Below, piece after piece: positions 1 through 64,000 of a stretch of 64,000 nt of DNA (positions within the stretch are counted from its first letter, which is position 1; the number at the start of each line of letters is the position of its first letter). The notes beneath the pieces were generated by a model. It had not been told where the DNA came from, did no database searches, and worked only from the letters and a program-made list of their open reading frames with translations. Source of the DNA: Hyphomicrobiales bacterium (GTDB lineage: Bacteria > Pseudomonadota > Alphaproteobacteria > Rhizobiales > Beijerinckiaceae); the NCBI GenBank assembly GCA_028290705.1, contig JAQGJH010000145.1, positions 1 through 64,000 on the forward strand, written 5' to 3'. The position numbers were made by a program, and so were the translations under genes.

Positions 1-1062
1 TCGCTGTGGTTCGGCCGCAACGAGGAATGCGGCCTGCGCTGCCCCTACCATGGCTGGAAGTTCGACACGACCGGCCAGTGCGTCGAGGTGCCGTCGGAGC
101 CCGCCGAGTCCGGCTACGCCAAGAAGATCAAGCTGAAGTCCTATCCGCTGATCGAGAAGGGCGGCATGCTCTGGACCTACATGGGTCCGCCGGAAGACCA
201 GCCGTCGCTGCCCGAGTGGGAATTCACCAACGTTCCGCTCGAGAACATTTTCGTGTCCAAGCGCCTCCAGGAGAACAACTGGCTGCAGGCGATGGAAGGC
301 GGCATCGACTCGAGCCACGTCTCGTTCCTGCATCGCGGCGATCTGAACAACGATCCGCTGTTCAAGGGCGCGGCCGGCAACAAGTACAATCTGGCGGACT
401 CGAAGCCCGTCTTCGAAGTCGTCGAGCATCCGGGCGGTCTCTACATCGGCGCCCGCCGCAACGCCGAGGAAGGCCGCTATTACTGGCGCATCACCCCGTG
501 GGTCATGCCGTCCTTCACGCTCGTTCCTCCGCGTGGCGATCATCCGATCCACGGCCACTTCTGGGTTCCGATCGACGACGAGAACTGCATCGCCTGGAGC
601 TTCGACTATCATCCCGTCCGCGCGCTCCACGAAGAAGAGCGCACCGCGATGCAGAACGGCAAGGGCATTCACGTGAGATACGTGCCCGGCACCTATCGTC
701 CGCTCGCCAACAAGGACAACGACTACCTGATCGATCGCGCAGCCCAGAAGGCCGGCAAGACGTTCAGTGGCGTCGAAGGCATCGGCATGCAGGATGCGTC
801 CCTACAGGAGTCGATGGGGCCGATCTGTGATCGCACCAAGGAAAACCTCGTCGGCACCGACAACGGCATCATCATGGCGCGTCACCGCCTGATGCGCGCC
901 GCCAAGGCGCTCGCCGAGAAGGGCACGCTGCCGCCGGGCCGCGATGCCGAGCATCAGAAGATCCGCTCGGCTGCCGTGATCCTGCCGCCGGATCAGCCCT
1001 ACAAGGACGCCGCCAAAGAGGCGCTCATCGCCAAGCCGGGCGTTGCCCAGGCCAGCGTCTGA
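1..1062 (+). CDS. Rieske 2Fe-2S aromatic-ring oxygenase, large subunit (5' end missing)
   Basis: The frame is open from the first base, so the start lies before the window; the ATG at 88 in the ORF track is internal. Visible residues 10-19 hold the second half of the Rieske motif (CGLRCPYHGW), whose Cys and His bind the 2Fe-2S cluster. About 90 residues later DSSHVSFLH gives the D-x2-H-x4-H pattern of the mononuclear iron site. This is the arrangement of phthalate 4,5-dioxygenase-like oxygenases, which hydroxylate or demethylate aromatic acids with electrons from a separate reductase. No reductase is visible; it may lie upstream. The substrate cannot be read from sequence. A GC-rich hairpin and an unknown gene follow on the same strand. 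Confidence 0.9.
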   Translation, partial: SLWFGRNEECGLRCPYHGWKFDTTGQCVEVPSEPAESGYAKKIKLKSYPLIEKGGMLWTYMGPPEDQPSLPEWEFTNVPLENIFVSKRLQENNWLQAMEGGIDSSHVSFLHRGDLNNDPLFKGAAGNKYNLADSKPVFEVVEHPGGLYIGARRNAEEGRYYWRITPWVMPSFTLVPPRGDHPIHGHFWVPIDDENCIAWSFDYHPVRALHEEERTAMQNGKGIHVRYVPGTYRPLANKDNDYLIDRAAQKAGKTFSGVEGIGMQDASLQESMGPICDRTKENLVGTDNGIIMARHRLMRAAKALAEKGTLPPGRDAEHQKIRSAAVILPPDQPYKDAAKEALIAKPGVAQASV

Positions 1063-1075
1063 TCCAACATCCCGA

Positions 1076-1103
1076 CGCGGCGGCTTCTTCGGAAGCCGCC
1101 GCG
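1076..1103 (+). promoter_or_regulatory. Intercistronic 12-bp hairpin with TTCG loop
   Basis: A perfect 12-bp inverted repeat (CGCGGCGGCTTC / GAAGCCGCCGCG) closes a TTCG tetraloop, an exceptionally stable RNA fold. No T-run follows, so it does not look like a complete intrinsic terminator. It sits between the oxygenase stop and the ribosome site of the next gene and could protect the upstream mRNA or reduce read-through. Confidence 0.65.
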
Positions 1104-1134
1104 CATCAACGACAACAACTCGTGGAGGCACGAC

Positions 1135-1653
1135 ATGCTGCTGAGTGAATCGGCCCGGATGACCACCGCCCACGAGGCGAAGTATCGCGTTCAATATCCA
1201 AATTCCAAGCCACGCGCCGTCAAGGTCATCGCACTCGACGAAGGCAGCGCGAAACTCGTGGACGACATTTCCAAGCAGGGCTGGCACGGGGCCGCCTTCT
1301 TTACGTCGCTGTCGTTCGACGCGGGCGCGGCGCCCGGAGCGGAAGGCAAGACCCTCAAGGCCTGGCTGAACGATCTCGCAGGCCGGACGCTCGATCTTGT
1401 CAGCGAAGTTGCGGCTTCGGATTGCGTCGTCGTGGTCGCCACGGCCGGCAAGGACGTGCAGTCGACCGCCATGATCGCCGAAGTCTGCGGCATGCATCAC
1501 AAGACGCTCATCGCGCTCGTGGTGCCGGACGAGGACGCGCCGGATGAGTCGATCGACGTCTCGCTGCGCGCTTTGCGTCCCTACGCCAAGATGCTCGTCA
1601 TTGCACACGGCCGGGACTACATCGAAGCCATGCTGACGGCCCTGAGGGCCTGA
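1135..1653 (+). CDS. Conserved-looking protein of unknown function, 172 aa
   Basis: I do not recognise this protein. The ATG at 1135 has GGAGG seven bases upstream; an ATG at 1159 is a weaker alternative. There is no signal peptide or membrane segment. The middle has an alternating beta/alpha look, with a hydrophobic strand (DCVVVVATAG, about residue 100) followed by a helix, then a second strand (TLIALVVPD) and a third near the C terminus (AKMLVIAHG). This resembles a Rossmann-like or nucleotide-binding fold, but no classical phosphate loop is visible. It follows the Rieske oxygenase on the same strand after 72 bp and probably belongs to the same transcript, which ends at the shared terminator at 1677. 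Confidence 0.75.
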   Translation: MLLSESARMTTAHEAKYRVQYPNSKPRAVKVIALDEGSAKLVDDISKQGWHGAAFFTSLSFDAGAAPGAEGKTLKAWLNDLAGRTLDLVSEVAASDCVVVVATAGKDVQSTAMIAEVCGMHHKTLIALVVPDEDAPDESIDVSLRALRPYAKMLVIAHGRDYIEAMLTALRA

Positions 1654-1676
1654 CGCGCTTCCATCGATCCAGGCAT

Positions 1677-1712
1677 AAAAAAACGCCGGCGTTTCCGCCG
1701 GCGTTTTCTTTT
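1677..1712. terminator. Bidirectional intrinsic terminator
   Basis: The sequence AAAACGCCGGC-GTTTCC-GCCGGCGTTTT forms a GC-rich stem flanked by A-tracts and T-tracts, so it can end transcription on both strands. It lies between the convergent 172-aa gene and the molybdenum hydroxylase large subunit. Confidence 0.85.
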
Positions 1713-1728
1713 GTCGAGGCCGGGAGCC

Positions 1729-4002
1729 TCAGGCCATGCCGGCCTTCAGGCGGTCCGGCGTGAACGGCGCCTGACGCATGCGCACGCCGGTGGCGTCGTA
1801 GATCGCATTGGCGATCGCAGCCGCAACCGGGCGCATGGAGCCTTCGCCCGCACCTGTGGGCGGCAGGTTCTGGCGATTGATCAGCACGACGTCGACTTCG
1901 ACGGGGCGCTCGGTGAAGTCGAGAATCGGATAGGTCTCCCAATCGACGCTGGTGACGTTCTCCTTCGAGAACTTCACCTCTTCGTGCGTGGCGCGGCTGA
2001 GCGCCTGGCAGACGTTGCCCTCGATACCCTGCGTCAGCAGGCGCGGATTGATCACGACGCCGCAATCATGCGAGACCGTGAACTTCTTGCCCCGCACCTT
2101 TCCGGTCTTCATGTCGACCTCGACCTCCGCAATCACCGCGACACGCGTGCCGTTGCGCTGAGAATAGGCGATGCCCTGGCCGATCGCGAGATCGCCGTTG
2201 CGCTGCTTGCGGGCTTCCGTGCGGCGCTGCCATCCGGCCTTGTCGGCCGCGGCCTTGATCAGGTCGCGGTCGCGCGGATCGCCCACCAGGGCCAGGCGCA
2301 TTTCCACCGGGTCCTTGCCGGTCGCGAACGCCACTTCGTCGATGAAGCTTTCATTGGCGAAGTGAATTTCCGGTCCCAGCGGATCGCGCAGATGCGACGA
2401 GCGCAGCGGCGAGACGGCGTCGAGCAGCGGAGCGATGGTTTCCCACGTCTGCTGCTTCACCGGAAACACGTAGGATTCGGCCGGCGTGCCATACACGTTG
2501 CCGGGCTTCGGCGTGGCGCCCAGCATCTGGCCGCCGAGCAGATCTTCCGGCTTGCTTTCGTTGGACGACACGTTCAGCCGGTCGAAGCTCTTCGAATGGA
2601 AGTGCCACGCGATGATGTTGTTGTCCTTGTCGAGGCCAGCCCGCACCTTGTGGACGGAGGCTGGCGCCTTCGGACCCCAGCCCGTGCCTTCGTTGCGCAT
2701 TCCCTGATAACGCACCGGCTTGCCGGTGGCTTTCGAGAAGATGGCCGCATAGGCCGCCGCGTCGCCCGCGTCGTTGCGTCCGTACGAACCCGGACCCGCA
2801 ACCCAGATCGCATGCACGCTTTCGGGTTTGATTCCCAGGATCGTCGCCACGCCATCTCCGGCGAAATGCGGCTTCTGCGAACCGGTCCAGAGCGTCGTGG
2901 TGCCGTTCGGCTGGTAATCCACGACCGCGCAGGCCGGACCCATGCTGGCATGCGTCTGGAAAGGCCACTCGTAGGTGGCCTCGATGATTCGTGCCGCCTG
3001 CTTGAAGGCCTCCTCGACCTTTTCGGGCTCCTTGAGCATCTTGCCTTCGCCGCCGGACTTCACGACCTTGGCGTTGCGGATGTGATCGTAGATGTCCTTC
3101 TGCTCGGGGAACGGAGGCTTGACCTCCGACCACGTGACCTGCAGCTGGCGCATCGCCTTGATGGCGTCCCACTCCTTCGGCGCGACGACGCCCAGGAAAG
3201 CCTTCTCCCAGACGACTTTTGCGCCCGGAATGTCCTTGATGGACGCCTCGTCGACGGCGGTCGGCACGGAGCCTGCGACCGGCGGCATGATCATGCGGGC
3301 GTGCAGCATGCCCGGCACCTTGATGTCGGTGACGAAGTCGCCCGTACCCATCAGCTTGTAGGCGACGTCGCGACGCGGCGCGGAAGTTCCATAGACCTTG
3401 TAGTCCTTCGGGTCCTTCAGCTTGGCGCGGGTCTTCATCGACAGGTTGTTGCCGATCTGCCCGTTCCACTCGACTTCCGTGTCGAACCAGCGGCCGCCGA
3501 TCAACTCGCCATACGAGACTTTCTTGGCGGGCGTGCTCTTCGACGAGATCACGCCATTGGCGGTCGTCAGGTCTTCCACCGGCACGCCGAGCTGCTTGGA
3601 CGCCATTTCGAGCATCACGAAGCGGGCTTCGGCAGCCGCGTTGCGCAGCGTCGCGCCGCCGTGAGACACGCCGGTCGAGCCCGATGCGCCACCCTGGTTG
3701 AGGCTGGTGCCGGAATCGCCCGCGAGCACGAGGACGCGTTCCGCCGGGAGATCGAGTTCTTCGGCGACCATCTGGGCGACGCCGACGTCGGTGCCCTGGC
3801 CCATGTCCATCTTGCCGAAATAAGCCACGGCGGAACCGTCGGCCTGGATCGACACGTAGGAAGCTAGTTTTCGGGGATCGAGCGGCGGACGCTTTTCGAG
3901 GCCGTTGGTGGCCGCTTGAGCGACGTGGCCCGGCATCAGCACCGAAACCGTGAGCGCGCCCGCGCCACCGAGGAAATGACGGCGATTGGGATGAGTGTTC
4001 AT
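1729..4002 (-). CDS. Molybdopterin-binding subunit, xanthine dehydrogenase family (isoquinoline 1-oxidoreductase beta type)
   Basis: This 757-residue protein is the catalytic subunit of a molybdenum hydroxylase that inserts water-derived oxygen into N-heterocycles or aldehydes. I chose the ATG at 4002 because GGAGG precedes it by five bases and the protein then starts with a twin-arginine signal (NRRHFLGGAG), implying folded export to the periplasm. The ORF-track start at 4596 runs through the small subunit. The length and the C-terminal GAGEGSMRP stretch, holding the catalytic glutamate of the family, fit the two-module IorB-like enzymes. The 2Fe-2S subunit lies 11 bp upstream and is probably cotranscribed. 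No cytochrome subunit is visible here. Substrate unknown; a role alongside the neighbouring oxygenase is inference. Confidence 0.92.
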   Translation of the reverse strand: MNTHPNRRHFLGGAGALTVSVLMPGHVAQAATNGLEKRPPLDPRKLASYVSIQADGSAVAYFGKMDMGQGTDVGVAQMVAEELDLPAERVLVLAGDSGTSLNQGGASGSTGVSHGGATLRNAAAEARFVMLEMASKQLGVPVEDLTTANGVISSKSTPAKKVSYGELIGGRWFDTEVEWNGQIGNNLSMKTRAKLKDPKDYKVYGTSAPRRDVAYKLMGTGDFVTDIKVPGMLHARMIMPPVAGSVPTAVDEASIKDIPGAKVVWEKAFLGVVAPKEWDAIKAMRQLQVTWSEVKPPFPEQKDIYDHIRNAKVVKSGGEGKMLKEPEKVEEAFKQAARIIEATYEWPFQTHASMGPACAVVDYQPNGTTTLWTGSQKPHFAGDGVATILGIKPESVHAIWVAGPGSYGRNDAGDAAAYAAIFSKATGKPVRYQGMRNEGTGWGPKAPASVHKVRAGLDKDNNIIAWHFHSKSFDRLNVSSNESKPEDLLGGQMLGATPKPGNVYGTPAESYVFPVKQQTWETIAPLLDAVSPLRSSHLRDPLGPEIHFANESFIDEVAFATGKDPVEMRLALVGDPRDRDLIKAAADKAGWQRRTEARKQRNGDLAIGQGIAYSQRNGTRVAVIAEVEVDMKTGKVRGKKFTVSHDCGVVINPRLLTQGIEGNVCQALSRATHEEVKFSKENVTSVDWETYPILDFTERPVEVDVVLINRQNLPPTGAGEGSMRPVAAAIANAIYDATGVRMRQAPFTPDRLKAGMA

Positions 4003-4013
4003 GCTGGCCTCCC

Positions 4014-4475
4014 TCACGCCATTGCGGCGCGCTTGACGGCGCGCATGATGGAAACATGTGTCGCACAACGGCATTTCAGACCCGTCAGGGCCTCTTCGAT
4101 CTGCGCGTCGGTCGGCTTGGGGGTGGTCTCGAGCAGGGAAACGGTGGTCATCACCCAGCCGTTCATGCAATAGCCGCATTGCGGCACCTGCTCTTCGATG
4201 AAGGCGGCGAGCACCTTGTGCGGCTGGCCGTCCTTCACGAGGCCGCCCATTGTGGTGATCTTGCCGGCGCCCAGCGAATCGACGGGCGTCACGCAGGAGC
4301 GCACGGGCTGGCCATCGACCAGAACCGTGCAGGCGCCACACTGGGCGAGGCCGCAGCCGAATTTGGGGTTCTTGAGCCCGAGATCGTCGCGCAGGGCATA
4401 GAGCAGCGGCATGTCCGGATCTGCGTCTATGCTGTGCGCCTTCCCATCGACGTTGAGTTCGATGCGTTTGGCCAC
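4014..4475 (-). CDS. 2Fe-2S iron-sulfur subunit of molybdenum hydroxylase
   Basis: This is the electron-transfer subunit that carries two 2Fe-2S clusters and passes electrons out of the molybdenum subunit. The plant-ferredoxin-type ligands CGLAQCGAC plus a later Cys come first (about residues 40-60), followed by the C-terminal helical domain ligands CGYC and CRC. I prefer a GTG start at 4475 (153 aa) because AGGAGG lies six bases before it; the ATG at 4505 has no ribosome site. Without the extra N terminus there is no export signal, as expected if it travels with the Tat-targeted large subunit. Confidence 0.92.
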   Translation of the reverse strand: MAKRIELNVDGKAHSIDADPDMPLLYALRDDLGLKNPKFGCGLAQCGACTVLVDGQPVRSCVTPVDSLGAGKITTMGGLVKDGQPHKVLAAFIEEQVPQCGYCMNGWVMTTVSLLETTPKPTDAQIEEALTGLKCRCATHVSIMRAVKRAAMA

Positions 4476-4636
4476 GTTGTCCTCCTTGGATTTCTTCGGG
4501 ATCATACATCCCGTTGGCGCGGCATTCTGTCAGGTTTGGAGCGTTCGTAAAGTGCGTATCTCGCCGCCGGCGCCGAACCGCCTTAAATACGTGCATGCGG
4601 CATGGTCGCGCCGCAGCCGGAAAGGACCACGGCAGG

Positions 4637-5182
4637 ATGACGGACTTCTATCGGCAGGCCGGGGACGAGGCCGCGCCGCTCATTCTCACGGCTTTGATGG
4701 AGGACGCGGCCGCGCAGCGCTTCGACCTCATGCGCCGCGCCTATTTTCCGCCCGAGCGCAACAAGATCGCCGCGCATCTCACGATGTTTCACGCGCTTCC
4801 CGGCAGCGCGCTCGGAGATCTGGAGGACGAGCTTGCCGAGCGCTGCTGGCGGATGGAGGCGATCGAAGCGCGCGCGGCCGAACTGCGGTTCACGGGACAC
4901 GGCGTCGCCATCGGCATCGATGCGCCGCCGCTCGAGGCCCTGCGCATCGGCATCGCGCAATCCTGGCTCGACCGTCTCACGGCGCAGGACCGGCAGCGTT
5001 ATCGCCCGCACGTGACCGTCCAGAACAAGGTGTCGCCCGAGCGCGCCCGCAAAACCTTCGATGCGCTGCAGTCTGTGTTCGAGCCCTGGAGTTTTCTCAT
5101 CGAAGGCGTCGAACTCTGGCATTATCGCGGCGGCCCCTGGGAGCGCGCCGCGACGTTCCCGTTCGGCGGAGCGCCCGCCTAG
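4637..5182 (+). CDS. 2'-5' RNA ligase family / 2H phosphoesterase-like protein
   Basis: This 181-residue protein has the two His-x-Thr/Ser-x signatures of the 2H phosphoesterase superfamily: HLTMF near residue 47 and HVTVQ near residue 125. Such enzymes act on 2'-5' or cyclic phosphate ends of RNA or small nucleotides; the in vivo substrate is usually unknown. The ATG at 4637 follows GGCAGG and gives a standard length, whereas the track start at 4514 adds an unrelated N terminus. It is divergent from the molybdenum hydroxylase and its stop overlaps the 3' end of the convergent lytic transglycosylase gene by four bases. Confidence 0.8.
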   Translation: MTDFYRQAGDEAAPLILTALMEDAAAQRFDLMRRAYFPPERNKIAAHLTMFHALPGSALGDLEDELAERCWRMEAIEARAAELRFTGHGVAIGIDAPPLEALRIGIAQSWLDRLTAQDRQRYRPHVTVQNKVSPERARKTFDALQSVFEPWSFLIEGVELWHYRGGPWERAATFPFGGAPA

Positions 5183-6087
5183 GATTTCAGCACGATGCAA
5201 CTCCCGCCCTTGCCCCGGATCTGAGTGCACAAGGTGTCGGCTGCGGCGCGCGTCTGCGCCGGCACTCGCACGCGGTAGAACGCCCGTGTGCCGCGATGCC
5301 GGAGGCGCGTGCCGATGATCATCGGCTGGCGATCCGCAATCAATGTCGCGAGACTGCGTTGGGCGCGCTGATAGGACGCGAGCGCCAGGCTGCGCGAGAA
5401 GTTCCCCGCGAGTTGCACGCCCCAGGGGGCGAAAGGCGCGGAGGCGATCATCGGTCCCGATCCTGGCCGCCCGAGCCTCGCCACGACGGTCAGGCAAGAG
5501 GGCGGCTTCTCGGCGGTCAGATCGGCGTCGCTGCGCGCGCCTTCGGCCCAGTCTTCCGCCGGCGAACCCGTAATCGCCAGCACGTAGTCTCGCGTTTCGG
5601 CCGGCAGTCCGCCCCTGCTGGCCTGCCAGGCGGAAACGCGACCCGGACCGCCATTATAGGCTGCGGCTGCCAGGCCCAGGTTACCGAACCGCGTCCGCAG
5701 GTCCCGCAGCAGCCGCGCCGAGGCCGGGATGGCCTGTTCGGGATCGAACGGGTCGAGAAGCCCACGTTCCGCCGCCGTGCCCGGCATGAACTGCGCGATG
5801 CCTTGCGCGCCGGCCGGGCTGACGACATGCGGACGAAACGAACTCTCGCGAAAAATCAGGCGAGTGAAAAACTCGACCGGCAGATTTTCGTTTCTGGCGG
5901 AGGTTTCGATCAGCCGGCACATGGCTTCGCGCACCGTCTCGCCGCCGCCGCTCTGCTGCGCCGAGACTGGCGCGCGGCTTTCGTCGTCGCGTTCGGCGCG
6001 CGCGGGCGATGCACTCGCCACAAGGCCTGCAACGAGCGCCATCGCACATCTGAGCTGGAGAAATTTTGATGTCATGTGCAATAGCAT
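5179..6087 (-). CDS. Secreted lytic transglycosylase with C-terminal SPOR-like domain
   Basis: The 302-residue protein begins with a signal peptide (hydrophobic stretch ending ASPARA). The SLT domain follows, with the catalytic Glu in RESSF, then GIAQFMPGTA and AAAYNGGP, which define family 1 lytic transglycosylases that cleave peptidoglycan with formation of 1,6-anhydroMurNAc. The last about 35 residues (FYRVRVPAQT...) resemble a SPOR peptidoglycan-binding segment. The start at 6087 (MLLHMTSK) has AAGG upstream; the inner Met at 6075 has none. It acts in the periplasm in wall turnover. Confidence 0.88.
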   Translation of the reverse strand: MLLHMTSKFLQLRCAMALVAGLVASASPARAERDDESRAPVSAQQSGGGETVREAMCRLIETSARNENLPVEFFTRLIFRESSFRPHVVSPAGAQGIAQFMPGTAAERGLLDPFDPEQAIPASARLLRDLRTRFGNLGLAAAAYNGGPGRVSAWQASRGGLPAETRDYVLAITGSPAEDWAEGARSDADLTAEKPPSCLTVVARLGRPGSGPMIASAPFAPWGVQLAGNFSRSLALASYQRAQRSLATLIADRQPMIIGTRLRHRGTRAFYRVRVPAQTRAAADTLCTQIRGKGGSCIVLKS

Positions 6088-6315
6088 ACCGACCTTGTTC
6101 GCGACTTGATCCCGTTCACTCCGGGAGGCAAGCTCACTCTTGCTGGATTGGCTAAAATGTAGCGTAATTGAGAGAGCAGACTCCGCACTCGTCATAAAAT
6201 CCACGCGTCCATGTGCCAGATCAAGGACGCTGCGATTCTGACGGCGGAACATGCTCACTGGGCATGCCGGCGCGACAAGCAGCACGACGAGAAGCTGCAT
6301 GCGGGAGGCGGAAAC

Positions 6316-6624
6316 ATGCAATACCTGAGAACACGGCGCGCAACCAATGTTGGCGAGTTGGCAGCCGGCGCTCCAGCAGGGCACTTGCCTCGCACGACGC
6401 GCTCATCGGTGGTCTTCGGTCCCGATGAAATCCGCGTGATGCGGACGGCGCTCGATCGCTCCTGGGAAGCACTCTCCTTCGCGCGCTGGCAGGACGACAT
6501 GGACAAGCGCCGCACGCGCGAGCGCTTGGCGCGCGCCATTCTCCATGAGGCAGCGCGCGGCGAGCGCAGCGTGGGCACGCTCACCGACAATGCACTGGGA
6601 AGTCTCGAGCCGCGATCGTCTTGA
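6316..6624 (+). CDS. Small hypothetical protein, 102 aa
   Basis: I do not recognise the product. The ATG at 6316 has GGAGG seven bases upstream, which favours it over the track start at 6211. The N-terminal 35 residues look unstructured. The rest is helical and charged (DEIRVMRTALDRSWEAL, then RTRERLARAILHEAARGE), with no signal peptide or membrane segment. It precedes another small gene on the same strand after 16 bp, so they may be cotranscribed. Confidence 0.6.
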   Translation: MQYLRTRRATNVGELAAGAPAGHLPRTTRSSVVFGPDEIRVMRTALDRSWEALSFARWQDDMDKRRTRERLARAILHEAARGERSVGTLTDNALGSLEPRSS

Positions 6625-6640
6625 TGAGAAAGGCGCCGAC

Positions 6641-6976
6641 ATGGCCACGTTCCAGATTCGCTTTCTGAAAGACGTCTGCAACGATACCGGTCATCTGCGC
6701 TGCATCCTGCAGCGCACGATCGTCGTTGAGGCCGTCGACGGGGACAGCGCGACCCGGGAGGCGAGGCGGCTCTTCTGCGCCAGGGAGCGCATCGGAAACT
6801 GGCGCGATCACGCCGACAGGCTGGAAGTCGAGCAGGTCACCTGGTGCGCCGAAGCGCCACCGACGACGTTTCGCTCTGTCTCGCGGAGCGACGCGGTGCG
6901 GGAGCGCAAGTCTGGAGCGGGCGATGAGAATCGAACTCACGACATACAGCTTGGGAAGCTGTCGTTCTACCACTGA
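6641..6976 (+). CDS. Small hypothetical protein; 3' end runs antisense into tRNA-Gly
   Basis: The first about 70 residues (MATFQIRFLKDVCND...) look like a real small alpha/beta protein. The last about 20 residues are only the reverse reading of the tRNA-Gly gene (the familiar ENRTHDIQLGK artefact). Because the first in-frame stop lies inside the tRNA, either the protein really carries this tail or the gene is decayed at its 3' end. No strong ribosome site is visible. Function unknown. Confidence 0.45.
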   Translation: MATFQIRFLKDVCNDTGHLRCILQRTIVVEAVDGDSATREARRLFCARERIGNWRDHADRLEVEQVTWCAEAPPTTFRSVSRSDAVRERKSGAGDENRTHDIQLGKLSFYH

Positions 6977-6987
6977 ACTACGCCCGC
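6913..6987 (-). tRNA. tRNA-Gly (anticodon CCC)
   Basis: The minus strand folds as a complete cloverleaf: acceptor GCGGGCG/CGCCCGC, D-arm GTTC...GAAC, anticodon stem ACAGC/GCTGT with loop TTCCCAA (anticodon CCC), a T-arm with GTTCGATTC, discriminator T and an encoded CCA end. It reads GGG codons, which are useful in a GC-rich genome. Confidence 0.95.
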
Positions 6988-7180
6988 GGATCACCAAGGA
7001 TCACGCCGCACCATAGACCGTTCGCGGCTCCGCTTTCAAGCGGCCTTAGCTCCTAACCGGTCGCATCGCCGCTGGAGCCAAGCAGGCATTCCATCGCTCA
7101 AAGCTCAGCCTTCGGAAGTGTTCATGGGTGGCGCCATCCGGAATTGAACATTCAACTGGCGTCAGGAAAATACGCAGCTT

Positions 7181-7205
7181 GGAACCGCTCCAGACAAGGT
7201 GAGTT
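7181..7205 (+). promoter_or_regulatory. Possible EcfG (general stress) promoter
   Basis: GGAAC is followed after 16 bases by AGTT, one mismatch from the alphaproteobacterial EcfG consensus GGAAC-N16/17-CGTT. It lies about 60 bp before the start of the DUF1236 gene, a spacing that would give a short leader. Stress control of that gene is inference. Confidence 0.4.
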
Positions 7206-7263
7206 ACGTCCCTGCTTCAACGTCCGGGAAACTGGGCCTTACTTGCAAGCGGAGGATCAAGTC

Positions 7264-8535
7264 ATGCGAAACACCTTATTGATGACGGTAGCGGCTGCCG
7301 CCCTGTCCTTGAACGTTGCCGCAGTAACCGCGCAGGAATCACAACGCTCCACTGGCGCATCTTCGCCCGGCTCGTCCAGTGAAGCGCCGCGCGGCAAGGG
7401 TGAGAACCAGTCCGAGAAGGCCAGCCCGCAGGCGTCCGACAAGGCGGGCGGCCAGCAGGGCCAGCGCGCTTCAGAGGGCCGTTCGCAGGGAGCTTCCGAG
7501 AGAGCGCAGGGCAGTTCCGAGACATCGAAGCCGGAAGGCCGCGGCGTCGGTTCGGCTCAGAGCGGGGATAAAGCGTCTTCGCCGTCTGCGTCCCAGCCGC
7601 GTTCGAGCGCCGCTGACGACAAGCAGAAGGGTTCGGCCACAGGTCAGAAGTCGACCGCCGAGACCGAAAAGCCGGACCGGAGCGGCACGCGCGGCACGAC
7701 CGCGACCGGGGCGGACGGCAAGACCAAGACGAGTTCGGACTCCCGCCCGGAAAGCTCCGACACGAAGAACTCTGCCAGTGAGCGCAGTGGTGCGGAGCGG
7801 AGTGGCGCCACCGGCGCAGGCGGCGACCGCAAGGCGACCGATCGCAACGCCAACGAGCGCACCGGCTCCGATCGCACCCGGGATTCGGCTCAGGGTCCGG
7901 ATCGCGATGGCGCGGCCTCGACGCGCACCACCGGCACGCAGACGGAGCGGTCAGGCTCTGGCGGCAGCGCCAACGTTCAGGTGCGTGGTGAACTCAACAT
8001 CGAGCGCGAAGCCGCGACCCGCGTCCACGAGCGTCTCATCAGGGATCGCGGATCCAACACCGACGTCAACATCTCGGTGAACATCGGTGGGCGTCTTCCC
8101 GATCGTGTCCGGTCGCGTCCGGTCCCGCGTGAAATCGTCGAGATCTCGCCGCGCTTCCGCGACTATGAATATGTCGTGGTGCGCGACGAGATCGTCATCG
8201 TCGAGCCCAAGACCAAGAAGGTCGTGACGATCATCTCGAGCAGCGGCTCGGGTGGCGGCAAGGCCACGCGCCACAGCGTCACCCTCAGCTCAAGCCAGCG
8301 CGACGTGGTGAAGCGCGACATCCTGAAGACGCGCACCAGCTCTTCGCGAAACGCAGATCTCAACATCGAGCTGCGGGAAGGCGTGCGCCTCCCCGAGCGG
8401 GTCACGCTGCTGACGCTGCCCACGGAAGTCTGGCGGGAAGTGCCTGCCCTGAAGGAATATCGCTACGTGGTGATCGAGGACGAGGTCGTGCTCGTCGATC
8501 CCGACAGCCGCGAAGTGATCGAAATCATTCGCTGA
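7264..8535 (+). CDS. Secreted DUF1236 protein with long disordered region
   Basis: The start at 7264 has GGAGG eight bases upstream and begins a clear signal peptide (LLMTVAAAALSLNVAAVTA). Residues 25-230 are low-complexity Ser/Gly/Lys/Arg/Glu, predicted disordered. Two related modules follow (about 245-325 and 355-423), each ending in a short beta unit such as YEYVVVRDEIVIVEP and YRYVVIEDEVVLVDP; these match DUF1236, common in envelope proteins of Hyphomicrobiales. The role is unknown. A possible EcfG promoter upstream suggests stress induction. The gene ends at a strong terminator. The track start at 7144 ignores the ribosome site and signal peptide. Confidence 0.85.
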   Translation: MRNTLLMTVAAAALSLNVAAVTAQESQRSTGASSPGSSSEAPRGKGENQSEKASPQASDKAGGQQGQRASEGRSQGASERAQGSSETSKPEGRGVGSAQSGDKASSPSASQPRSSAADDKQKGSATGQKSTAETEKPDRSGTRGTTATGADGKTKTSSDSRPESSDTKNSASERSGAERSGATGAGGDRKATDRNANERTGSDRTRDSAQGPDRDGAASTRTTGTQTERSGSGGSANVQVRGELNIEREAATRVHERLIRDRGSNTDVNISVNIGGRLPDRVRSRPVPREIVEISPRFRDYEYVVVRDEIVIVEPKTKKVVTIISSSGSGGGKATRHSVTLSSSQRDVVKRDILKTRTSSSRNADLNIELREGVRLPERVTLLTLPTEVWREVPALKEYRYVVIEDEVVLVDPDSREVIEIIR

Positions 8536-8550
8536 GGCGGCAATCTGGAA

Positions 8551-8577
8551 GGCCGGGCAGTGTGCCCGGCCTTTTTT
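8551..8577 (+). terminator. Intrinsic terminator after DUF1236 gene
   Basis: GGCCGGGCA-GTG-TGCCCGGCC forms a perfect 9-bp stem followed directly by six T residues, 15 bp after the stop codon. Confidence 0.9.
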
Positions 8578-8630
8578 CTCAACCGCCATGGGTGCTTGAC
8601 GAAAGTCATGGGCTGACACATTGCATCGGC

Positions 8631-9851
8631 ATGACTGACCTCACATTGCCGAAGACGGGCGATTTCCGCATCATCAGCGTGATCGGAGCCGCGCATTTCA
8701 CCAGCCACTTCTTTCAGCTCGTCCTGCCGCCGCTCTTCCCCATGATGCGCGAGACGCTCGGCGTGTCCTACACGGAGCTGGGCTTGCTCATGGCGGTGTT
8801 CTTCGCCGCCTCCGGGCTGTTTCAGGTCGGTGCGGGTTTCGTGGTGGACCGGTTCGGCGCGCATATCGTTCTGCCGGCCGGCATGGCTCTTCTGGCCGGC
8901 TCCATCATGGCCATGGGTCTTGTTCCGTCCACCTGGATGCTGTTCGTCTTCGCGGCGCTCGCGGGTGCGGGCAACAGCGTTTATCACCCCGCAGATTATT
9001 CCGTCCTCACGGCGCGCGTCACGCCGAGCCGCATGGCGCGCGCCTATTCGGTTCATTCGGTAACCGGGACGCTGGGCTGGGCGGCTGCGCCCGTCACCGT
9101 GCTGTTTCTGTCGGGCCTGTTCGACTGGCGCGCCGCGCTGGCGATCACGGGCGCGGTGGGTCTCGTCGGCGCCTTTCTGATCCTGCTCGATCGGGACGAC
9201 CTCATCGTTCCCGAGCATCGGGGCAGGGGCGCGGGTCCTCATGGCGACGGCAGGGTTGCGGGCCTTGGCGCGGGCAAGGGAGCGGGTCTGTTCCTGTCGC
9301 CCGCCATCATGATGGCGTTCCTGTATTTCATGTTCCTGTCGATCTCCTTCACGGGACTGCAGAACTACCTCACCATCCTGCTGCCCAAGGTGCAGGGCGT
9401 CAGCATCGTCTTCGCCACGACGCTGACGACGATGTATCTGACGAGCTATGCCTGCGGCTCTCTCGCGGGTGGCTATGTGGCGGACCGAACCACCAACCAC
9501 GATCGCATCATCGCCGGAGGACTGCTGGCGGTCGCGGTCTTGTCCTTGGGCATGGGCTTTCTGTCGATCCCCGGCTTCATCCTCATGCCGATGGCCATGG
9601 CGACGGGCTTCCTCGGCGGCATGACGATTCCGTCTCGCGACATGCTGGTGCGTTCGGCGACGCCGCATGGCGCCACCGGCAAGGTGTTCGGCTTCGTCTA
9701 TTCCGGGCTCGATCTCGGCGCCCTCATCGCGCCGCCGGTCATCGGATACATGCTGGACCACGGCGCCAATCGCGCGCCCTTCGTGCTCATCGCCTGCATC
9801 CTGTGCCTCACGCTCGTGCCGGCCTTCGCGGTCAAGCGCAGCCGGGGCTGA
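8631..9851 (+). CDS. MFS transporter
   Basis: A 406-residue inner-membrane carrier with about 12 hydrophobic segments split by a hydrophilic central loop near residue 200. It has the major-facilitator look, including an early VVDRFGAHIV turn between helices 2 and 3 and YVADRTTNHDR at the equivalent place in the second half. The N terminus (AAHFTSHFFQLVLPPLFP) resembles the fosmidomycin-resistance (Fsr) branch. I start at 8631 because the track start overlaps the preceding terminator. Substrate unknown; drug or metabolite efflux is typical of the branch. Confidence 0.85.
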   Translation: MTDLTLPKTGDFRIISVIGAAHFTSHFFQLVLPPLFPMMRETLGVSYTELGLLMAVFFAASGLFQVGAGFVVDRFGAHIVLPAGMALLAGSIMAMGLVPSTWMLFVFAALAGAGNSVYHPADYSVLTARVTPSRMARAYSVHSVTGTLGWAAAPVTVLFLSGLFDWRAALAITGAVGLVGAFLILLDRDDLIVPEHRGRGAGPHGDGRVAGLGAGKGAGLFLSPAIMMAFLYFMFLSISFTGLQNYLTILLPKVQGVSIVFATTLTTMYLTSYACGSLAGGYVADRTTNHDRIIAGGLLAVAVLSLGMGFLSIPGFILMPMAMATGFLGGMTIPSRDMLVRSATPHGATGKVFGFVYSGLDLGALIAPPVIGYMLDHGANRAPFVLIACILCLTLVPAFAVKRSRG

Positions 9852-9913
9852 TGCGTCGCCAAGCCACGTGCATTCCACTCCTGCAGGGCTTATAAAGACT
9901 GCGGGAGCGCGCC

Positions 9914-10093
9914 ATGTCCGATCGTACGGAACAGCCTGAATTCGTCGAAAGCGATCCGGAGATCGCCCGCCTGGTGTGGCAGATCGCCGGCATCGGAGCG
10001 GCGCTGCTCGGCGGCTCGGCCCTGCTGCTCTGGTGGCACTACGGGCCGATCATTTTCTTCGACTCGCTCGCTGCCCTGCAAAACTGTTTTTGA
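9914..10093 (+). CDS. Small single-span membrane protein, 59 aa
   Basis: This gene is below the ORF-track limit. ATG at 9914 is preceded by GGGAG. It encodes an acidic N terminus (MSDRTEQPEFVESDPE), one hydrophobic helix (about residues 22-42, IAGIGAALLGGSALLLWW) and a short tail. It lies 17 bp before the Sco gene and is probably cotranscribed with it. Single-span proteins often sit beside cytochrome-oxidase assembly genes, so a role in copper delivery or oxidase assembly is possible but unproven. Confidence 0.6.
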   Translation: MSDRTEQPEFVESDPEIARLVWQIAGIGAALLGGSALLLWWHYGPIIFFDSLAALQNCF

Positions 10094-10110
10094 CGGATGA
10101 TGCCTGCCCG

Positions 10111-10698
10111 ATGAATGCCCAGCAGAAGCGCCTTCTCCTTCCCATCGCCATTCTGGCCGTGGGGCTCATCGCCTTGATCGGCACGGCCTTGTTCCTCGTC
10201 GGCGGCAGTCAGGGTGGACGCGCCTCCGCGGTCGGCGGGCCCTTCAGCCTGGTCGACCAGACCGGCGCGCGCGTCACCGAGGCGTCCTACAAGGGTGCGC
10301 CCTCGCTGGTCTTTTTCGGCTTCACGCATTGCCCGGACGTTTGCCCCACCACGCTGTTCGAAATGTCCGAAATCCTTCGCAAACTTCCCAAGGATGCGAA
10401 AATCTCGGCCTTGTTCGTGACGGTCGATCCGGAGCGCGACACGCCCGACGCGCTCAAGTCCTACCTGTCGAGTTTCGATCCGCGCATCTCCGGCCTGTCC
10501 GGCACGCGCGAGGAAGTCGACGCGATGCTCAAGGCTTATCGGGTCTATGCCAAGAAGATCCCGACCGAAAACGGTCAATACACGATGGATCACACCGCCA
10601 TCGTATACATGATGGACAAGCAGGGTCGCTTCGTGAACGCGCTGAACATCCAGCAGCCGCCCGAGGCTGCGGCCCGCGAGATCCAGAAACTCATGTGA
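10111..10698 (+). CDS. SCO1/SenC family copper chaperone
   Basis: The 195-residue protein has an N-terminal membrane anchor (residues 8-31) and a periplasmic thioredoxin-like domain. The copper-binding CxxxC is at Cys74 and Cys78 (HCPDVCPTT) and the third ligand is His161 (MDHTA). Sco proteins deliver copper to, or reduce, the CuA site of cytochrome c oxidase. Length is normal. No oxidase genes are visible here, so it serves an oxidase encoded elsewhere. It follows a small membrane protein and converges with the amino-acid binding protein gene, separated by 3 bp. Confidence 0.92.
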   Translation: MNAQQKRLLLPIAILAVGLIALIGTALFLVGGSQGGRASAVGGPFSLVDQTGARVTEASYKGAPSLVFFGFTHCPDVCPTTLFEMSEILRKLPKDAKISALFVTVDPERDTPDALKSYLSSFDPRISGLSGTREEVDAMLKAYRVYAKKIPTENGQYTMDHTAIVYMMDKQGRFVNALNIQQPPEAAAREIQKLM

Positions 10699-10701
10699 GT
10701 T

Positions 10702-11601
10702 TCAGAAGAATCCGATCGGAAAGAACTTGAGATAGAGCTCGGCATAGAGTCCGCGCTCGTAGACGCGCCGCAGTCCCCAGTCGAGCGCGCGCCGCAGGTC
10801 GCCATTGCCCTTGCGGACGGCAATTCCGACGCCGTCTCCGAAGAAACGGCTTTCCGTATAGGGTCCGCCTGCAAAGACGCAGCAATTCGCCGCGTCCGTC
10901 CCGTTGAGCCAGAGCGACAGCGATACGCCGTCGCCGAAGATGAGCTTCACGTCACCGGACTTCAGAGCCTCCTGGGCTTCCGTGCGCGACGCGAATGCCC
11001 TGATGTCGGCCTGAGGGAAGAACGCCCGCAGAAATGCCTCGTGCGCCGTCCGGGCCTCGACTGCGACGGCCCATCCGGCCAGCGTCTCCGGCGAAAGCAG
11101 GGCAGGCGCGGCATCGGGGCCGTTGCGCCGCGAGACGAAGCGTGCCGGCGTCCTGTAGTAGGGCGCGGTGAAATCCAGTTGCGCGCGATTGGCGGCATTC
11201 ATGGCCAGCGAGGCGATCGCGGCATCAGCCCGGTTTTCCGTGATGGCGGGGATCAGCGTGTCCCAGCGGCGCGGCTGGATCGTGCAGGCGATCTTCAGTT
11301 CTTCGCAAACCGCCCGCGCGAGCTCGACGTTGAATCCCGTCAGCGAACCGTCCGGCAGCGCGAAGTTGAAAGGCGGATAATCGTCCTCGGTGACGAAGCG
11401 GATGAGCCGGATGGCGCCGGTGTCCGGCCGCTCGGCGCGATATTGCGGGTCCCAGAAGCTCGGCACCGGCAGTTCCTGCGCCGCCACGGGCGCAAGCCCG
11501 CCGAGCAGCAGGAGACCGACAGCCAAAGCTTTGCCTTGGAGTTCTGCCGCCCACCGGCTTATGGTCCGGCTCGGAGTTCCGCGGAGCGTTTTCGTGATCA
11601 T
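10702..11601 (-). CDS. Extracellular solute-binding protein, family 3 (amino-acid ABC type)
   Basis: The protein has a signal peptide (LAVGLLLLGGLAPVAAQ) and the family 3 fold: early VTEDDYPPFNF, then GFNVELARAVCEEL, DTLIPAITENRADAAIASLAMN and a C-terminal RRALDWGLRRVYE helix. Such proteins bind polar amino acids or related compounds in the periplasm for an ABC importer. I use the ATG at 11601 (299 aa) because it directly precedes the signal peptide. No permease or ATPase is adjacent. Its 5' end overlaps the start region of the divergent glycosyltransferase. Confidence 0.85.
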   Translation of the reverse strand: MITKTLRGTPSRTISRWAAELQGKALAVGLLLLGGLAPVAAQELPVPSFWDPQYRAERPDTGAIRLIRFVTEDDYPPFNFALPDGSLTGFNVELARAVCEELKIACTIQPRRWDTLIPAITENRADAAIASLAMNAANRAQLDFTAPYYRTPARFVSRRNGPDAAPALLSPETLAGWAVAVEARTAHEAFLRAFFPQADIRAFASRTEAQEALKSGDVKLIFGDGVSLSLWLNGTDAANCCVFAGGPYTESRFFGDGVGIAVRKGNGDLRRALDWGLRRVYERGLYAELYLKFFPIGFF

Positions 11602-13537
11602 TTCGCCCACCGACAGCTCGATCGCACCAGCGCGCTCGTCGCACGCCGGGCGAACGCTGGCAAGTGGCCCCGGGAGCAGCCCGGGAATTCGTTCCGAAAC
11701 AGCGCTTTGGGCGCTCGGTCGTTCGGCCGGCCTGCCACCGGAGCTCGCCATTTTCTCAGGCGAGATCGATGACGCCATCCTGCACGAATCGGCTCTCCGC
11801 GCCGGGACGCTCGGGGTGGGTGGCGAGGCGGTGCTGATCGGCCAAGGCCATGTCTCGGAGGAGGCCTATTACGAGCGGCTGGCCGAAGCGCTCGGCGTGC
11901 GGCTCGCGGCCCGAGAGGAAGACTTCGCCGTCACGCTCGACTGGCGCGCCGCCTTACGGACCGGGGTGGCGCCATTGCAGGGCGCCGCATGGCTGTTCGC
12001 GCCTCGAGGCGAAGCCTTGCGATTGCTGATCGAAAGAATGCCGCTGCCAAGACATTCGCACCGTGCCGCCATTGCGTCGCCCTCGGGGTTCCGCGACTTG
12101 ATGAACGCGGCCTCCGGAGCCGCCATGGTGCGCGAGGCCAGCCAGGGCCTGGCTCTCGTGTCGCCGGATCTTTCAGCCCACGATGGATCGACTCGCACCC
12201 AGAGAGTCGTGTTGGCGATCCTCGTCGGAGCCTTCACTGTCGGCACGCTGTTTGGCGGAGCGATCTGGTCCGCCGTCTGCGCGGCCTTTGGCGTCTGCGC
12301 CATGGTGGCCGTGTCGCTCCGGCTGCTGGCGTTCTGGTGCGGTTGGAGCTTCAAACCCAAGCCGATGCCGCTTCTGCCGGATGCCGATCTTCCGTCCTAC
12401 ACGATCCTCATTGCACTCTATCGCGAGGCTGCCGTGGCGCCGCGTCTCGTCGCCGCGCTGGACGCGCTGGATTACCCGGCCGAGAAGCTCGACGTCCTTT
12501 TCGCCGTGGAAGAGTCCGATCATGAAACCGCCGCCGCTCTGGTCCACCAGTCGTCCCGGTTGCGCCGCTACATCGTGCGCGTCCCGGAAGGCCGGCCGCG
12601 GACCAAGCCCCGCGCGCTCAACTTCGCGCTCGCAATGGCGCAGGGAACGTTCACCGTCATCTTCGATGCCGAAGACCAGCCCGAGCCGGATCAGTTGCGC
12701 CGCGCCGCCACTGTCTTCGCGCGCGAGGACGATCGCGTGGCCTGCCTGCAGGCTGCGCTCGCCATCGACAATCATCGCGACGGTTGGCTCACGAGGCTGT
12801 TTGCGATCGACTATGCGGGACTGTTCGACGTGTTCAACCTGGGCCTGGCCCGGCTCGGCGTCCCGCTGCCGCTCGGCGGCACGTCCAATCATTTTCGCAC
12901 GAAAGTCCTGCGCCAGGTCGGCGGGTGGGACGCCTGGAACGTCACCGAGGACGCCGACCTCGGCGTTCGCCTGGCGCGCCTCGGCTATTCCACGAAATCC
13001 CTGGAGTCGACCACTTGGGAGGAAGCGCCCGCCGGCCTGAAGAACTGGTTCGCACAGCGCCGCCGCTGGATGAAAGGCTGGATGCAGACGCTCCTGACGC
13101 ACACGCGCCATCCTCGTCAGCTCGTGGCTGAACTCGGGCCGGCGCGCGCCGCCTCCGTCATCGCACTTCTGGCTGCCAACACGCTCGGACCGCTGATCGG
13201 GTCCGCCTTCATGGCCTATGTCCTCTACGACATGGCCGCAGGTGACTTGCTGGCCCCGAGACCGTTCGCGCACGTGCTGTCGGATCTGTTCTGGATCGTT
13301 CTCGCGCTCAGTGGTCTCGCGTCGATTTTCCTGATCAGTTTCGCGGGAATGACACGCCGCGGCCTGTGGCGCAGCGCGCCCTATCTGCTGCTGCGGCCGG
13401 TCCACATGCTGCTGATGACGCTCGCCGCCTGGGCGGCTTTGATCGAACTGTTCCATCGCCCGTTTCACTGGGCCAAGACGGAGCATGGATTGGCGCGTTC
13501 CTCGCTCAGGTCAGCTCGCGCGAAAGAGCCTTCATGA
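11594..13537 (+). CDS. Cellulose-synthase-like family 2 glycosyltransferase with MshEN-like N-terminal domain
   Basis: The C-terminal two thirds form a membrane glycosyltransferase: two helices near residues 200-245, a GT2 catalytic domain with FDAEDQPEP, TEDADLG and the processive-enzyme QRRRWMKG (QxxRW) motif, then about four helices. This architecture makes beta-linked polysaccharides in the inner membrane. Before it lies a soluble segment (LRAGTLGVGGEAVLIGQGHVSEEAYYERLAEALGV) resembling the N-terminal domain of type II secretion ATPases (MshEN-like), some of which bind cyclic di-GMP. The start is uncertain; GTG at 11594 has GGAG seven bases upstream, while ATG at 11562 has no ribosome site. 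Polymer unknown. The last 32 bp overlap argE, which is convergent. Confidence 0.82.
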   Translation: MIISPTDSSIAPARSSHAGRTLASGPGSSPGIRSETALWALGRSAGLPPELAIFSGEIDDAILHESALRAGTLGVGGEAVLIGQGHVSEEAYYERLAEALGVRLAAREEDFAVTLDWRAALRTGVAPLQGAAWLFAPRGEALRLLIERMPLPRHSHRAAIASPSGFRDLMNAASGAAMVREASQGLALVSPDLSAHDGSTRTQRVVLAILVGAFTVGTLFGGAIWSAVCAAFGVCAMVAVSLRLLAFWCGWSFKPKPMPLLPDADLPSYTILIALYREAAVAPRLVAALDALDYPAEKLDVLFAVEESDHETAAALVHQSSRLRRYIVRVPEGRPRTKPRALNFALAMAQGTFTVIFDAEDQPEPDQLRRAATVFAREDDRVACLQAALAIDNHRDGWLTRLFAIDYAGLFDVFNLGLARLGVPLPLGGTSNHFRTKVLRQVGGWDAWNVTEDADLGVRLARLGYSTKSLESTTWEEAPAGLKNWFAQRRRWMKGWMQTLLTHTRHPRQLVAELGPARAASVIALLAANTLGPLIGSAFMAYVLYDMAAGDLLAPRPFAHVLSDLFWIVLALSGLASIFLISFAGMTRRGLWRSAPYLLLRPVHMLLMTLAAWAALIELFHRPFHWAKTEHGLARSSLRSARAKEPS

Positions 13538-14687
13538 AGTCGAGCGCCGCGTGGATCTGCGCCTCCGCGATATATTCGTCCGGCTGGTGCGCCTGATCGA
13601 TCGAGCCGGGACCGCACACGATGGTCGGCAGCCCGGCCGCCTGGAAGCGCCCGCCTTCCGTCGCGAAAGGAACGGCGAGCCTCTGGTTCGAACGCGTCAA
13701 TTTGAGCGCGAGCGTTTCTGCCGGCGAGCCCGTCTCGGGTGACAGCCCTGGCACTTCGATCTCGGTCGTGGTGACGACGTCCGCATCGGGCGCGGTGCCG
13801 CGCAGGCGCGGCAGCAGCACGTCGCGCGCGTAGGCGTCGAGTTCACGTCGCGCGAGATCCGGCGCTACACCGGGCAGGCCACGAAACTCCCAGTGAAACG
13901 TACATTCGCGCGCCAGGATGTTGCGTGCCGTGCCGCCCTGGATGGTGCCGACGTGGACGGTCGACGCAGGCGGATCGAAGCGCCCGCTCGGGTCGCCCGC
14001 CGCCGCCAATGTTCTGCCGATCCTGTAGAGTTCGCCCACGAGTTCGCAGGCGCCCTCGACGGCATTCGCGCCGAGCGCCGGCTTCGACGAATGCGCCTCG
14101 TGGCCGATGACGGTGGTGCGATAGGTCGCGACGCTCTTGTGCGCATCCACGACCGCCATCATCGTCGGCTCCCCGATGATGATCGCGCGCGGACGCGGCA
14201 GGTCCGCGCCGAAACGCGCGATCGTGTCCACGGGCCCCAGACACGTGGTTTCTTCGTCATACGAGATCAGGATGTGGATCGGCGACGCCAGCGGCAGATG
14301 GCGCCATTCCGCCGCCATGGCGAGCGCCACCGCGCAGAAGCCCTTCATGTCGCAGGCGCCGCGTCCGTAAAGCCGGCCATCCTCACGGCGCAGCGCGAAT
14401 GGATCGCTGCTCCAGATCTGACCTTCGACCGGCACCACGTCGGAATGACCCGACAGCACGATGCCGCCGTCGCGCATCGGCCCGATCGTCGCGAAGATCG
14501 CGGCCTTCTCGCCGGTGACGTCCGGCACGCGCACGAACGGGACGTCGAGCCCGCCCAGATAGGACTCGACCCAGTCGATCAACGGCAGATTGGATTTCGA
14601 GCTTTCCGTATCGAAGCGGACGAGCGCCTGCAGGATCGCGGCCACGTCCTGGAAACCGGCTGCACATGCAGACTCTGGCGCGTTCAT
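13506..14687 (-). CDS. argE: Acetylornithine deacetylase
   Basis: This 393-residue M20 metallopeptidase-fold enzyme should remove the acetyl group from N-acetylornithine in arginine synthesis, in the cytoplasm. Metal-ligand motifs are visible in order: SGHSDVVPVEG, YGRGACDMKGF and SYDEETTCLGP with the catalytic Glu pair, then HEAHSSKP of the dimerisation domain. Length and motifs fit the proteobacterial ArgE branch, although M20 relatives with other acyl substrates exist. The neighbouring apaG lies upstream on the same strand after 22 bp. Confidence 0.85.
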   Translation of the reverse strand: MNAPESACAAGFQDVAAILQALVRFDTESSKSNLPLIDWVESYLGGLDVPFVRVPDVTGEKAAIFATIGPMRDGGIVLSGHSDVVPVEGQIWSSDPFALRREDGRLYGRGACDMKGFCAVALAMAAEWRHLPLASPIHILISYDEETTCLGPVDTIARFGADLPRPRAIIIGEPTMMAVVDAHKSVATYRTTVIGHEAHSSKPALGANAVEGACELVGELYRIGRTLAAAGDPSGRFDPPASTVHVGTIQGGTARNILARECTFHWEFRGLPGVAPDLARRELDAYARDVLLPRLRGTAPDADVVTTTEIEVPGLSPETGSPAETLALKLTRSNQRLAVPFATEGGRFQAAGLPTIVCGPGSIDQAHQPDEYIAEAQIHAALDFMKALSRELT

Positions 14688-14709
14688 CGAAAGTCCGATC
14701 GGCCTGCGC

Positions 14710-15102
14710 TCAATTGAGCGTGCGCGAAGAAAATGGGCAATCCAGCGAAAAGGCCGGAATTTCGACGTCGAAGCCTTCGCCTGCTTCGTCGACCATGCGG
14801 TAGCTGCCCATCATGATGCCGGACGGCGTCGTCAGGGGACAGCCCGACGTGTAGCGGAAGCTCTCCCCCGGAGGGATGACCGGCTGCTCGCCGACGACGC
14901 CGGGCCCGTGCACTTCCTCGACGAGGCCGTTGGCGTCGGTGATGCGCCAATGGCGCGCCGTCAATTGCACGGTCTCCCGGCCGAGATTGGTGACCTCGAT
15001 CGTATAGGCCCAGAAGAAGCGGCTCTCATCCGGCTCCGAACGCTCGGCCACATATTGCGGCAGGACGGTCACCTGGATTTCACGTGTCACGGCGGTATAC
15101 AT
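14710..15102 (-). CDS. apaG: ApaG protein
   Basis: A 130-residue single-domain protein with the fibronectin-like ApaG fold. Recognisable segments are FFWAYTIEVTNLG, QLTARHWRITDANG, VHGPGVVGEQPVIPPGESF and YTSGCPLTTPSGIMMGSY. It has been linked to cobalt/magnesium resistance and diadenosine tetraphosphate metabolism in enterobacteria, but the biochemical role is unsettled. Cytoplasmic; standard length. Confidence 0.93.
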   Translation of the reverse strand: MYTAVTREIQVTVLPQYVAERSEPDESRFFWAYTIEVTNLGRETVQLTARHWRITDANGLVEEVHGPGVVGEQPVIPPGESFRYTSGCPLTTPSGIMMGSYRMVDEAGEGFDVEIPAFSLDCPFSSRTLN

Positions 15103-15191
15103 GACGCTAGTGTGCCCAAACCCCGCCGCGCCGTCGAGCCCTCTCGCGGCCGTCCGGGCATGATTTCAACCAACCGGAGGATCGCTAAGGC

Positions 15192-15677
15192 ATGATGCAG
15201 TCGGGACAGGGCAGGATCGAGACTCGTGAGGCGCAAGCCGCCGATACGGCGGCGGCCTGCGAACTGGTGCGCCGTTCCATCGCAGAGCTGTGCGTGCAGG
15301 ACCATCAGAACATGCAGGCCATCGTCGGCGGCATGCTGATCAACAAGACGCCGGCCAACATGCAGGCCTGGATCGAGGCCCCGGGGAGCTTCATTCTGAT
15401 CGCCGAGATCGACGGTGTCATGGCGGGGGTCGGCGGCCTCACGGGCGACGGTGAAATCACCCTGTTGTATGTCGCGCCGCCATTTCGCTTCCAGGGCGTC
15501 AGCAAGACCCTGCTGGCGCAACTGGAAAATCGAGCCCGCTCGCTCGGCCTGCCCAATTGCGCCCTGGTGACCACCGACACCGCCAGCGCCTTCTTCGCCG
15601 CCGCTGGCTACGTCGGCTACGATCCCCAGGAAGACGATTTCGGCATGGATTCCTCATCCATGACCAAGGAGCTCTAG
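15192..15677 (+). CDS. GNAT family N-acetyltransferase
   Basis: A 161-residue acetyltransferase. The acetyl-CoA-binding motif A region is LLYVAPPFRFQGVSKTLLAQLE (about residues 94-115), preceded by IAEIDGVMAGVGGL and followed by FFAAAGYVGY, the usual motif B. The acceptor substrate cannot be predicted. It lies divergent from apaG and convergent to metZ, overlapping the metZ stop region by four bases. GGAGG lies 11 bases before the start. Confidence 0.85.
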   Translation: MMQSGQGRIETREAQAADTAAACELVRRSIAELCVQDHQNMQAIVGGMLINKTPANMQAWIEAPGSFILIAEIDGVMAGVGGLTGDGEITLLYVAPPFRFQGVSKTLLAQLENRARSLGLPNCALVTTDTASAFFAAAGYVGYDPQEDDFGMDSSSMTKEL

Positions 15678-16876
15678 AGCGCCGCCAGGCCGGCGTTCAG
15701 ATCGTCGATCAGATCCTCGACGTCCTCGAGCCCGACCGACAGGCGCAACATGCCCTCGCCGATGCCGCTTTCGGCGCGCATCTGTGGGGTGAGACGCTGA
15801 TGCGTCGTCGTCGCGGGATGCGTGATCAGGCTCTTGGCGTCGCCGAGATTGTTGGAAATCTTGACGATCTGCAGCGCATTGGCGAACCGGAAGGCCGCCT
15901 CCTTGCCGCCCGCGAGATCGAACGCGATGACGGTTCCGCCCCCGCTCATCTGCCGCATGGCGAGTTCGTGCTGCGGATGATCCTTGCGGCTCGGGTAGAG
16001 CACGCGCGACACACCGGCATGGGCCGCCAGATGATCCGCCAGCGCGGTCGCGGAACGCATCTGTTGGGCCACGCGCAAAGGCAGCGTCTCCAGCCCCTTG
16101 AGCAGCACCCAGGCGTTGAACGGCGACAGGGCGGGGCCGGTCTGGCGCAGCAGGTTGTGGATATGCGCCTGGATGAACTCCTCGGACGCCAGAATGACGC
16201 CCCCGAGACATCGGCCCTGGCCGTCGATGTGCTTTGTCGCCGAATAGACCACGCAATCGGCGCCCAGTTCGAACGGGCTTTGCAGCAGCGGCGTGGCGAA
16301 GACGTTGTCGACCGTGAGTTTCGCGCCGCCGTCATGCGCGATTTTGGCCACCGCCGCGATGTCGATGATTTCGAGCTGCGGATTGGTCGGGCTCTCGAGG
16401 AACAGCACCTTGGTCTCGGGCCGCATGGCGGCGCGCCACTGGTCCAGATCCGTGCCATCCACCAGGGTCGCGGGCACGCCGAAGCGCGGCAGCAGTTCCT
16501 CGACCACGTAGCGGCACGATCCGAACAGCGCCTTGGCGGCCACGATGTGATCGCCGGCCTTGAGCTGTCCCATCAGCGCGGCGGTCACGGCCGCCATGCC
16601 GCTGCCGGTGGCGCGCGCCGATTCAGACCCTTCCAGCAGCGCCATGCGCCGCTCGAACATCGCCACGGTCGGGTTGGAAAAGCGCGAATAGAGGAAGCCC
16701 GGGGCCTCGCCCTTGAAGCGGGCCTCTGCGGCTTCCATGCTCTCGTAGACGTACCCCTGCGTCAGGAAAAGCGCTTCCGACGTCTCGCCGAACTGGGAGC
16801 GGGTGGTGCCGCCATGCACCAGCCGCGTGGCGGGGCGGAGTGTCTTCAGACTCTGCGGAGGAGTGTTCGCGCTCAT
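15674..16876 (-). CDS. metZ: O-succinylhomoserine sulfhydrylase
   Basis: This PLP enzyme joins O-succinylhomoserine with sulfide to make homocysteine for methionine synthesis. Cys/Met-metabolism family motifs are clear: YSRFSNPTV, ATGSGMAAV, LFLESPTNPQ, VDNVFATP and the PLP-lysine site YSATKHIDGQGR. I start at ATG 16876 (400 aa) because GAGG precedes it by five bases; the upstream ATG at 16906 abuts its GGAGG. A SAM-II riboswitch lies 75 bp upstream, which matches known control of metZ in alphaproteobacteria and supports this substrate assignment over cystathionine enzymes. Confidence 0.93.
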   Translation of the reverse strand: MSANTPPQSLKTLRPATRLVHGGTTRSQFGETSEALFLTQGYVYESMEAAEARFKGEAPGFLYSRFSNPTVAMFERRMALLEGSESARATGSGMAAVTAALMGQLKAGDHIVAAKALFGSCRYVVEELLPRFGVPATLVDGTDLDQWRAAMRPETKVLFLESPTNPQLEIIDIAAVAKIAHDGGAKLTVDNVFATPLLQSPFELGADCVVYSATKHIDGQGRCLGGVILASEEFIQAHIHNLLRQTGPALSPFNAWVLLKGLETLPLRVAQQMRSATALADHLAAHAGVSRVLYPSRKDHPQHELAMRQMSGGGTVIAFDLAGGKEAAFRFANALQIVKISNNLGDAKSLITHPATTTHQRLTPQMRAESGIGEGMLRLSVGLEDVEDLIDDLNAGLAAL

Positions 16877-16950
16877 CAATGCCTCGACTGTCTGCGCCGG
16901 AGGCATCCTCCGGCGGGCAGGAGCTGAAAAAGCGAAGCCGACGGGCGAGC

Positions 16951-17011
16951 TCCGGCCTTTTAGCCCCTTGTTTTACGTGGCGGCAAGCCGACCGGCTCAA
17001 AGTACCACGGG
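16951..17011 (-). promoter_or_regulatory. SAM-II riboswitch upstream of metZ
   Basis: On the minus strand the sequence CCGTGGTACTTTGAGCCGG...GCCACGTAAAACAAGGGGCTAAAAGG carries the SAM-II hallmarks. GTGG pairs with CCAC to form P1. The TTTGAGCC loop element can pair through AGCC with GGCT just before the conserved AAAA, making the H-type pseudoknot. It sits 75 bp before the metZ start. A TTGACG hexamer about 30 bp further upstream (17041-17046) could be the promoter -35 element. High S-adenosylmethionine should lower MetZ translation. Confidence 0.9.
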
Positions 17012-17131
17012 AGCCCTCGGGTACACCCGACGATGGTGAGCGTCAATCGTTGAGGCGTGGCAAAGTCGAGCGCACTTTCCTCAGCAGACGTGATCGGCTA
17101 GGACCAGCGCAGGTGTTTCCGGGAGCGCGCA

Positions 17132-18250
17132 GTGGCGTCGACAGCAGATCAGAACCCCGGCCGGGGCATTCTCGCGGCCCATCAGATCGACGCGCTGGCG
17201 CGGTCAGGCGGCATCGTCTCGGCGCTGCCGTTCGCGCCCGGCCAGATCCAGCCCGCGAGCCTCGACCTGCGGCTCGGCACGCGCGCCTGGCGCATGCGGG
17301 CGAGCTTTCTGCCCGGCCTCGGCCGCAAGGTCGAGCAATCGATCGAGCGCCTCGCCCTGCACGAGATCGACCTGACGGTCGGGGCCGTGCTCGAGACCGG
17401 CTGCGTCTATGTCGCCGAACTGATGGAAAGCCTGGCGCTCCCGGGCGACATCGCGGCCGCCGCCAACCCGAAGAGCTCCACCGGGCGTATCGACGTCTTC
17501 ACCCGTGTCATCACGGATTTCTCGCGCGAATTCGACCTGATCGAGACCGGTTACGAAGGCCGGCTCTACGCGGAAATCTCGCCCCGCACCTTTCCCATTC
17601 TGGCGCGCGCCGGCTCGCGCCTGTCGCAGGTGCGCTTCCGCAACGGGCAGGCCCGACTGGACGATGCCGGACACCTGGCGCTCCACCAGCGAGAGAAGCT
17701 CGTCACCACGGCCGAGCCGTCGATTCAAGGTGGCGTGGCGGTCTCGGTCGACCTGTCGGGCTTCGACGGCACGCGCCTCATCGGCTACCGCGCCAAGCGC
17801 CACACCGGATTGATCGACGTTGACAAGCTCGCGGCCCATGACGTGCTGGATTTCTGGGAGCCGGTCTATGCCGGCAGCCGCGGCGATCTCGTCCTCGATC
17901 CGGGCGAGTTCTACATCCTGGCCTCCAAGGAAGCCGTTCGCGTGCCGCCCGACCACGCCGCCGAGATGACGCCCTTCGACCCGCTGGTCGGCGAATTCCG
18001 CGTGCATTACGCCGGCTTCTTCGATCCGGGGTTTGGCGCCGCGGAGGCTGGCGGCGAGGGCTCGCGCGCCGTGCTGGAGGTGCGCTCGCATGACGTGCCC
18101 TTCATCGTCGAGGACGGGCAGATCGTCGGCCGCCTCGTCTACGAGCGCATGGCTGAGTTGCCGCGCAGCCTTTACGGCGCGGGCCTCGGCTCGAACTATC
18201 AGGCGCAGGGCCTCAAGCTTTCGAAACATTTCAAACCGTCGGCGCCCTGA
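17132..18250 (+). CDS. 2'-deoxycytidine 5'-triphosphate deaminase, long alphaproteobacterial form
   Basis: The 372-residue protein shows the dUTPase/Dcd fold twice. The first half has PASLDLRLGTRAWRM, NPKSSTGRIDVFTRVITD and YEGRLYAEISPRTFP; the second has FYILASKEAVRVPP and VLEVRSHDVPF. It is predicted to deaminate dCTP to dUTP, supplying the dTMP pathway. At twice the usual 180-200 residues, it is a tandem form known in Alphaproteobacteria. The start is GTG with GGGAG six bases upstream. It is divergent from metZ, sharing the intergenic region that holds the riboswitch. Confidence 0.85.
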   Translation: MASTADQNPGRGILAAHQIDALARSGGIVSALPFAPGQIQPASLDLRLGTRAWRMRASFLPGLGRKVEQSIERLALHEIDLTVGAVLETGCVYVAELMESLALPGDIAAAANPKSSTGRIDVFTRVITDFSREFDLIETGYEGRLYAEISPRTFPILARAGSRLSQVRFRNGQARLDDAGHLALHQREKLVTTAEPSIQGGVAVSVDLSGFDGTRLIGYRAKRHTGLIDVDKLAAHDVLDFWEPVYAGSRGDLVLDPGEFYILASKEAVRVPPDHAAEMTPFDPLVGEFRVHYAGFFDPGFGAAEAGGEGSRAVLEVRSHDVPFIVEDGQIVGRLVYERMAELPRSLYGAGLGSNYQAQGLKLSKHFKPSAP

Positions 18251-18353
18251 GGCGCCAAGCCCCGCATTTGACGCCAGAAGCACGCTTTCCTAGTGTGCCG
18301 CCCCTGTAGCGCGCCGCCACGGCCGTGCGCCGACCAATCCTCGAGGATCGAAC

Positions 18354-20096
18354 ATGTCTTCCGCCGATCACACGGCCGCAGCCTCCCCGTCCGACGACGC
18401 CGCCGCCCTTCTGGACGCAGCGACCCGCTCCGCCGCCTGGCCCTTCGAAGAGGCCCGCAAGCTCGTCGATCGCGTCAAGCGCACCGGCCAGACGGAAGTG
18501 CTGTTCGAGACCGGCTACGGCCCCTCGGGACTGCCGCACATCGGAACCTTCGGCGAAGTGGCGCGCACCACCATGGTGCGGCACGCCTTCCGCATTCTGA
18601 CGGAAGACCGGATTTCGACGCGCCTTCTCGCCTTCTCGGACGACATGGACGGGCTCCGAAAGGTGCCCGACAACGTGCCGAACCGCGACATGCTGCAGGG
18701 CCATCTCGGCAAGCCGCTGACGCAGGTGCCCGACCCGTTCGGCAAGTTTGAGAGTTTCGCGCATCACAACAACGCCACGCTGCGCACCTTCCTCGACCGC
18801 TTCGGTTTCGACTACGAATTCGCGTCCTCGACCGATTATTACCGCTCCGGCCGCTTCGATGCGGCGCTGCTGCACATGCTGGCGCGGCTCGACGACGTGC
18901 AGGCCATCATGCTGCCGTCGCTGCGCCAGGAACGCGCCTCCACCTATTCGCCGTTCCTGCCGATCCATCCCGTGAGCGGCATCGTCATGCAGGTGCCGCT
19001 CGAAGCCCATGATGCCAAGGCCGGCACGATCACGTGGCGCGATCCGGACTCCGGGCAAGTGCACGAAACGCCTGTCACGGGCGGACATGTGAAGCTGCAA
19101 TGGAAGCCCGACTGGGCGATGCGCTGGTATGCCCTGAACGTCGATTACGAAATGGCCGGCAAGGATCTGATCGACTCCGTCAAGCTGTCGAGCAACATCG
19201 TGCGGGCGCTCGGCGGCACGCCGCCCGAGGGCTTCAACTACGAATTGTTCCTCGACGACAAGGGCCAGAAGATCTCGAAGTCCAAGGGCAACGGTCTGAC
19301 GATCGACGAATGGCTCACCTATGCGAGCCCCGAGAGCCTGTCGCTCTTCATGTACCAGAAGCCCCGCGAGGCGAAGCGGCTGCACTTCGACGTCATTCCG
19401 CGCACGGTCGACGAATATCTGCAGTTCCTCGCCGGCTATCCGCGGCAGGACGTGAAGAACCGTCTCGGCAATCCGGTCTGGCACATCCATTCCGGGCAGC
19501 CACCCGCGGCTGAACTGCTGCAGCACCCGGGTGAGAACGGTCCCGGCACGGCGATCTCGTTTGCGATGCTGCTCAATCTCGCGGCCGTGGCGAACAGCGA
19601 GGATCCGCAGGTTCTATGGGCCTTTCTGCGCCGCTATGCGCCCGGCGTCTCGCCGCAGACGCACCCGCGCCTCGATGCGCTGGTCGGCTATGCGGTCGCG
19701 TATTTCCGCGATTTCGTGCGGCCCGCCAAGACCTACCGGCTCCCCGACGAGGTCGAGCGCGACGCATTGCAGAAACTCGACGCCATGCTGGCGGCCTTGC
19801 CCGCCGGCGCCAGCGCCGAAGAAATCCAGACCGCGCTCTACGACGTCGCGCGCCCGATCCCGCGCTATCAGGATCTCAAGGCCAAGAATGCGACGCCCGA
19901 ACGTCCAGGCGTGTCGAACGAATGGTTCAACATGCTCTACCAGGTGCTGCTCGGCGAAAATCGCGGCCCCCGCTTCGGCTCCTTCGCGGCGCTCTACGGC
20001 ATCGCCGAAACCCGCGCGCTGGTGGCTGATGCGCTCTCGGGCGAACTGGCGAAAAAGCACGAGGCGTTTCTGGCGTCGCGGCAGAAGAGCGGCTGA
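18354..20096 (+). CDS. lysK: Lysyl-tRNA synthetase, class I
   Basis: This 580-residue enzyme charges tRNA-Lys. It has the class I signature pair: PHIGTFGE (HIGH, about residue 61) and KISKSKGNG (KMSKS, about residue 304). The class I LysRS is typical of archaea and Alphaproteobacteria and replaces the class II LysS/LysU found in most bacteria. GAGG precedes the ATG. A three-copy palindromic repeat block begins five bases after the stop. Confidence 0.93.
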
Positions 20097-20100
20097 GCCT

Positions 20101-20417
20101 CGTCTTTGCGAGGAGCGAAGCGACGCGGCAATCCAACACCGTGCGCGCGTCGCCCGGCCGCATTCACTGGATTGCTTCGCTCCGCTCGCAATGACGGCGC
20201 GAAGCAAATCTCGCAGTACGAGAACCGTCTTTGCGAGGAGCGAAGCGACGCGGCAATCCAGCGCCGTGCGCACATCGCCCGGCCGTGTTCACTGGATGGC
20301 TTCGCTCCGCTCGCAATGACGGCGGGTAACAAATCCGGCAGAACGAAAGCCGTCTTTGCGAGGAGCGAAGCGACGCGGCAATCCAATGCCGTGTGCGCAT
20401 CGCCCGGCCGTGCATTG
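20101..20417. repeat. Three tandem copies of a 125-bp palindromic element
   Basis: Copies begin at 20101, 20226 and 20351, each opening CGTCTTTGCGAGGAGCGAAG. The first two are full, with an exact 125-bp period. The third is cut after about 67 bp, just before the repressor stop codon. Within each full copy the left arm (TTGCGAGGAGCGAAGCGAC...GGCAATCCA) is roughly inverted in the right arm (TGGATTGCTTCGCTCCGCTCGCAATG), so each can fold into a long hairpin. This matches the intergenic palindromic elements common in Bradyrhizobium and relatives. No gene is present in the 324-bp interval. Confidence 0.9.
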
Positions 20418-20420
20418 CCT

Positions 20421-21053
20421 TTACTGGCTCGACCACATGATGCGCGCCACCCAGGCGACCTTGTCCATCGGCAGCACGCGGTCGGGGTGCTCGGGATTGT
20501 GCGAGCGCAACTCGATGGTCTTTTCGGTGCGGCGCTTCAATTCCTTGGCCAGCACCTCGCCCTCCAGCGTCTTGACGACGACGCGGTCGCCGCGCCGCAC
20601 ATTGGCGCCGGGCGACACGATCACGATGTCGCCGTCGCGATAGAGCGGCTGCATGGAATCGCCGGAAATCTCCAGCGCATAGGCCTGCGGATCGCCGAGA
20701 TTGGGAAACGCCACCTCGTCCCAGCCGGCCCCGACCGGAAAGCCGGCATCGTCGAAGAATCCGCCGACGCCCGCCTGCGCCAGTCCGATGAGCGGGATCG
20801 TGCGTTTGGCGCCGCTCCGGTCGCGACTTTCGAGGAAGCTCATGAATTCGTCGAGGGACGCGCCGGTGGCGTCGAGAATCTTCGCCAGGGACTCGGTCGA
20901 GGGCCAGCGGAGCCGGCCGTCCGGCGTCTGCCGCTTGGACTTGTTGAAGGTCGTGGCGTCGAGCCCGGCTTTCCGGGCGAGCCCCGAGGCCGTCAGGCCG
21001 TAGCGCTTGGCCAAGGTGTCGATGGCGGCCCAGACCTGAGCATGAGACAACAT
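20421..21053 (-). CDS. LexA-like repressor: XRE helix-turn-helix with S24 autopeptidase domain
   Basis: The 210-residue protein has an N-terminal helix-turn-helix (LTASGLARKAGLDATTFNKSKR, about residues 20-41) and a C-terminal S24 peptidase domain. The nucleophile Ser133 lies in SGDSMQP and the catalytic Lys170 in EGEVLAKEL. An Ala94-Gly95 pair (LAQAGVGG) is a likely self-cleavage site. Such proteins repress targets until DNA damage, through RecA, triggers self-cleavage. It is divergent from the exonuclease-ligase operon, and the 128-bp gap holds repeated operator-like sites, so it probably controls itself and that operon. GAGG precedes the ATG. Confidence 0.88.
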   Translation of the reverse strand: MLSHAQVWAAIDTLAKRYGLTASGLARKAGLDATTFNKSKRQTPDGRLRWPSTESLAKILDATGASLDEFMSFLESRDRSGAKRTIPLIGLAQAGVGGFFDDAGFPVGAGWDEVAFPNLGDPQAYALEISGDSMQPLYRDGDIVIVSPGANVRRGDRVVVKTLEGEVLAKELKRRTEKTIELRSHNPEHPDRVLPMDKVAWVARIMWSSQ

Positions 21054-21092
21054 GGCGACCTCGCACGCGCTGGTGAAGACGTTCCTATCCGG

Positions 21093-21158
21093 GGTTTATA
21101 AACCTGTTTCACGGACGGCGGCAACCTGTTTCACGCCGGCCAGCCTGTGAAAGCCGTT
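21093..21158. promoter_or_regulatory. Operator array between S24 repressor and exonuclease-ligase operon
   Basis: The divergent intergenic region contains a perfect 12-bp palindrome GGTTTATAAACC (21093-21104), two exact direct copies of AACCTGTTTCAC (21101-21112 and 21123-21134) spaced 22 bp apart, and an inverted partial copy GTGAAAGCCGTT (21147-21158, 9 of 12 matches). The 22-bp spacing is about two helical turns, which favours cooperative binding on one DNA face. Assignment to the adjacent repressor is inference. Confidence 0.7.
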
Positions 21159-21181
21159 CGGTCACCCTATCTCCAACCGGC

Positions 21182-22216
21182 ATGTCTCTGTCGGATCTTC
21201 TCACCCTCACGCCCGCCGGTCTGTACTGCCCGGAGGCAGACGTCCACATCGATCCCGTCCGGCCGGTTCCCCGGGCGCTGATCACGCATGGGCATTCGGA
21301 CCACGCCCGGGCGGGCCACGGCGCCGTCATGGCGACGCCCCAGACGCTCGCCATCATGGCGCTGCGTTACGGCGAGGATTTCTGCACCACGCGGCAGCCG
21401 GCCGACTATGGCGAGATTGTTCGGGTGGGTTCGATCGACGTGAGTTTCCATCCCGCCGGCCACGTGCTCGGCTCCGCGCAAATCCGCCTGAAGAGTTCAA
21501 AAATCTGCGCCGTCGTGTCGGGCGATTACAAATGCGCGCGCGATCCCACCTGTGCGCCGTTCGAACTGCAGCGCTGCGACGCCTTCGTGACGGAAGCCAC
21601 CTTTGGCCTGCCGGTCTTCCGTCATCCCGACGCCGCGCACGAAGTCGCGCGGCTGATGGAATCCTGCCGGCTGTTTCCCGATCGCGCCCATCTGGTCGGA
21701 GCCTATTCGCTCGGCAAGGCGCAGCGCGTGATGAAACTTCTGCGCGAGGCCGGCTGGGATCGCCCGATCTGGATCCATGGCGCGATGGAGAAGATCACCG
21801 ACTTCTACCAGCAGCAGGGCGTCGACCTGGGCGAAATCCGCAAGGTCACGGCGGCGGATCGCCCCAAACTCGCGGGCGACGTCATCGTCTGTCCGCCGGG
21901 GCAGCTCACCGATCTCTGGTCGCGAAAATTTCCCGATCCCGTCGCGGCTTTCGCGTCGGGCTGGATGCGCGTGCGCGCCCGCGCCCGCCAGCGCGGGGTG
22001 GAACTGCCGCTCGTCGTGTCCGACCATGTGGATTGGGACGATCTTTGCGCCAGCGTCGTGGCGACCGGCGCATCGGAAATCTGGGTCACGCATGGCGCGG
22101 AAGACGCCATCGTGCATTGGTGCCGCATGCGTGGCCTCGACGCACAGCCGCTGCACATGATCGGCTATGGCGACGAAGACGTGGAAAACATGGCCGCCGG
22201 CGAGGCGAACGAATGA
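21182..22216 (+). CDS. Ligase-associated DNA exonuclease (metallo-beta-lactamase fold)
   Basis: The 344-residue protein has the metallo-beta-lactamase metal site THGHSDHARAG (HxHxDH, about residues 35-45), then PAGHVLGSAQI and VVSGDYK, and a late SDHVDW. This is the Exo member of the bacterial Lhr-MPE-Exo-ligase repair group. It overlaps the ligase gene by four bases (ATGA), so the two are translationally coupled. Operator-like repeats lie directly upstream. Confidence 0.9.
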   Translation: MSLSDLLTLTPAGLYCPEADVHIDPVRPVPRALITHGHSDHARAGHGAVMATPQTLAIMALRYGEDFCTTRQPADYGEIVRVGSIDVSFHPAGHVLGSAQIRLKSSKICAVVSGDYKCARDPTCAPFELQRCDAFVTEATFGLPVFRHPDAAHEVARLMESCRLFPDRAHLVGAYSLGKAQRVMKLLREAGWDRPIWIHGAMEKITDFYQQQGVDLGEIRKVTAADRPKLAGDVIVCPPGQLTDLWSRKFPDPVAAFASGWMRVRARARQRGVELPLVVSDHVDWDDLCASVVATGASEIWVTHGAEDAIVHWCRMRGLDAQPLHMIGYGDEDVENMAAGEANE

Positions 22217-23865
22217 ACCGCTTCGCCGAACTGCTGGACCGTCTCGCCTACGAGTCTTCGCGCAACAACAAGCTGCGCATGATGACCGATTACTTCCGCC
22301 GCGTCGAAGATCCGGAGCGCGGCTACGCGCTGGCCGCCATGACGGGCGCGCTGTCGTTCACGCATGCCAAGCCCGGAGTGGTGCGCGCACTCATCGCCGA
22401 GCGCACCGACCCGGTCCTGTTCGACATGTCCTACGATTACGTCGGCGATCTGTCCGAAACCGTCGCGCTCATGTGGCCGACGCCGCAGCGCGCACATCAG
22501 GATCGGCGCAACGCCGCGCCGCCGACGCTCAGCGAAGTGGTGCACGCGCTCGAACAGGCCGGCAAGACCGACATTCCGCGCCTGCTCGCCGACTGGCTGG
22601 ACGATCTCGACGAGACCGGCCGCTGGGCGCTGCTGAAACTCATCACCGGCTCGCTGCGCATCGGCGTCTCGGCGCGGCTCGCCAAGACCGCGGTGGCGGC
22701 GCTCGGAGACCTGCAGCCCAACGAAATCGAGGAAGTCTGGCACGGACTCGAGCCGCCCTATATCGATCTTTTCGCCTGGGTGGAGGGCCGCGAGCCCAAA
22801 CCCGATGCGCGCGATCCCGCACCGTTCCGGACGCCCATGTTGTCGCACGCGCTCGAGGAAACGGATTTCCGCAATCTCGAGCCCGAGGACTTCGTCGCCG
22901 AATGGAAGTGGGACGGCATTCGGGTCCAGGCCGTCACGGGCGTCGACGCAACGGGGCGGCGCGTGCAGCGTTTGTATTCGCGCACCGGCGAAGACATTTC
23001 CAACAGCTTTCCCGATCTCGTCGAAGCCTTTTCGGGGGAGGCCTTCGGCGAACTCACCATCGACGGCGAATTGCTGATTTTGCGCGACGGCCTCGTGGAG
23101 CCGTTTTCGATTTTGCAGCAGCGGCTCAACCGCAAGACCGTGTCGACCAAGCTGATGACGCAATATCCCGCCCACATCCGCGCCTACGATCTTCTGGCCG
23201 AAAATGGCGAGGATCTGCGGCCCCTGACCTTCGTCGAGCGCCGTGAGCGCCTGGAAAAGCTCGTGTCGCGTCTCGCACACGATAGGCTTGATCTGTCGCC
23301 GCGCGTCACCTTCGCGGATTGGGAGGCGCTGGCGGCGGCGCGGCGCGATCCGGCCAGCGCCGGGGCAGGGGCGGATGCGGAAGCCATCGAGGGCGTGATG
23401 CTGAAGCGGCGCGACAGCATTTACGTGCCCGGACGGCCCAAGGGCCTTTGGTACAAGTGGAAGCGCGATCCCTACAACGTCGACGCCGTGCTCATGTATG
23501 CGCAGCGCGGCCACGGCAAGCGGTCGTCGTTCTATTCGGATTTCACTTTCGGCGTGTGGCGCGGCGAGGAGCTCGTGCCGGTGGGAAAAGCCTATTTCGG
23601 CTTCACCGATCAGGAACTGCTGCAACTCGACAAATATGTCCGCAACCACACGCGCAACCGCTTCGGTCCGGTGCGCGAGATGGATTTCAGCCGCGACGAG
23701 GGGCTGGTTCTCGAGATCGCCTTCGAAGGCCTGAACCGCTCCACACGCCACAAGTCGGGTGTCGCCATGCGCTTTCCCCGTGTGTCTCGCATCCGCTGGG
23801 ACAAGCCCGCGCGTGAGGCGGATGAGATCGGCGCGCTGGAAGCCTTGCTGAAGGTCACGGCCTAG
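22213..23865 (+). CDS. ATP-dependent DNA ligase (Lhr/Exo-associated type)
   Basis: This 550-residue ligase has the N-terminal DNA-binding domain, then the adenylation site EWKWDGIR (KxDG, nucleophilic Lys near residue 234), IDGELL, GVMLKRRD and WYKWKR of motif V, and an OB-fold domain. It seals DNA nicks using ATP, unlike the NAD-dependent replicative LigA. The true start is the ATG at 22213 inside the exonuclease stop; the track start at 21532 is not real. A role in repair under the control of the divergent S24 repressor is inferred from location. Confidence 0.92.
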   Translation: MNRFAELLDRLAYESSRNNKLRMMTDYFRRVEDPERGYALAAMTGALSFTHAKPGVVRALIAERTDPVLFDMSYDYVGDLSETVALMWPTPQRAHQDRRNAAPPTLSEVVHALEQAGKTDIPRLLADWLDDLDETGRWALLKLITGSLRIGVSARLAKTAVAALGDLQPNEIEEVWHGLEPPYIDLFAWVEGREPKPDARDPAPFRTPMLSHALEETDFRNLEPEDFVAEWKWDGIRVQAVTGVDATGRRVQRLYSRTGEDISNSFPDLVEAFSGEAFGELTIDGELLILRDGLVEPFSILQQRLNRKTVSTKLMTQYPAHIRAYDLLAENGEDLRPLTFVERRERLEKLVSRLAHDRLDLSPRVTFADWEALAAARRDPASAGAGADAEAIEGVMLKRRDSIYVPGRPKGLWYKWKRDPYNVDAVLMYAQRGHGKRSSFYSDFTFGVWRGEELVPVGKAYFGFTDQELLQLDKYVRNHTRNRFGPVREMDFSRDEGLVLEIAFEGLNRSTRHKSGVAMRFPRVSRIRWDKPAREADEIGALEALLKVTA

Positions 23866-24076
23866 CTGCGCCGCACTGCGGTAATTTCGCCACCCAAGCC
23901 GGAAAATTGTGGGACAGCAGAAGCTTGACCCAATTTCGCGGATGCGCTTCGAACAACTCGTTGTAACCTCGTTGGTGCGGGAAGGTTCCGCCGTCCCGCA
24001 GAACTTTTTTTGACCAGGAGAGAGCCCGGCGATCGTGCCGGTCTCGTGTCGCGACCGACCATTTCGGGGGCTACCC

Positions 24077-24289
24077 GTGAACTCGATCACCGTGATTCAT
24101 CTTGTGCTTGTTCTGCTTGGCGCCGATGGCCAAACCAACACCCAGATACGCGAATTCCCGAGCGTGACCGCCTGCAAGGCGGCCGAGACCGCGGCGCACG
24201 ATGCCGCCAAGCTCGCGGGAGACATCACGGACGTGGGCACGATCTGCGTCAAATCCGAGTTCGATTCCGCCGTCAAACCTCGCGCCTGA
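24077..24289 (+). CDS. Small hypothetical protein, about 70 aa
   Basis: I do not recognise this product. A GTG at 24077 with a GGGGG tract six bases upstream starts a short hydrophobic segment (ITVIHLVLVLLG), then a small Ala/Thr-rich domain with two Cys residues (ACKAAE and TICVKS) that may form a disulfide. The alternative ATG at 24035 adds 14 basic residues. It may be a small periplasmic protein. It converges with the symporter gene. Confidence 0.5.
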   Translation: MNSITVIHLVLVLLGADGQTNTQIREFPSVTACKAAETAAHDAAKLAGDITDVGTICVKSEFDSAVKPRA

Positions 24290-24298
24290 ACCGAAGTC

Positions 24299-26074
24299 TC
24301 ACGCACCGCGTTCGGCCGACAGGCTGTCCTCGTGACCGTGCAGCAGCGTGTCGAGAAAAGCCGTGCCGGGAGCCGCAGCCGCGCCCGGCCGCAAACTCGC
24401 CAGGATCCCAACCGCCAATGCGGCTGCGGCGCCCGCGAGTGAGGCCTGGCCCAGGGCGGACACCGGCAGGGCGCTCGTCGGCCCGGCCGTCAGCAGGAGC
24501 GCGCAGGCCGTTCCCACGCCGGCCGCCATGGCCAGGAAGGCCTCCGGGCTTCCGGCGCGGGGCCAGAGCGTCAGGAGCAACAGTGGGGCGATTCCTGCCG
24601 CCGAAAGCGTCAGCGCCAGGCCGGTCAGCAGCCGCGGATCCGGACTGGTCTGGGCCAAAGTGGCTCCGGCCGCGACCGTGCAGCCGAGCAGCAGCAACCG
24701 CGTCGTCGCCAGCCGCCGGCTCGTGATGGCGAATCGATCCCGCACCCGATAGGCGAGATCATGGCCCAGGGCCGTGGCGGCGCCTTGCAATCCGGCCGCC
24801 GCCAGCGCCAGGCAGGCCACGAACCATCCCGCGCTCGCGAGACCACGATATGCGCCGCCCAGTTCGCGGAGATCCGCCAGGCCGAACAGGAGATAGCCGG
24901 GCGAGACGGTGAAATCCGTCGGACGCAGCACCGCGGCGAAATCCGGCAGCGCCGCGCAGGCCGCGCGGGCCGGAGCCGGTCCGTCGGCGATGCGGCCGCA
25001 AATGTTCAGCCAGCCCTCGGCGCTGGCCCTGTAGATCGTGTCGGCGAGCCGGTCCGGCCTTTGTCCCAGCAGCGCCACTTCGAGCGACAAGGCCGTGGCC
25101 GCCATGATCACCATGACGGCCGCGCCGATCACCAGCAGCCAGATCAACATGGCGAGTTGCGTGCGCTGGGCTCCCGAACGATTGCGCGACGCGACCGCAA
25201 AGGACAGGAGCGGCGCGAAACCCGCCATTCCCAGGGCGATCGGCATGGCCAGCCATGTCGCGCCTTCCACACCGGCCCCGACGTTCGTCCACTCCGCCAC
25301 CCGTTGCGAGGCATGCGCCCAGACGTCCTGGCCGCCGAAGAAAGGCAGGGGCAGTTCGGAGCCGCGCGTCGCCAGCACGAGCAGAGGCAGCAGCATGGTC
25401 GCCACCAGAATGCCGCCCGCCGCAGCCGCCGACCAGGCGAGCCCCGCAAGACCGCCGGGCGCCACCGCCAGAATGAGGATGGCGGCGATCAGCACGCTGG
25501 CCGCCACGCGTCCCATGCCGAGTTCCGTCGCCAGCAGGCGGATCGCCTGTTCGAACCCCGCAAGCGCGGTCAGCCCGCAAATGGCCGCGATGACGAGAAT
25601 CGCGACGAGGCGAAACGCCAGCGCGGGGAATCGCAGCGCCAGAAGGTCCGCCATCGAGAACGCCCCGCTCTTGCGGATGATCGGCGCGCTTACCAGCGTG
25701 AGAATCGCAACGCCTGCCGCGAGCCCCAGGGCGATGGCCGTCAGCGTGAGACCATCGGGCAGGGGCGGTAAAAAGATCATGGCGACTCCCGCGATGCAGG
25801 CCGCGGCCGCCAGCCCGCCATAGGTCGCCGGAATGCTGCGGCCGGCGGCGTAGAAGGTCGAGATCTTCACCGAACGGACGAACAGCCCGACCGCGCAGAG
25901 TGTCGCGACCGCGAGCACAAAGCCTGCCAGCACCGCAATATTCTGCGGAAGTCCGACGCGATCGAGCAGAACCAGAAGGCCGGCTCCGAGGCCGAAGGCC
26001 GCCGTCGTGAAGGTGATCCTGCCGTCGAGGGTGGCGCGGTCCCGCCGCTCGTCGTCGGTAACCTGATTTGTCAA
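24299..26074 (-). CDS. Sodium:solute symporter (SSS family)
   Basis: A 591-residue inner-membrane protein with about 13-14 hydrophobic helices. The FYAAGRSIPATYGGLAAAA stretch near residue 75 and KSGAFSMADLLALRFP near 135 are typical of acetate/pyruvate-type (ActP-like) members of the SSS family. The start codon appears to be TTG at 26074, with GGAG about seven bases upstream; no closer Met fits. It is divergent from a LuxR-type response regulator, a pairing seen with carboxylate-sensing systems. The substrate, possibly a short carboxylate, is inferred. Confidence 0.8.
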   Translation of the reverse strand: MTNQVTDDERRDRATLDGRITFTTAAFGLGAGLLVLLDRVGLPQNIAVLAGFVLAVATLCAVGLFVRSVKISTFYAAGRSIPATYGGLAAAACIAGVAMIFLPPLPDGLTLTAIALGLAAGVAILTLVSAPIIRKSGAFSMADLLALRFPALAFRLVAILVIAAICGLTALAGFEQAIRLLATELGMGRVAASVLIAAILILAVAPGGLAGLAWSAAAAGGILVATMLLPLLVLATRGSELPLPFFGGQDVWAHASQRVAEWTNVGAGVEGATWLAMPIALGMAGFAPLLSFAVASRNRSGAQRTQLAMLIWLLVIGAAVMVIMAATALSLEVALLGQRPDRLADTIYRASAEGWLNICGRIADGPAPARAACAALPDFAAVLRPTDFTVSPGYLLFGLADLRELGGAYRGLASAGWFVACLALAAAGLQGAATALGHDLAYRVRDRFAITSRRLATTRLLLLGCTVAAGATLAQTSPDPRLLTGLALTLSAAGIAPLLLLTLWPRAGSPEAFLAMAAGVGTACALLLTAGPTSALPVSALGQASLAGAAAALAVGILASLRPGAAAAPGTAFLDTLLHGHEDSLSAERGA

Positions 26075-26312
26075 AGGGGGCGCTCCGAAGGCGAATCAGC
26101 CGGTAGGTGGACTTGCAAGAGGCCCACGGCCCATGAAAGATAGAATCCGTGACCTTGCGTGGCTACCTGCATTCGATGGCCGGATGGGACCACGGCGTGC
26201 AGACGGCGCTCTCCGGGGGAATTGTTCGGGCAGTTCGACTTGGATCAATGCCGGTCTGGCCTGATCGTCACATAAGACCGCCGTATCGGCCGTCATATCG
26301 GGGAGCAAACGC

Positions 26313-26984
26313 GTGGATCAGGCAAGTACGCGCATCTTCATTGCAGACGATCATCCCCTCGTGCGCGGCGCGCTGCGTCAGGCCGTGGCGGGCGCGGTGG
26401 CTGGGTCGGACATCGTCGAATGCGGCGATCTCGAATCCCTCAGCGCGGAACTCGAGAAGGACTCGGAAGCAGATCTGATCATGCTCGATCTGACCATGCC
26501 GGGCGTCCGAGGCTTTTCGGGCCTGATGTACCTGCGGGCGCAATACCCCGGCGTCCCCGTGGTGGTCGTCTCGGCCAACGAGGACCGGGGCGTCATCCGC
26601 CGCTGCATCGACTTCGGCGCATCCGGTTTCATCCCCAAGACCACCGACATCGAGGCGATGCGCCAGGCGATCCGCGCCATTCTGGCGGGCCAGACCTGGA
26701 CGCCCGCGGACGTCGATCTCGCCGGCCCGGCCGACAAGGAAACGGCCGACACCGTGCGGCGACTGTCGTCGCTGACGCCCCAGCAGGTGCGCGTGCTGAT
26801 GATGTTGTCCGAAGGGCTTCTCAACAAGCAGATCGCGTATGAGCTTTCGGTGTCGGAGGCGACCGTGAAGGCGCATGTGTCGGCGATCCTGCAGAAACTC
26901 GGCGTCGAAAGCCGCACCCAGGCGGTCATCGCCGCCTCCAAGATCGAAGCCGGGCAGTGGCAGAGCCCGAACGCGGAACTCTGA
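26313..26984 (+). CDS. LuxR/NarL-type response regulator
   Basis: The 223-residue protein has a receiver domain with acidic pocket ADDHP, phospho-acceptor Asp in LIMLDLTMPG (about residue 57), switch Ser in VVVSAN and Lys in FIPKTT, followed by a C-terminal LuxR helix-turn-helix (LTPQQVRVLMMLSEGLLNKQIAYELSVSEATVKAHVSAIL). It should bind DNA after phosphorylation. GTG start with GGGGAG seven bases upstream. No kinase is adjacent; the SSS-domain hybrid kinase at 45.9-49.5 kb is a plausible but unproven partner. Confidence 0.9.
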   Translation: MDQASTRIFIADDHPLVRGALRQAVAGAVAGSDIVECGDLESLSAELEKDSEADLIMLDLTMPGVRGFSGLMYLRAQYPGVPVVVVSANEDRGVIRRCIDFGASGFIPKTTDIEAMRQAIRAILAGQTWTPADVDLAGPADKETADTVRRLSSLTPQQVRVLMMLSEGLLNKQIAYELSVSEATVKAHVSAILQKLGVESRTQAVIAASKIEAGQWQSPNAEL

Positions 26985-27056
26985 AGACGGGCGCGCGCCC
27001 CGCTTTCGCCGTGACTTCGCGCTAATTGGCGCGTTGTCGAGGTGAGGAGAGCAGCC

Positions 27057-27506
27057 ATGCTTCAAAAGATCAAAATCCATCGATCGATTCGGGCAGCCTC
27101 GAGCCTCGCGACGCTTGCGCTGGCGGCCGCTCTGTCGCTCGGCCCGGCCGCGGCGCAGGACACCATCACGTCGACAGAGAACGGGCGCTATACGATGACT
27201 CCGTCGGACGGAGGCTTTCTGCGCCTGGACACCCGCACCGGGCAGGTTTCGCACTGTTCAGCCAACCGCGAGGGCGCCCAATGCCGTTCGGCTCCCGACG
27301 AGCGCAGCGCGCTCGAACAGGAGATCGCGCGTCTTGCAAAGGAAAATGCGGAGCTTAAATCCAGGCTTGCGGGTGGGCCGGCAGCCCGTCCGTCGATCCC
27401 CTTGCCCAACAAGGACGACATGGACCGGGCCCTGACCTTCGCCGAGGAATTCATGCGCCGCATGATGCGTCTCATGCGCGAAGAGCCGGCTCCGGATCGC
27501 ACCTGA
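27057..27506 (+). CDS. Secreted coiled-coil protein of unknown function
   Basis: The ATG at 27057 has AGGAGA about eight bases upstream and starts a signal peptide (SLATLALAAALSLGPAAAQ). The mature part (about 115 residues) has a beta-like segment GRYTMTPSDGGFLRLDTRTGQVSHC, a Cys pair, then a helical region LEQEIARLAKENAELKSRL consistent with a short coiled coil, and a Met/Arg-rich C-terminal helix. Predicted periplasmic. It is followed after 34 bp by a membrane protein, so they may be an operon. Confidence 0.7.
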   Translation: MLQKIKIHRSIRAASSLATLALAAALSLGPAAAQDTITSTENGRYTMTPSDGGFLRLDTRTGQVSHCSANREGAQCRSAPDERSALEQEIARLAKENAELKSRLAGGPAARPSIPLPNKDDMDRALTFAEEFMRRMMRLMREEPAPDRT

Positions 27507-27540
27507 CCGCCAGAGCGCGCCACAGCGCAGGAGCCACGAC

Positions 27541-27921
27541 ATGGTACAGCCGGGTTTCGATCCACCGCCCGTGAGGGGGCCGGCCGCCGCCGGACAGCAG
27601 CCCGGCGACGGCCCGCGCTGGGCGCATCCCGACGAACGCCGCGACGCGCCGCGCGACAGCGCCATCACACGGTTCATGGGCGGATCGCCCCTGGCGGTTC
27701 TGGTGCGGTTGATCGTCGTGTCGTTGATCGTCGGCGCGCTGCTGATGTGGCTCGACATCCGGCCGGCCGACATCATCTACGGCGTTCAGCGCTTCTTCCA
27801 GAGACTTTGGTATCTCGGCTTCGACGCCATCGGCGACGTGCTGCAATACATCGTCGCCGGCGCCGTGATCGTGGTGCCGATCTGGCTGGTCATGCGCCTC
27901 ATGTCGGTGCGCGGCCGCTAG
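27541..27921 (+). CDS. Small membrane protein, DUF6460-like
   Basis: A 126-residue protein with a Pro/Gly/Arg-rich soluble N terminus (residues 1-42) and two hydrophobic helices (about 50-72, LAVLVRLIVVSLIVGALLMWL, and 100-120, IVAGAVIVVPIWLVMRLM). The pattern resembles the DUF6460 family of Hyphomicrobiales; this assignment is from memory and tentative. AGGAG seven bases upstream supports the start. The gene overlaps the convergent pyrD stop by four bases. Confidence 0.65.
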   Translation: MVQPGFDPPPVRGPAAAGQQPGDGPRWAHPDERRDAPRDSAITRFMGGSPLAVLVRLIVVSLIVGALLMWLDIRPADIIYGVQRFFQRLWYLGFDAIGDVLQYIVAGAVIVVPIWLVMRLMSVRGR

Positions 27922-28997
27922 AACCCGGCGGAGAAATGGGCGGCGCGGGAGCCGACGAGATCGGGCAGGCCCCGCCCGCTCAACCGGATGGCTTCCGCCA
28001 ATCCATCATGGATTTCCTTGATGAGGCCTGGCCCTTCGAAAACCAGCACGGAATAGATCTGGAGCAGGCTCGCGCCCGCTTCGATCTTGGCGAAGGCCGT
28101 GTCCGGGCCATCGATGCCGCCGACGCCGATGAGCGGGAACTGTCCCTCCACCCGCAGGTAGGTGGCGGCCAGCATCTTGGTGGAGAGTTCGAACAGGGGC
28201 CGTCCCGACAAGCCTCCGGCTTCGCGGGCCTCCGGGCTTTGCAGCGTCGGCGGGCGCTCGATGGTCGTGTTGCCGATGATCATTCCATCTACCGCCCGCG
28301 CACGCGCCACCCGGACCACGTCGTCGAGATCCTCGGCCGTCAGGTCCGGGGCGATCTTCAGCAGCAGCGGTTTGCGTCCATGCAGGGCCGACAACTCGTC
28401 GCGAGCCTCCGTCACCCGCGCGAGGAGATCGTCGAGCGCCGCCGCCTGTTGCAGGTCGCGCAGGCCGGGCGTGTTAGGCGAGGAAATGTTGATCGTGAAA
28501 TAGCTGGCCACGTCGGCAAAGGCGCGAATCCCCGAGACGTAGTCGCCCGCGCGGTCCGCCGAGGTCTTGTTGGCCCCGACATTGACGCCGACGATGCCGC
28601 CGCGGTCCGCCCGCGCGGCAAGGCGCGCATGCGCGACTGCATGCCCCTCGCTGTTGAAGCCCAGGCGATTGATGACGCCGTAGTCGTCCGTCAACCGGAA
28701 GACGCGCGGCTTGGGATTGCCCTCCTGCGGCAGCGGTGTGATCGTTCCAACTTCGACGTAGCCGAAACCCAGGCGCAGCAGGGCGTCGGGCACTTCGCCA
28801 CCCTTGTCGAAGCCCGGAGCCATCCCGAGCGGGGCGGGGAAGCGCAGCCCGAAGGCCTCGATCGCGAGTGATGGGTCCGGATCGGGCGCGGCCGGGATTG
28901 GCAGGAACTTCAGGGCCGCGATCGTCGCGCGATGCGCCTGTTCGGCCTCCAGCGCGAAAAGCAGGGGCCTTGCGACCTTGTTGACGAAGCCGCTCAT
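27918..28997 (-). CDS. pyrD: Dihydroorotate dehydrogenase (quinone), class 2
   Basis: This 359-residue FMN enzyme oxidises dihydroorotate to orotate in pyrimidine synthesis and passes electrons to quinone. The N-terminal hydrophobic helix region (FVNKVARPLLFALEAEQAHRAT) is the membrane-associating part that marks class 2. NISSPNTPGLRDLQ carries the catalytic Ser, with VEVGTITPLPQ.GNPKPR and IGVGGI for FMN binding. ATG at 28997 overlaps the upstream DUF952 stop as ATGA, indicating translational coupling. Confidence 0.93.
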   Translation of the reverse strand: MSGFVNKVARPLLFALEAEQAHRATIAALKFLPIPAAPDPDPSLAIEAFGLRFPAPLGMAPGFDKGGEVPDALLRLGFGYVEVGTITPLPQEGNPKPRVFRLTDDYGVINRLGFNSEGHAVAHARLAARADRGGIVGVNVGANKTSADRAGDYVSGIRAFADVASYFTINISSPNTPGLRDLQQAAALDDLLARVTEARDELSALHGRKPLLLKIAPDLTAEDLDDVVRVARARAVDGMIIGNTTIERPPTLQSPEAREAGGLSGRPLFELSTKMLAATYLRVEGQFPLIGVGGIDGPDTAFAKIEAGASLLQIYSVLVFEGPGLIKEIHDGLAEAIRLSGRGLPDLVGSRAAHFSAGF

Positions 28998-29338
28998 GAA
29001 AAAATTCCTGAAAAGTCGTGCTGCCCGTCGCGCCCGACCGGCAGTCGGGACACTTTTTCGACTTCGCGTATCTCCAGCGGCCTGTAGAGGTGCGGAAACA
29101 AGGCGCCGCCCCGGGACGGCTCCCACTTCAGGGCTTCGCCGAGCCGCTCGGACGACACGGCCGCGATCACCAGATCCGTCTGCCCCGCAAAATGCTTGGC
29201 GGCGGTCTCGCGGGCTTGATCGGCTGTCGAGAAATGGATGTAGCCGTCGGCGAGATCGACTGGCGCTCCGGTGAAGACACCGGCTTCTTCCGCCTCCCGC
29301 CAGAGTTCGACAGGGGCGATCTTGTAGATGACGGGCAC
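28994..29338 (-). CDS. DUF952 domain protein
   Basis: A 114-residue cytoplasmic protein starting at GTG with GAGGAG about ten bases upstream. The segments IYKIAP.ELW, YIHFSTADQ and LFPHLYRPL are characteristic of DUF952, a compact fold of unknown function often encoded next to pyrD in Alphaproteobacteria. It overlaps pyrD by four bases, so the two are cotranscribed and coupled. Confidence 0.88.
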   Translation of the reverse strand: MPVIYKIAPVELWREAEEAGVFTGAPVDLADGYIHFSTADQARETAAKHFAGQTDLVIAAVSSERLGEALKWEPSRGGALFPHLYRPLEIREVEKVSRLPVGRDGQHDFSGIFS

Positions 29339-29435
29339 GGCGGCGGGGCTCCTCTATGCCCGAGAAGCTATCCGGGCGGGGAGGCCGGCACAAGGTGGCG
29401 GCGGAGTTTCGCTGCGGATGACCCGGGGCCGTGCC

Positions 29436-29717
29436 TCAATCCGCGCAGACGAGCTCGCGTGTGGTCTTCAGAGTGCCGTTGGGCAGTCGCACCTTGTGGG
29501 TCGCGAAAACGCAATCCTCGTCGTCGGGCCCGAAGGCGCGCACCACCTGCGTCGAGCGGCCGATGGTCAGCGGCCGCATGGCGGGGTTGGCTTCGGCATC
29601 AGGCGCCATCGTCATCGCAGCGCCGGCCACGCCGGCGCCCAGCACCGTGATGGCGAACACGGTGGCGGCCACGCGAAACCCGTCGCTCGCGCCGATCTTG
29701 CTGATGATGCTGGCCAT
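29436..29717 (-). CDS. Small exported or membrane-anchored hypothetical protein, 93 aa
   Basis: The ATG at 29717 has GAGGGGAA upstream and starts a protein with one hydrophobic segment (FRVAATVFAITVLGAGVAGAAMTMA, residues 14-38), a signal peptide or anchor. The rest includes two Cys residues (DEDCVF and LVCAD) that may pair in the periplasm and a TRELVC end. Function unknown. It is followed on the same strand, after the gap, by the DUF952-pyrD pair. Confidence 0.6.
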   Translation of the reverse strand: MASIISKIGASDGFRVAATVFAITVLGAGVAGAAMTMAPDAEANPAMRPLTIGRSTQVVRAFGPDDEDCVFATHKVRLPNGTLKTTRELVCAD

Positions 29718-29889
29718 AGCGGTTCCCCTCTGCTGCGGGACGAACTCGACTTGCCCCGGGTTCGCCTTCCGACGAACCCAATGTGCCAAACCCGCGCCAG
29801 GGCGGACGTGCTCTGGCGCACACGACTGTTCAACGAAGCTGGGCCGTGAAAGTTGCCTCGGTCTGGGCAGCGTCTCGCGATCGTGACGC

Positions 29890-30186
29890 TCAGTCGCAGA
29901 CGCGAATGCGGCGATGGCCGAGAAACCGGCCGCGATCGTTGTAAACCGGCCGGCGTTCGATCCAGCAGTCGGAGTAGACGACCGGGCGCGACGACGTCGC
30001 CATGGCGCCGAGCGCCAGCCCACCGATCACCCCGGCCGCCACCGGGGCGCCCCAGCCCATGCCGCGATGATGATGCCAGGCAGCGGCCTGCGTCGAGGTT
30101 GCCGCAACGCCAAGGGCCAGCGTCGAGGCGGCCGTCAGGCCGAGGATGATCTTGTGTGCGCGTGAGGAAAGCGAGATGGCGTGCAT
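29890..30186 (-). CDS. Small secreted protein, 98 aa
   Basis: A signal peptide (IILGLTAASTLALGVAATSTQA) precedes a short mature part with a His-rich patch (WHHHRGMGWG), a Gly/Ala hydrophobic stretch and a C-terminal CWIERRPVYNDRGRFLGHRRIRVC, where two Cys could form a disulfide. This layout is common in small envelope proteins of Hyphomicrobiales. A possible EcfG promoter lies about 30-55 bp upstream. Function unknown. Confidence 0.65.
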   Translation of the reverse strand: MHAISLSSRAHKIILGLTAASTLALGVAATSTQAAAWHHHRGMGWGAPVAAGVIGGLALGAMATSSRPVVYSDCWIERRPVYNDRGRFLGHRRIRVCD

Positions 30187-30216
30187 GACACGCTCCGTCG
30201 AAAAGAAACACGGCGC

Positions 30217-30242
30217 GACGCCGCGGCTCCCGATCGCGTTCC
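30217..30242 (-). promoter_or_regulatory. Possible EcfG promoter for small secreted protein
   Basis: On the minus strand GGAAC is followed after 17 bases by CGTC, one mismatch from CGTT. It lies about 30 bp before the ATG at 30186. A stress-sigma promoter here is plausible but the -10 match is imperfect. Confidence 0.4.
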
Positions 30243-30348
30243 GGATAATCCGACCCGATCGACGAGACGTAGTTCACCGGTAACGTCATCGTGAATCTGT
30301 GTTCAAAGGCACAGCTCAGTCATCCGCCGGTGACGTCCCGGAGGGGAC

Positions 30349-31275
30349 ATGCAGGGACAGGCACGGTCTTCGGGGGACTTGGCGGCTGATCGTCGATATG
30401 ATTACGCCTGCAGCTCCGCCCGCGATGGCGAGTTCGCCGTTGCTGAAAATCTCCTTGTGCAGGCGCTGGAAATCGCCCCCGAATGGCCGGCTGCCTGGTT
30501 CGCTCTCGGCGAAGCGCGCGAAAGTCTGAGCGACGTTCCCGGAGCCATCGAGGCCTACGAGCAGGCGGCCGCGTATGATCCCGACGGCGCGTTCGGCGCC
30601 GCCCTGAACCTCGCCCGGCTCGGTGCGCGCGAGGCGCCTGCAAGTCCACCGGCGGCCTACGTGCGTGGTCTGTTTGATCAATATGCCGGTCATTTCGAAC
30701 GGCATCTCGTGCAGCAGCTGTCTTATCGTGGTCCCGCCATCCTGGTCGCGGCGATCACGCGAGCCTGCGAGGTGTGGTCACGTCCCTGCACGTTCCCGAC
30801 GGCTCTCGATCTGGGCTGCGGCACCGGCCTCATGGCAGCCGAGATGCAGAGCATGTGCGGCGCGATCGACGGCGTCGACATCGCGCCAGCCATGGCGGCG
30901 AGATCCCGTGCGTCGGGCCGCTATCGCCGCGTGGTGGAGGGCGATCTGAACGGATTTCTCGAATCCTATCCAGCGTCCGGCATCGATCTCGTCACCGCCG
31001 CCGACGTCTTCGTCTATGTCGGCGATCTGGAGGACGTCTTCGCCCGCACGAGACGCGTCATGGCGCGCGATGCCTTGTTCGCCTTCACGGTGCAGGTCGA
31101 CGGCAGCCAGGGCTTCGGGCTCGGCGCCGACCTTCGGTACGTCCATTCGCGCTCCTATCTCGAGCAACTGGCCGATCGATACGGCCTGGCTGTGGTCGCC
31201 TGTGACGATGCCTCGATCCGGCGCGACCGCGGCCTGCCGGTGCCCGGACTGGCGCTGGTGATGGTCGCGCCCTAA
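30349..31275 (+). CDS. TPR-containing class I methyltransferase
   Basis: The 308-residue protein has N-terminal tetratricopeptide-like helices (about residues 10-85; AENLLVQALEIAPEWPAAWFALGEA and GAIEAYEQAAAYDPDG) followed by a SAM-dependent methyltransferase domain with LDLGCGTGLMAAEM (motif I, about residue 162), GVDIAPAMAARSR and a DLVTAADVFVYVGDL motif. The TPR part likely recruits a protein partner or substrate; the methyl acceptor is unknown. GGAGG precedes the ATG. The next gene, the Lhr helicase, starts only 9 bp downstream, suggesting one transcript. Confidence 0.85.
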   Translation: MQGQARSSGDLAADRRYDYACSSARDGEFAVAENLLVQALEIAPEWPAAWFALGEARESLSDVPGAIEAYEQAAAYDPDGAFGAALNLARLGAREAPASPPAAYVRGLFDQYAGHFERHLVQQLSYRGPAILVAAITRACEVWSRPCTFPTALDLGCGTGLMAAEMQSMCGAIDGVDIAPAMAARSRASGRYRRVVEGDLNGFLESYPASGIDLVTAADVFVYVGDLEDVFARTRRVMARDALFAFTVQVDGSQGFGLGADLRYVHSRSYLEQLADRYGLAVVACDDASIRRDRGLPVPGLALVMVAP

Positions 31276-31284
31276 ATTCAGCGT

Positions 31285-33939
31285 GTGCCCAGCGCTCCCG
31301 CCCTCCCTGCAAAACCCCGCCGTTCCGCGAAGCGATCCCGTCAACCGGAGGCCTCCGGGCTGTTGCCGGTTGAGTTCGTGGACTGGTTCGCGACGCGCGG
31401 GTGGTCGCCGCGCGAACATCAGCTCGCTCTGCTGGCGCGCGCGCAGGCCGGCGAAAGCGCGTTGCTGGTCGCCCCCACGGGCGCGGGCAAGACGCTGGCG
31501 GGCTTTCTCCCGAGCCTCGTCGAACTCGCCGCCATGGCGGCCGGCCCGCGCAATGCGCCGGGCGGGCCGGGCCTGCACACGCTCTACATCTCGCCCCTGA
31601 AAGCGCTGGCGGTCGACGTCGCCCGCAACCTCGAGATTCCCGCAGCCGAGATGAACCTGCGCCTCCGCATCGAAACGCGCACGGGCGACACCTCGGCCTC
31701 GAAGCGACAGCGCCAACGGCGCGATCCGCCGCAAATTCTTCTGACCACGCCCGAACAGCTCGCGCTGCTGCTGGCGAGCCCGGACTCCCACACGCTGTTC
31801 GCCACGCTGCGCCGCGTGGTGCTCGACGAGTTGCACGCCACGGTGACCTCGAAGCGCGGCGATCTGCTGGCGCTGGATCTGGCCCGGCTGCGCGCCATCG
31901 CGCCCGGCATGACGAGCGTCGGACTCTCCGCCACCGTGCGCGATCCCGATGAGTTGCGCCGTTACCTCGTCGGACAGCATGGCGGCAAACCCCATATGGC
32001 CGCGCTCGTCACCGCACCGCCGGGCGCGGCCGCGGATCTGTCGATGCTCGACACAAGTGAGCGTCTGCCGTGGGCCGGGCATGGCGCGGGTCACGCCATC
32101 GGGGAAATTTACGAACGCATCAAGGCGGCCCGGACCGCCCTGGTTTTCGTCAACACGCGCGCGCAGGCGGAAGCCATCTTTCAGCAGCTCTGGCGCATCA
32201 ACGACGACAATCTCGCCATCGCGCTGCATCACGGCTCGCTCGACGCGAGCCAGCGCCGCCGCGTGGAAGAGGCCATGGCGCAAGGACTTCTGAAAGCCGT
32301 GGTCTGCACCTCCACGCTGGATCTCGGCATCGACTGGGGCGCGGTCGATCTCGTCATCAACGTTGGCGCGCCCAAAGGCGCGAGCCGTCTGCTGCAGCGG
32401 ATCGGTCGCGCCAATCATCGCCTCGACGAACCCTCGCGCGCGGTTCTCATTCCATCGAACCGTTTCGAGGTGCTGGAATGCCGCGCGGCCATCGACGCGG
32501 CGAACGAGGGCGCGCAGGATTCGCCGCTTGCGCGCGCCGGTGCGCTGGATGTGATGTGCCAGCACATTCTCGGCATGGCCTGCGCTTCCCCCTTCGACGC
32601 CGATGCGCTCTACGAGGAAGTCCGTAGCGCCGAGCCTTATGCGGCGACGCCCCGCGAGACGTTCGACGCGGCGCTCGATTTCGTCGCCACGGGCGGCTAT
32701 GCGCTGCGCACGTACGATCGGTTCGCCAAGATCCGCCGCAATGCGGACGGCCTCTGGCGCATCGCCAATCCCGCTGTCGCGCAGGCCTATCGGATGAACG
32801 TCGGGACCATCGTGGAGTCCGACGTTCTCAAGGTGCGCCTCGTGCGCGGTCGTGTCGAAGCGCGTCCCGCGGCCGTGCCCGCCGCCCCGACGCGCTTCGG
32901 CACGCTTTACGCGCCGACGCGCCTGGCCGGAGGCCGGGAACCAGGCAAGGCCTACACCGGCCCGTTGTCGCGCGGCGGCCGCGTGCTGGGCGAGATCGAG
33001 GAATATTTCCTCGAGACGCTCGCGCCCGGCGATACGTTTCTGTTCGGCGGAGAGATCCTGGCGCTGCGCGGCATCGTCGAGAACGAGGCGCTGGTCTCGC
33101 GCGCCCGCAGCGACACGCCGAAAGTGCCGTCCTACGCCGGCGGCAAGTTTCCGCTCTCGACCTATCTGGCGGCGCGCGTGCGCAGGATCCTGTCCGATCC
33201 CGAACTGTGGAAGAAACTGCCCACGCAGGTGGCCGAATGGCTCGATCTGCAGACGCACCGCTCGCTTCTGCCCCGCGCCGGCGATCTTCTGGTCGAGACC
33301 TTTCCGCGCGGCGGCCGGCATTATCTGGTCGCTTACCCGTTCGAAGGGCGGCTGGCGCATCAGACTCTCGGCATGCTGCTCACCCGCCGCATGGAGCGGC
33401 TCGGGCTGAAGCCCATGGGCTTCGTCGCCAATGAATATGCGCTCGCGGTCTGGAGCGTTTCGGACGTGGGTGCGCGCGCAGCCAAGGGGCTCGTCTCGAT
33501 GGACGAACTTTTCGCCGTCGACATGCTCGGCGATGATCTCGAGGAATGGCTGCAGGAGTCGGCCTTGATGAAGCGGACGTTCCGGCAATGCGCCGTCATC
33601 TCCGGCTTGATCGAGCGGCGCTTTCCCGGCAAGGAGAAGAGCGGCCGGCAGGTCACGATGTCGACCGATCTCGTCTACGACGTGCTGCGCCGCCACCAGC
33701 CCGATCACATCCTGTTGCAGGCCGCGCGCGACGATGCGGCGACGGGTCTCCTCGATCTTGCCCGATTGAGCGATATGCTGGCGCGCGTTCAGGGGCGAAT
33801 CATCCACAGGGATCTCGACCGTGTGTCGCCGCTCGCCGTTCCGGTCATGCTGGAAATCGGGCGTGAGCCGGTCTATGGGCAGGCTCAGGACGAGATTCTG
33901 GCGGATGCGGCCGAGATTTTGGTCGAGGAAGCCTCATGA
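31285..33939 (+). CDS. lhr: Lhr-type DEXH-box helicase, ligase-associated
   Basis: This 884-residue protein is the Lhr-Core helicase. It has APTGAGKTLAG (Walker A, about residue 63), YISPLKALAVD, TTPEQLALLL, LDELH (DEXH), GLSATVRD, and in the second RecA domain ALVFVNTR, TSTLDLGIDWGAVDLV and QRIGRANHR, followed by winged-helix and C-terminal domains. It unwinds 3'-tailed nucleic acid duplexes. It starts at GTG with no strong ribosome site, perhaps translated by coupling with the upstream methyltransferase. Together with PdeM, the exonuclease and the ligase it forms the known four-protein repair set, here split over two loci. Confidence 0.92.
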   Translation: MPSAPALPAKPRRSAKRSRQPEASGLLPVEFVDWFATRGWSPREHQLALLARAQAGESALLVAPTGAGKTLAGFLPSLVELAAMAAGPRNAPGGPGLHTLYISPLKALAVDVARNLEIPAAEMNLRLRIETRTGDTSASKRQRQRRDPPQILLTTPEQLALLLASPDSHTLFATLRRVVLDELHATVTSKRGDLLALDLARLRAIAPGMTSVGLSATVRDPDELRRYLVGQHGGKPHMAALVTAPPGAAADLSMLDTSERLPWAGHGAGHAIGEIYERIKAARTALVFVNTRAQAEAIFQQLWRINDDNLAIALHHGSLDASQRRRVEEAMAQGLLKAVVCTSTLDLGIDWGAVDLVINVGAPKGASRLLQRIGRANHRLDEPSRAVLIPSNRFEVLECRAAIDAANEGAQDSPLARAGALDVMCQHILGMACASPFDADALYEEVRSAEPYAATPRETFDAALDFVATGGYALRTYDRFAKIRRNADGLWRIANPAVAQAYRMNVGTIVESDVLKVRLVRGRVEARPAAVPAAPTRFGTLYAPTRLAGGREPGKAYTGPLSRGGRVLGEIEEYFLETLAPGDTFLFGGEILALRGIVENEALVSRARSDTPKVPSYAGGKFPLSTYLAARVRRILSDPELWKKLPTQVAEWLDLQTHRSLLPRAGDLLVETFPRGGRHYLVAYPFEGRLAHQTLGMLLTRRMERLGLKPMGFVANEYALAVWSVSDVGARAAKGLVSMDELFAVDMLGDDLEEWLQESALMKRTFRQCAVISGLIERRFPGKEKSGRQVTMSTDLVYDVLRRHQPDHILLQAARDDAATGLLDLARLSDMLARVQGRIIHRDLDRVSPLAVPVMLEIGREPVYGQAQDEILADAAEILVEEAS

Positions 33940-33954
33940 GGATGTTTGAGCGGC

Positions 33955-34680
33955 ATGAGCAGCACATCGACCGCGACCCTGAGGGCCGACACGATCGCGG
34001 TCCCGCACGAGATCATCGTCGCGGGGGTCGGGCTGGTGGCGGATCCCGCCGGCGCCTTGTTCCTCGAGGCCGAGGCCCTGCTGGTGCTGGCCGATCTTCA
34101 TCTGGAAAAAGGATCGAGCTACGCAGCGCGCCGGGTCTTCCTGCCACCCTACGACACGGCCGCCACGCTGGCCCGGGTGACCCGGCTGGTCGCGCATTAC
34201 GCGCCGCGCGCCGTGATCGCCCTCGGGGACAGCTTTCATGATCGCCGGGCGGCCGAGCGCATCCATGGCGCCGACGTCGAATCGCTGAGGGCGCTGCAGG
34301 CCGGGCGGCAGTGGATCTGGATCGCCGGCAATCACGATCCCGATCCGCCGGCAGGTCTGGGTGGTGAAGCCTGCGGGGAGTTCCGCAGCGGCCCGCTGGT
34401 GTTTCGTCACGAGCCGTGCGAGGGCGCATCGCCCGGGGAAATCGCCGGCCATCTTCATCCCGTCGCGCGCGTCGTCACGGCGCGGGGGAGCCTGCGCCGC
34501 AGATGTTTCGCCAGCGATGGCGAGCGATGCGTGATGCCGGCCTTCGGGGCTTTCGCGGGCGGGCTGAACCTGCGCGACGTGGCATTCTCGCGCTTGTTCG
34601 GTTCGCGCGTGCCAAACGCCCACGTGCTCGGGCGCGACCGGGTCTATCCGGTGGCTGCGCGCCATTGCTTCGGAGACTGA
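33955..34680 (+). CDS. pdeM: Ligase-associated endonuclease PdeM (binuclear metallophosphoesterase)
   Basis: A cytoplasmic metallophosphoesterase of about 241 residues. Metal-site motifs appear in order: LADLHLEKG (DxH), GDSFHD, GNHDPD and GHLHP. This is the MPE/PdeM member of the Lhr-associated repair group, a manganese-dependent DNA endonuclease in characterised relatives. ATG 33955 is my choice; TTG at 33946 is closer to the GAGG (four bases) and may be the true start. It follows lhr by under 20 bp in the same operon. Confidence 0.9.
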   Translation: MSSTSTATLRADTIAVPHEIIVAGVGLVADPAGALFLEAEALLVLADLHLEKGSSYAARRVFLPPYDTAATLARVTRLVAHYAPRAVIALGDSFHDRRAAERIHGADVESLRALQAGRQWIWIAGNHDPDPPAGLGGEACGEFRSGPLVFRHEPCEGASPGEIAGHLHPVARVVTARGSLRRRCFASDGERCVMPAFGAFAGGLNLRDVAFSRLFGSRVPNAHVLGRDRVYPVAARHCFGD

Positions 34681-34681
34681 G

Positions 34682-35191
34682 CTAGAGCGACAGGCCGGCG
34701 CTTCCCGACAGCGCGGGACGCCACAGCCACATCACCGTGAGCGCCAGCAACACGACGAGCGTCAGGCCCAGCCTCAGACTCGCGAACCAACGCGGCGCGC
34801 GTCCGCTTTTCGAGAGATGCACGTCCCAAGCGCCCTGCAACGCGAAGGCAATGCCCAGCATGCCCAGCGAGAAGCCGAGATATTGCACGTTGACGAAGGC
34901 CGCCGCCCAGGCGACCAGCGCCGGCACGACGCTCACGCCAAAGGCGAGCCCCCGATGCACCGGGTCGCGTTCCCCCATCGCCACGCCCCAGCCGATACCG
35001 CCCAGGAACGACAGGATCGAAGCCGCATAGAAGATGAAGGCCGCCAAGGCCCGCTCACGCATCAGGTCGTCGACCGCGAGGATCTGCCAGACAGGCAGGC
35101 CAAGGAACGGGATGAGACCGCCGAGACCGAGCAGCAGAGCCGAGATCGGAATTCTGGATTGGCCGATCGGCTCGTTCGACATGATGGTCAT
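34682..35191 (-). CDS. DUF3429 family inner-membrane protein
   Basis: A protein of about 169 residues with roughly five hydrophobic helices (ISALLLGLGGLIPFLGLPVW, AFIFYAASILSFLGGIGWGVAM, SVVPALVAWAAAFV, LGMLGIAFALQGAWD, LGLTLVVLLALTVMWLW). The FLGGIGWGVAM turn is typical of DUF3429. Function unknown. The start is uncertain between 35191, with a GGGGA upstream, and 35182. It converges with pdeM with one base between stops. Confidence 0.75.
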   Translation of the reverse strand: MTIMSNEPIGQSRIPISALLLGLGGLIPFLGLPVWQILAVDDLMRERALAAFIFYAASILSFLGGIGWGVAMGERDPVHRGLAFGVSVVPALVAWAAAFVNVQYLGFSLGMLGIAFALQGAWDVHLSKSGRAPRWFASLRLGLTLVVLLALTVMWLWRPALSGSAGLSL

Positions 35192-35260
35192 GCGGCGGGG
35201 TCCCCGTTTCGTGCTCCGCACCATATGGCGCGCGAAGCCGCCCGCGCCATACGCCTGTTC

Positions 35261-38200
35261 CTAAAGCGCCGAAACGCGCGCCGTCGTCTTGGAGGAACTG
35301 CTCGGGCCCGGCACGTTGCGGGGCGCCGGAGCCACGTCCGCCCGCGGCGCATTCAGCAATTGCTCGATAGAGGCGGTGTCGTTCGCCGCGGCGCTGGGTT
35401 TGCGGATCTCGAACGTATCCGCCGCCACCTTGGCCTCGGCGAGTTTGCGCGGATCCAGACGCGCGGCGATCTCGTCCCGCTTCTTGCCCGCATCCACGTC
35501 GCCCTGCGTCGCCGCAAGGGCAAACCACAGATAGGATTTCGTCATGTCCTGCTCGACGCCCAGGCCGCGGGCGAACAGAATTGCAAGATTGTACTGGCTG
35601 TCGCGCACTCCATGTTCGGCCGCATTGCGGAACCAGGCCGCGGCCTGGCCGTAGTCCGGCTTGCCGTCGATGCCGTCGGCGATCAGAACCGCGAGATTGT
35701 GCATGGCCCGCACGTTCCCGTTGTTCGCCGCCTTGCGATACCATTGTGCGGCCTCGGTCGCGGATTTCGTGACGCCCAGACCTTTTTCGTAAAGTGCGCC
35801 CAGCCGGTACTGCGAGGGCGCATGATTCTTGTCGGCCGCCTTGCGGAACCAGGTGGCCGCAAGCGCCGGATCGCGCTTGGCCTCGCGGCCGTCGGCAAGG
35901 CGCGACGCCAGTTCGAATTGCGCCACAACGTTTCCGGCATTCGCCAGGCTCGTGAGGCTCGCGACCGAAGGCTGCTGCACCGGGATGGCGCTGACCGTCA
36001 TCCCGTCGACCCCGGGGCTCCCGAGGGCACTCGCAACGGTTGGCGCGGCTACGGTGGCGGGCTCGCGTTTCTCGGGCTCGGGCGTTGCGACCGCTGCAAC
36101 GTCTGCCGGCGCAGGGGTGACGACTTGCGCCTGCTTGTCGACGGGGCTCGGAGCAGCGCCCGAAAGCTTCGGCAGCGCCTCGACCTGCTCGTTCTCGGTC
36201 GGCGACACGTCCGTCACGCTGCGGGCGATCTGCAGGGCGCCCAGCAGCAGGACCAATCCCGCGAGGCTGAGCAGGATCGGCCGCGTCTTGCCCTTGAACA
36301 GGCCGCCGGTTCCGCCGTCCTTGGTCTTCTGCCGATCGAAGGAAGCGGCTGCGGCGCGGGCGCGGGAGCGGGCTTCGGACAGCGCGCTCTCCACGGACGC
36401 GGACATGCGCTCGGAGACGGGTCCGAATTCCGGCGCATCGCTTGGCGCAGTGGTCTGGGCGGCGCGTCGGGCTGCCGCGATGAAACTCGCCTGCGCGGCG
36501 CGCGGCTCGTCGCCCATCGCCAGCGAGGCGTCCTGATGGGCGGTCGTCGCACCGGATGACGCCGGAGCTTCGGCGCGGTCGCCGCCGCGACGCGGCGCAA
36601 AACCCGAGCCGGGCTCGATCAGCACGTCGGGCGCCTCTGCGCGCGGTTCGCTCGCGGCAACGTCCGACTCGCGCAGGCCGGCATGGCCAGCCGCGATCAG
36701 CGGCATGGTGGCGGGCGGCAGGCGATCTGCGACGGGGCGCGGCATGTCTGCCTCGCGCGGCAGCTCAGGAAGTTCTTCTCTCTCTGCGACGGGACGGGCG
36801 CGTTCGAACACCGGCGGCGCACCGGCGGCCATCGGTTCGTCCTGCGCGGCCTCGAGGCTGCGCATTTCGCCGAGATCGTCTTCGAGAAGCGCGAGGCGAT
36901 CGACGACTTTCTCGAGCGTTTCGTGGACGGCGGTCAGCGTCGAATGCGTGCGCCTGTCGGATTCGTCCTGAAGTGTGCGAAGTTCGGAAATCTCGCGGAC
37001 GATCAAATCGGGCGCGAGACTCGTGGCGCCCGTGCCGCCTGAGACGCGAACGGCCTCGCGCGCAGCCGCTTCCGCAGCGTCCACGGCGGCATGCCGCGTC
37101 TCTTCGAGCTGCGCGAACAGATCCGTCATGGCGCGTTCGAGCGCGCCGATGGAATCGGCCGTCTCGCCAGAGCGGTCGAGCCGCTCGGACAGCCGCATGA
37201 TCTGGTTTTCAAGCGCCTGCAGCGCGCGGGTGTCGCCCTGGCCGCTGCTGATGCGATCGATCCGTTCGGCGAGTTGCGCCACCATGTCCTGCAGGCGGTC
37301 GTCCGGAACGGCCGGCTGCGACAGGCTTTCGCTCTGTCGCACGACGGCGCGGTGAACGTCGTCGATGCGGTGGCTGAGGTCGGCGATCTTGCCCTCGACC
37401 AGGGGATTGGCGGACTGTGACGCCGTCATGTCCAGCCGCTGGATCAGGGCATCGTGCAGGTCCGAAATGCGGCTGTAGATTTTTTGCGACTCGGTCGCGG
37501 TCGCGGTCTCGGCCGATGCCGTGCGCGGCGTCGCGATGGCGCCGTCGATCTTGCGGGCAAGGTCCGCCACCTGCGCTTCGATGGAGCGCAGGCCCGGCTG
37601 CTCCGACATGCGCTCGATCGACACGCGCATCTGGTCGAGCGTGTCGGCCAGTTGTTCGGCAAGTCCGGTGTCGTTCGCCGGCAGAGCGCCGAGGCCTGTC
37701 TGCAGAGCGCTGACTCCCGCATTGGCCGCCATGCGGTCGATCGAGGTGCGGATGTCATGCAGTGTGTCTACGAGGTGATCGGGCAGCGAGAAGGAGCGCG
37801 CCGAGAGCTGCGCGACCTGCGCTTCGATGGCGCGCAGCGCGGGATTGCCCGACATTTTCTCGATGGAATGCTGGAGTTCGGCCAGCATGTCGATGAGTTG
37901 CGGCGGCAGATCGCCGGAGCGCGAGGCGATGTCCGTCACCTGCTTCTGCACCGCGCGCAGCGCCGGGTTGGCCGCCACGCTGTCGATCGAGCGGCGCATG
38001 TCCTCGAGCATGTCGACCAGATAGGGCGGCAGGTCGCCGGAGCGGTTCGCCAGATCCGAGACGCGGGCTTCGACGTCGCGCAGCGTCGGGTTGGAATCCA
38101 GGCGGTCGATGGAGGCGCGGATCGAGTCGAGCGTTTCGACGAGATAGGGAGACACGCTGTCGGCCCGCGCCGCGAGATCCTCGACGCGATCGGTCAGCAT

Positions 38201-39724
38201 CGCGACCTGGCGCTCGAGACCTTCGATCGGGATCGGCCGCGCGAGGACCTGCGCGAGAACATGCGCGATGTCGTCGGTCTTGCGCTTCAGGGCCTCGAAG
38301 GAATGGCGGTCGAATCCGTGCGCCGCCATGGCGTCGATCTTCACGTGCAGGCGGCTGAGCTCCGCCTGGACGTCGTCGACGATGCGCGCCGGGCCTGACT
38401 GCTCGACCGATGTCCGAATTTCGGCGAGGATCTGTTCGATCGGCTGCAGCGATTGGTTGTCGACGCCGATGCGGCGCGACTCGTCGATGCGATGCGCGAG
38501 ATCCTGGATGGCGCGTTCGAGCGCATCCGAAGACCCGCGCTGCGCGAGGCTGCGGATTGCCTCGGAAATTTCGTTCAGCTGCAGACGCAGGAAGGTGATG
38601 TCGGGATGCGACGGCATCTCGGTGCGCCGGCGGTCTTCACTCTCGCGGCTCTCGCGGCGCAGGCGATCGACCTTGTCGGCCAGGCTCGAAATACCGCTCT
38701 GCAGCGCCACTTGAAAATCGTCGCGCCCGCTCCGCTGCGGGGCGCTCGCATAGATCGGCGTCGTCAGGGCGTCACCGGCGGCGGGAAGCCGTCCGCGACG
38801 GCCGATCTCCGCAAGCCCGCCATCGAGCGCACGCTGGCGGCGAACGATTTCGGAAACCGCTTCCGCGGTTGCTCCCGAGGGAGTCGGGCGTCCCGCCGGA
38901 AACACGACTTCGCTGGGCGCCTCCAGCGATGAGAGCAGGCGGTTGAGCTTGTCTTCGATGCGGCGCATGTGCTCGCCGCCTTCGGAAGCTTGTGGCTTGG
39001 CTGCCTCGCTCGGCAGACGCTCTGCCAGACGTGCGAGTTGCCCCTCGATGTCTTCGAGAGCCTGATCGACTTTGCCGGACTTGTCCTTGCTGCGCGCCAG
39101 ATGCTCGACGCGCGCTTCGAGGCTTTCCATCGCCAGCCGCAGGCCGCGCGCATGTTCGGGCTCGTCGCGGCTCGAGATGTGACTTTCGATTTCGGCGAGA
39201 CGGCTGGCGACCTTGCCGAGCGCCTGGTCGGTACGCAGCGCATGGTCGCGATGGCGGCGCTCGAATATCTGCACCGCATGGTCGAGCAGGTCGTCCGAGG
39301 GCGCTTCGGCCGCGCGGGAGCGCTGAGCCCGGCCGCGCGGAGCGGAGTCCTCGCTTTCGGCTTCATGGGCCCGGCGCACGTCCACGCGTCTGCGGCGGAC
39401 CGGCGGCTCGTCGCGATCGTCGAACTCCTGCTCCGCCTCTTCGAAGCGGGCCTCACGCGCCGGAGCGCGGCGGGCGGAACGAACGGGCCGGCGCGGGGTG
39501 CGTTGCTCCCCCTCGGACAGGCGCGCGAGACGCGCCGTCACGGCTTCGATCTGCTCTTCCGCGTCGATGTCCTCGTAGTCCAGCCCGGTTTCCCGGGCGC
39601 GCTCGGCGATGACGCTGTGCAGCCATTCCCCGACCGACATGCCGGAACGACGCGCTGCGTCTTTGGCGGCTTCGCGGGCATCGAATCCGACGCCCTTGAT
39701 GCTCCAGGGAACAGACTTGTTCAT
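35261..39724 (-). CDS. podJ: PodJ-like polar organising protein with coiled coils, membrane span and Sel1 repeats
   Basis: A giant protein of about 1487 residues. The N terminus (SVPWSIKGVGFDAREAAKDAARRSGMSVGEWL) is the conserved head of PodJ-type proteins. A charged Arg/Glu-rich stretch and long coiled coils follow (about 170-950), including five tandem 41-residue repeats. One membrane helix lies near residue 1185 (ILLSLAGLVLLLGAL). The periplasmic C-terminal part has Sel1/TPR-like repeats (AATWFRKAADKNHAPSQYRLG, AAQWYRKAANNGNVRAMHNLA, AAAWFRNAAEHG). PodJ marks the new cell pole and recruits development or cell-cycle regulators in Caulobacter and rhizobia. The ATG at 39724 begins close to the conserved head; 39754 is an alternative. 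Confidence 0.85.
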   Translation of the reverse strand: MNKSVPWSIKGVGFDAREAAKDAARRSGMSVGEWLHSVIAERARETGLDYEDIDAEEQIEAVTARLARLSEGEQRTPRRPVRSARRAPAREARFEEAEQEFDDRDEPPVRRRRVDVRRAHEAESEDSAPRGRAQRSRAAEAPSDDLLDHAVQIFERRHRDHALRTDQALGKVASRLAEIESHISSRDEPEHARGLRLAMESLEARVEHLARSKDKSGKVDQALEDIEGQLARLAERLPSEAAKPQASEGGEHMRRIEDKLNRLLSSLEAPSEVVFPAGRPTPSGATAEAVSEIVRRQRALDGGLAEIGRRGRLPAAGDALTTPIYASAPQRSGRDDFQVALQSGISSLADKVDRLRRESRESEDRRRTEMPSHPDITFLRLQLNEISEAIRSLAQRGSSDALERAIQDLAHRIDESRRIGVDNQSLQPIEQILAEIRTSVEQSGPARIVDDVQAELSRLHVKIDAMAAHGFDRHSFEALKRKTDDIAHVLAQVLARPIPIEGLERQVAMLTDRVEDLAARADSVSPYLVETLDSIRASIDRLDSNPTLRDVEARVSDLANRSGDLPPYLVDMLEDMRRSIDSVAANPALRAVQKQVTDIASRSGDLPPQLIDMLAELQHSIEKMSGNPALRAIEAQVAQLSARSFSLPDHLVDTLHDIRTSIDRMAANAGVSALQTGLGALPANDTGLAEQLADTLDQMRVSIERMSEQPGLRSIEAQVADLARKIDGAIATPRTASAETATATESQKIYSRISDLHDALIQRLDMTASQSANPLVEGKIADLSHRIDDVHRAVVRQSESLSQPAVPDDRLQDMVAQLAERIDRISSGQGDTRALQALENQIMRLSERLDRSGETADSIGALERAMTDLFAQLEETRHAAVDAAEAAAREAVRVSGGTGATSLAPDLIVREISELRTLQDESDRRTHSTLTAVHETLEKVVDRLALLEDDLGEMRSLEAAQDEPMAAGAPPVFERARPVAEREELPELPREADMPRPVADRLPPATMPLIAAGHAGLRESDVAASEPRAEAPDVLIEPGSGFAPRRGGDRAEAPASSGATTAHQDASLAMGDEPRAAQASFIAAARRAAQTTAPSDAPEFGPVSERMSASVESALSEARSRARAAAASFDRQKTKDGGTGGLFKGKTRPILLSLAGLVLLLGALQIARSVTDVSPTENEQVEALPKLSGAAPSPVDKQAQVVTPAPADVAAVATPEPEKREPATVAAPTVASALGSPGVDGMTVSAIPVQQPSVASLTSLANAGNVVAQFELASRLADGREAKRDPALAATWFRKAADKNHAPSQYRLGALYEKGLGVTKSATEAAQWYRKAANNGNVRAMHNLAVLIADGIDGKPDYGQAAAWFRNAAEHGVRDSQYNLAILFARGLGVEQDMTKSYLWFALAATQGDVDAGKKRDEIAARLDPRKLAEAKVAADTFEIRKPSAAANDTASIEQLLNAPRADVAPAPRNVPGPSSSSKTTARVSAL
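37535..38149 (-). repeat. Five tandem 41-residue (123-bp) repeats inside podJ
   Basis: Within the PodJ-like protein the pattern PYLVDMLEDMRRSID..aNPALRaieaQVadLa.rSgdLP recurs five times with an exact 41-residue period, with no insertions. Copies start PYLVETL, PYLVDML, PQLIDML, DHLVDTL and EQLADTL. The copies are diverged at DNA level, so this is an old, functionally constrained array of helix pairs, not a recent slippage product. Confidence 0.85.
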
Positions 39725-40029
39725 CGTCACGCCCACAGGCCCGGCATCCTTCATTCCAAAGACATGGAGCGCGTCGTGAACGCCTTGCCGATTCGACCGC
39801 CCCAGAGGGACTGTCGTGCAGTCTTGGTAAACACGGCGTTAAGGCTGACTTCTTTTGGCACAGGTGCAGCCAGCTCAGGGACTTTGCCGGTCTGCCCGCA
39901 ACCGTACGCTGCTGCAATCTCAGGTTGCAAAGATCAGCGACTCACCTTCTACTCGCTTACGTTGTATATGGCGGGGTTACTCGCGTTTTAGTTGCAATTC
40001 ATTTCACTCCTTTGATTGACGAGGCGACG

Positions 40030-40515
40030 ATGCTCACTCAAGACCTTGCAGCGCGCATTCCCGCTGCTTTCGAAAAACGCGTTGGGTCGGAAGCGGTTAC
40101 ATCCTCAGCGGGCACCCAGCACGACGCTCCCGAATCCGATTTCTTCACCATCGGCGACATCGCCCGCACCTACGGCGTCAGCCTCAGGGCGCTGCGCTTC
40201 TACGAAGAGCGGCAACTGCTGCAGCCCGAGCGGCGCGGCATGGTTCGCCTGTATGACGCAGAGGCGCGCGCGCGCCTCGAAGTCATCCTGAAGGGCAAGC
40301 AGCTCGGATTCACCCTGACGGAAATCCGCGACATGCTCGAGGCTGACGGCCATCAGGGCGGGCTGTCGCTCGCTCCCGGCCAGGTGGTCGACCAGATCGC
40401 CATGCTGGAGCGCCAAAGAGGCGACATCGACAAGGCCATAGAGGAACTTCGAGCGACCCAGCACCGCCTGGAAGCGGCGTGCCGGAGCGACGGTCCGGTG
40501 GCGCAGGTCGCCTGA
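40030..40515 (+). CDS. MerR family transcriptional regulator
   Basis: A regulator of about 161 residues. The MerR winged helix-turn-helix is FTIGDIARTYGVSLRALRFYEERQLLQPERRGMVRLYD (about residues 36-75), followed by the dimerisation helix and a C-terminal helix without the paired Cys of metal sensors. ATG 40030 has GAGG five bases upstream; the track start at 39925 lies in the promoter region. It precedes the beta-oxidation operon by 112 bp on the same strand, a conserved arrangement in Hyphomicrobiales, so it probably controls fatty-acid degradation. Confidence 0.85.
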   Translation: MLTQDLAARIPAAFEKRVGSEAVTSSAGTQHDAPESDFFTIGDIARTYGVSLRALRFYEERQLLQPERRGMVRLYDAEARARLEVILKGKQLGFTLTEIRDMLEADGHQGGLSLAPGQVVDQIAMLERQRGDIDKAIEELRATQHRLEAACRSDGPVAQVA

Positions 40516-40567
40516 CTGGATCGAAAGCATCCGCTCTTGCGCGAGCGGGGATGAGCCGCATTCCCCT

Positions 40568-40611
40568 TGAACTCGGTCGCGATTTGGTTTACATATAAAC
40601 TAAATCGCGAT
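40568..40611 (+). promoter_or_regulatory. 34-bp palindromic operator overlapping the beta-oxidation promoter
   Basis: Bases 40578-40611 (TCGCGATTTGGTTTACAT / ATAAACTAAATCGCGA) form a near-perfect palindrome with 30 of 34 bases symmetric. A possible -35 TTGAAC (40568-40573) and -10 TACATA (40591-40596) with 17-bp spacing place the palindrome over the -10 region, so a bound repressor would block transcription of the acyl-CoA dehydrogenase operon, which begins 17 bp further on. Confidence 0.75.
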
Positions 40612-40627
40612 CACTCGGGAGGTCGGC

Positions 40628-42421
40628 ATGCCCACCTACAAGGCGCCTGTAGCGGATGTGAAATTCCTTCTGAACGACGTGTTCGGCTGGGAGAAATACA
40701 GCAATCTCCCGGGCTTTTCGGATGCGACGCCCGACGTCGTCGAGGCCATTCTGGAAGAGGGCGCAAAGCTCTGCGAAGAGGTCCTGCAGCCGCTCAACGC
40801 CACCGGCGATCGCGAGGGCTGCCACCGCGCGGCCGATGGATCGGTCAGCACGCCGAAGGGTTTCAAGCAGGCCTATGAGGCCTTCACGCAGGGCGGCTGG
40901 GTCGGCCTGTCGGCGGATCCTGAATTCGGCGGACAGGGCCTGCCCTACACGATCGCGGCCGTGATGAACGAGTTCGCCTCCGCGGCCAACATGGCTTTCT
41001 CCATGTACCCGGGCCTGACGCAGGGCGCGCTCGCGGCGCTTCTCGTGCATGGAAGCGACGAGCAGAAGCAGCTTTACGCTCCCAAAATGATCTCGGGCGC
41101 CTGGTCGGGCACCATGAACCTCACCGAGCCCCATTGCGGCACCGATCTCGGCCTGCTGAAGAGCAAGGCCGTGCCAAATGGCGATGGTTCCTATGCGATC
41201 ACCGGCCAGAAGATCTTCATATCCGCGGGCGAACACGATCTGGCGGACAACATCGTGCATCTCGTGCTCGCCCGGATCGAAGGCGCGCCGGCCGGCACCA
41301 AAGGAATCTCGCTCTTCATCGTGCCGAAATTCGTGCCGGACGCGAGCGGCGCACCGGGCGAGCGAAACCCGCTGTCCTGCGGCTCGATCGAGCACAAGAT
41401 GGGCATTCACGGCAATTCGACCTGCGTGATGAATTACGACGGCGCGAAGGGCTGGCTGCTGGGCCAGGAGAACCGCGGCCTCAACGCCATGTTCGTGATG
41501 ATGAACGAAGCCCGTCTCGGAGTCGCCATCCAGGGGTTGGCCCAATCGGAAGTCGCCTACCAGAACGCCGCCGCCTACGCCAAGGAACGTCTGCAGAGCC
41601 GCTCTCTCTCCGGGCCGAAAAATCCGGAAAAGCCTGCCGACCCGATCATCGTTCATCCCGACGTGCGGCGCATGCTGCTCGAGATCCGGGCGTTCAACGA
41701 AGCCGCGCGCGCGCTCGTGCTGTGGACGGCGCTGAAGAGCGACGTGGCCCATCGCTCCGGCGACGAGGCGACGATCCGCGCCGCCGACGACATGCTCGGA
41801 CTGATGACGCCGGTGCTCAAGGGCGTGCTGACGGACGTCGGCTTCGCCAACACCGTCAAGGCCCAGCAGGTGTTCGGCGGACACGGCTACGTCGGCGAAT
41901 GGGGCATGGAGCAATTCGTCCGCGATGCCCGCATCGCCATGATCTACGAGGGCGCGAACGGCATCCAGGCGCTGGATCTCGTCGGCCGCAAGCTGCCCAA
42001 GGACGGCGGCCGCGCGGTCATGACCTTCTTCAACGAAGTCGGTTCGTGGCTGAAGACCAATGACGGCGAGGAAGCCCTGAAGCCCTTCGTCAAGGGTCTC
42101 AAGGCGGGTCTGGACGATCTGCAGAAAGCCACCATGTGGTTCATGCAGAACGCCATGGCCAAGCCCGACAATGCCGGGGCTGGATCGACCGACTACATGC
42201 ATCTGTTCGGCCTCGTGGCGCTCGGCTTCATGTGGGCCCAGATCGCCGCCGTGGCGGTCGCCAAGAAGGCGGCCGAGCCCGACAGCCTTGCTGCCATGGA
42301 CGCCAAATTGCTGACAGGAAAATTCTTCATGGAGCGTATGATGCCCGAAACGGCCGTGCATCTGGCGCGGATCAGCACGGGCGCCGAGACCATGATGGCG
42401 TTGCCCGCCGAGGCTTTCTGA
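40628..42421 (+). CDS. Acyl-CoA dehydrogenase, long C-terminal-domain type
   Basis: A 597-residue flavoprotein that introduces the alpha-beta double bond in acyl-CoA, the first step of beta-oxidation. Features include the ACD N-terminal helices, [19 protein letters not shown] with the FAD/substrate loop, IFISAGEHD, and [39 protein letters not shown], where the Glu of YEG is the likely catalytic base. The extra about 150-residue C-terminal domain puts it in the FadE5/DmdC-like branch. GGAGG precedes the ATG. First gene of the operon with thiolase and a FadJ-type protein. Confidence 0.92.
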
Positions 42422-42458
42422 GCATCGGCCGCCACGACGCAACGAGGAGACGACGAGG

Positions 42459-43667
42459 ATGACCGACGCTTTCATCTACGACCACGTGCGCACGCCGCGT
42501 GGGCGCGGCAAGCCCGACGGTGCGCTGCATGAAGTCTCCACCCTCGGTCTCGCCACCAGCGCGCTCAAGGCGCTCCAGGCGCGAAGCCAGCTCGACACCA
42601 ATCTGGTGGATGACGTGGTGCTGGGCTGCGTTGATCCGGTGGGTGAGGCGGGCGGCGACATCGCCCGCGCGGCGGCGCTCGCCTCGGGCTTCGGCGACCA
42701 CGTTCCGGGCATCCAGATCAACCGCTTCTGCGCTTCCGGACTCGATGCGGTGAATTTCGCCGCCGCGCAGGTCATGTCCGGCCAGCACGACATGGCGATC
42801 GGCGGCGGTGTGGAATCCATGAGCCGCGTCGGCATCGGCGCATCGGGCGGCGCCTGGCCGGTGGATCCCGCCATCGCCATCCCCTCCTATTTCATGCCCC
42901 AGGGCGTGTCCGCCGATCTCATCGCCACCAAATACGGATTCTCGCGCGATCAGGTCGACGCCTATGCGGTGGAGAGCCAGAAGCGCGCTGCGGCCGCCTG
43001 GAGCGAGGGGCGCTTCGACCGCTCCGTCGCGCCGGTCCGCGACGTCAACGGGCTGACCATCCTCGCCAAAGACGAGCACATGCGGCCCCAGACGGACATG
43101 CAGTCGCTCGGCCAGCTCAAGCCTTCCTTCGTCATGATGGCCGAGCAGGGCGGTTTCAACGCCGTCGCTATCCAGGCGCATCCCGAAATCGAAAAACTCA
43201 ACCACGTGCATCATGCCGGCAACTCCTCCGGCATCGTCGACGGCGCGGCCGCCGTGCTGCTCGGTTCGGCCCAGGCGGGGGCGGCCGCCGGGCTGAAGCC
43301 GCGTGCGCGCATCCGCGCCTTCGCCAACGTCGGTTCGGAGCCCGCATTGATGCTCACCGGTCCGGTGGACGTGACCCGCAAGGTTTTGAAGCGTGCCGGC
43401 ATGACCATCGGCGACATCGACCTGTTCGAGGTCAACGAGGCTTTCGCCGCCGTGGTGCTGCGCTTCATGCAGGCCTTTGATCTCGACGCCAGCCGCATCA
43501 ACGTCAATGGCGGCGCCATCGCGCTCGGCCATCCGCTCGGCGCGACCGGCGCCATGCTGATCGGCACGGCCATCGACGAATTGGAGCGCAGCGGCAAATC
43601 GACGGCGCTGATCACGCTCTGCATCGGGGCCGGCATGGGCACCGCGACCATCATCGAGCGCGTTTGA
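42459..43667 (+). CDS. Acetyl-CoA C-acyltransferase (thiolase)
   Basis: A 402-residue thiolase that cleaves 3-ketoacyl-CoA with CoA to give acetyl-CoA in the last beta-oxidation step. The nucleophilic Cys is in [11 protein letters not shown] (about residue 92), with GGVESMSRV, the histidine in [15 protein letters not shown] and the second Cys in CIGAGMGTA near the C terminus. GAGGA precedes the start. It lies 37 bp after the dehydrogenase and 17 bp before the next gene, so all three are cotranscribed. Confidence 0.93.
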
Positions 43668-43684
43668 GGGCGGGAGGACACGTC

Positions 43685-45895
43685 ATGGACCTGAAGAATT
43701 TCCGCTTCGAAACGGACACCGACGGCATCGCGCTCCTCACCTGGGACATGCCGGGCCGCTCCATGAACGTCATCACCGAAGAGGTGATGAACGAACTCGA
43801 GAGCGTCATCGATCACGTCGCGGCAGACGCCGCCGTCAAGGGCTGCGTCATTGCGTCAGGCAAGGACACGTTTTCAGGCGGGGCCGATCTCGGCATGCTC
43901 GATGAGTCGAGCCGCCGCTATGTCGAAATGGTGGAAAGCCATGGCGCGGAAGCCGCCATGCAGGCGTTCTTCGACGGAACGCGTCGCCTGACGTTGCTCT
44001 ATCGCAAGCTCGAAACGAGCGGCAAGCCGTGGGTCGCTGCCATCGACGGCACCTGCCTCGGCGGAGCCTTCGAGCTCGCGCTCGCCTGCCACTTCCGCGT
44101 CTTGTCCGATTCGCCGAAGACCCGCGTCGGGCTGCCGGAAATCAAGGTCGGGCTGTTCCCGGGAGCCGGTGGCACGCAGCGCGTCGCGCGTCTGATGCAG
44201 ACCGGCGACGCCTTGCAGATGCTGTTCAAGGGCGAGCAGATCCGCGCGGCCGCCGCCAAGTCCATGGGCCTCGTGCATCTCGTCGTGCCCAGGGACGAGA
44301 TGATCGCCAAGGCGAAGGAATGGATCGCCGCCGGCAACAAGGGCGTGGCGCCGTGGGACGATCCGAAATTCCGTCCGCCGTCCGGCAAGGTGTTCTCGCC
44401 CGCCGGCATGATGGTCTGGCCCGCCGCCAACGCCATTTATCGCCGCGAGACGATGGACAATTATCCGGCCGCCAAGGCCATCCTGCATGCCGTCTACGAA
44501 GGCCTGCAGTTGCCCATGGATCTCGCCCTGAAGGTCGAGAGCCGATGGTTCGCCAACATCCTGCGCTCGAAGGAGGCGCGCGCGATGATCCGCTCGCTCT
44601 TCGTCTCCATGGGCGAACTCAACAAGGGCGCGCGCCGTCCCGCCGCCGAACCGCCCGCGAAGATTTCGAAAGTTGGAATCATCGGCGCGGGCTTCATGGG
44701 CGCGAGCATCGCCTATGTGGCGGCGCTGAACGGCATCGAGGTGGTGCTGATCGATCGTGACGTCGAAGCGGCCGAGAAGGGCAAGGCGCATTCGCACAAG
44801 CTCATATCGGGCCAGATCGCCAAGGGTCGCGCCAAGACGGCGGAGCGCGACGCGCTGCTCGAAAAGATCACGCCCTCGGCCGATTATGCGAGCCTCGCGG
44901 GCTGCGATCTCGTGATCGAAGCCGTGTTCGAGGACCGCAACGTCAAGGCCGAGGCCATGAAGAAGGCCGACGCCGCAATGTCGCCCGGCACGATCTTCGC
45001 GTCCAACACCTCGACGCTTCCGATCACCTCGCTGGCGGAAAATGCGCAGCGGCCCGAGGATTTCATCGGCATCCACTTCTTCTCGCCGGTCGAGCGGATG
45101 ATGCTCGTCGAGGTCATCGTCGGCAAGCGCACCGGCGATCGCGCGCTCGCGACGGCGCTCGATTTCGTCCGCATGATCCGCAAGACCCCGATCGTGGTGA
45201 ACGACTCGCGCGGCTTCTATGCCAATCGCTGCGTCTTGAACTACGTGCGCGAAGGCCATCTGATGTTCGCCGAGGGCGTGCCGCCCGCCATGATCGAAAA
45301 CGTCGCCCGCATGGCCGGCATGCCGGTCGGTCCGCTGTCGCTCAACGACGAAGTCGCGCTCGACCTCGCCTGGAAGATCCTCCAGGCCACCAAGGCCGAC
45401 CTCGGCGCGGAGGCAGTCGATCCGCTGCAGGAGCGGCTGCTCGACGATCTGGTCAATCGCCACGGCCGTCTCGGCCGCAAGAACCTCAAGGGCTTCTACG
45501 ATTATCCCGACAAGGGACCGAAGACGCTCTGGCCCGGTCTCGCGGACCTGCAGAGCGCAAAGGCCAATCCCGATCACCTGAACGTCGAGGACATGAAGCT
45601 GCGCTTTCTCGTCACGCAGGCGCTCGAGGCGGCGCGCACGGTGGAAGAAGGCGTCGTCACCGATCCGCGCGAGGCCGATGTCGGCTCGATCCTGGGCTTC
45701 GGCTTCGCGCCCTTCACGGGTGGAACGCTGAGCTACATCGACGGCATGGGCGTCGCCGAATTCGTCCTGCTCTGCGACCGGCTGGCCAAGACCTATGGCC
45801 CGCGCTTCACCCCGACCGATCTGCTGATCGACATGGCCAAGAAGCACGAGACCTTCTATGGCCGCTTCGGGCGCAAGAGCCGCGCGGCGGCCTGA
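43685..45895 (+). CDS. FadJ-type bifunctional enoyl-CoA hydratase / 3-hydroxyacyl-CoA dehydrogenase
   Basis: The 736-residue protein joins an N-terminal enoyl-CoA hydratase/isomerase domain (SGGADLGML, CLGGAFELALACHFRV, GLPEIKVGLFPGAGGTQRVAR) to a 3-hydroxyacyl-CoA dehydrogenase. The NAD loop is VGIIGAGFMGASIAYVAA (about residue 333), followed by ASNTSTLPI, IGIHFFSPVERM and the C-terminal dehydrogenase domain (GFYANR). It performs hydration and oxidation of enoyl-CoA. GGGAGG seven bases before ATG 43685 fixes the start. Last gene of the operon. Confidence 0.93.
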   Translation: MDLKNFRFETDTDGIALLTWDMPGRSMNVITEEVMNELESVIDHVAADAAVKGCVIASGKDTFSGGADLGMLDESSRRYVEMVESHGAEAAMQAFFDGTRRLTLLYRKLETSGKPWVAAIDGTCLGGAFELALACHFRVLSDSPKTRVGLPEIKVGLFPGAGGTQRVARLMQTGDALQMLFKGEQIRAAAAKSMGLVHLVVPRDEMIAKAKEWIAAGNKGVAPWDDPKFRPPSGKVFSPAGMMVWPAANAIYRRETMDNYPAAKAILHAVYEGLQLPMDLALKVESRWFANILRSKEARAMIRSLFVSMGELNKGARRPAAEPPAKISKVGIIGAGFMGASIAYVAALNGIEVVLIDRDVEAAEKGKAHSHKLISGQIAKGRAKTAERDALLEKITPSADYASLAGCDLVIEAVFEDRNVKAEAMKKADAAMSPGTIFASNTSTLPITSLAENAQRPEDFIGIHFFSPVERMMLVEVIVGKRTGDRALATALDFVRMIRKTPIVVNDSRGFYANRCVLNYVREGHLMFAEGVPPAMIENVARMAGMPVGPLSLNDEVALDLAWKILQATKADLGAEAVDPLQERLLDDLVNRHGRLGRKNLKGFYDYPDKGPKTLWPGLADLQSAKANPDHLNVEDMKLRFLVTQALEAARTVEEGVVTDPREADVGSILGFGFAPFTGGTLSYIDGMGVAEFVLLCDRLAKTYGPRFTPTDLLIDMAKKHETFYGRFGRKSRAAA

Positions 45896-45904
45896 GCCGC
45901 GCTC

Positions 45905-48900
45905 TCAGGCGCTGGCCCCGCTGGTGATGCGCCACTGGCTCAGCAGCGAGCGCAACGCCGCTGGCTTCAGCGGCTTGTTGAGCACGCTGATGGATTTCTC
46001 GGCCGCCCGGTCGCGCACCTCGGGCGTCCGGTCGGCCGTCACCAGCAGGGCTGGAATGCGCGAGCCGAGTTTCCAGCGCAGCGCCATGATGGCCTCGATG
46101 CCGTCCGCCTCGTCGAGGTGGTAATCCGCCACGATCGCCGCCGGAGTGATGCCTTGCGCCGCAATGGCAGCCTCGGCGTCCTGCTGTGATCCTGCGGCGA
46201 TGACGCGACAGCCCCAGCCGCTCAACAGCGCCTGCATGCCTTCGAGAATGCGCGGCTCGTTGTCGATGGCCAGCACGACCATGCCGGCCAGCGGCTGGTG
46301 CCGGGGCGCAGGCGCGGTGGGCGCATCGGGAACCGGCGGAATCGATGGCACGACCGGCATTTCCACGCCGAACACGGAACCCACCCCCGGCTTCGACCGC
46401 AACGTGATGCGATGGCGCAGGACCTTGCTCAATCGTTCCACGATCGAAAGGCCGAGACCGAGGCCCGGCGCCGTCTTGGCGGCCGGCGCGAGCCGCTCGA
46501 ATTCCTTGAAGACGCTCTTCTGCTTGGATTGCGGAATGCCGAGGCCCGTGTCCCAGATCTCGACCCGCACGCGTCCGTTGACGCGCCGGCAGCCGACAAG
46601 AACGCGGCCCTTGGGCGTGTATTTGATCGCGTTCGACACGAGGTTCTGCAGCAGCCTGCGCAGCAGCCGGCGGTCTGATCGCACCGAGACCGAACTCGGC
46701 ACGAAGGTGAGCGTCAGGCCCCGCTCGCGCGCCGTCGGCTCGAACTCGATGCGAAGCTGTCGCAGGATCTCGTCGAGCCGGAAATGGCTGATCTCGGCTT
46801 TCATGGCCCCGGAATCGAGCCGCGAAATGTCGAGCAGCGCCGTCAGGATCTCCTCGACGGACTCGAGCGACATGTCGAGGTTGCGGGCGAGCTTCTGCTC
46901 GACGTCCGCGTCGTCCTCTGCTTCCGCTTCCTTCTCCATCCGCTCGAGCAGCGATGTCGCATAAAGGCGTGCGGCGTTCAGCGGTTGCAGGATGTCGTGG
47001 CTGGCAGCCGCGAGAAACCGCGTCTTCGAAAGATTCGCCTCGTCGGCCTCACCCTTGGCGCGCGCCAGCTCCTCGTTGAGCTGGACCAGTTCCTCGGTGC
47101 GTTGACGCACCCGCTGCTCGAGCGTTTCGTTGGTGCGTTCCAGCGCCTCTTCCGCCGCCACCTGTTCCGAGACGTCCGTGTAGGTCGTCACGATGCCGCC
47201 GTCCGGCAGGCGCGCGGAACGGATCTCGATGACGCCGCTCACCGGCGGTTGAAGCCGCAGCCGGAAGGGCTCGCTCTCGTGCACCAGAAGTTCGAGCCGC
47301 GTCGCGATGTAATCGTCCGCCGAGCCGGGCCCGTAGATGCCGCGCTCCGCATTGTACCGGACGATTTCCTCGAGCCCGAGCCCGGTGCGCAGCTTGTCGG
47401 GCGGAAGATCGAACAGCTCGCCGAATTCGCGATTCCAGCAGATCAGCCGCAGGTCGGGATCGCAGACCGTGATGCCCTGGCGGGCGAAATCCAGCGCATA
47501 TTGCAGCATGTCGCGGTTCTGTTGCAGCGACGACGACGCCTCGTCGATGAGCTGCAGGGCCGCGCCGCGTGACAGATTGCGCCGCCGCAACAGGATCGAC
47601 AGAACGAGACGCGACGACGCGGCTCCGATGGCGGAGGCCAGCATGTGTTCGGCGAATCTGAGAAGATGGACGTCGGCTTCGAGCGCGGGCGTGCGTGACA
47701 TGCCGCGCGTCGCCATGAACGTCTCGAAAGCGCGCTTCGTATGTTCGGCGCCGAGGTAGCGTCCCACCGTGGCTTCCAGTTCCCGGGCCGTCACGCCGCC
47801 GCCCCAGAGCCGGAACGATGGCGAGATCGGCGTCGCCTGCGTCTGGGTGCCGACGAAGATCTGCGCCTGCAGCCGCTCGATGGGGCTGGGATGCCGCGTC
47901 AGCGAGAAGCCCACGAAAGCCAGCACGTTGAGCGACAGGCTCCACATCACGCCATGCACGAGCGGCTTGAGTTCGAGCCCGAAGAGCGCGGTCGGCTTCA
48001 GGTAGCCGATCCCCATCGGGCCATTGACCACGAGCGAATCGAGCGCCAGCGAGGCCGTGTCGAGCGAAGGAATCAGCAGCGTGTAGGCCCAGAAGGCAAT
48101 GCCCACCATCAGCCCCGCAATGGCGCCGCGCGCATTGGCGCGCCGCCACACGAGGCCGCCGATGAACGCGGGGGCGATCTGCGCAATGGCCGCGAAGGAG
48201 AGCAGCCCGATGGATGCGAGTTGCGCCTCGCCGGCGAAGCGGAAGTAGAGGAAGCCCATCATCAACAGAAGGATGATCGAAAGGCGGCGGATCACGAGGA
48301 TGAGGGAGCCGAGATCCCGGCGGTCGATCCAGGCGCGCAGCCGTTGGTTGCGCAGCAGCGCCGGCATGACGAGATCGTTGGAAATCATGATCGACAAGGC
48401 GACGCTGGACACCACCACCATGGCGGTCGCAGCCGAGAGCCCGCCGACCAGCGCGATCAACGCCACGACGCTCGCCTGGTCCAGCAGCGGCAGCGCCAGA
48501 ACCGTCATGTCGCGATTGATGGCGCCCTCGGGAAACAGCAGCCGGCCCGCGATCGCGATCGGAATGACGAAGACGTTGATGGCGATGAGGTAGAGCGGAA
48601 ACAGCCAGGCGGTGGTCACTACGTCGCGCTCGTTGCGGTTCTCCACCACGGTGACGTGAAACTGGCGCGGCAGCAGGACGATGCAGCAGGCGGAGATCAG
48701 GATGGTGGCGACCCAGAACGACGGGTCGGGCAATTCCGACAGCATCGTGTTGATCGAGACGTTCGCGGTGGCGCGTTCCGCGAGATCCGTGAACCCGTTG
48801 AACATGAACCAGGTGACGTAGATGCCCACGCACAGGAACGCCACCAGCTTCACGACCGACTCGGCCGCCACCGCGAGCATCAGCCCGTCCTGGTGCTCCG

Positions 48901-49462
48901 TCGCATCGATGTGGCGCGTGCCGAACGCCATGGCGAAACCGGCCAGCAGCACCGTCACCAGCATCGACAGCGCGCCGGCGCCCGGCGACAGCACGACCAT
49001 GTGCTTCAGGTCCAGCGACGACAGAACCGTGGTCAGCGAAACCGCGATGGCTTTCAGCTGCAGCGCAATGTAAGGCACCGCGCCCAGCACGGCGATCAGC
49101 GCCACCATGCCGGCGACATGCTGCGACTTGCCGAAACGCGCCGCGACGAAATCGGCCACCGACGTGATGTTCTGCGACTTCGAGAGCCGGATGATGCGGA
49201 TGACGAACTTGTAGCCGAGCCCGATGACCAGCGCCGGGCCGATGTAGATCGGCAGGAACTCGAGCCCTTTCTCCGAAGCGAGCCCGACCGAGCCGAAGAA
49301 GGTCCAGGACGTGCAATAGATGCCCAGCGTCATCGCATAGATGAAGGGCCGCATGCGCTCGCCGATGAACCGGCGTCCGCTGGTGTCGCCGTAATGCGCG
49401 ACGGCGAAGAGGGCGCAAAGATAGACCAGGGAGGTCAAGACGGCGGCCCAACCGGCGATCAT
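45905..49462 (-). CDS. Hybrid sensor histidine kinase with N-terminal SSS transporter domain (NahK/ErcS'-like)
   Basis: The 1185-residue protein has an N-terminal sodium/solute symporter-like region of about 13 helices (residues 1-510), a PAS-containing linker (LQYALDFARQGITVCDPDLRLICWNREFGELFDLP), a coiled coil, the phospho-accepting His in AAASHDILQPLNAARLY, the ATPase boxes NLVSNAIKYTPKG, DTGLGIP and GLGLGLSIVERL, and a C-terminal receiver with Asp in IVADYHLDEADG. It may couple transport or binding of a small solute to phosphorelay. GGAG precedes the ATG. No response regulator is adjacent; the one at 26.3 kb is a candidate partner. Confidence 0.92.
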   Translation of the reverse strand: MIAGWAAVLTSLVYLCALFAVAHYGDTSGRRFIGERMRPFIYAMTLGIYCTSWTFFGSVGLASEKGLEFLPIYIGPALVIGLGYKFVIRIIRLSKSQNITSVADFVAARFGKSQHVAGMVALIAVLGAVPYIALQLKAIAVSLTTVLSSLDLKHMVVLSPGAGALSMLVTVLLAGFAMAFGTRHIDATEHQDGLMLAVAAESVVKLVAFLCVGIYVTWFMFNGFTDLAERATANVSINTMLSELPDPSFWVATILISACCIVLLPRQFHVTVVENRNERDVVTTAWLFPLYLIAINVFVIPIAIAGRLLFPEGAINRDMTVLALPLLDQASVVALIALVGGLSAATAMVVVSSVALSIMISNDLVMPALLRNQRLRAWIDRRDLGSLILVIRRLSIILLLMMGFLYFRFAGEAQLASIGLLSFAAIAQIAPAFIGGLVWRRANARGAIAGLMVGIAFWAYTLLIPSLDTASLALDSLVVNGPMGIGYLKPTALFGLELKPLVHGVMWSLSLNVLAFVGFSLTRHPSPIERLQAQIFVGTQTQATPISPSFRLWGGGVTARELEATVGRYLGAEHTKRAFETFMATRGMSRTPALEADVHLLRFAEHMLASAIGAASSRLVLSILLRRRNLSRGAALQLIDEASSSLQQNRDMLQYALDFARQGITVCDPDLRLICWNREFGELFDLPPDKLRTGLGLEEIVRYNAERGIYGPGSADDYIATRLELLVHESEPFRLRLQPPVSGVIEIRSARLPDGGIVTTYTDVSEQVAAEEALERTNETLEQRVRQRTEELVQLNEELARAKGEADEANLSKTRFLAAASHDILQPLNAARLYATSLLERMEKEAEAEDDADVEQKLARNLDMSLESVEEILTALLDISRLDSGAMKAEISHFRLDEILRQLRIEFEPTARERGLTLTFVPSSVSVRSDRRLLRRLLQNLVSNAIKYTPKGRVLVGCRRVNGRVRVEIWDTGLGIPQSKQKSVFKEFERLAPAAKTAPGLGLGLSIVERLSKVLRHRITLRSKPGVGSVFGVEMPVVPSIPPVPDAPTAPAPRHQPLAGMVVLAIDNEPRILEGMQALLSGWGCRVIAAGSQQDAEAAIAAQGITPAAIVADYHLDEADGIEAIMALRWKLGSRIPALLVTADRTPEVRDRAAEKSISVLNKPLKPAALRSLLSQWRITSGASA

Positions 49463-49592
49463 GGGAACTCCAGCTCAATGTCGGCACAGCTTAGCACCCG
49501 CCGCAGACGATGGCGAAGCGGCGCGGCTTTCCTGTAGGCACCGCAGGCTCTACCATGACCCAAGTTGAAACGAATCGGATTGGGATTGCGGG

Positions 49593-50012
49593 ATGCTGAA
49601 AGAATTCAAGGAATTTGCGCTACGGGGCAATGTGGTCGATCTCGCCATAGGCGTCATCATCGGTGGCGCCTTCGGCCGGATCGTCGACTCGCTCGTCAAA
49701 GACATCATCATGCCGATCATCGGCGCGATCACGGGAGGGCTCGATTTCACCAATTATTTCATTGGCCTGTCGAGCGCCGTCACGGCCACCAACCTGGCCG
49801 ATGCCCAGAAGCAGGGGGCCGTGCTCGCCTGGGGCAGCTTCCTGACCATCATGGTCAACTTCATCATCATCGCCTTCATCCTCTTCATGGTGGTGCGCGC
49901 CATGAACACGCTGAAGCGTTCCGAGCCGCCGCCGCCGGTCGCCCCGGAGGCGCCCTCGCGCAGCGAACTTCTGCTGGAAGAGATCCGGAATCTGCTGGCG
50001 ACCAAGTCCTGA
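49593..50012 (+). CDS. mscL: Large-conductance mechanosensitive channel
   Basis: A 139-residue inner-membrane channel that opens under membrane tension to release osmolytes. The N-terminal amphipathic helix and first helix ([37 protein letters not shown]) hold the pore-lining Gly/Ala pattern. The periplasmic loop and second helix ([23 protein letters not shown]) follow, then a Pro-rich linker and the C-terminal helix [13 protein letters not shown]. Length and motifs are standard. Confidence 0.95.
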
Positions 50013-50164
50013 TCGCTCGCCTGTAAAGCTCACGCCCGGTCGATGCAGCGCGCATCGGTCGGGCGCGAGCCATGTTGCAGCGCAGGATCGGGAGTGGTTA
50101 AACGGGTCGATGGGGCACGTCAGGCGACTTGCGCCCGCAAGGCCTTAGCCACCCGCAGGAGCCC

Positions 50165-51295
50165 ATGCCAGACAGCCGCCGGCCAGACGACCACACGGCT
50201 CCCGGCGACGAGCGCCCGAGCAAGACACCGACGCCCTGGACCTACAAATCGGGCCCGAGCGGCGAAGCCGTCACCATGGCGGTGGCGCTGCTGGGCGGCA
50301 TGGGGTTCTTCTATGCGGGCGTGCCCGGCGGAGCCATTTCGGGCTCGGTTCTCTCGGTCGCGTTGATGAGCTATTTCGGTGCCGCGACGCCGATCGGGAA
50401 TTTGATGCGGCTCGTCGCCATGGCGATCACGGGCGTGTCCATCGGCTCCGCGATCGAGCCCGCGATGCTGCGCAACGTCGCCGCCTATCCGGTCAGCATC
50501 GGCATCATGGTCGTCTGCGTGATCTGCGTCACGCTGGCCTCCATGGCGGTCTCGGTGCTGATTTCCCGCTGGTCGAAGCCGACCGCTCTGCTCGCGGCGG
50601 TGCCTGGCTCGATGGCATACATTCTCTCCGTCGCGCTGAGCATGAAGGCCGACCTGCCGCGCGTGGCCGTGGTGCAGATGTCGCGCGTGATCTTCCTGGT
50701 GGTGCTGCTGCCCATCGTGATCGTCATGGAATCGGGCGCTCATCTCGCCCCGCTTGGCGGCAAGGTGACTGACCCGCCGCTGGTGCTGGCGCTCACCACT
50801 GTGGCGGCCGTGGCGCTCGGTCTCGTCTTCGTGCGGCTGCGCATGGGTGGCGGCATGCTGTTTGGCGCGATGATCGCCTCCGGCATCATTCACGCCACCG
50901 GGCTCGCGCCGGGCCGCGTCCCCATGCCCATCATGCTGGTGGGCCAGATCATGATCGGCGCCTGGGCGGGCTCGCGCTTCGCCGGCTTCGACTGGAATCT
51001 GTTCGGCCGTACGATTCTGTCGTCGACACTCGCCATCGGCGCTTCGATGATCGTGTCCTTCGTCTTTGCGGCCTTTGCCGCCGGCCTGCTCGACATGCCG
51101 TTCGGCGCGACGCTGATCGCCTATGCGCCCGGCGGACTTGAAGCCATGATGGTGCTGGCGCTGGGCCTCGGGATCGACCCGCTCTTCGTCAGCGCGCATC
51201 ATTTCTCGCGCTACTTCCTGATCAATTTCACCCTGCCGCTCATCATCGGCTGGCTGATGAAGCGCGAAAACGCAAAAGCGCCCGGTATCGAGTGA
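50165..51295 (+). CDS. AbrB-family membrane protein (PF05145 type)
   Basis: A 376-residue inner-membrane protein with about ten hydrophobic helices in two homologous halves, each with the pattern ...GGGMLFGAMIASG..H and AWAGSRFAG. The family is often mislabelled as ammonia monooxygenase or an AbrB regulator because of its name; it is unrelated to the DNA-binding AbrB. Transport or a regulatory role is suspected but unproven. AGGAG four bases upstream supports ATG 50165 rather than the track start at 50129. Its stop codon lies in the loop of a terminator hairpin. Confidence 0.8.
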   Translation: MPDSRRPDDHTAPGDERPSKTPTPWTYKSGPSGEAVTMAVALLGGMGFFYAGVPGGAISGSVLSVALMSYFGAATPIGNLMRLVAMAITGVSIGSAIEPAMLRNVAAYPVSIGIMVVCVICVTLASMAVSVLISRWSKPTALLAAVPGSMAYILSVALSMKADLPRVAVVQMSRVIFLVVLLPIVIVMESGAHLAPLGGKVTDPPLVLALTTVAAVALGLVFVRLRMGGGMLFGAMIASGIIHATGLAPGRVPMPIMLVGQIMIGAWAGSRFAGFDWNLFGRTILSSTLAIGASMIVSFVFAAFAAGLLDMPFGATLIAYAPGGLEAMMVLALGLGIDPLFVSAHHFSRYFLINFTLPLIIGWLMKRENAKAPGIE

Positions 51296-51315
51296 TCGCC
51301 GGGCGCTTTTGCGGA
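51272..51315 (+). terminator. Terminator enclosing the stop codon of the AbrB-family gene
   Basis: CGCAAAAGCGCCCGG...CCGGGCGCTTTTGCGG forms a stem of about 15 bp. The 3' arm includes a TTTT run, and the TGA stop codon (51293-51295) sits in the loop. The A/T content of both arms allows function on either strand, so it may also end hemA transcription, which converges from the right. Confidence 0.75.
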
Positions 51316-51340
51316 GATTTTTGCGGGCGCGCCGCGGATT

Positions 51341-52627
51341 CTATTCCGCAGCCACCGCCTTGTACCCCGGGAACGGTCCCACGATGACGTTGCCGGTTGA
51401 TTCGGGCATGGCCCCGAAGGGCAGGCCGAGCCGCCGCCACACATCCTGCAGGGCGGCCACGAGCTCGGAAATATGCACATCCGTGTGATACGGCGTCGGC
51501 GTGATCCGCAGCCGCTCGGTGCCGCGCGCGACGGTCGGGTAGTTGATCGGCTGAATGTAGATGCCGTGCCGCTCCAGCAGGATGTCGCTGGCGGTCTTGC
51601 ACAATTCCGCATCGCCGACGAACACCGGCACGATGTGCGACGGGTTGGGCATGACCGGAATGCCGGCCGCTTCGAGCGCCGATTTGGTCTGCGCCACCTG
51701 TCGCTGATGCAGGTCGCGCTCTTCGCTCGAAGCCTTGAGCTGGCGAACTGCCGCTCCGGCCGCGGCCGCGACCGCCGGGGGCAGCGCCGTGGTGAAGATG
51801 AACGACGGCGCATAGCTGCGCACGGCATCGATGATGATCTCGTCCGCCGCGATGTAACCGCCCAGCGTCCCAAAACCCTTCGCCAGCGTGCCTTCGATGA
51901 CGTCGATCTGCGACATGACGCCGTCGCGCTCGCAGATGCCGCCGCCGCGCGGTCCGTACAGGCCGACGGCATGCACTTCGTCCACATAGGTCATCGCGCC
52001 GTAACGCTTGGCCAGAGCCGCGACTTCGCCCACCGGCGCGATGTCGCCGTCCATGGAATAGAGGCTTTCGAAGACGATCAGCTTGGCCCGCTCCGGCCCG
52101 GCCGCGATCAGCAGCTCTTCGAGATGCGCCATGTCGTTGTGGCGGAAGATCTGTTTCTCGCAGCCCGAACGGCGCACGCCTTCGATCATCGAGTTATGGT
52201 TGAGCGCATCGGAAATGATGAGGCAGTTGGGCAGCAGCTCGGCGATCGTCGAAATGGCTGCGAGGTTCGACACCCAGCCGGACGTGAAGGCGAGCGCGCC
52301 TTCCTTGCCGTGCAGATCCGCCAGTTCCGCTTCGAGTTGCACCAGCGGATGGTTGGTGCCCGAGATGTTGCGCGTGCCGCCGGCTCCTGCGCCATAGCGC
52401 TGCGCCGCCGACGACATGGCGTCGATGACGGACGGGTGCCGGCCCATGCCGAGATAATCGTTCGAGCACCAGATGACGACGTCGCGAGGCGCGCTGACGC
52501 CGCCGTCGGAATGCCAGGTCGCCAGCGGAAACCGCGCGGCGTCACGCTCCAGATCCGCGAAGACTCGGTAACGACGTTCCGTCTTGAGACGGTCGATCGC
52601 TTGGCCGAAGAAACGGCGATAATCCAT
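51341..52627 (-). CDS. hemA: 5-aminolevulinate synthase
   Basis: This 428-residue PLP enzyme condenses glycine and succinyl-CoA to 5-aminolevulinate, the first step of the C4 heme pathway typical of Alphaproteobacteria. Motifs: [61 protein letters not shown] and the PLP lysine in [17 protein letters not shown] 52627 has AGGGAA about nine bases upstream and matches the conserved N terminus; the track start at 52714 is not supported. Confidence 0.95.
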
Positions 52628-52818
52628 CACGGATCTTCCCTGTCCTGTGGCTTCCCCGAAGGAGAACCCGGCGTCCGGCCCGTCCCCGGTACGCTGTCTG
52701 TCATATTTCACCACATAAACGGTCGCCAGTCGATGCGCGACAGGACCGATGGTCTCACCCTATGGCTCTGCTGCCCCCGAAACATTGCGCCAGATCATGA
52801 ATCCGGGTCGTCCTCAGC

Positions 52819-52844
52819 AAAAAGAGCGGCCCTGAGGCCGCTCT
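52819..52844 (-). terminator. Intrinsic terminator of the glycine-rich protein gene
   Basis: On the minus strand AGAGCGGCC-TCAG-GGCCGCTCT forms a perfect 9-bp stem followed by TTTT. It lies 35 bp after the stop codon at 52879. Confidence 0.88.
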
Positions 52845-52878
52845 CCCGATCAATCGAAGCCCCTCGGAGCCCTAAACC

Positions 52879-53604
52879 TCACGGGACGACTTGCCCGCGA
52901 AAGCGTCCGCCGCTGGGCGCGCGGCACGAGCAGCCGATGCCGACCTGCGCCGGCTGGTAGAGCTGACACACCTTCTGGGGCGTGGAGCAATGGTTGCCCA
53001 GTGCCGCCGAATATCGGCGAGGCGCCGGATAGACCGGAACGGGGGCGGGGACATAGGTCTCCTCGACCGGGTAGTCATAGCCCTCGTCATAGCCGTTGCC
53101 CCAGTCGTAATAGGGCTGATCGTAGTAGGGGCCATATCCGCCGAGCCAGAGCGGCGCGGTCGCCAGTCCGATGCCGGGTCCGTACCAGCCGCGGCCGCGC
53201 CAGCGCCGACCATTCCAGTCGCCGCGATCGCCGTAGCGGCGCACATACTCCTGACGCCGCTCATAACGCGCGCCGGGCGAGACCGTCAGGGTCCGGGCTC
53301 CTGCATTCGGATAGCCCGCGCCATATCGTTGGACGCCGACGGCCCGCTGCTGCATCGAGGGTCCGCCGCCATAGCGCATGCCACCGCCGCCGCCAGCCGG
53401 CGCGCCATAGCGCTGGGCAGCCACCGCCCCGCGCGAGAAACCGCCGCCTCCGCCGCTGAACCCGCCACCGCCGCCGCCGCCGCCGCCTTCAACCACACCG
53501 GTCCCGCGCTGCTGCGCCTGGACGGGCGCGGCCGTGAAAGCCAGCCCGGCTGCCATCAGGCCGCCGACAAACGCCAGGGCCGAAATCTTCTTGATGCGAC
53601 TCAT
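52879..53604 (-). CDS. Secreted glycine/arginine/tyrosine-rich protein
   Basis: The 241-residue protein starts with a signal peptide (ALAFVGGLMAAGLAFTAAPVQA). The mature part has poly-Gly runs, then repeated RYGA/MRYGGG units, a Trp/Tyr/Arg-rich centre (WNGRRWRGRGWYGPGIG) and a Tyr/Pro-rich tail. The C-terminal 40 residues hold three Cys in CSTPQKVCQLYQPAQVGIGCSC, probably a disulfide-stabilised tip. AGGAG seven bases upstream fixes the start at 53604. A perfect EcfG-type promoter upstream suggests stress induction. The role is unknown; a surface or wall protein is likely. Confidence 0.75.
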   Translation of the reverse strand: MSRIKKISALAFVGGLMAAGLAFTAAPVQAQQRGTGVVEGGGGGGGGGFSGGGGGFSRGAVAAQRYGAPAGGGGGMRYGGGPSMQQRAVGVQRYGAGYPNAGARTLTVSPGARYERRQEYVRRYGDRGDWNGRRWRGRGWYGPGIGLATAPLWLGGYGPYYDQPYYDWGNGYDEGYDYPVEETYVPAPVPVYPAPRRYSAALGNHCSTPQKVCQLYQPAQVGIGCSCRAPSGGRFRGQVVP

Positions 53605-53694
53605 GCCACGCTCCTGCTGTCCCTCGGGCGGCCGCCATGGGCAGCTTTTCCAGAGGGTCGCGCGGTTGCGACACTTCGGATCCCGATGCGTGGG

Positions 53695-53720
53695 AACGTC
53701 ATCCCGGCTTCCTAAGTTCC
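53695..53720 (-). promoter_or_regulatory. EcfG-type promoter
   Basis: On the minus strand GGAAC (53716-53720) is followed after exactly 17 bases by CGTT (53695-53698), a perfect match to the alphaproteobacterial general stress sigma consensus. It is about 90 bp before the start of the glycine-rich secreted protein. Confidence 0.7.
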
Positions 53721-53738
53721 GGCTGCGTAACCAAAGGG

Positions 53739-54269
53739 TTAAGAAACCCAGTCCTTGAGAAAGGTCAGCCCGAGGGCGCCCGGTCCCAGCGTCACGCCCG
53801 CCCACAGGAAGGCCGACGTCCAATTGGCGATCTGAAAGGGAATCATGGGCATCTGGCAGGCCCCGGCGGTCAGCGGCACGACGGCGCGTAGCGGTCCGAT
53901 GAAGCGCCCGAGGAACACGCCAGGCCAGCCCCACTTGTCGAAGAAGGCGCGGCCGCGCGGCAGCAGGGCCGGATATCGCGACAGAGGCCACATGCGGGCG
54001 ATCTGGTCATGGTAATGGTAGCCCAGCCAGTAGGACACCCAGTCGCCCAGGGCCGCGCCCAACGCCGCCGCGAAATAAAGCGGCCAGAACGCCAGTCCCG
54101 ACGCCCCGATCACCGCGCCGACGCCCCACAGGATGAAGGTGGCGGGCAGCAGCAGCGCGAACAGCGCCAGCGATTCTCCGAAGGCCAGCAGAAAGACGAT
54201 CGGGATCGCCCACCCCTGGTTCAAGCGTATGAACTCGATGGTCTGGTGGGCGAAATCCTGAACTGTCAT
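53739..54269 (-). CDS. DedA family membrane protein
   Basis: A 176-residue inner-membrane protein with four to five helices. The family signature includes FGESLALFALLLPATFIL near residue 30, GAALGDWVSYWLGY near 70 and a GRFIGPLRAVVPLTAGACQMP loop near 120, with acidic and basic residues in the re-entrant region. DedA proteins help recycle lipid carriers such as undecaprenyl phosphate or maintain membrane potential. Slightly short but complete. Confidence 0.88.
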   Translation of the reverse strand: MTVQDFAHQTIEFIRLNQGWAIPIVFLLAFGESLALFALLLPATFILWGVGAVIGASGLAFWPLYFAAALGAALGDWVSYWLGYHYHDQIARMWPLSRYPALLPRGRAFFDKWGWPGVFLGRFIGPLRAVVPLTAGACQMPMIPFQIANWTSAFLWAGVTLGPGALGLTFLKDWVS

Positions 54270-54312
54270 CTGGTTTTGTCCGGTCGCTGGCCTGGCGAAT
54301 GACCCGTCACGA

Positions 54313-55425
54313 TCACATCACGACCGTGATGCGCTCGGCCGCGCGCGTGAGGCCGGTATAGAGCCAGCGATAACGATGCTCCCTGAAGGAAGGCGACTCG
54401 TCGAAGATCACGATCTCGTTCCATTGCGAGCCCTGCGCCTTGTGGACCGTCAGCGCATATCCGAAGTCGAACTCGTCGGAATCCCTGCGCAGCGCATACG
54501 GGATTTCCTCGTCGCTCTCGAAGAATTGCGGCAGAACCCGCACCCGCAGCGGCTTGCGGATCGGATCGTCCTCCGGCACCAGGCTCATGCGCAACTTGCC
54601 GGCGCGCTCGGGCAACAGGGTCTTGACCGTCCAGATGCCGCCATTCAGCAGGCCTTTCTTGCGGTCGTTCTTCAGGCACACCAGCCGATCGCCGGCTTCC
54701 GGCATGGTCCCGGAAAATCCAAAAAGTTCGCGCAAGCGCTTGTTGTAGAGGCGGCGCGTGCGATTGAGGCCGACCAGCACCTGGTCGGCGCGCGTGACCG
54801 TGATGGCGTCGATCTCGTCGCGGCCGATGACGCGGCTGTCGCCGAAGGTCCCGCGCTCCAGCCGTCCGCCCTCGCGAACGATCATCGACATGCGCACGAT
54901 GGGATTGTCGGCCGCCTGGCGGTGAACCTCGGTCAGCATCAGGTCCGGCTCCGCCTCGGTGAAGAACCCCCCGCCCTTGACGGGGGGTAGTTGCGCCGGG
55001 TCGCCCAGCACGAGGATGGGCCGGCCGAAGGACATCAGGTCCCGCCCGAGATCCTCGTCCACCATGGAGCATTCGTCGATGATGATGAGGCTGGCGGTGG
55101 CCGCGGGGCTCTGTTCGTTGAGCACGAAAGAGGGCACTTCTGAATCGAGATCCTGCGGCCGGTAGATCAGGCTGTGGATCGTCCGTGCGTCCTCGCAGCC
55201 CTTGGACCGCAGCACGAGGGCCGCCTTGCCCGTATAGGCGGCGAACACGACCTCTCCATCGATCCCCTCGGCGATGTGCCGAGCCAGGGTGGTCTTGCCC
55301 GTGCCAGCATAACCGAACAATCGGAAAATCTGCGGTTTGCCCTGCTTGAGCCAGGCCGCGATGTCTTTCAGGGCACGGTCCTGTTGCGGCGACCAGCTTC
55401 GGCTCAACCCTCGTCCTCCGGGCAT
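54313..55425 (-). CDS. RecD-like / Dda-type SF1 DNA helicase
   Basis: A 370-residue superfamily 1 helicase. Walker A is GYAGTGKTT (residues 38-46), then TIHSLIY, Walker B LIIIDECSM, motif III VLGDPAQLPPV, motif IV VGLNRTRR and the UvrD-like C-terminal HKAQGSQWNEIVIFDE with YTGLTRAAE (motif VI). It is compact, like phage Dda or the core of RecD2, with no extra N-terminal domains. The start is uncertain: TTG at 55407 has GGAGG seven bases upstream, ATG 55425 does not. A role in DNA repair or recombination is inferred. Confidence 0.85.
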   Translation of the reverse strand: MPGGRGLSRSWSPQQDRALKDIAAWLKQGKPQIFRLFGYAGTGKTTLARHIAEGIDGEVVFAAYTGKAALVLRSKGCEDARTIHSLIYRPQDLDSEVPSFVLNEQSPAATASLIIIDECSMVDEDLGRDLMSFGRPILVLGDPAQLPPVKGGGFFTEAEPDLMLTEVHRQAADNPIVRMSMIVREGGRLERGTFGDSRVIGRDEIDAITVTRADQVLVGLNRTRRLYNKRLRELFGFSGTMPEAGDRLVCLKNDRKKGLLNGGIWTVKTLLPERAGKLRMSLVPEDDPIRKPLRVRVLPQFFESDEEIPYALRRDSDEFDFGYALTVHKAQGSQWNEIVIFDESPSFREHRYRWLYTGLTRAAERITVVM

Positions 55426-55524
55426 TGGGGCGAACGGCGGCCGAGAAAGAGTTCGGCGCCGTTGCGTCCACGCCAGATGAGCGTTCCGGCCCTGCTTTGC
55501 AAGTTGGAAAATGCCGGACGGCCG

Positions 55525-55911
55525 CTATGCGGCGCGGCGCGCCTCCACCAGCCAGCACGCCACCCGGGTGACTTCGAGGCTGCAGTCGCGCGTCCGCATC
55601 GGAGAACTCTGGAAACGGCTGCTGATGACGTGCATGAGTTCGGCCACCACCTCGGCGTCGATCTCGCGCACGACGCTTTCGTCGATCTTGAACCGGTTGA
55701 CGACCCGCACCAGCTCGCGTCGAGCCGTGTCGGCCAGCGGATGATCGACGATGACATGCCGCCAGAGGAGCACATGAAAGCGCGCCACGATGGCGCCCGC
55801 GCCCGCAACGGTGGCGCAGCGGTCGTAAGCCTCGTTGACGATGTCGGAGATCAGCGGCTCGCTCCAACGGGCGAGGTCTAGACGCAATTGATCGGCGCTG
55901 GAATGGCGCAT
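55525..55911 (-). CDS. Hypothetical helical protein, 128 aa
   Basis: I do not recognise it. From ATG 55911 it is almost entirely alpha-helical, with DQLRLDLARWSEPLISDIVNEAYDRC and RRELVRVVNRFKIDESVVREIDAEVVAELMHVISSRF, no signal peptide and few glycines. Cys residues are scattered. The track start at 56010 adds a non-homologous-looking N terminus. It lies 99 bp upstream of the helicase on the same strand and could share its transcript. The 273-bp gap to the next gene shows no other feature. Confidence 0.55.
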   Translation of the reverse strand: MRHSSADQLRLDLARWSEPLISDIVNEAYDRCATVAGAGAIVARFHVLLWRHVIVDHPLADTARRELVRVVNRFKIDESVVREIDAEVVAELMHVISSRFQSSPMRTRDCSLEVTRVACWLVEARRAA

Positions 55912-56184
55912 GTACGAACGATCCTCAAATGACGAATTGCAAAAACTCGAGATGAAAAGCTGCAAACCGAAAGAAACAATCCTGTGCGACGCAGGACAGG
56001 GCCGAAACATCGAAACTCACGTCTCCGCGCGTGGCGTTGGCAAGGCTTTTGCTCATGCAGGCAAGCAGGCGCCCAAACGCGCCCCTGCGATCTGCTCGGA
56101 CTTGTCATCGCTTCAGCGAGCCCGGATAGTGGGCCTTGAGACGCTAGGTCCGAAGTCTTGCGTGAAGCTGGAACGGAGAAGACA

Positions 56185-57159
56185 ATGAAATTGCGCCTGT
56201 TGCTGGGAGCCGCCGCCGTATGCGGCCTCGTTTTCAGCCAAACCACAGCCTTTGCACTCGACACCCTGACGATGGGCACGACCGGTCGCGGATCGGCGCA
56301 GCAATGGCCGATCTTCATTGCCGACAAGAAGGGCTTTTTCGCCGAAAACAACGTCAAGATGGATCTCGTGGCGGCGCCTTCGTCGGCCGGCGTGATCCAG
56401 CAGCTCGCCGCGGGCTCCATCAGCATCGGGTCGGGCGGTCTCGCCGATCCGTTGCGCGCCATCGACAAAGGCGCGCCCATCACCATGCTGCGCATCGAGA
56501 CGCAGGTGCCGCCCTACACGATCTGGGGCAAACCCGAACTGAAATCGCTGAAAGAGCTGAAAGGCAAGCTGATCTCCATCGGCGGCATCAAGGACATCAC
56601 GCGCATCTACACGGAGCGCATGCTGACCCCGAATGGCGTCCCGCCCGGATCCTACGACATGGTCTATGCCGGCACGACGGCCGCGCGCTTCGCGGCGCTG
56701 TCGGGCGGCGCCGTCGACGCCGCCATTCTGCTGCCGCCGTTCTCGTTCCGCGCGCAGGGAGCGGGCCTGTCCAATCTCGGGCAGCTCAGCGACTACGTTA
56801 CCGACATGCCGTTCACCGGCTATGCCGTCAACACCGCATGGGCGAAGAAGAACAAGCCTGCGCTCGTGGGCTTTCTGAAAGGCGTCGCGCGCGGCATCGA
56901 CTGGTTCAACGACGACGCCAATCGCACCGAGGCGATCGACATCCTCGTCAAGGAATCGGGCGCATCGCGCGCCGACATCGAGGCGAGCTATGACTATTAT
57001 CGCCAGATCAAGATTTTCGATCGCGTCGGCCAGATTGCCTCGAGCCAGATCTCCACTCTGGTGGAAGCCATGAAGAGCATCGGCGACCTCGAAGGCTCGA
57101 CGGACGTCGCCCGCTTCACCGATCCGGAAATCGTCGAGCTGGCCAAGCAGGTCAAGTGA
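56185..57159 (+). CDS. NitT/TauT-type ABC substrate-binding protein
   Basis: The protein of about 324 residues has a signal peptide (LLLGAAAVCGLVFSQTTAFA) and the SsuA/THI5-like fold: LTMGTTGRGSAQQWPIFIADKKGFFAENNVKMDLV, then QQLAAGSISIGSGGLADPLRAI and LKGKLISIGGIKDITRIYTERML. Such proteins bind sulfonates, nitrate, taurine or aromatic-type ligands in the periplasm. GGAGA upstream supports ATG 56185. No permease or ATPase is adjacent. An isochorismatase-like hydrolase follows after 40 bp, suggesting a shared substrate. Confidence 0.85.
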   Translation: MKLRLLLGAAAVCGLVFSQTTAFALDTLTMGTTGRGSAQQWPIFIADKKGFFAENNVKMDLVAAPSSAGVIQQLAAGSISIGSGGLADPLRAIDKGAPITMLRIETQVPPYTIWGKPELKSLKELKGKLISIGGIKDITRIYTERMLTPNGVPPGSYDMVYAGTTAARFAALSGGAVDAAILLPPFSFRAQGAGLSNLGQLSDYVTDMPFTGYAVNTAWAKKNKPALVGFLKGVARGIDWFNDDANRTEAIDILVKESGASRADIEASYDYYRQIKIFDRVGQIASSQISTLVEAMKSIGDLEGSTDVARFTDPEIVELAKQVK

Positions 57160-57199
57160 GCCGGTCTCCCTCCCAACGTCGTTTCAAGAGGAGCAAATC

Positions 57200-57895
57200 A
57201 TGAAAGAATGGATGAAGACGATCCCCGAGTCCGAACTCGCGACCTACAAGAGCGCGGGCTTCATGACGGACATGAAGGTCGGCAGGCGCGTGGGACTGAT
57301 CGTGGTGGACGTGACCTATGGATTCACCGGCCGCAAGGGGCAGACGCTGGCGGAATCCATCGAAGAGTTTCGCTCCGCCTGCGGCCCGGTCTCCTGGGAA
57401 GCCGTGCCCAGGATCGCCAAGCTGATCGAGATGTTCCGCGAACGCGGCCTGCCGATCGTCTTCACCCGAAGCGACACCGCCAACGTGCCCTACACCGGCA
57501 AGGCTACGAAATCCAAGGGTACCAAGGCACAGGCCGCTCTGCACAACGACTTCCCCGACGAAGTCATGCCCCGGGAGGGTGAATGGGTGTTGGGCAAGAC
57601 CCGCGCCAGCGCGTTCTTCCAGACGCCGCTCATGGCCTATCTCGTGCAGCAGGGCGTCGACACCTTGGTCTTCTGCGGCGTCTCCACCTCGGGCTGCGTT
57701 CGCGCCTCGGTGGTCGATGGCTTCTCGAACGGCTTTTCGACCTTCGTGGTCGACGAATGCTGCTTCGACCGCTCGGAGTTCGCCCATGCGGCCAATCTCT
57801 TCGACATGGATGCGAAATACGCCTCCGTGGTGTCGCTCGACGAAATCGCCAAGCTGATGCCGGCCGTCAGGAAAGACAGCGTCAAGGCCGCCTGA
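57200..57895 (+). CDS. Isochorismatase-family cysteine hydrolase
   Basis: A 231-residue hydrolase. The catalytic triad of the family is visible: Asp in LIVVDVTYGF (residue 37), Lys in LGKTRASAF (about 133) and nucleophilic Cys in VSTSGCVRASVVDG (about 167). Relatives include N-carbamoylsarcosine amidase, maleamate and nicotinamide amidases. The neighbouring binding protein suggests it acts on an imported amide or carbamoyl compound. AAGAGGAG precedes the ATG by about eight bases. Confidence 0.87.
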   Translation: MKEWMKTIPESELATYKSAGFMTDMKVGRRVGLIVVDVTYGFTGRKGQTLAESIEEFRSACGPVSWEAVPRIAKLIEMFRERGLPIVFTRSDTANVPYTGKATKSKGTKAQAALHNDFPDEVMPREGEWVLGKTRASAFFQTPLMAYLVQQGVDTLVFCGVSTSGCVRASVVDGFSNGFSTFVVDECCFDRSEFAHAANLFDMDAKYASVVSLDEIAKLMPAVRKDSVKAA

Positions 57896-57994
57896 CACCC
57901 GTCGAATGCGCGTGAAAACATCAGGCAGCGCGGCGCTCTTCCCGGGCGTCGCGCGTTTCCACTTTCGGACCCTGCGGATCTTCAGGAGATTTTG

Positions 57995-58267
57995 ATGACC
58001 GGCTCCGGCACGCCTTTGCCGCTCGCACGTTTCAGGGTCGAGCGTCACGATGAAGGCTACCGCCTCGAGATAGAAGACGAGGCGGGAGGCCGGCTCGAGT
58101 TGATCGCCAGCGCGGAACAGATCGACGTCATCGTCGAGGCTCTCGACGATGTTCTCGCCGAGGACGATGCGCTGGCCGACGAGGATGACGAAGCCGACGA
58201 GGACCCGGATGAAGAAGATGCCGACGATGACGATGACGAGGATGACGACGACGACGACGACGACTGA
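57995..58267 (+). CDS. Extremely acidic small protein with poly-Asp tail
   Basis: The 90-residue protein starts at ATG 57995 with GGAG about eight bases upstream. Residues 1-50 look like a small folded unit (FRVERHDEGYRLEIEDEAGGRLELIASAEQIDVIVEALDDVL), while residues 51-90 are almost only Asp and Glu, ending in a long Asp run. It has no signal peptide. The next gene begins directly after its stop. The strongly negative tail could bind cations or basic proteins. Function unknown. Confidence 0.7.
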   Translation: MTGSGTPLPLARFRVERHDEGYRLEIEDEAGGRLELIASAEQIDVIVEALDDVLAEDDALADEDDEADEDPDEEDADDDDDEDDDDDDDD

Positions 58268-58285
58268 ATGCGGGAAGGGCACGCC

Positions 58286-59143
58286 ATGACCGCCGCCGAG
58301 AACGCCGGCGCGGAGCCGGCCATCGCCTCAGGCGATGTGAAGATACCGGCACGCGGCTTCGGCACGTGGCAATTGCGCGACGATGCCTGCCGCGAGGCCG
58401 TGAAGGCCGCGTTGGACATCGGCTATCGCCATGTCGACACGGCCGCCATGTACGGCAACGAGGTCGAAGTGGGTGACGGCATTCGCAACTCCGGCTTGGC
58501 TCGCCGCGACGTCTTTCTCACCACGAAGGTCTGGACGGACGACATCGAGGAAGAGGCGCTGTTGCGCTCCGCTCGCCAGAGTCTCTCGCGGCTGAAGCTC
58601 GACGACGTCGATCTGCTGCTGATTCACTGGCCCAACCGCGCCATCCCGCTTGAAAGTTCGATACGGGGCCTCTGCCGCGCGCGTCGGGAGGGCCTTGCAC
58701 GGAATGTCGGCGTCGCCAACTTCCCGGTCGCGCTTCTCGAACAGGCGATCGACCTCGCCTCTCGCGACGGCGAGCGCATCGTCGCCAACCAGTGCGAATT
58801 CCACCCCTGGCTCGACCAGACGAAGCTGATCGAAGCCTGCAAGGCCAGCAATGTCGTGTTCACGTCCTATTCGCCGCTCGGTCGCGGCGATCTGATGGCT
58901 GACCCGACCGTTCAGGACATGGCCCGCAGGCTCGGACGCACCGCCTCGCAGGTGATCCTGCGCTGGCACCTGCAGCAAGGCATTGCCGCCATTCCCCGCT
59001 CGTCGACCCCCGACCACATTGCCGAAAACTTCGACATCTTGGGCTTTGAATTGTCCGGGGCGGACATGGACAAGCTCGCATCGTTGCGCAGGACGAACGG
59101 TCGGCTCGTCGATCCGGGTTTTGCTCCGCAGTGGGATTGCTGA
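58286..59143 (+). CDS. Aldo/keto reductase
   Basis: A cytoplasmic NADPH-dependent oxidoreductase of about 285 residues with the TIM-barrel AKR fold. The catalytic tetrad is recognisable: Asp and Tyr in HVDTAAMYGNE, Lys in LTTKVW and His in LLIHWPN, with NVGVANFPVALLEQ and IPRSSTPDHIAENFDI for the cofactor. It reduces aldehydes or ketones such as glyoxal derivatives. ATG 58286 has GGAAGGG upstream; 58268 abuts the preceding stop. Confidence 0.9.
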   Translation: MTAAENAGAEPAIASGDVKIPARGFGTWQLRDDACREAVKAALDIGYRHVDTAAMYGNEVEVGDGIRNSGLARRDVFLTTKVWTDDIEEEALLRSARQSLSRLKLDDVDLLLIHWPNRAIPLESSIRGLCRARREGLARNVGVANFPVALLEQAIDLASRDGERIVANQCEFHPWLDQTKLIEACKASNVVFTSYSPLGRGDLMADPTVQDMARRLGRTASQVILRWHLQQGIAAIPRSSTPDHIAENFDILGFELSGADMDKLASLRRTNGRLVDPGFAPQWDC

Positions 59144-59148
59144 TCGCG

Positions 59149-59715
59149 TCAGCGCGCCAGGCGGCTCATGACTTGTGAGGCGCGCTGGATGCGGGGCAGT
59201 TTTTCGCGGGCGAAGGCCAGCAGCCCCGCATCGTCGCCCGAGCGGGCATAGGTGGCGAACAGCGCGAGATTTTCTTCCTGCACGCCGGCCTGCATGTCGA
59301 CGTAAAGCCGCTCGAAGTCGCGGCCCGTCGCGCCCGCAAGTTGGGTCAGCATTTGTGCGCGTCGATCGTCCACATAGGGCTTGATCGGCGCATCGAGGCT
59401 GGGCGGCAGCGTCGTCGGGAGGCTTGTGAAAGGTGAAAGTCCGGCGGTCAGCCGCGCGAAGTCGGCACGAAAATCCTGCACCAGCGGAGTTGCGTAGTTG
59501 CGAATGGAATTGCGTTGCGCCTGCTCGATCGCGAGGCGGCTCGACTCGTAGTCGAAGAACGCGGCTATCAGCGCGAGCCGCCTGAATTCGCTGGTGCTGA
59601 CGGACGTCTTGGGCGCGACCGCAGGCGCCTCGACGGGCGTCGTCTGGGCGAAAGCAAAGCCTCCGGCACTGAGGGACATCACCAGGGAAACAGCGGCCAG
59701 CATACGCATGAACAT
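59149..59715 (-). CDS. DUF4142 domain secreted protein
   Basis: The 188-residue protein has a signal peptide (LAAVSLVMSLSAGGFAFAQ) and a helical DUF4142 domain: EFRRLALIAAFFDYESSRLAIEQAQRNSIRNYATPLVQDFRADFARL and GRDFERLYVDMQAGVQEENLALFATYA. DUF4142 proteins are periplasmic helical bundles linked to stress tolerance. GGAG seven bases upstream supports ATG 59715. It converges with the aldo/keto reductase. Confidence 0.82.
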   Translation of the reverse strand: MFMRMLAAVSLVMSLSAGGFAFAQTTPVEAPAVAPKTSVSTSEFRRLALIAAFFDYESSRLAIEQAQRNSIRNYATPLVQDFRADFARLTAGLSPFTSLPTTLPPSLDAPIKPYVDDRRAQMLTQLAGATGRDFERLYVDMQAGVQEENLALFATYARSGDDAGLLAFAREKLPRIQRASQVMSRLAR

Positions 59716-59870
59716 CGGCAACTCCACTTGAGGCGGCGCGGGTCGGACGCCCTGCCTTAACTAGTGCTGCCGCGAGGGCTGGGCAAGATCATGACGGAAG
59801 CCGGGAACGCGCCTGCGCTGCGCCCGGCTTGCAAAACGTCCCGGGACCGTTCAAGTCAATGCCCGTCGGC

Positions 59871-60926
59871 TCACTTGATCAAGGCGCCGATCTTCTCGAC
59901 GACGGGCTTGGGCGTTGCATAGATGTCCCGTACGAGTTTCTCGAGATACTCGCCATTGTGCGGGTCCAGATCCAGCTTCTGCTTTTTGACTTCGGCGAGG
60001 AATTCGGGATCTTTCATGGTGGCGTCGAAGGCCTTGCGCAGCATTGCGAGACGCTCGGGCGCAAGGCCCGGAGGCGCCACGAAAGGCCGTCCGATTCCCT
60101 GGCCCGCGTAGAGGAATTTCAGCGATTGCCGTTCCTCCTCATTGCGAGCGAGATCGAGAATGAACGGCACGTCCTTCAACTCGGGATTGGGCTCGACGCC
60201 ACCCTGGAAGATCACGTTGACCTTCTTGTCCGTGATCCAGTCTGGTTTCTTCCCGTGGACGCTGTCGAGGCTTTCGCAAATGCCGTCGACCTCGCCTCGC
60301 TCCATCGCCAGGAAAACGTTGGAGGACGAGGGGAAGCCCGAGATCAGCTTGAATTTCATGCCCAGCAATTCGTTCAGCGCTTTCGGGTAACTGCGCGTGC
60401 CGGTCCCCGCGCCCGTATCGCCGACGATCAGGGTTTTCTCCGTCAGATCCTTGACCGATTTCACCGGCGAATTGGCCATCGCGATGCAGACGTTGGTCTC
60501 GATCGTGGGCGTTCCGAGCCAGCTCATCTTCAGCGGGTCGAAGCGAGCGCCATCCGCGCCGGTCAGCGGACCAAGCGGCGCGTCGCGCGCGATGATCCCC
60601 ATGACGGTGCCGTCCTTCGGGGCGATGGTGTAGATGTGCGCGGCCGCATTGTAGCTGCCGGCGCCCGGCATGTTTTGAGGCACGACGGTCGGATTGCCCG
60701 GCAGGTGCTTGCCGATATGGCGCGCCACGACGCGGCCCCATAGGTCGTACCCGCCGCCGGGCCCAAACCCGATGATCATGCTCACGGTCTTGCCGGCAAA
60801 GAACTCGCCTGACTGCGCCGCCGCCGGAACAGCACCCGCAACCAAAGAGAACGCGCAACTGGACAGGGCCAGCGCAGCAATGGCGCCCCGAATCTTTCCG
60901 GTGCCTGGCCGCGATTTCGAACGCAT
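59871..60926 (-). CDS. TctC/Bug-type periplasmic solute-binding protein
   Basis: A 351-residue protein with a signal peptide (GAIAALALSSCAFSLVAGAVPAAAQ) and the TctC family fold: GKTVSMIIGFGPGGGYDLWGR, HLPGNPTVVPQNMPGAGS, TGAGTGTRSYPKALNELLGMKFKLISGFPSS and VDGICESL. It captures carboxylates or related anions for a tripartite TctABC-type importer, but no TctA or TctB is visible. Orphan receptors of this type are abundant in Hyphomicrobiales and Burkholderiales. AGGAG six bases upstream fixes the start. It is divergent from the zinc alcohol dehydrogenase. Confidence 0.88.
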   Translation of the reverse strand: MRSKSRPGTGKIRGAIAALALSSCAFSLVAGAVPAAAQSGEFFAGKTVSMIIGFGPGGGYDLWGRVVARHIGKHLPGNPTVVPQNMPGAGSYNAAAHIYTIAPKDGTVMGIIARDAPLGPLTGADGARFDPLKMSWLGTPTIETNVCIAMANSPVKSVKDLTEKTLIVGDTGAGTGTRSYPKALNELLGMKFKLISGFPSSSNVFLAMERGEVDGICESLDSVHGKKPDWITDKKVNVIFQGGVEPNPELKDVPFILDLARNEEERQSLKFLYAGQGIGRPFVAPPGLAPERLAMLRKAFDATMKDPEFLAEVKKQKLDLDPHNGEYLEKLVRDIYATPKPVVEKIGALIK

Positions 60927-61214
60927 GAGAATCTCCTGATGTGACACGTCACGGTCCGCGAACCTTGCGAAGGCGGACGGCGTTTCCTCGTCGCCAGCTT
61001 TGTTGTTTGGGCGTTGTCGCGCCGTCTTCCGCTGGACGTCCGGCATGCTTAGTCAAAGGCTCCCGGCTGTCAACTTGGGTGGCAACTCAGGTCCCCTGCA
61101 GCTTTGCCGCAGTTTTACCATGCGTTCTGGAACAAGACGATCTGGCGCGGATTGCTTGCTCGAACGCACCGGTCGAGGCCGGTGCCAGCCGCCAGACGAA
61201 AGTGGAGACTCGGC

Positions 61215-62384
61215 ATGAAAGCATTGCGGTGGCACGGCAAGCACGACATCCGCTGCGACAGCGTTCCGGATCCCGAGATTGAACATCCGCGCGACGCCAT
61301 CATCAAGGTGACGAGTTGCGCGATCTGCGGGTCGGACCTCCATCTCTACGACGGCTTCATGCCGGGCATGAAGTCGGGCGACATCATCGGCCATGAATTC
61401 ATGGGCGAGGTCATGGAGGTCGGCAGCGAGAACCGCAAACTCAAGGTCGGCGATCGCGTGGTCGTGCCGTTCACCATCATCTGTGGCGAGTGCGATCAGT
61501 GCCGGCGCAGCAATTTCTCGGTCTGCGAGCGGACGAACCGGAACAAGAAGATGGGCGATACCGCCTTCGGCCACACCACCGCCGGCCTGTTCGGTTACAC
61601 CCATCTCACCGGCGGTTACCCCGGCGGGCAGGCCGAGTTCGTCCGCGTGCCCTATGCGGATGTGGCCCCCGTCAAGATTCCCAATGGGCTCACCGACGAG
61701 CAGGTGCTGTTCCTCGGCGACATTCTGCCGACCGGCTGGCAGGCTGCTGTTCAGTGCGACATCGAGCCGACCGACACGGTCGCGATCTGGGGCGCGGGGC
61801 CTGTCGGGCAATTTGCGATCCGCAGCGCCATCATGCTGGGCGCCCGCCAGGTCGTCGCCATCGACAACGTTCCGGAGCGGCTCTCCATGGCGGCGGCCTC
61901 GGGCGCCATCACCATCAACTTCGACGAAGAGAGCGTCATCGAGCGCCTGAACGAACTGACCGGCGGCAAGGGTCCGGAGAAATGCATCGACGCCGTCGGC
62001 ATGGAGGCGCACGCGACCGCGACGCTCGATTCCATGTACGACCGCGCCAAGCAGGCGGTGATGCTGGAAACCGATCGACCGCATGTTCTGCGTGAGATCT
62101 TCTACGTCTGCCGACCGGCTGGGACCGTCTCGGTTCCCGGCGTCTATGGCGGACTTCTGGACAAGATGCCGTTCGGTATGGCGATGAACAAGGGCCTGAC
62201 CATCCGCATGGGGCAGACGCATGTGAATCGCTGGACCGACGACCTGCTCGAGCGCATCCAGCAAGGCCAGATCGACCCTTCCTTCGTCATCACGCACACG
62301 GCGCGGCTCGAGGACGGTCCCGCCCTCTACGAGACGTTCAAACATAAGCATGACGGTTGCATCAAGGTCGTTCTCAAACCCTGA
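61215..62384 (+). CDS. Zinc-dependent alcohol dehydrogenase
   Basis: A 389-residue medium-chain dehydrogenase. The catalytic zinc site is CAICGSDLH and GHEFMGEV, the structural zinc Cys cluster is [15 protein letters not shown], and the NAD-binding loop is [15 protein letters not shown]. The length and the [17 protein letters not shown] segment resemble the glutathione-independent formaldehyde dehydrogenase-like branch. GGAG seven bases upstream supports ATG 61215. A small membrane protein follows after 11 bp in the same operon. Exact substrate unknown. Confidence 0.9.
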
Positions 62385-62395
62385 GGAATCATCGC

Positions 62396-62956
62396 ATGCA
62401 CGGTGTCGACATCCACACGCAGCGCGCCTATGAGCGCAAGGCGGCGCGCGCCAGATCGATGGCACGCGGTCTTGGGTACTTCTCGATAGGCCTGGGATTG
62501 GCGGAGCTTTTCGCCCCGCAGGTCTTCACGCGCTTTCTCGGCTTGCACGATCGCGAGACGCTCGTTCGCAGCTACGGACTGCGGGAAATCGGCACGGGAC
62601 TGGGTGTCCTGTCGTCGGCGGATCCTTCGTCCTGGATCTGGGGACGCGTCGGCGGTGACGCGCTCGATTTGGCGACATTGTCGCTCGGCATGGATCACGA
62701 CAATCCGCAGCGGGACAATGTCGTCTTGGCCGCCGTTGCGGTCGGCGGCATCACCGCGCTCGATCTTTACTGCGCCCAGGAACTCGACGCCTCACGTCGC
62801 GTCAGTCAGGCGCCCGACTACAGCCGTCGCACCGGCTTCCCGCGCGGCCTCGGCGCATCGCGGGGCGTGGCGGCCGAAATGGCGCATGTCATGCGCCCGC
62901 GTTTCGTCACCGATCCGCCGCGCGTAACGCCTCGCACACTCGCATCGGCTCGCTAA
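62396..62956 (+). CDS. Membrane protein resembling the N-terminal part of cyclase/dehydrase proteins
   Basis: A 186-residue protein with two to three hydrophobic segments (LGYFSIGLGLAELFAP, WIWGRVGGDALDLATLSLG, VVLAAVAVGGITALDLY). The SLRE-like stretch ETLVRSYGLREIGTGLGVLSSADPSSW resembles the membrane half of proteins that normally also carry a SRPBCC (cyclase/dehydrase) domain; that domain is absent here. It follows the zinc dehydrogenase by 11 bp. Function unknown. Confidence 0.7.
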   Translation: MHGVDIHTQRAYERKAARARSMARGLGYFSIGLGLAELFAPQVFTRFLGLHDRETLVRSYGLREIGTGLGVLSSADPSSWIWGRVGGDALDLATLSLGMDHDNPQRDNVVLAAVAVGGITALDLYCAQELDASRRVSQAPDYSRRTGFPRGLGASRGVAAEMAHVMRPRFVTDPPRVTPRTLASAR

Positions 62957-62969
62957 CACGGAGGAACAG

Positions 62970-63662
62970 ATGACAGGCCTCAAGACCATAGCACTCGCGG
63001 GCGCCCTCGCGCTCAGCCTCGGTGTCACGGCATTCGCTCAGTCGGGCGGCGGTGGCGGTGGAGGCGGCGGAGGGGGCGGCGGCGGTGGCGGTTCGGCAGG
63101 CTCGAGCGGCGGCGGCGCGGCGGGCTCGTCGTCGGGCGCAACGGGTGGATCGTCTCTCGGCACGTCCGCGCCTCCCGGCGCCGGCGCATCCAATCCCGCC
63201 GCCAATCCTCCTGCCACCGGCGGTGGCGCCACCACCGGGACGGGCAACAGCCCGACGCTGGGCACGACCAACGCACCTCCGGGCGCCGGCGGATCGAACC
63301 CAGCCGCCAACCCGCCAGCGGCCGGTGTCGCGCCTGCCAATCCGGCGACGCAGAGCGGGCAGGGGCAGAGCAACACCAACCTTCAGCGGGATACGGGCGC
63401 CAACGCGACCAGCGGCGGCTCCCCCGCGAACCTCCGTCCCTCCACCGGAACTCTGGGCAACAATCCCTCGGTGTCGGGGTCGCGCACCGATGCAGCCAAC
63501 GCCGACCGCTGCCGGCAGGTACTGGCGGATCGTCAATCGCAGCCGAAGGACCTGGTCGCAACTTGCGAGCGCGACAGCATGAGGGACGCCGCAGCTGCGC
63601 GCGAGCGCAGTCTCAACAGCGCCAACGACAAAGCGGTGAACTCGATCTGCCGCGGCTGCTGA
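62970..63662 (+). CDS. Secreted Gly/Ala/Pro-rich low-complexity protein
   Basis: The 230-residue protein has a signal peptide (IALAGALALSLGVTAFAQ), then a long poly-Gly run, and two copies of a GTSAPPGAGASNPAANPPA-like unit (the second being GTTNAPPGAGGSNPAANPPA). The C-terminal 60 residues are different: a compact CRQVLADRQSQPKDLVATC helix pair with further Cys at CRGC. A surface or periplasmic structural protein is likely. GGAGG lies about eight bases before the ATG. Function unknown. Confidence 0.7.
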   Translation: MTGLKTIALAGALALSLGVTAFAQSGGGGGGGGGGGGGGGGSAGSSGGGAAGSSSGATGGSSLGTSAPPGAGASNPAANPPATGGGATTGTGNSPTLGTTNAPPGAGGSNPAANPPAAGVAPANPATQSGQGQSNTNLQRDTGANATSGGSPANLRPSTGTLGNNPSVSGSRTDAANADRCRQVLADRQSQPKDLVATCERDSMRDAAAARERSLNSANDKAVNSICRGC

Positions 63663-63693
63663 GCCTCGATCGTTAGCTGGCACATGGCTTGCT

Positions 63694-63725
63694 GGAACCT
63701 CCGGACATCACGCTCCGGAGGTTCC
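63694..63725 (+). promoter_or_regulatory. Hairpin occluding the ribosome site of the last gene
   Basis: GGAACCTCCGG and CCGGAGGTTCC form a perfect 11-bp stem with a 10-base loop. The 3' arm contains the GGAGG ribosome site (63717-63721) of the TctC gene at 63728. There is no T-run, so it is not a classic terminator. It could limit translation until the stem is opened. Confidence 0.65.
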
Positions 63726-63727
63726 AC

Positions 63728-64000
63728 ATGCCACTCAACGCATCCACCGCGCGCGAAAGCGCAGCACGCCGACTGTGTCGTGCCCTCGTGGGCGGCAGCC
63801 TCGCGATCCTGGCGACATCGATGTCCGCGCAGGCCGATCCCGTCGCGGATTTCTACCGGGGCAAGGAAGTGTCCATCTACGTGGGTTCGTCCACCGGCGG
63901 CGGCTTCGATCTCTACGGCCGCCTCGTGTCGCGGCATCTGAGCCGCTACATTCCCGGCAATCCCACGGTCGTCGTTCGCAACATGCCGGGCGCGGGCGGC
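63728..64000 (+). CDS. TctC/Bug-type periplasmic binding protein (3' end outside window)
   Basis: Only the first 91 residues are present. A signal peptide (LVGGSLAILATSMSAQA) is followed by FYRGKEVSIYVGSSTGGGFDLYGRLVSRHL and IPGNPTVVVRNMPGAGG, the same conserved blocks as the receptor at 59.9-60.9 kb, so it is a second orphan TctC-type binding protein. GGAGG lies six bases upstream of the ATG but inside a hairpin stem. Confidence 0.85.
   Translation, partial: MPLNASTARESAARRLCRALVGGSLAILATSMSAQADPVADFYRGKEVSIYVGSSTGGGFDLYGRLVSRHLSRYIPGNPTVVVRNMPGAGG

Follow-up and report, generated by a model that had tools for sequence, protein, structure and literature searches.

The window, that is, the whole stretch of 64,000 nucleotides analysed here, carries a 34-bp near-perfect palindrome, TCGCGATTTGGTTTACATATAAACTAAATCGCGA, at positions 40577-40610, between a MerR-family regulator gene (merR, 40030-40515, plus strand, Pfam MerR_1, with its stop at 40515) and the ATG at 40628 of an acyl-CoA dehydrogenase gene (acdh). 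The latter (40628-42421, plus strand) encodes 597 amino acids with the Pfam domains Acyl-CoA_dh_N/M/1/C, is preceded by the ribosome-binding site GGGAGG (40617-40622, plus strand), and is the first gene of the putatively controlled operon. It is followed on the same strand by an acetyl-CoA C-acetyltransferase (thiolase) gene (42459-43667, NCBIfam NF006090 above cut-off) and by a gene for a FadJ-like 3-hydroxyacyl-CoA dehydrogenase/enoyl-CoA hydratase (43664-45895, Pfam 3HCDH_N and ECH_1), whose top NCBIfam match is FadJ, at a score under the FadJ cut-off, and whose listed start is TTG, an ATG at 43685 being plausible as well. Further upstream, at 39826-39843, there is a widely conserved intergenic element, GGTAAACACGGCGTTAAG, which resembles a CtrA-type site and may be one; the intergenic region holding it is shared with a divergent long Sel1-repeat gene (35261-39754), possibly PodJ-like.

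The symmetry of the palindrome, already reported in the first-pass annotation, is borne out by direct count: 15 of 17 base pairs, or 30 of the 34 bases, are symmetric. Its interval had been given as 40578-40611, which captures the palindrome itself with a start that has to be moved one base leftward. On the whole, this is the top 34-bp dyad anywhere in the window, with about 0.02 such dyads expected per window (mean 0.017 in 60 random sequences of equal length from a first-order Markov model). Within it, matrix score and column conservation define a conserved 22-bp core operator at 40583-40604, TTTGGTTTACATATAAACTAAA, with the family consensus GATAGTTTAYATRTGAACTATC. The core scores 29.1 bits against a matrix derived from 96 other acdh promoters and is the sole match within the window. 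In the aligned promoters of relatives, strong conservation is confined to offsets -11 to +10 from the dyad centre, and the outer TCGCGA arms are unconserved (no column from -13 outwards exceeds 0.44 bits); the 34-bp length is therefore mostly particular to the window's genome, and one dimer suffices. The conserved unit, 20-22 bp around one centre, is close to the usual size of a MarR palindrome and corresponds to one dimer, and the earlier suggestion of two adjacent dimers or a large regulator accordingly finds no support.

The position of the core relative to the promoter is also conserved. In the window, a putative -35 box TTGAAC (40567-40572, plus strand, offset -27 from the dyad centre, assigned from the TTG position in aligned promoters) is separated by a 17-bp spacer from a putative -10 box TACATA (40590-40595, plus strand, assigned from the window sequence and the aligned promoters), and the dyad centre, between 40593 and 40594, lies on the -10 box, just before the acdh ATG, which agrees with the overlap noticed at first. 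We aligned 97 distinct acdh promoters on the dyad centre, many of them gathered via the motif, so that 97 is not to be taken as a frequency; the promoter geometry is unaffected by this way of collection. Of the 97, 41 have TTG at -28 or -27, with a conserved CCCTT(G) there, and given this conserved -35 element and a spacer of 17 bp, the -10 hexamer coincides with the dyad centre. This is the geometry expected of a repressor. The layout of MerR activators, where the dyad lies in an over-long spacer of 19-20 bp, is not what we find here, with a 17-bp spacer and the centre on the -10; what the first-pass annotation had remarked on in a single promoter is thus a conserved geometry in the aligned promoters.

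Across genomes, the core in the form RGTTYAYATRTRAACY occurs without mismatch in 30 of 60 Beijerinckiaceae genomes, in all of which the reversed-pattern control gives zero matches, and the strict form of the motif does not occur in any of 146 genomes from other families of the same order. Absence upstream of orthologous operons had been named as the result that would speak against the element; the core precedes the acdh orthologues in most of the sampled Beijerinckiaceae genomes (35 of 44). When about 85,000 public genomes were scanned, the matches listed were chiefly in Bosea, Methylobacterium/Methylorubrum, Microvirga and other Beijerinckiaceae, and the sites listed, at no fewer than 119 loci, include at least 66 before acdh, at least 17 before the gene of ETF:quinone oxidoreductase (ETF:QO), at least three before etfB and at least one before a second acyl-CoA dehydrogenase gene. 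Further sites were found before fadD-type acyl-CoA ligase genes, fadL and other acyl-CoA dehydrogenase genes. The search near other fad genes proposed at the outset thus places the core before other fad-type genes too. In the window's own genome there are three sites, before acdh (29.1 bits), ETF:QO (25.3 bits) and a second acdh (20.3 bits), scored with a matrix from which the window was left out; they rest on a pattern search and on retrieved loci, and no score of 3 bits or above occurs in 59 kb of background from the same genome. A further site there, C88:8401, was judged to be due to chance, no suitable gene being present.

Several variations on this arrangement were observed. In G014 (locus L088, 8436-11822), apparent transposase genes (9001-10924) lie between the operator and etfBA, which suggests that an insertion cut etfBA off from control. 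In G049 (L094, 6794-8885), fadL with its operator is directly followed by what appears to be a further MarR-type gene. A coherent operator variant, AGTTYAGAGRTGAACT, is found at the same promoter in G012 and G053 (L006 and L198). A close relative in the window's genus, G028 (L196, L098), has neither the motif nor the regulator group MarR-A described below, with some 8 kb between its merR and acdh.

The lead to a MarR protein as the reader of the motif came from the scan of about 85,000 genomes. Of the 32 listed matches that lie elsewhere than in front of fad-type genes, 16 have a MarR gene as neighbour; in 15 cases the match stands immediately before that gene, the organisms being Firmicutes, Elusimicrobia, Marinimicrobia and others, about 15 unrelated bacteria in all; eight of the MarR proteins adjoining listed matches, as well as MarR-A, were confirmed as MarR by Pfam. 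The occurrence of the 20-mer before marR in unrelated phyla (L244, L246, L252, L256, L283, L289, L301, L306, L320, L322, L325, L339, L340, L348 and L352) looks as if some MarR proteins shared one old operator code. We listed the MarR genes of six genomes and clustered them, which gave the orthologue group MarR-A, with the recognition helix RLYVTKGNxSGLxDR. MarR-A is present in 33 of the 60 genomes, all of them motif-bearing (two with the variant core), and absent in 23 without the motif, which makes 31-33 concordant presences and 23 concordant absences (Fisher p = 1.8e-10, a value that ignores relatedness and the fact that several MarR/TetR groups were looked at). On the acdh tree, MarR-A is absent in all five inferred motif losses, two of which retain MerR, the tree-aware motif-loss test having too few starred pairs for significance. 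Across the roughly 110 kb of the 33 MarR-A loci, five matches exceed 15 bits, all of them upstream of marR-A; since only 5 of the 33 marR-A genes have such a near-match, autoregulation is not general. In addition, an acyl-CoA ligase gene adjoins marR-A in 12 of 30 loci, and the variant operators of G012 and G053 come without a matching change in the recognition helix of MarR-A. In the window's own genome, which is 74% complete, MarR-A was not found, the best MarR there being 31% identical, nor was it found in the motif-bearing G023, G043 and G059 (92, 98 and 95% complete, respectively). The HAD-phosphatase neighbour of marR-A in G037 is absent from all six genomes asked and is therefore uninformative on whether the window assembly misses the marR-A neighbourhood. 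The best candidate for the reader is a MarR protein, likely of the MarR-A group; that the window organism has MarR-A we infer, and this is the weakest link of the explanation.

The regulator families compared with the motif were MerR, MarR and TetR. The obvious candidate in the first-pass annotation was the adjacent MerR, which would bind the palindrome and repress or activate the operon, as its gene lies directly upstream in the window and next to acdh in many relatives, and LiuR provides a precedent for a MerR-family repressor of acyl-CoA catabolism (PMC3223726). However, the co-occurrence of MerR with the motif is nil (Fisher p = 1.0; both occur in 23 genomes, the motif without MerR in 12, MerR without the motif in 17 and neither in 8): 12 of the 35 motif-bearing genomes are without this MerR, G009 and G050 have MerR beside acdh yet lack the motif, and in G007 the single MerR-type gene is another family member while the motif still stands at acdh and ETF:QO. 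The dyad is located on the -10 and not inside a spacer of 19-20 bp, and merR has a different candidate 17-bp dyad upstream, TGCAATCTCAGGTTGCA (39913-39929, plus strand), assigned by its match to a consensus upstream of merR. Of 30 loci, 12 have a dyad of this type before merR that agrees with the consensus at 14 or more of its 16 positions, against 0 of 30 when the sequence is reversed, the consensus having been chosen on the same data on which it was scored; this dyad is probably MerR's own operator. Because it does not co-occur with the motif and has a candidate operator of its own, we reject MerR as the reader, a role that now appears improbable for it.

It is rather less improbable, although still unlikely, that another unlinked regulator (a PetP-like second MarR group, a GntR protein or other) reads the motif and MarR-A is merely co-distributed with it. 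Four motif genomes have no detectable MarR-A, and two other MarR groups, PetP-like and LdtR-like, are conserved in the genomes sampled; however, the motif is absent upstream of their genes, and we do not retain these two groups as readers. The smallest motif genome, G039, has two TetR-type hits only, one COQ9-like and one beside malate dehydrogenase, both without the motif, and a TetR reader of the PsrA or FadP type was rejected, neither hit being plausible or linked to the motif. The near-matches before marR-A and its acyl-CoA ligase neighbour, by comparison, favour MarR-A. As for a chance or structural feature (a cruciform or a terminator) with no cognate protein, to which the unconserved outer arms TCGCGA..TCGCGA would be agreeable, it is hardly credible given that the 22-bp core is conserved base by base across many genera and stands at unlinked genes of one pathway, while the controls are zero.

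We therefore return to MarR-A, and consider it likely that a MarR-family repressor controls a β-oxidation regulon in Beijerinckiaceae with the palindrome as its operator, the repressor probably being MarR-A. The site, its conservation, its target genes, the promoter geometry and the co-distribution with MarR-A are established at the level of sequence, and MarR-A would bind there and repress. One MarR dimer would occupy the 20-22-bp core GATAGTTTAYATRTGAACTATC, and, with the -10 on the dyad centre, the bound repressor would keep RNA polymerase from the promoter. On activation of fatty acids, an acyl-CoA, probably the releasing ligand, would bind the repressor and release it; this step is proposed for a MarR dimer occluding the -10 by analogy with BadR and CouR. 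Release would turn on acdh, thiolase and fadJ together with the second acyl-CoA dehydrogenase, ETF and ETF:quinone oxidoreductase, as well as the acyl-CoA ligases and, in places, fadL. On a wider scale, it seems somewhat more probable than otherwise that in Beijerinckiaceae (Methylobacterium, Microvirga, Bosea and others) a MarR repressor takes the place of FadR, PsrA and FadP and governs fatty-acid oxidation all the way from uptake and activation to the transfer of electrons to quinone, and that in some species a separate MerR acts on the same operon as a further layer.

Methylobacterium, Microvirga and Bosea are commonly met on plants and in soil, yet we found no described regulator by which they switch fat burning on. 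Six typical core sequences have no match in the literature searched, and no MarR- or MerR-type regulator of fatty-acid degradation in this group was found in it, subscription literature and RegPrecise being outside the search. Most likely, the motif is a DNA switch common to dozens of related soil bacteria and belongs to a fatty-acid control circuit for which we found no description. With the motif, the target genes can be listed directly, and there is one candidate protein.

Among the known systems, MarR proteins usually bind palindromes of 16-20 bp, and CouR is a MarR repressor of a β-oxidation-like pathway that is released by CoA thioesters (PMC10458429); repression by BadR is likewise lifted by CoA thioesters (PMC9795900). 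The circuit proposed here resembles BadR and CouR, both MarR repressors of CoA-thioester catabolism, in that a CoA-ligase gene often adjoins marR-A. It differs from BadR, whose operator CAATnnATTG overlaps the -35 and serves one alicyclic/aromatic cluster, whereas here an AT-rich dyad of 20-22 bp lies on the -10 and is spread over many fatty-acid and electron-transfer genes. LiuR is a MerR-type repressor of branched-chain amino acid degradation and acyl-CoA catabolism that has been proposed for an alphaproteobacterium as well (PMC3223726, PMC7238569), and thus offers a likeness to the adjacent MerR, which, however, does not co-occur with the motif. The known regulators of fatty-acid degradation in Proteobacteria are FadR (GntR) and PsrA and FadP (both TetR) (PMC5343134). 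With these the proposed regulon shares the target pathway and the scattered layout, but they belong to other protein families, and the motif here is specific to Beijerinckiaceae among the families sampled. If the proposal is true, a MarR protein joins the unrelated regulators to which control of this pathway has passed in different lines of bacteria.
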